DNA of 17,422 nucleotides, from NCBI GenBank assembly GCA_030602145.1, contig JAUWAH010000003.1, positions 1 to 17,422 of the forward strand, written 5' to 3'. Position 1 is the first letter of the stretch, and each line of letters begins with the position of its first letter. The notes under the pieces are model-generated. The model ran no database searches and was not told the origin of the DNA. It was given only the letters and a program-made list of their open reading frames with translations. A program made the position numbers and the translations under genes. Shown here one piece after another: positions 1 through 17,422 of the stretch. This DNA is from Desulfobulbus sp. (GTDB lineage Bacteria > Desulfobacterota > Desulfobulbia > Desulfobulbales > Desulfobulbaceae).

Positions 1-869
1 CCCTCCTTGAGCACCATCTGGCTGCCTTCAATCTGCGCCAGGCCGGGATAGCCGCGGTCGACCACCCAAGACCAGGGCAGGGCGATCCAGCGGACCAGGG
101 AGGCGATCAAGTCAGCGGAAATCGACAGGCTCGACTGCCAGGCAAAGGCGATGTCGGCGAAGGCAACCTTGGCCATGGTGGCGACGATCACGCCGAGATT
201 GAAGCCGATCCCCCCCAACTGCGCCAGGATGAATGCCGGCCAGATGAGCAGGGCCGCCAGTTCCTTGCGTTGCCGGATGGAGCCGGCGAGAGCCGCCAGA
301 TCAAGGCGTTGCGTCCCGGTCATGGTCCGCGCCACCCGCCGGCGAAGACCATCCAGGATCCGCAGCAGCGCACGGCCGACAACGAGGTAGACCACGGTGG
401 ATTCCATGGGGATGCGCCGCAGTCTCCGATAGCCGAGCAACAGCCCCTGGACGGCGAGCACAACAAGCTGGAGACCGACAAAGAGGCCCAAATAGACCGC
501 CACGTTGACCGGGGTGGTGCCGGTGTAGAACAGCAGGGAGCCGGCCAGCCCGAAACCGGCCGCCAGGGCGCACAAAAAGATCAGCACCCTGGAGAGGACG
601 GTCACCTCCCGCCAGACGGCTCCCGGCAACGGCGCGCCGTCGTCCTGGTCGCGCCGATGCTGCAAGCGCCGCATGGTCAGCCATTTCCTCACCAGCAAAC
701 GGTGCGGCACCTCCTCGGCCCGACCCAGGTGCGGTTCGATCTTGGCCAGATAGATCATCCGGTCCCGCTTGACCAGGGCCGCCTCGCCGGCTGTGCGTCG
801 CACCGTCTCGTCGAGCTGAAAAAAATAGTGGAGATCGACCAGATCGGCAAGGGTCCACAGGGGTTTCAC
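1..869 (-). CDS. DUF2868 family integral membrane protein (C-terminus cut by window edge)
   Basis: The frame stays open from a GTG at 869 to the left edge, giving 289 visible codons, so the C-terminus is missing. A GGAG lies 8 nt upstream of the GTG (878-881). The first ~90 residues are charged and probably cytoplasmic (start MKPLWTLADLVDLHYFFQLD). Hydrophobic segments follow at about 93-115, 121-146 and 200-235. The stretch with FNLGVIVATMAKVAFADIAF and then AW..SL, PW and a late GYP..AQIEGSQ resembles the DUF2868 family, membrane proteins of unknown function that in other proteobacteria often sit beside a DUF3482 GTPase-like gene. That partner would lie outside the window if present. It follows the adenylate cyclase by 112 nt on the same strand. 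No catalytic function can be assigned. Confidence 0.72.
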   Translation of the reverse strand, partial: MKPLWTLADLVDLHYFFQLDETVRRTAGEAALVKRDRMIYLAKIEPHLGRAEEVPHRLLVRKWLTMRRLQHRRDQDDGAPLPGAVWREVTVLSRVLIFLCALAAGFGLAGSLLFYTGTTPVNVAVYLGLFVGLQLVVLAVQGLLLGYRRLRRIPMESTVVYLVVGRALLRILDGLRRRVARTMTGTQRLDLAALAGSIRQRKELAALLIWPAFILAQLGGIGFNLGVIVATMAKVAFADIAFAWQSSLSISADLIASLVRWIALPWSWVVDRGYPGLAQIEGSQMVLKE

Positions 870-915
870 GTCGGCAACTCCGTGCAGGGGGGCTGGCAGG
901 GATGTGGAGTTATGG

Positions 916-938
916 GGTTGGGCCAACCGGGCCGGTTG
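916..938. repeat. Overlapping palindromes in the cyclase/DUF2868 gap
   Basis: GGTTGG (916-921) and CCAACC (923-928) form one inverted repeat around a single base. CAACCGG (924-930) and CCGGTTG (932-938) form a second one sharing the CCAACC arm. The arms could bind a dimeric regulator or form two mutually exclusive hairpins in the transcript. There is no T-tract, so a simple intrinsic terminator is unlikely. Function is unproven. Confidence 0.4.
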
Positions 939-981
939 TCGCTGTCGGATCTCCGGGTTCGGCACTCCAATCGATACGGTT

Positions 982-2043
982 TCAATCCCGCCGGCGCCCC
1001 TCGAGAAAACAGGTGGATTGCCGCCCCTTGCCCTTCATTTCCACCCGAAGCGGGCAGGAAAAGACGAAGCGGTCAGAAAGATGGCGGTAGACCTCCGCCG
1101 AAACATTGATCCGCATCGGTTCCGACATGGCCTGCAACCGGGAGGCGATGTTGACGGTGTCGCCGAAGATATCGTAGAGGTATTTCTTCGAGCCGACGAT
1201 GCCGCCAACCACCGGGCCGCAATGGAGCCCGACCCGCACCTGCCAGCGCCGCTCGGCAGTGCGGTTGCGTTCGGCAAGATAGGCCACCATGTCCAAGGCG
1301 GCGATGGCCGCATCTTCCAGTTGTCGGCCGTTGGCTTCAGGAATGCCGGCGACGAACAGGTAGGCATCGCCGATGGTCTTCATCCGCTCGCAACGGTTGG
1401 CCTCGGCGATCCGGTCAAAGGCGGTGAACAGGGCATTCAGTTCGGCGATCAGGGTTTCCGGCGTCAGGACGGTGGCCGCGGCTGTGAACTGGACGATGTC
1501 GACGAAACAGACCGCCACCTCGGCGAACGATTGGGGTGCGCAGTCGCCCTTGGCCAACAGTTCGTCGGCGACCCGGGCCGGAAGGACATTGAGGAGCAGC
1601 GCCTCAGATTTCCGTTTTTCCAGTTCGAGCTGGCGGTTTTTTTCCGCCAGTTGCCGTTGCAGCCGGCAGAGCTTGAGATGGGTGGATATCCGTGCCAGGA
1701 CCTCAGCCGGGTGAAAGGGCTTGGTGATGTAGTCGACCCCGCCGGCGGCGAAACCGCTCAGTTTGTCGGCGGTGTTGTCCAGCGAGGAGATGAAAATGAC
1801 AGGGATCTCGCCACTCCCCTGCTCCTCCTGCAGCAGGCGGCAAAACTCGAAGCCGTCCATCTCCGGCATGAGGATATCAAGCAGAATAAGATCGGGCCGA
1901 TCCTGGCGCACCATCTGCAAGGCCTCCTTGCCGTGGGCGGCGAGCCGGACCGCGTAGCCTTCCCCGCTCAGCAGATGCTGGAGAATGCGCTGGTTGATGG
2001 GCGAATCCTCAACGACCAGGATGGCGGGCGCTTGCATGCTCAC
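982..2043 (-). CDS. Response regulator with class III adenylate cyclase output domain
   Basis: A soluble two-domain signalling enzyme of about 353 residues that should make cAMP from ATP under phosphorelay control. Receiver domain, residues ~7-125: acidic pair E12/D13, phosphoacceptor D56 in LLDILMPEMDG, K108 in TKPF. Next is a charged, probably coiled-coil linker (~127-148) ending in the LLLNVLP signature common before cyclase domains. The cyclase domain covers ~170-345. Metal aspartates are D182 (FVDIVQFT) and D226 (KTIGDAY). The adenine-selecting pair K222 and D291 (YDIFGDTVN) is that of adenylate rather than guanylate cyclases. Transition-state residues N298 and R302 (NIASR) are present, so the domain looks catalytically complete. 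The start chosen is a GTG at 2043 with GGTGAG 6 nt upstream; an ATG at 2037 and a TTG at 2073 are alternatives. The start lies 13 nt after the aroC stop, so translational coupling is likely. Confidence 0.92.
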   Translation of the reverse strand: MSMQAPAILVVEDSPINQRILQHLLSGEGYAVRLAAHGKEALQMVRQDRPDLILLDILMPEMDGFEFCRLLQEEQGSGEIPVIFISSLDNTADKLSGFAAGGVDYITKPFHPAEVLARISTHLKLCRLQRQLAEKNRQLELEKRKSEALLLNVLPARVADELLAKGDCAPQSFAEVAVCFVDIVQFTAAATVLTPETLIAELNALFTAFDRIAEANRCERMKTIGDAYLFVAGIPEANGRQLEDAAIAALDMVAYLAERNRTAERRWQVRVGLHCGPVVGGIVGSKKYLYDIFGDTVNIASRLQAMSEPMRINVSAEVYRHLSDRFVFSCPLRVEMKGKGRQSTCFLEGRRRD

Positions 2044-2056
2044 GGCGCGCTCACCC

Positions 2057-3151
2057 TCACAGTGGACTGACAAGCTGGCGCCCCCGCTGCTGGAGGGCCA
2101 GGTCGATGAGCACCAGGGCGGCCATGGCCTCGACGATCGGCACTGCCCGCGGCACCACGCAGGGATCGTGTCGCCCCTTGGCCGTCAGCGTCACCGGTTC
2201 GCCGTCGAAATCGGCAGTCTCCTGGGCCAGGCCGATGGTGGCCACCGGCTTGAACGCCACCCGGAAGACGATGGGCTCGCCGTTGCTGATCCCGCCCTGG
2301 ACACCTCCGCTGCGGTTGGTCCGGGTGCCCAGCCCCTGGCCTTTCCTGACGAAGGGATCGTTGTGGAGGCTGCCGCGCATCCGGGTGCCGGCAAAACCGG
2401 AGCCGATGTCGAACCCCTTGGTGGCCGGCAACGACAGCATGGCCTGGGCTAGCCGGGCCTCCAGCTTGTCGAACACCGGCTCGCCGAGGCCCACGGGCAC
2501 CCGGCGGCAGACGCAGGTCAGGACCCCGCCGACACTATCCTTGGCCGCCAGCACCTCCTTGATCAACTCCTCCATGCGATCGGCGGTCGGATCATCGGGG
2601 CAGCGAACCAGGCGGCGGTCGACCTCGGTCCGGTCAAGCCGCTCGATGTCCATCTCCGGAGCATCGATGTCGCCCACCGCGCTCACCCAGGCAACAATCT
2701 CGGTGCCGTAGGTTTCGCGCAGCCATTTCTCGGCGATGGCGCCGGCGGCAACCCGGCCGATGGTCTCGCGGGCACTGGAACGGCCGCCGCCGCTGGAGGC
2801 GCGGGTGCCGTACTTCATCTGGTAGGTGAAATCGGCGTGGGAGGGTCGGGGAATGCGGCTCATCTCACCGTAATCCTGGGGCCGCTGGTCCTTGTTGTTG
2901 ACCAGGAGCATGATCGGCGTGCCCAGGGTACGGCCGAACTCGGTGCCCGAGTAGATGATGACCTGGTCGGCCTCCTGGCGCGGGGTGGAGAGATCGCTTT
3001 GCCCCGGCCGCCGCCGGGAGAGCTGCGGCTGGATGTCCGCCTCGGTCAGTTCAAGGCCGGGCGGGCAGCCATCGACGATGGCGCCGACACCCTTGCAGTG
3101 CGATTCGCCGAAGGTGGTCACTCGGTAGAGGGTGCCGAGGGTGCTGGACAT
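2057..3151 (-). CDS. aroC: Chorismate synthase
   Basis: Converts 5-enolpyruvylshikimate-3-phosphate to chorismate, the last step of the shikimate pathway, using reduced FMN; cytoplasmic, tetrameric in the family. The 364 residues match the usual length. Family signatures are visible: [18 protein letters not shown] (15-32), [13 protein letters not shown] (46-58), [14 protein letters not shown] (102-115), the glycine/arginine-rich [10 protein letters not shown] (121-130), and near the C-terminus [16 protein letters not shown]. The ATG at 3151 is fixed by a strong AAAGGAG 5 nt upstream. No other aro gene is in the window. The downstream partner is the receiver-linked adenylate cyclase, an unusual neighbour that suggests shared transcription rather than shared function. 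Confidence 0.98.
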
Positions 3152-3156
3152 ATGGG

Positions 3157-3163
3157 CTCCTTT
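3157..3163 (-). promoter_or_regulatory. Ribosome binding site of aroC
   Basis: AAAGGAG on the minus strand, 5 nt before the ATG at 3151. It is one of the clearest Shine-Dalgarno sequences in the window and fixes the aroC start. Confidence 0.85.
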
Positions 3164-3227
3164 GTCAGGTGGATAGCTTGAAGTTGTTTAGACTGTTCGT
3201 CCAAGAGGAGCAAAGCAGACTGTCCTT

Positions 3228-3260
3228 TGCCCACCAGAAATTCAGTGTCATTGGTGGGCA
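3228..3260 (-). repeat. Inverted repeat downstream of the epimerase gene
   Basis: TGCCCACCA (3228-3236) and TGGTGGGCA (3252-3260) are perfect 9-base inverted arms around a 15-base loop, about 40 nt past the epimerase stop and about 75 nt before the aroC start. There is no T-tract after it on the minus strand, so it is not a canonical intrinsic terminator. It could stabilise the 3' end of the epimerase message, form part of the aroC leader, or be a protein site. Confidence 0.5.
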
Positions 3261-3299
3261 CGCAAACAAGGCGTCCCCCCATCCGCAGGCATCAGACCA

Positions 3300-4328
3300 T
3301 CAGACTGCAAACCGCTCAATATACCACTGCGCGGCCTTGTCCAGCCCATCCCGGACCGAATATTCCGGCCGGTAGCCCAGCCGCCGGCCGGCTTTGGAGA
3401 TGTCGGCCAGGGAGTGGCGGACATCGCCGGCGCGGAAGTCGCGGTGGATGGGTTCGGCCCGAACCGCGGCCGGCACACGCACCGCCACCCGCTCCCGAAT
3501 GAGGCGGTAGAGTTCGTTGAGGCTGGTGCGCTCGCCGAAGGCGACGTTGTAGACCTGATCGGCCGCCTCGTCGCCGGCGGTGGCAGCGAGGATGTTGGCC
3601 TGGACGCAGTTGTCGATGAAGCAGAAGTCGCGGCTGGTTTCGCCGTCACCGTTGATGTAGACCGGCTCCCCCTTGAGCAGGCCGGCACACCAGTTGGGGA
3701 TGACGGCGGCATAGGCGCCGGCCGGGTCCTGGCGTCGGCCGAAGATGTTGAAGTAGCGCAGGCCGATGGTGGCGAATCCGTAGGTGCGGGCAAAAACCGA
3801 TGCATACAGTTCGTTGACCAGTTTGGTCACCGCATACGGCGACAGCGGGTTGCCGATCCTCTCCTCCACCTTGGGCAGGTCGGGATGATCCCCATAGGTC
3901 GAACTGGAGGCGGCGTAAACCATTCTGCGCACCCCGGCGTCCCGTGCCGCCACCAGCATGTTGACAAAGCCGCTGATGTTGGTTTCGTTGGTGGTGAGGG
4001 GGTCCTCGATGGAACGGGGCACCGAGCCGAGCGCCGCCTGGTGGAGCACGTAGTCCACCCCGGCGCAGGCCGCCCGACAGGTGGCGAGGTCGCGGATATC
4101 GCCGCGGATGAATCGGAAACGCTGCCAGGCCGTGGCGGCCACTGTCCGTTCCACCTCGTCCAGGTTGTGCTGATGACCGGTGGCGAAGTTGTCGAGGCCG
4201 ACCACATACTGGCCCAGGTCGAGCAGGGTTTCCAGGAGGTTGGAGCCGATGAAGCCGGCAACGCCGGTCACCAGCCAGGTGGCCGGCTGCTGCCGGAGCA
4301 GGGCCATTCGTTCCTCATAGGGGATCAT
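3300..4328 (-). CDS. wbpP: UDP-N-acetylhexosamine 4-epimerase (WbpP/TviC type)
   Basis: An extended short-chain dehydrogenase/reductase of 342 residues that should interconvert UDP-GlcNAc and UDP-GalNAc (or their uronic acids) with bound NAD+, supplying sugars for surface polysaccharide. Seen: N-terminal NAD-binding [13 protein letters not shown] (21-33), [15 protein letters not shown] (45-59), [15 protein letters not shown] (96-110), the [13 protein letters not shown] block, and the catalytic YAVTK (Y165, K169). The extra ~18 residues before the Rossmann motif and the GSVPRS and [12 protein letters not shown] blocks resemble WbpP of Pseudomonas aeruginosa and TviC of the Vi antigen pathway more than GalE. 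The ATG at 4328 has only a weak purine stretch upstream. It stands alone without a polysaccharide cluster, so the exact substrate is inferred. Confidence 0.9.
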
Positions 4329-4462
4329 TTGCCTGTTTTCCTGTGGGTTGATTTAGTGTAGGCTTGCGGTGTCCCGCCGGTGGATCCGGTTGGATAATAG
4401 CCGTGACCGCGTTCAGCGTCAATGGCGACAACAGTCTGCATCCAAACCCTTGGCACCCTTTC

Positions 4463-5596
4463 ATGCCGCCCATCCGCAAGATCATTCACGTCGACATGGA
4501 TGCCTTCTTCGCCTCGGTCGAGCAGCGGGACCGCCCCGAGTTACAGGGACGGCCGGTGATCGTCGGCGGATCGCCCGATGGCCGGGGTGTGGTGGCGGCC
4601 TGCTCCTACGAGGCCCGTGCCTTCGGCATCCGTTCGGCCATGCCCAGTGGACGCGCCCACCAACTCTGCCCGCAGGCTGTGTTCCTCAAACCCAGGATGG
4701 CCCGCTACCAGGAGGTGTCGCGGCTCATCATGGACATTTTCCGCAGGTACACGCCCTTGGTGGAGCCGCTCTCGGTGGACGAGGCCTTCCTCGATGTCAC
4801 CGACAACCTGGCGGGCGAACCATCGGCCACCCGGCTCGCCGAGGCCATCCGCGCCGACATCCGTGCCGCCACCGGCCTCACCGCCTCGGCCGGCGTCTCC
4901 TACAACAAGTTCCTGGCCAAGATCGCCTCCGGGCATCAAAAACCCGACGGCCTCACCGTCATCCCCCCGGAACGGGCCGCCTCCTTTCTCGCTGTCCTGC
5001 CGATCGGTGCCTTCTACGGCGTCGGCCGGATGACCGAGCGGACCATGCACGCCCACTCCATCCGCACCGGCGCCGACCTGCTCCGCTGTTCCCGTCAGCA
5101 CCTGGTGGAGTTGTTCGGCAAGGCAGGGCTCTTCTTCCACGACATGGCCCGGGGGATCGATCCCCGCCCGCTGCAGCCGGTTCGGGTACGTAAGTCCATC
5201 GGCGCAGAAACGACCCTGCTCGCCGACATCCTCGATGATGCCCGGGTGCGCGCAGTGCTCGCCGACCTGGTTTTGCGGGTGTCCCGGCTGCTCACCGACA
5301 AAAAAACCGGCGGCCGCACCCTGACCCTGAAGGTCCGCTACAGCGACTTCACCACCATTACCCGCTCCTGCACCACCGGAGAAGGCTTCTTCGACGCCAC
5401 CGACATCGAGTCCAGCCTGCCCCGATTGCTGGCCGCCACCGAGGCCGGACGCCGCAGGATCCGGCTCTTGGGGATCACCGTGGCCAACCTGTACCCGGAG
5501 AGGGAATCCCGAAAATTGCGGATGCGGCAGCTTGTCCTGCCGTTTGCGCCACCCCGATCCAAGACGACTCCGAGTTGGACATCGTCGCCAAAGTGA
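4463..5596 (+). CDS. dinB: DNA polymerase IV (Y-family translesion polymerase)
   Basis: Error-prone translesion polymerase of 377 residues. The start MPPIRKIIHVDMDAFFASVE aligns with the N-terminus of Escherichia coli Pol IV, so the ATG at 4463 was chosen over the frame's upstream GTG (4403) and TTG (4364); no good Shine-Dalgarno precedes it. Catalytic carboxylates are D11 and D106/E107 (LSVDEAFLDVT), with the steric-gate position in DAFF (F16). Also visible: SYEARAFGIRSAMPSGRA in the fingers, SAGVSYNKFLAKIAS in the palm, and IGAFYGVGRMTE in the thumb region. A little-finger domain follows, and QLVLPF close to the C-terminus fits a sliding-clamp-binding peptide. The gene is divergent from the epimerase; I found no convincing LexA box in the gap, so SOS control cannot be claimed. 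Confidence 0.97.
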   Translation: MPPIRKIIHVDMDAFFASVEQRDRPELQGRPVIVGGSPDGRGVVAACSYEARAFGIRSAMPSGRAHQLCPQAVFLKPRMARYQEVSRLIMDIFRRYTPLVEPLSVDEAFLDVTDNLAGEPSATRLAEAIRADIRAATGLTASAGVSYNKFLAKIASGHQKPDGLTVIPPERAASFLAVLPIGAFYGVGRMTERTMHAHSIRTGADLLRCSRQHLVELFGKAGLFFHDMARGIDPRPLQPVRVRKSIGAETTLLADILDDARVRAVLADLVLRVSRLLTDKKTGGRTLTLKVRYSDFTTITRSCTTGEGFFDATDIESSLPRLLAATEAGRRRIRLLGITVANLYPERESRKLRMRQLVLPFAPPRSKTTPSWTSSPK

Positions 5597-5626
5597 TAGT
5601 CTGGATAATGGGGAGATGCGCCCGGA

Positions 5627-6169
5627 TCAGGGTGCCAGAACGGCCTTGGCCCGACGCTTGCGGTTGAGAAAAAAGAGGATGCGCAGCGACAGCCAGTAGG
5701 TGACCGCCCCGGCGACCGCGCCGACCACGATGCTGCCGAAGGTCAGCGGAATGATAATCTCCTTGCCCAGGGCGACGAAGGCCATGAACTGTTCGCCGAC
5801 CTGGAACATGTTGAGCGTTGCCAGCTTGGCGCAAATATTGATCAACTCGTTGTAGACGGTGGTGACCGACGGACCGCCGAGCAACAGGTAGCCCACCCAG
5901 TAATTGAAGGTATAGATGGGGGGAATGGTGACCGGGTTGGTAATCCAGGCCGGAACGATCGCTGCAGGACGGTTCAGGTTGAGGAAGGTGGCAAAGATGG
6001 CACCGAGGAACATCTGGATGCCGACGGTTGGCGTGAAAGCAATAAAGACCCCCAGGGCAAAGCCGCCGGCAATGGCCTTCGACGATCCGCGCAACCTGGT
6101 CAGCCAGCGGATCGCCGGCCGGAGCCGGAAGAAGTAATTTCGGCTGCGATTGAAAAAAAGCTTTGCCAT
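5627..6169 (-). CDS. DUF2062 family membrane protein
   Basis: A protein of about 180 residues with a basic N-terminus (MAKLFFNRSRNYFFRLRP) and several hydrophobic segments: about 33-62 (AIAGGFALGVFIAFTPTVGI onward), 68-100 and 135-165. The hallmark ITNPVTIPPIYTFNYWVG and the earlier FTPTVGIQ are characteristic of DUF2062, a family of small inner-membrane proteins of unknown function. The C-terminus is strongly basic (FFLNRKRRAK). The ATG at 6169 fits the family start; an ATG at 6214 in the same frame would add 15 residues without a better ribosome site. It converges on dinB with a 30-nt gap and no visible terminator. No role can be assigned. Confidence 0.85.
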   Translation of the reverse strand: MAKLFFNRSRNYFFRLRPAIRWLTRLRGSSKAIAGGFALGVFIAFTPTVGIQMFLGAIFATFLNLNRPAAIVPAWITNPVTIPPIYTFNYWVGYLLLGGPSVTTVYNELINICAKLATLNMFQVGEQFMAFVALGKEIIIPLTFGSIVVGAVAGAVTYWLSLRILFFLNRKRRAKAVLAP

Positions 6170-6360
6170 AGTGCTGAAGCAGGTATGGTGGCAACGCGGT
6201 GCACCCCTCGTCATGAGGAGTTACGGCGGCGGTGCAAGGTCGTCGGATTCATTAAAAACCATCTGTCCCGGAATAACAAGTCCGGTTGGCGGCAATCGAA
6301 GAATTGACGCAACCCTTGGCAAATCCCTTCATTGAACACGCCCGGAGTCATCGTCCCGCC

Positions 6361-7677
6361 ATGACCACCCCCTTCCAATCAGTCAGCAGCGACACGGAGG
6401 CCACCGGTCAGCGACCCCGCGTGCTGGTGGCGGGCGGCGGCGCCGCCGGTCTGATGGCTGCCGGCCAGGCTGCGCTGGCCGGCGCCGAGGTGATCATTCT
6501 GGAAAAAATGGATCGGCCCGGCCGCAAGCTCCGGATCACCGGCAAGGGCCGCTGCAACCTGACCAATGTCGCGCCCCTGTCTGAATTCCTCGGTCACTTC
6601 GGCGCCACCGGCCCCTTCCTTCGCCAAACCTTCCACCGCTTTTTCACCGATGAGTTGCTGGTCTTTTTCCGGGAACTGGGGCTTGAGATGGTGTTCGAAC
6701 GCGGCGGCCGCGTCTTCCCGGCCTCGGGCAAGGCGCCCGAGGTCGTGGCGGTGCTGTTGGACTGGCTCCACCGCTGCGGGGTGATCGTGCGCACCGGTGT
6801 CACCGTCGACCGGCTCATAATCGACAACGGTGCGGTGGCCGGCGTTATCTGCGGCGGAGAGGTTATCGACTGCACGGCCCTGATCCTGGCCACCGGCGGG
6901 GCCTCCTACCCGCTCACCGGTTCCACCGGCGATGGGTACCGGCTGGCCAAGCAGGCGGGCCATCGGATCGTGCCCATCCGCCCGGCCCTGGTACCGCTAG
7001 TCACCGGGGGAGATTGGGCTGCCAGCGCCGCCGGCCTGCAACTGCGCAATATCCGGGTGGATCTGTTCATCGACGGCAAGAAGCGGACCGAGGCCTTTGG
7101 CGAGCTGGCCTTCATGGAGTTTGGCCTCAGCGGCCCGGTCATCCTCACTCTGAGCGGCCGGGTTGTCGATGCACTGGCCGATGGGCGAAAAGTCCACCTG
7201 GTGCTGGATCTCAAGCCTGCCCTTGACGACAAAAAGCTCGACACCCGCCTGATCAGGGATCTTGAACAGCGGAGCCAGGAACCGCTGGCCAGCATGCTCC
7301 GCGGCCTGGTGCCCAAGGAACTGGTAACCATTGCTCTGGCAGCCACCGGGTTGAACGGTGAACGGCTGGCCGGCACCCTTCGTAGTGAGGAACGCAGGCG
7401 GCTGCGCCACTGGCTGAAGAATTGGCGACTGCCCATCGTTGGCCACCGGCCGCTGGCCGAGGCCATCGTCACCGCCGGCGGGGTCGATACCCGCGAGGTC
7501 GATCCCCGCACCCTGGCCTCACGGCTGGTTCGGGGCCTCTATTTCGCCGGCGAAGTCCTCGATCTCCAGGCCGACACCGGCGGTTACAACCTCCAGGCCG
7601 CCTTTTCCACCGGCTGGCTGGCCGGCCGGACGGCGGGGGCCACCGCGGCTCGAACGAAACAAAGGCCTCAGGGTTGA
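6361..7677 (+). CDS. BaiN/YhiN (HI0933-type) family FAD-dependent oxidoreductase
   Basis: A flavoprotein of 438 residues. N-terminal dinucleotide-binding motif VLVAGGGAAGLMAA (21-34) is followed by the family signature GRKLRITGKGRCNLTN (54-69), which distinguishes the HI0933/YhiN group. Internal LILATGGASYPLTGSTGDGY and C-terminal LYFAGEVLDLQADTGGYNLQ complete the FAD site. Members are annotated as NAD(P)/FAD-dependent or aminoacetone-oxidase-like enzymes, and BaiN acts in bile acid metabolism in Clostridium; the substrate here is unknown. The start MTTPFQSV at 6361 leaves about 20 residues before the Rossmann motif; a TTG at 6286 in frame is less likely. It is the first of three plus-strand genes, each separated by 100-200 nt, so co-transcription is uncertain. 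Confidence 0.93.
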   Translation: MTTPFQSVSSDTEATGQRPRVLVAGGGAAGLMAAGQAALAGAEVIILEKMDRPGRKLRITGKGRCNLTNVAPLSEFLGHFGATGPFLRQTFHRFFTDELLVFFRELGLEMVFERGGRVFPASGKAPEVVAVLLDWLHRCGVIVRTGVTVDRLIIDNGAVAGVICGGEVIDCTALILATGGASYPLTGSTGDGYRLAKQAGHRIVPIRPALVPLVTGGDWAASAAGLQLRNIRVDLFIDGKKRTEAFGELAFMEFGLSGPVILTLSGRVVDALADGRKVHLVLDLKPALDDKKLDTRLIRDLEQRSQEPLASMLRGLVPKELVTIALAATGLNGERLAGTLRSEERRRLRHWLKNWRLPIVGHRPLAEAIVTAGGVDTREVDPRTLASRLVRGLYFAGEVLDLQADTGGYNLQAAFSTGWLAGRTAGATAARTKQRPQG

Positions 7678-7784
7678 AATGAGAGACATGCGCATCGACA
7701 CCGCCCGGGGCTTACTGCGTCACCCGGCAAAGCAAATGGGACCCAACCAAACCATGTCCACGCCGACCACAACCACTTTCTGCC

Positions 7785-9536
7785 ATGTTTCTCCCCTGTA
7801 CCCGTGAAGAGATGACCGCCCTTGGCTGGGAGGCGCTCGACGTCATCCTGGTCACCGGCGATGCCTACATCGACTCCCCCTTCATCGGCGTGGCGGTGAT
7901 CGGCAAACTGCTGGCTGCAGAGGGATTCCGGGTCGGGATCATCGCCCAGCCCGACTGGACAACCGCCGAGGACATCGGCCGGCTGGGCGAACCCCTGTTG
8001 TTCTGGGGCATCACCGCCGGTTCCATCGACTCCATGGTGGCCAACCGGACCGGTTCCGGCCGCAGGCGGAACACCGACGACTACACCCCCGGCGGCCAGA
8101 ATACCCGCCGACCGGACCGGGCGGTGATCACCTACGCCAACCTGATCCGCCGCCACTTCAAACAGACCGTGCCGCTGGTGCTGGGCGGCATCGAGGCCAG
8201 CTTGCGCCGGCTTGCCCACTACGACGCCTGGGACAACCGGGTGCGACGCTCCATCCTCTTCGACGCCAAGGCCGACTACCTGCTCTATGGCATGGCCGAC
8301 CGGAGCGTGGTCGAGTTGGCACAAACCCTGGCGGCCGGCCGGTCGCCGCTGACCATCCGCGGCCTCTGCTACCCCGCCCCGCACCCGCCGCCAGAGGCAC
8401 TGCTCCTGCCCTCCTTCCAGGCAGTCGCCGCCGACCACCGGGCCTTCATCGCCATGTTCCGGACCTTCTACGACCACAACGACCCGCTCACCGCCCGACC
8501 GCTGGCGCAGCAGCAGGACAGCCGGTATCTGGTCCACAACCCGCCACAGCCCGTGTTAACCACCCCGGAACTGGACGCCGTCCACGAACTGGACTTCGAG
8601 CGCGATCTCCATCCCCGCGACCGGCGGTTCGGCGAGGTCCGAGCCCTGGACACCATCCGCTTTGCCCTCACCACCCATCGGGGCTGCTACGGCGAGTGTC
8701 ATTTCTGCGCCATCGCCGTCCATCAGGGCCGGACCATCCAGAACCGGAGCGTCGACAGCCTGGTGCGGGAAGCGACCCTTTTGACCAAACATCCGGCCTT
8801 CAAGGGCATGATCGCCGATGTCGGCGGCCCGACCGCCAACATGTACGGCTTCGAATGCGCCAAAAAGCTCGCCAAGGGAGCCTGTCGGGACAAGCGCTGC
8901 CTGATGCCGACGGTCTGCCCGAGCCTCAAGCCCGACCATGGTCCGCTCACCGACCTGCTTCGACGGCTGCGGGCCATCCCAGCCATCAGGAAGATCGCCG
9001 TGGCCTCGGGCCTGCGGTACGACCTGATCCTCGCCGACCGAGACCATGGCCTCGCCTATCTGCGCGAACTGGTCCGCCACCATGTCTCCGGTCAATTGAA
9101 GATTGCCCCGGAACATTCCCATCCGGCCGTGCTTGCGGCGATGGGCAAACCGGGAATCGAACCGCTGCTTGCATTCCGTCGCCTGTTCAACCGGATGACC
9201 AGGGAAGAGGGGCTCGATCAGTACCTGACCTATTACCTGATCGCCGCCCATCCCGGTTGCACCCGACAGGCCATGATGGACCTGCGCGACTTCTGCCGTC
9301 GGGAACTCCACCTCCTGCCCCGCCAGGTGCAGCTGTTCACCCCCACCCCTTCCACCTGGTCCACCCTGATGTACTGGACGGAGACCGACCCGTTTACCGG
9401 CACCCCCTGCTTCGTCGAAAAAAGCGAGACCGGCCGCGAACGCCAGAAGGCGGTCATCGTCGGCAGCGAACGGCCTGCCCGGCAGCGACGGCCGACGTCA
9501 TCCAGCCGCGGCGGGGCATCGAAGAAAAAACGATGA
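7785..9536 (+). CDS. ygiQ: YgiQ family radical SAM protein
   Basis: A radical SAM enzyme of 583 residues. The N-terminus [14 protein letters not shown]...[12 protein letters not shown] matches the conserved YgiQ N-domain. [26 protein letters not shown] and [16 protein letters not shown] are further family blocks. The [4Fe-4S] cluster cysteines are C301, C305 and C308 in GCYGECHFC (a CxxxCxxC motif), followed by [25 protein letters not shown] and [12 protein letters not shown] lie in the C-terminal half of the barrel. It is shorter than the ~740-residue E. coli protein and ends in a low-complexity basic tail ([11 protein letters not shown]). Family members have no established reaction. ATG 7785 places the family motif at residue 2; it sits 107 nt after the flavoprotein gene. 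Confidence 0.95.
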
Positions 9537-9610
9537 GGCGGCCCGGCCATGCGCGACGGACCATCCCGCCAGCCAGCCGACACCTCCTTGCGGAAACGAA
9601 AAACATTCTG

Positions 9611-9627
9611 CTGCCCCGCGCCGGCAG
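9611..9627 (+). repeat. Short hairpin after the YgiQ gene
   Basis: CTGCC (9611-9615) pairs with GGCAG (9623-9627) around a 7-base GC-rich loop, about 75 nt past the YgiQ stop. No T-tract follows, so it is at best a weak or Rho-assisted terminator. Confidence 0.25.
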
Positions 9628-9642
9628 ATAATTCATGCAATC

Positions 9643-9670
9643 GTCGGCGGTTTATCGTATATAAGCCGAC
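9643..9670 (+). promoter_or_regulatory. AT-rich segment inside a GTCGGC/GCCGAC inverted repeat, upstream of the HAD gene
   Basis: GTCGGC (9643-9648) and GCCGAC (9665-9670) flank an AT-rich centre containing TTTAT and TATATAA in otherwise GC-rich DNA. The centre could be a -10 region (TATATA near 9659) for the HAD gene starting at 9735, with the arms as an operator. No convincing -35 is present, so this remains tentative. Confidence 0.25.
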
Positions 9671-9734
9671 ACCGACGGCTTTCCTCCGGGCGGACTGACT
9701 GCCCGCTCGATGATCTTTTCGGCGACCACAGGCG

Positions 9735-10826
9735 ATGACCTCTTCAGCACCGACACCCCAGGCGCAAGCCACCACTGCCTCCAGCGAGGCGGGCAACTGG
9801 TTCCCGGAAAACCTGGCACAGATCACCACCGCCTTGGCATCGCTCGTCGCCCGGCCACAGCCGGTTGCCCCGGTGGCGGTGTTCGACTTCGACAACACCT
9901 GCATCTTCCGCGATATCGGCCAAGCGGTGTTTCGCTATCAGCTCCAGCACCTCCACTATCGCCTCATTCCCGAACAGTTGGCCGCCATTCTGCCCCGGGG
10001 CGAGGGTCAACTGGCGGGCCGGCCGCTGACCGCCGTCACCACGGCCCTGGTCGATGCCTACCGTGTCCTGTTTCCGCTTATACTGACGGGCCAAGCCGCC
10101 CAGGCCCGGCGGTTGCCGCAGGCCCGGCTCTTTGCCGCCCTGCTCCTCTGGTTCACAGACCAGGCGCGCAGGGACGAACGATTGGGCCCGCGCTATGTAC
10201 TGCCGTTCATGGGAAAACTCCTGGCCGGACTGACCACCGCCGAACTGCGCTTCCTGGCCGTCGAGGTGGTCGAGGCGGCCCGTACCGAGCCGCTGAGGGA
10301 GGAATGGTTGCGGGTCGAGGCACCTGAGCCGATCGGCGCCATCGAGGCGAGCTATCCCCTCGGCCTTCATCCCTATCCGGAGATGCTGGCCCTGATGCAT
10401 CGGCTGGCCGATCTGGGCATCGAGCGGTACGTGATTTCGGCGAGCGCCGAATGGCTGGTGGAAGGAGCAGCGAGAGCACTGGGTTTTCCGGTGCAACCGG
10501 AGTGCATTTTCGGCATCCGGGTCGGTTTGGACGTCGGCGAAGTGCTCACCATCAGCGATCCCCCCGACTACCCGGTCACCTACCGGGAGGGCAAGGCAGC
10601 CGTCATCACCCGCTGGATCGGCGGTCGAACGATGCTTGTGGCCGGCGACGCCGACACCGACTACGAGATGCTCACCCTCCCCGAGGTCGACATCCGGCTG
10701 CTGCTCAACCGGAACCAGCACGGCCTGATCAGCACCCTCTACGACGACCCGCGCATCCTCCTCCAGGGGCTGGACCTGACCACCGGCCGGTTCCGACCCT
10801 CACGGGAATCGATCGGGGGTGCTTAG
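9735..10826 (+). CDS. HAD-superfamily hydrolase (phosphoserine-phosphatase-like)
   Basis: A predicted phosphatase of 363 residues. HAD motif I is FDFDNT, with nucleophile D51 and acid/base D53. Motif II serine is in VISASAEWLVE (S235 region), the motif III lysine is K287 in EGKAAVI, and motif IV acidic residues are D305 and D309 in GDADTDYEML. A large helical cap (about residues 60-200) lies between motifs I and II, as in C1-cap HAD enzymes related to phosphoserine phosphatase. The protein is longer than SerB-type enzymes because of the cap and an N-terminal stretch of about 45 residues. The substrate cannot be told from sequence. The ATG at 9735 has a weak ribosome site (AGG). No neighbour points to a pathway. 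Confidence 0.85.
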   Translation: MTSSAPTPQAQATTASSEAGNWFPENLAQITTALASLVARPQPVAPVAVFDFDNTCIFRDIGQAVFRYQLQHLHYRLIPEQLAAILPRGEGQLAGRPLTAVTTALVDAYRVLFPLILTGQAAQARRLPQARLFAALLLWFTDQARRDERLGPRYVLPFMGKLLAGLTTAELRFLAVEVVEAARTEPLREEWLRVEAPEPIGAIEASYPLGLHPYPEMLALMHRLADLGIERYVISASAEWLVEGAARALGFPVQPECIFGIRVGLDVGEVLTISDPPDYPVTYREGKAAVITRWIGGRTMLVAGDADTDYEMLTLPEVDIRLLLNRNQHGLISTLYDDPRILLQGLDLTTGRFRPSRESIGGA

Positions 10827-10834
10827 TCCGCAGC

Positions 10835-10933
10835 GGGTTAGCTTATCAAAAAACTCCAACATACGGAGAGATACCCGCAAACCACCTGCCAGTCTCATCA
10901 AAAAAATCCCCTCTGATTCCAGCCCGCTAACCC
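10835..10933. repeat. Long-range inverted repeat spanning the HAD/nadA convergent gap
   Basis: GGGTTAGC (10835-10842) and GCTAACCC (10926-10933) are perfect 8-base inverted copies lying just inside the two converging gene ends. Two similar A-rich direct repeats (ATCAAAAAACTCC and ATCAAAAAAATCC) lie between them. The meaning is unknown; it may reflect a duplicated terminator region. Confidence 0.35.
10848..10868 (-). terminator. Weak candidate terminator for nadA
   Basis: Read on the minus strand past the nadA stop, CTCC and GGAG (10854-10857 and 10865-10868) form a 4-bp stem followed directly by T6 (10853-10848). A second T7 tract, near 10890-10900, follows no clear stem. The stem is short, so confidence is low. 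Confidence 0.3.
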
Positions 10934-10935
10934 AC

Positions 10936-12000
10936 CTATCTTCTCAACGTCCGCGCAAAATCGAGCATCCGCTGGATCGGGATGCGCGCCCTGGCCGCCA
11001 GGTCCGGGGCCACATGGATCTCGCCCTCGCCGGTTTCAAGGACGCGGGCCAATTTCTCCAGGGTATTCATCTCCATCCAGGGGCAGCGGGCGCAACTCTC
11101 GCAGGTGGCGCCTTCGCCGGCGGTGGGGGCGCCTAACAGGATCTTGTCCGGGGCCAACTGGTGCATCTTGTTGAAGATGCCGGCATCGGTGGCGACGATG
11201 AACTCCCGGTTGGGCAGGGTCCGGACCGCTTCGATCAGGGCAGTGGTTGACCCCACCACATCCGCCAGGGCCACCACCTCGGCCGGCGATTCAGGGTGGA
11301 CCAGGATTGCCGCCTCGGGATGCAGGGCGCGCAGCTTGACCAGCCCCTCGGCCTTGAACTCCTCGTGCACCACGCAGGAGCCGGGCCAAAGGATCATCTC
11401 CACGCCGGTCAGCCGCTGGACATAGCGACCGAGGTGCTGATCTGGTCCCCAAAGAATTTTTTCACCCCGCTCGGCCAGATGGCGAACCACCGGCAGGGCG
11501 ATGCCCGAGGTGACCACCCAGTGGGAACGGGCCTTGACCTCGGCGCTAGTGTTGGCGTAGACCACCACGGTATGGTCGGGATGGCGGTCGCAAAACTCGG
11601 TGAACAGATCGATGGGACAGCCCTCGTCCAACGAGCAGGTGGCGCCGAGGTCGGGCATGAGCACCCGTTTTTCGTTGTTGAGGATTTTGGAAGTTTCCCC
11701 CATGAATCGCACCCCGGCCACCACCAGGGTTTGGGCCGGATGGGCGGCGGCGAACCGGGCCATCTCCAGGCTATCGGCAACGCAGCCGCCGGTGGCCTCG
11801 GCCAGGTCCTGAAGATCGGCGTCGGTGTAATAGTGGGCCACCAGCACCGCGTTCTGTTCGCGCAGCATGCTGCTGATTCGCTCCTTCAACGCCTCCTTTT
11901 CCCGGGGTGCCAACTCCAGGCGGATGGGATGCGGCGGAACCGTGATCCGCGGCAGGCGGACATTGGCGAGGTTTTCCTGTCCTTCAGTGCTCATGGCCAT
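10936..12000 (-). CDS. nadA: Quinolinate synthase
   Basis: Condenses iminoaspartate with dihydroxyacetone phosphate to quinolinate in de novo NAD synthesis; cytoplasmic, oxygen-sensitive [4Fe-4S] enzyme. From the ATG at 12000 the protein has 354 residues. Conserved blocks: [72 protein letters not shown] and [19 protein letters not shown]. Predicted cluster ligands are C122 (TCSLDEGC), C209 (GSCVVHEEF) and C306 (CARCPWM), matching the spacing of C113/C200/C297 in the E. coli enzyme. In-frame ATGs at 11994 and 12054 are alternatives. The latter has AGGGAG 9 nt upstream but would put a terminator-like hairpin inside the coding region and add 18 non-conserved residues. No nadB or nadC is in the window. 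Confidence 0.97.
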
Positions 12001-12022
12001 ACTCTGCTGTCTCGATTGCGAT

Positions 12023-12044
12023 AAAAAAACCGGGCGACGCCCGG
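12023..12044 (-). terminator. Intrinsic terminator-like hairpin in the nadA leader (possible attenuator)
   Basis: On the minus strand CCGGGC and GCCCGG (12044-12039 and 12035-12030) form a perfect GC-only 6-bp stem with a 3-base loop, followed at once by T7 (12029-12023). It ends 22 nt before the nadA ATG at 12000 and reads in the same direction as nadA. No minus-strand gene precedes it, since the next gene to the right is on the plus strand, so it is not an ordinary end-of-gene terminator. A transcriptional attenuator controlling nadA is the simplest reading. Confidence 0.7.
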
Positions 12045-12157
12045 CCGAATTCATGGAACAAGGCTCCCTACTACCGCAAAACCACGGTCAAGACAACCAT
12101 TTTCCGCCGCAGGCCGATAACCGTCGCATCCCATCGAAAACACGACAGGAAAATAGA

Positions 12158-12186
12158 TTTACAAATCACCACCGTCATGGTTTTAT
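12158..12186 (+). promoter_or_regulatory. Candidate sigma70 promoter of the DAC-domain gene
   Basis: TTTACA (12158-12163; five of six consensus -35 bases), a 17-base spacer, then TTTTAT (12181-12186; four of six -10 bases). The predicted transcript would begin about 50 nt before the ATG at 12247. Spacing is ideal, but it is judged by eye only. Confidence 0.45.
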
Positions 12187-12246
12187 GTCAGACCAACCTG
12201 CGACTATCGACCGCACTCCGGCAACCATTTTTCTCCGGCGCCGCCC

Positions 12247-13572
12247 ATGCACGTTTATCCTGCCGAACTCGTCTCGCTCATCACCCAGCGATGGCAGGAG
12301 ACCGCCGTTTCGGAGGATGGCGCCGAACCGGCCGAAGCCGGTCATCTGCCCGGCAAAACCGCCTTGGAGCACCTGATTTCCACCTGCTACCAGGTCAGCA
12401 TGATGCGCGAGGAGGATCGGCCGGTGACCCTGCGCCTCGTCCTGGCACCGTCCATCCTCTTCCCGCCCGACCAGGGACCGCCTAAGGGTTTCCTCCGCCT
12501 GCTCTTCGCCGCGCCACGCCCCTTCAACGAATACGAACTGCGCCGTCTGTCGCCGGCGGTGGATTTCGAGCGCTCCCTGATCGGCATCGAACCCCATCCG
12601 GACAAAGGGTTCCAGATCTGGGGCATCGTCAATTCGGGCATCCGCTGGCTGCAGGAGGAACGGGGCGGCAACAAGAAAACCAGGCAGTTGCCCGAGGTGT
12701 TTGTCGTTTATGTCACCGGGCCGGGCATGCTCACCATCTGCCGGGGCTTCAAGATCATCGCCACCCTAAACGGCGGCAGACTGCTCGACGCCACCGCCAA
12801 CGCCTTTCAGTCCAAGTGGATGAACAAGCTGTTCACCGAGGAGCGCAACATCCTGCTGCAACTGCACGAGCGCTTCCGGGCCAGCGTCCTCTATCCGGTG
12901 GCCAAGATCCAGGAGGAATTCATCGAAAACCTTCAGTTCCAACTGCTCAAACGGGTGATTAGCGTCACCCGCATGTCCCGCCACGGCGGCACCTTTCTTA
13001 TCTTTCCCGGCGACAACCCGCCCGAACTGGAAGCCGAAAACCCCTACATCCTGCTCAAATACCGCTTCCGCCAGGACGAGGCCATCCAACGACAGCAGAA
13101 CCTGATGGTGCGGACGATCCGCCTGGCCACCACCGTGCTGGGCGATATCAAGGACCCGGACCGGATCGTCACCTGGAGGGATTACGTCAACCTCCGCCAT
13201 GAATCCGCGGTCTACGACCTGGAGGAGGCTCTCTACGAGCATGCCCAGTTCATCGCCACCCTGGCCTCGGTGGATGGGGCGGTGGTGACCAGCAGCCGGG
13301 GGCCGATCGGCTTCGGCGGCATGATCGTCGGCTCGCTGGACAAGCTCACCGAGGTGGCCATCGCCAGCGACGTCGAGGGCAAGATCGTCAGCCTGACCAA
13401 GATCGAGGGCTACGGCTCCCGCCACCGCTCGGTCTACCATCTCTGCAATGCCCTCCACCAGGTGATGGCCATCGTCGTTTCCCAGGACGGCAACATCCAG
13501 TTGGCCAAATGGCGCAACGGCATCGTCACCTGCTGGGATCTGACCACCCAGATGTTCATCGGCGACGCCTGA
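12247..13572 (+). CDS. Putative diadenylate cyclase with N-terminal sensor region (DACNV-like)
   Basis: 441 residues. The C-terminal third reads as a DAC (DisA_N) domain, which makes c-di-AMP from two ATP: SVDGAVVTSSRGPIGFGGMI holds the DGA motif (343-345), and GYGSRHRSVYHLCNAL holds the RHR motif (392-394). MAIVVSQDGNIQLAKWRNG then gives the closing beta-strand pair. DGA and RHR bind nucleotide and metal in known DAC enzymes, so activity is plausible. Residues 1 to ~310 have no membrane segment and no familiar catalytic motif; MSRHGGTFLIFPGD (243-256) recalls the HGGT element of DACNV sensor domains found before DAC domains. The first ~240 residues probably sense a ligand. The start at 12247 lacks a good Shine-Dalgarno. 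It is divergent from nadA and converges on the MFS gene with a 24-nt gap. The domain assignment is by motif, so moderate certainty. Confidence 0.78.
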   Translation: MHVYPAELVSLITQRWQETAVSEDGAEPAEAGHLPGKTALEHLISTCYQVSMMREEDRPVTLRLVLAPSILFPPDQGPPKGFLRLLFAAPRPFNEYELRRLSPAVDFERSLIGIEPHPDKGFQIWGIVNSGIRWLQEERGGNKKTRQLPEVFVVYVTGPGMLTICRGFKIIATLNGGRLLDATANAFQSKWMNKLFTEERNILLQLHERFRASVLYPVAKIQEEFIENLQFQLLKRVISVTRMSRHGGTFLIFPGDNPPELEAENPYILLKYRFRQDEAIQRQQNLMVRTIRLATTVLGDIKDPDRIVTWRDYVNLRHESAVYDLEEALYEHAQFIATLASVDGAVVTSSRGPIGFGGMIVGSLDKLTEVAIASDVEGKIVSLTKIEGYGSRHRSVYHLCNALHQVMAIVVSQDGNIQLAKWRNGIVTCWDLTTQMFIGDA

Positions 13573-13596
13573 TCGCCGCCGCCTCTCCCCTCCCCG

Positions 13597-14790
13597 TCAT
13601 CCGGCTGCCGGCCGGAGCCGACGCCTGACCACCTGCCAGAGCAGCAGGGTGCACAGCACCGATCCCGCCCCCATCTTCCCCAACAGTTCGATCTTGTCCG
13701 TCCAGTCGAAGGAGAAGAACCACATGGCCGCCGCCCCGGTCATGAAGTAAAAGAAAACCATCAGCGACGAGGCTGCGCCGGTATCCCGATCGACCTGTTC
13801 GAGGATCAGGTTGTTGCCGGCCGGCCTGCAGAAGGAAAAACAGAAGGTCAGGCAGAACATCGGCAGGGTGAGCCGCCAGGGCGGCGGCAGCCAGGGACAG
13901 AGCAGCAGCAGCGACGAGGCCAGCATACCGGTGAAGGCAAGGGGCATGAGCCGGATCACCTCCACGCGGCGCACCAGCCGGGAAAAGGTCAGGGGCGCCA
14001 GCACGAAGGCCAGGGCATTGAAGGCGAAGAAATAGGAAAACTGTCGGGCATCGTACCCAAGCCGGGTGATGTAGAGATCCGGCGAGCCGCCGATGAAGGC
14101 AAAGACCGGCACGCAGGTGCAGGACAGTGCCAGCAGCAGCACCATGTATCGACCGTTATGCAGCAGACGCCCGTAGCTGCCGGCCACCTCGGCGAATCCC
14201 GGCCGGATCGGCGAGCGGAGCGATTCATCCATGCGCAGCACCCCGACAAAGGCGAGCCCACCCAGCACCGCCTGGAGAAAAAAGATCCAGCGCCAGGAAA
14301 GCAGGGTAAGAATCCAGCCGCCGAGGATGGGGGCGATCATGGGGGCGGCGGCGACAATCACCCCGATCTGAATAAAGACCCGTTGGCGCTGTAGTCCGTC
14401 GAACCGGTCCTTGCAGACCGCAAAGACAATGGCCGAGGCGGCGGCTGCCCCCGCACCCTGCACGACCCGGCCGCAGGTAAGCATGAGGGCACTCTGCGAG
14501 GCGGCGCACAACACACAGGAGACGACGAACAGCCCCACCCCGGCCAGCAGGGGCGGTTTGCGGCCGTAACGGTCGGAGAGCGGCCCATAGACCAGAAGAA
14601 CACCGCAGTAGGTCACGAAAAAGGCCACCAGGGTGCCATTGATGGTCACCAGCGGCACCTGCCACTCGCTCTGCAAAAGCGGCAGGGCCGGCAGATACAT
14701 GTCGGTGGCCAGGGGCGGGAAGGCCGAAAGCAGTGCCAACAGACCGATGATCGGTGTCAATCGCTGCCGGATCGTGTCAACAATGGCCAC
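13597..14790 (-). CDS. Bcr/CflA-type MFS drug efflux transporter
   Basis: A 12-helix major facilitator of 397 residues, the usual length for Bcr/CflA drug-proton antiporters. The N-terminal LLALLSAFPPLATDMYLPALP is typical of the subfamily (conserved acidic D and YLPALP in helix 1). GPLSDRYGRKPPLLAG is the MFS loop 2-3 motif A, and GRVVQGAGAAAASAIVFAV is the helix 4-5 region with the RxxQGxGAA pattern. APMIAPILGGWI matches motif C, found in antiporters. The frame is open further upstream, overlapping the kinase gene, but that part is not conserved; the GTG at 14790 gives the family start, with a weak G-rich ribosome site. It follows the kinase gene by 109 nt on the same strand and may be co-transcribed. 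The substrate is unknown. Confidence 0.9.
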   Translation of the reverse strand: MAIVDTIRQRLTPIIGLLALLSAFPPLATDMYLPALPLLQSEWQVPLVTINGTLVAFFVTYCGVLLVYGPLSDRYGRKPPLLAGVGLFVVSCVLCAASQSALMLTCGRVVQGAGAAAASAIVFAVCKDRFDGLQRQRVFIQIGVIVAAAPMIAPILGGWILTLLSWRWIFFLQAVLGGLAFVGVLRMDESLRSPIRPGFAEVAGSYGRLLHNGRYMVLLLALSCTCVPVFAFIGGSPDLYITRLGYDARQFSYFFAFNALAFVLAPLTFSRLVRRVEVIRLMPLAFTGMLASSLLLLCPWLPPPWRLTLPMFCLTFCFSFCRPAGNNLILEQVDRDTGAASSLMVFFYFMTGAAAMWFFSFDWTDKIELLGKMGAGSVLCTLLLWQVVRRRLRPAAG

Positions 14791-14899
14791 GACAGCCCCG
14801 TGCTCGCCCGGCGGACACCCCCACCGATCAGTTGGCAGTTTCCTCCCGACGGGGTAGCCGCCGAGGGCGTTCGAACTCCCAAAACCGCACCGCCTCCCA

Positions 14900-16672
14900 T
14901 CAGGCGGCCTGTCGCTCGGCAAGGACCATGTGCAGCACCTGGCCCAGTTCGGCCATGGTGTAGGGTTTGGCCAGCACCCCGCAAAAACCGTGGGCTGCAT
15001 GGGAGGCCATGACCGGATCGTCCGAGTAACCGCTGGAAACGATCAGCCGGGCCTTGTCATCCAGGTCGAGAATCCGACGGGCGGCTTCGAGGCCGCCCAT
15101 GCCGCCGGGCACGGTCAGGTCCATGAGCACCGCCGCGAAGGGTGTGGAACCGTTCAGGGTGTTCCGGTAGAGGTCGACCGCCGCCTGGCCGTCGGCGCAG
15201 GTCCGCACCGCATACCCCAGATGGCCGAGCATGGTGGCGGCCAGGTTGCGGATGACCGCCTCATCATCCATGACCAGAACGACAGAACGGTCGGCACGGC
15301 TCTCGGGGGCATCCGGACCGGTCTGCTCAACCCTATCGTCCTGCGGAATTTTGTCGGTTGCCGGCAGGAGAATGGTGCAGATCGCGCCTTGCCCCGGAGT
15401 CGAAACCACGCCGATGTGGCCTCCGTGGCGGCTGACGATCGAATAGGCCGAGGCCAACCCAAGGCCGCTGCCACCGTCCTTGGTGGTGAAATAGGGATCA
15501 AATATCCGTCCCAGGGCCTCGGCCGGAATGCCGCAGCCCTGATCGGCGATGGCGATGCGGACGTAGTCGCCTTCGGTCAATGCCAGGGTATTGTCGGCAT
15601 CCACCCGATGATTGTCTGCCGTGATCCCTAAAATGCCGCCTTCCGGCATCGCCTGAACGGCGTTGATGATGACGTTGTTGAGTACCTGGGCTATCTGCCC
15701 CGCGTCGGCCTCGATCGCCCGCACCGAGCCGTCGATGTTGATCTCTCCCCGTACCCGTGTGCCGCGCAGCATCAGGGTCGCAGCTTCGTTGATCAGACGA
15801 CCGACTCCCACCACCGACTTGACCGGCTCGCCGCCCCGGGCAAAGGTCAGCAACTGACGGGTCAATTCCGCGGCCCGTTTGGAGGCCTGCTCGGCATCGT
15901 CCAGCGACTCGCGGGCGGGATGGGCAGGTTCGAGCAGCAGCCTTGCGTAGGAGATGTTACCCATGATGCCGGTGAGGATATTGTTGAAATCGTGGGCTAT
16001 GCCTCCGGCCAACACACCGATGGATTCCAGCTTCTGCATCTTGATCAACTCGTTGTGCAGCATCTCCCGCTCGGTGATGTCGGTGAGGATGATCACAATC
16101 CGGCTGCCTATGATCTGCGTATTGGCGATGACCTGGCGGACCTGACCGTTCTTGCAGGCCACTTTGACCTCGAAGGGACGGATGGGCTTTCTGCCTGTCC
16201 GCGCCTTCTCCACCTCGGACCGCCAGGCACCCACCACCTGGTTTCTGTAGGCATCGTCGGGATAGGCGAGGAGAAACCACTGTTCGTCGGTTGGGATCTC
16301 ATCCAGGCTGTAGCCGAATCGTTCGGAAAAATTGATATTAATGTATTCGATGGTCTTGCCGTCGGTGAGCACGATACCCACCGGCAAGGCGTCGAGGATG
16401 TCAAGGAGTTCCTGGCGGCTCTTGTGGAGGTTGCCGGTGACCATCCTGCAGGACCCGATCTCCCGGCGCAGCACCAGGTAGAAAAAGAGGGTGGAGACAC
16501 CGGCGAACAGCATGTCCTTGAAGTTCTGAGCCCAGGTGAGGAGTTCCGCCTTGGCGGTCAGCGAGAGGAGCAGCCAGTCGGAACAGAGGATCCAGAGAAC
16601 GGCAACGGCCAGATAGGCGGCGGCAACGTGTATCGGCCTGCGCAAACGGCCACTCAGCGTCATGGCATCCAT
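14900..16672 (-). CDS. Membrane hybrid histidine kinase (2 TM, PAS, HisKA, HATPase, receiver)
   Basis: 590 residues. Two membrane segments (about 15-38 and 50-68) with a very short periplasmic loop suggest sensing within the membrane or cytoplasm. A PAS domain (~88-200: LDALPVGIVLTDGKTIEYIN, ending TDITERE) follows. The HisKA H-box has H227 in LAGGIAHDFNNIL. In the ATPase domain, the N-box is QVLNNVIINAVQAM (329-342), G1 is DQGCGIP (377-383), the F-box is FDPYFTTK and G2 is GSGLGLA (401-407). A C-terminal receiver (464-585) has the acidic pair D469/D470, phosphoacceptor D518 (LMDLTVPGG) and K569 (LAKPY). All catalytic residues are present. No separate response regulator or HPt gene is adjacent. 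The start at 16672 is preceded by GAG-rich sequence. Confidence 0.94.
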   Translation of the reverse strand: MDAMTLSGRLRRPIHVAAAYLAVAVLWILCSDWLLLSLTAKAELLTWAQNFKDMLFAGVSTLFFYLVLRREIGSCRMVTGNLHKSRQELLDILDALPVGIVLTDGKTIEYININFSERFGYSLDEIPTDEQWFLLAYPDDAYRNQVVGAWRSEVEKARTGRKPIRPFEVKVACKNGQVRQVIANTQIIGSRIVIILTDITEREMLHNELIKMQKLESIGVLAGGIAHDFNNILTGIMGNISYARLLLEPAHPARESLDDAEQASKRAAELTRQLLTFARGGEPVKSVVGVGRLINEAATLMLRGTRVRGEINIDGSVRAIEADAGQIAQVLNNVIINAVQAMPEGGILGITADNHRVDADNTLALTEGDYVRIAIADQGCGIPAEALGRIFDPYFTTKDGGSGLGLASAYSIVSRHGGHIGVVSTPGQGAICTILLPATDKIPQDDRVEQTGPDAPESRADRSVVLVMDDEAVIRNLAATMLGHLGYAVRTCADGQAAVDLYRNTLNGSTPFAAVLMDLTVPGGMGGLEAARRILDLDDKARLIVSSGYSDDPVMASHAAHGFCGVLAKPYTMAELGQVLHMVLAERQAA

Positions 16673-16716
16673 GTGTTCTCACTCTCCGGGACAGCTAACT
16701 CAATGAAAAAGTGCAT

Positions 16717-16750
16717 AAAAAAAACGGCTGTCCGCTGCTGGAACAGACCG
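16717..16750 (-). terminator. Strong intrinsic terminator before the kinase gene
   Basis: On the minus strand the arms CGG-CUG-UCC and GGA-CAG-CCG pair over 9 bp with two single-U bulges and an AGCAGC loop (arms 16750-16740 and 16733-16725), then U8 (16724-16717). It lies about 100 nt past the end of the glycosyltransferase gene and 44 nt before the kinase ATG. It either ends the glycosyltransferase transcript or acts as an attenuator in the kinase leader. Confidence 0.72.
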
Positions 16751-16761
16751 CGTCTTCCGGC

Positions 16762-16790
16762 ATTGTAGCAGGGAATGAGGGGGCAGACAA
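16762..16790 (-). promoter_or_regulatory. Candidate sigma70 promoter upstream of the kinase gene
   Basis: On the minus strand TTGTCT (16790-16785), a 17-base spacer, then TACAAT (16767-16762; five of six -10 bases). It would start transcription near 16755, just ahead of the terminator-like hairpin at 16717-16750 and about 80 nt before the kinase ATG. Confidence 0.5.
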
Positions 16791-16804
16791 TCGCTTCCTC
16801 GGTT

Positions 16805-16831
16805 GGCGGCCGCCGCTCCGGTGCGGCCGCC
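16805..16831. repeat. GC-only inverted repeat after the glycosyltransferase gene
   Basis: GGCGGCCGC (16805-16813) and GCGGCCGCC (16823-16831) are perfect 9-base arms around a 9-base loop, about 20 nt past the glycosyltransferase stop. Each arm contains the 8-base palindrome GCGGCCGC. There is no T-tract on either strand. It may help end or protect the upstream message. Confidence 0.55.
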
Positions 16832-16852
16832 TGACATGGTCGACAAGGACGC

Positions 16853-17422
16853 TCAGTGCTGGAGAAGACGCATCAGCCATGAGGCGGCCTGTTCGGCTCC
16901 GCCGGGCGGCTTGGGTTGGGATCGACGCTTCGGCAGCACCGGCGGCAATCGGGCCAGCCAGCGACCGTCGCGCCACTCCTGCCCCTCGATCCGCCAGGAG
17001 GGAAGATGGTGCTCCACGAAGGCGGCCAGGACAGAGTACTCCCGAAAATCGTTCCGGTCCATATAGGCGATGGGGGTGGAGGCCTGGTAGACCTCGGCGA
17101 CCGTCGAATAGCCGAGCTTGCCCACCACCATATCGGCAGCGGCGGCCAGATCGGGATGATACCAGTCCTCTTCCCAGCCGAGGAGGCGCAGGTTGGCGCT
17201 GAACTCATTTTCCCGACTCCGGCCGGGCAGGACAAACACCAGGTCAGGCCGCCGGAGCAAGGGTTCAAGGGGAAAAGCCGCATTGCCGAGACCGCCCATG
17301 GTGACCAGGACCACCTGTTGGCCCGGTTCGACGCCCAATCGCTGCCGCATTCGGTTCGGCTGACGGAGGGATCGCGCCACCGGGTCGACGGCCAGGTCAC
17401 AGGCGGCCGGTGCGCAGACCGG
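16853..17422 (-). CDS. GT-B-like glycosyltransferase, C-terminal part (5' end beyond window)
   Basis: The frame is open from the right edge to a stop at 16853, giving 189 visible residues; no start is required inside the window, although GTG codons such as 17380 exist. Visible blocks: VVLVTMGGLGNAAFPLEPLL, where the VTMGG turn resembles the start of the nucleotide-sugar-binding domain in MurG-like and other GT-B enzymes. ADMVVGKLGYSTVAEVYQAS then TPIAYM is the typical donor-binding G-STVAE-P segment. The tail is proline- and charge-rich (RRSQPKPPGG). It probably transfers a sugar to a lipid, peptidoglycan precursor or surface glycan. The acceptor and donor are unknown because the N-terminal domain is missing. 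The neighbouring gap holds two hairpins. Confidence 0.68.
   Translation of the reverse strand, partial: PVCAPAACDLAVDPVARSLRQPNRMRQRLGVEPGQQVVLVTMGGLGNAAFPLEPLLRRPDLVFVLPGRSRENEFSANLRLLGWEEDWYHPDLAAAADMVVGKLGYSTVAEVYQASTPIAYMDRNDFREYSVLAAFVEHHLPSWRIEGQEWRDGRWLARLPPVLPKRRSQPKPPGGAEQAASWLMRLLQH

Follow-up and report, generated by a model that had tools for sequence, protein, structure and literature searches.

A predicted soluble diadenylate cyclase of Desulfobulbus whose N-terminal half may be a second, catalytically dead DAC fold

Synthesis of c-di-AMP by diadenylate cyclase (DAC) proteins requires two DAC domains oriented face to face (PMC7288161). DisA, one of the described enzymes, is soluble and carries one DAC at its N-terminus together with a DisA linker and an HHH domain, while CdaA (DacA) has an N-terminal transmembrane domain, CdaA_N. 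The protein analysed here is encoded within 17,422 nucleotides of a Desulfobulbus genome (the window). Like DisA it is soluble with a DAC fold and DAC motifs, but it has neither linker nor HHH. It shares the DGA and RH motifs of CdaA, and a CdaA-type gene is found in the same genome; unlike CdaA, it has no membrane segment or CdaA_N, its DAC lies at the C-terminus, and a helical insertion separates the first strand of that domain from DGA.

Two further groups place a sensor region before the DAC. The nearest are the proteins of Pfam family PF21751, entitled 'Probable sensor domain DACNV', of which the query is a member: Despr_0707 of Desulfobulbus propionicus, 82% identical and among the matches listed, has the same length and architecture. 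Both architecture and name are therefore already known, under the database label 'putative sensor domain DACNV-containing protein [Desulfobulbus sp.]'. The difference lies in the reading of the N-terminal region, which public records describe as a sensor domain only and which we read as a pseudo-DAC fold. The second group is represented in the same genome by a DACND-DACNH-DAC protein (L002:430-1932, contig C318), which likewise has N-terminal 'probable sensor' domains before its DAC and HGCTIVI at the first strand, but whose sensor families are different and whose RHR is replaced by RYN, with DGA present. The same replacement was seen in two of three other genomes looked at (L115, L117), and RFN in the third (L116); from their sequences, these proteins possibly form a class of inactive DACs. 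The DAC of L002 also gave a weak match to the NCBIfam model 'DS2_3 anti-phage protein', far below its cut-off (67 versus 630 bits). The names DACNV and those of its sister domains reportedly come from Galperin ('All DACs in a row', J Bacteriol, 2023). Literature searches with these names returned no relevant paper; nor did we find a solved structure or a publication on c-di-AMP synthases of the DACNV group.

The features of the locus are as follows.
10936..12054, minus strand: nadA, divergent neighbour given for context only, 192 bp from the DACNV-DAC gene
12247..13572, plus strand: DACNV-DAC protein, open reading frame with ATG start, 441 aa, stop codon included
12247..12795, plus strand: N-terminal half (residues 1-183), which from its predicted fold may be a pseudo-DAC sensor
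12340..12630, plus strand: Pfam DACNV, PF21751 (residues 32-128)
12616..12669, plus strand: conserved sensor stretch (residues 124-141) with W125, G126, S130, G131, R133, W134, G140 and G141
12796..13563, plus strand: putative catalytic DAC domain (residues 184-439), from the DAC fold match of the predicted model
12982..13002, plus strand: HGGTFLI (residues 246-252), DAC-domain strand corresponding to GALI, from the model and comparison by eye
13273..13287, plus strand: DGAVV (residues 343-347), the DGAhh motif
13414..13431, plus strand: GSRHRS (residues 390-395), the GxRHRxA motif
13477..13488, plus strand: VSQD (residues 411-414), counterpart of (V/I)SEE

A C-terminal DAC domain with conserved motifs

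The preliminary description, made from the DNA letters, had proposed a DAC-type protein without a membrane segment or a DNA-binding domain. Both absences were borne out: the 19-residue Kyte-Doolittle mean peaks at 1.22 and Pfam finds no CdaA_N, and there was no match to the DisA linker or HHH at E 0.1 with a library that does detect both in the DisA of another genome (L111). An NCBIfam scan of the query returned nothing at E 0.001, and no solved structure was related by sequence, with two chance rows only (E 0.26 and 0.32). The query and its close homologues share the start MHVYP, and DACNV is followed by a C-terminal DAC.

The DGA (343-345), RHR (392-394) and HGGT (246-249) elements are all present at the residues first given, and the picture of a DAC-type domain with both motifs and a DACNV region in a Desulfobulbus-type organism is supported. 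The predicted model aligns to DAC structures over residues ~184-439, so that the fold covers the 330-430 region where a DAC had been expected and leaves only ~183 residues outside it, rather than the ~310 first assigned to a sensor. By profile the likeness is slighter. Pfam DAC matches residues 383-421 with 18.1 bits, under a curated cut-off of 27 that is a score limit and not a biological feature, and the profile alignment to DACs reaches only residues ~339-423; PF02457 stands among the precomputed domains of some relatives within the matches listed.

Conservation was assessed on 79 loci, kept from 149 stretches of named-species genomes that carry the family, and on a protein search that found 319 homologues, the best 120 of which were listed. 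D343, G344, A345, G390, R392, H393, S412 and D414 are invariant in all 79 homologous loci (S412 and D414 in 80/80 aligned rows), a degree of conservation that, judged from these sequences, is not due to chance. Both motifs are complete, as DGA and RHR, in 74/79 loci, and of 121 proteins, counting the query, 113 have the full pair; the five remaining loci have lost the third Arg of RHR. The query reads DGAVV for DGAhh, as the motif is given in PMC7288161, and GSRHRSV for GxRHRxA, with V at the last position where 45/79 loci have A. In (V/I)SEE the Ser is kept and Glu-Glu has become Gln-Asp in nearly the whole family, D414 replacing the metal-binding Glu.

From these residues, the gene product is very probably a cytoplasmic c-di-AMP-making enzyme. 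Its C-terminal DAC (~184-439) would bind ATP through D343, G390-S391-R392-H393 and S412, with D414 holding the metal, and two such domains placed face to face would convert two ATP into c-di-AMP and two pyrophosphates. That both halves instead merely bind nucleotide or c-di-AMP, making the protein an inactive receptor for c-di-AMP or ATP, would fit the DAC score below the Pfam cut-off, the change of the metal ligand from E to D, the five loci without the third Arg and the RYN of the sister protein, by which degenerate DACs do occur in this genome. We consider it quite improbable, since D343, G390, R392, H393, S412 and D414 are retained in 80/80 rows from several phyla, as under selection for catalysis, and canonical DACs also vary at the third Arg: the CdaA-type protein of this genome, for one, reads RHH. 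An active cyclase with another product, such as a mixed or a different cyclic dinucleotide, appears more improbable still. The base-contacting position (Leu31 of GALI) does vary, with L in 36, I in 22, F in 20 and V in 2 of 80 rows, but it is hydrophobic in every one of them; a c-di-AMP riboswitch is present in the same genome, and DAC proteins yield mainly 3'-5' c-di-AMP (PMC7288161).

HGGT had first been taken for a sensor element, a role that we reject. In the predicted model, residues 248-253 are a strand near the start of the DAC domain, inside the part aligned to DAC structures and where canonical DACs carry GALI; HGGTFLIFPGD of the query corresponds there to HCGALIVFPGK of the CdaA-type protein from the same genome, to IGTLFVVGD in other DACs and to HGCTIVIDL in the DACND-DACNH-DAC protein. 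The equivalence of HGGT with GALI was drawn by eye within the fold range, as the profile alignment starts only at ~339. Helices within residues 275-339 separate the HGGT strand from DGA in the model, which may be why the region was taken for another domain.

The N-terminal half as a putative pseudo-DAC sensor

The N-terminal region had been described as matching no recognised enzyme, with a DACNV profile search proposed. Residues 32-128 match PF21751 with 100.9 bits against a cut-off of 27, and the predicted model shows a DAC-like topology throughout the N-terminal half; the best fold matches of both halves include DisA. Catalytic triplets are lost from this half: DGA or RHR occur in only 12/80 rows, at scattered places. 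The half has conserved residues of its own, each of the eight listed for residues 124-141 being found in at least 95% of 80 rows, and by the order of elements in the models this stretch occupies the place of the RHR helix of a DAC. In the models the N-terminal half thus resembles a further DAC fold, one that has lost catalysis, and may be the sensor of the enzyme.

Comparison of profiles with hhalign gave a likeness between the N-terminal half and DACs that was not beyond chance. With 40 column-shuffled controls, the half scored 17.8 against 27 canonical DACs (control maximum 22.3) and 15.7 against the C-terminal half (20.5); after addition of remote members and with 60 controls, it scored 16.8 against the DACs (17.6) and 16.8 against the C-terminal half (22.4). 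An internal duplication is accordingly not established by sequence, neither run being significant. The best alignments place N-terminal residues 149-180 on the two strands that follow the RHR helix in DACs and residues 144-166 on residues 399-421, in agreement with the register of the fold, an agreement that alone proves nothing.

We favour, at a probability of about 60%, a soluble accessory diadenylate cyclase with tandem DAC folds, in which the N-terminal half is a pseudo-DAC sensor that switches the catalytic half. The sensor half, DACNV included, would have kept the DAC fold but neither DGA nor RHR, and would act through its own conserved residues, probably on binding a small molecule. Most likely the two catalytic halves pair with each other and the pseudo-DAC half gates this pairing in response to ligand; the ligand, the direction of control and any pairing between N- and C-terminal halves are matters that we infer. 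A more specific form is tentative: DACNV would have arisen by internal duplication of the DAC, lost catalysis but retained a conserved pocket for another nucleotide-like ligand, and by pairing face to face with the catalytic half would block or license the productive dimer. We regard as less likely an active cyclase joined to an unrelated sensor, with DACNV an independent alpha/beta ligand-binding domain whose likeness to DAC is only a common arrangement. Taken together, the observations of the preliminary description are confirmed, and its interpretation is supported in part.

Genomic setting and c-di-AMP circuit

The spread of the family is patchy. It is present in 18/23 genomes of the genus, our own included, in 21/55 of the whole set of relatives and in 17/297 sampled across the phylum, 15 of them scoring over the cut-off, and the titles of the stretches carrying it include Desulfobulbus, Geomonas, Nitrospirae, Rubrobacter, Candidatus Binatia, Obscuribacterales, Hydrogenedentota and Verrucomicrobia. 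No partner gene recurs across phyla in the 79 loci. Of the 19 loci L005-L023, 18 have the divergent nadA near the DACNV-DAC gene, while in the other, L018, the stretch begins 131 bases before the gene; an HAD gene (14/79 loci) and an MFS gene (16/79) are found within the same 19, and all three are confined to the Desulfobulbus and Desulfogranum type. The ligand is thus not revealed by any shared partner gene.

Other genes of the window were recorded alongside. The HAD-like protein kept by nadA and DACNV-DAC in the 14 loci is encoded at 9735-10826 (Pfam HAD, 29.2 bits, cut-off 27). DNA polymerase IV, at 4364-5596 in the window, lies at most 8 kb from the DACNV-DAC gene in 13/79 loci (L013, L055 and 11 of Geomonas type), and mutS is near it in 13/79 loci of Geomonas type, 11 of which have both. 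Two long plus-strand open reading frames, 904-2070 and 3414-4361, have no Pfam match at E 0.1, the former overlapped by a minus-strand frame of 363 aa. Within the families of the searched lists, there was no PADLOC match to defence systems, no Rfam match in the window, and no tRNA.

Our genome assembly (2.8 Mb, 72% complete) contains further parts of a c-di-AMP system. The CdaA-type gene is present as two contig-end pieces, one (L001) with a hydrophobic N-terminus and the DAC as far as GTRHHAAMGLAE, the other (L003) with the end of the DAC and a long C-terminal part; we infer that they are one gene, and relatives have the order CdaA_N-DAC-YbbR. On contig C21, a c-di-AMP riboswitch (RF00379, 75.2 bits; L092:1452-1581) stands directly before an open reading frame for a Kup-like potassium transporter (L092:1563-3080), which extends past the fetched stretch and matches Kup with E 3.1e-162 and 541 bits, below the model cut-off. 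What the product controls, at first considered open, is therefore not wholly so: the riboswitch would connect the signal to potassium. A PgpH-type 7TM phosphodiesterase had no match in this 72% complete genome, and one DHH protein resembles NrnA but scores under the NCBIfam cut-off (121.6 versus 350 bits). Across 44 family-bearing genomes (43 of 49 plus our own, leaving aside G065 and G067-G071), the riboswitch was detected in 19 at E 0.01, 18 over cut-off, and the PgpH 7TM domain in 30, 29 over cut-off and our own not among them. As 25/44 genomes have no riboswitch match, the riboswitch output is not general.

A further DAC (E 9.5e-19 or better) accompanies the weakly scoring DACNV-DAC in 48/49 genomes, so the latter looks like an accessory input to an existing c-di-AMP system, adding to the c-di-AMP that the cell's CdaA-type enzyme would supply as its housekeeping synthase. 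It is the sole DAC at E 0.1 in one genome only (G082, locus L028), where a c-di-AMP riboswitch (L103:1406-1546) precedes a transporter of the amino-acid-permease family (L103:1664-3472), which we take to be KimA-like. We do not use this case as proof, because 2/27 genomes of the family of G082 show zero DACs and assembly gaps can explain it.

The protein is thus most likely an accessory, ligand-controlled c-di-AMP synthase. Section 2.3 of PMC7288161 stated in 2020 that no other domain had been detected to resemble DAC in structure; against that statement a DAC-like sensor would be new, barring later papers. This Desulfobulbus-type genome shows parts of a c-di-AMP circuit, namely a CdaA-type enzyme, the DACNV-DAC enzyme, a riboswitch and a Kup-like transporter. 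Should the sensor prove to be a dead copy of the enzyme, its regulation could be put as two concrete questions: whether the dead half binds ATP, c-di-AMP or another ligand, and whether it pairs with the live half.
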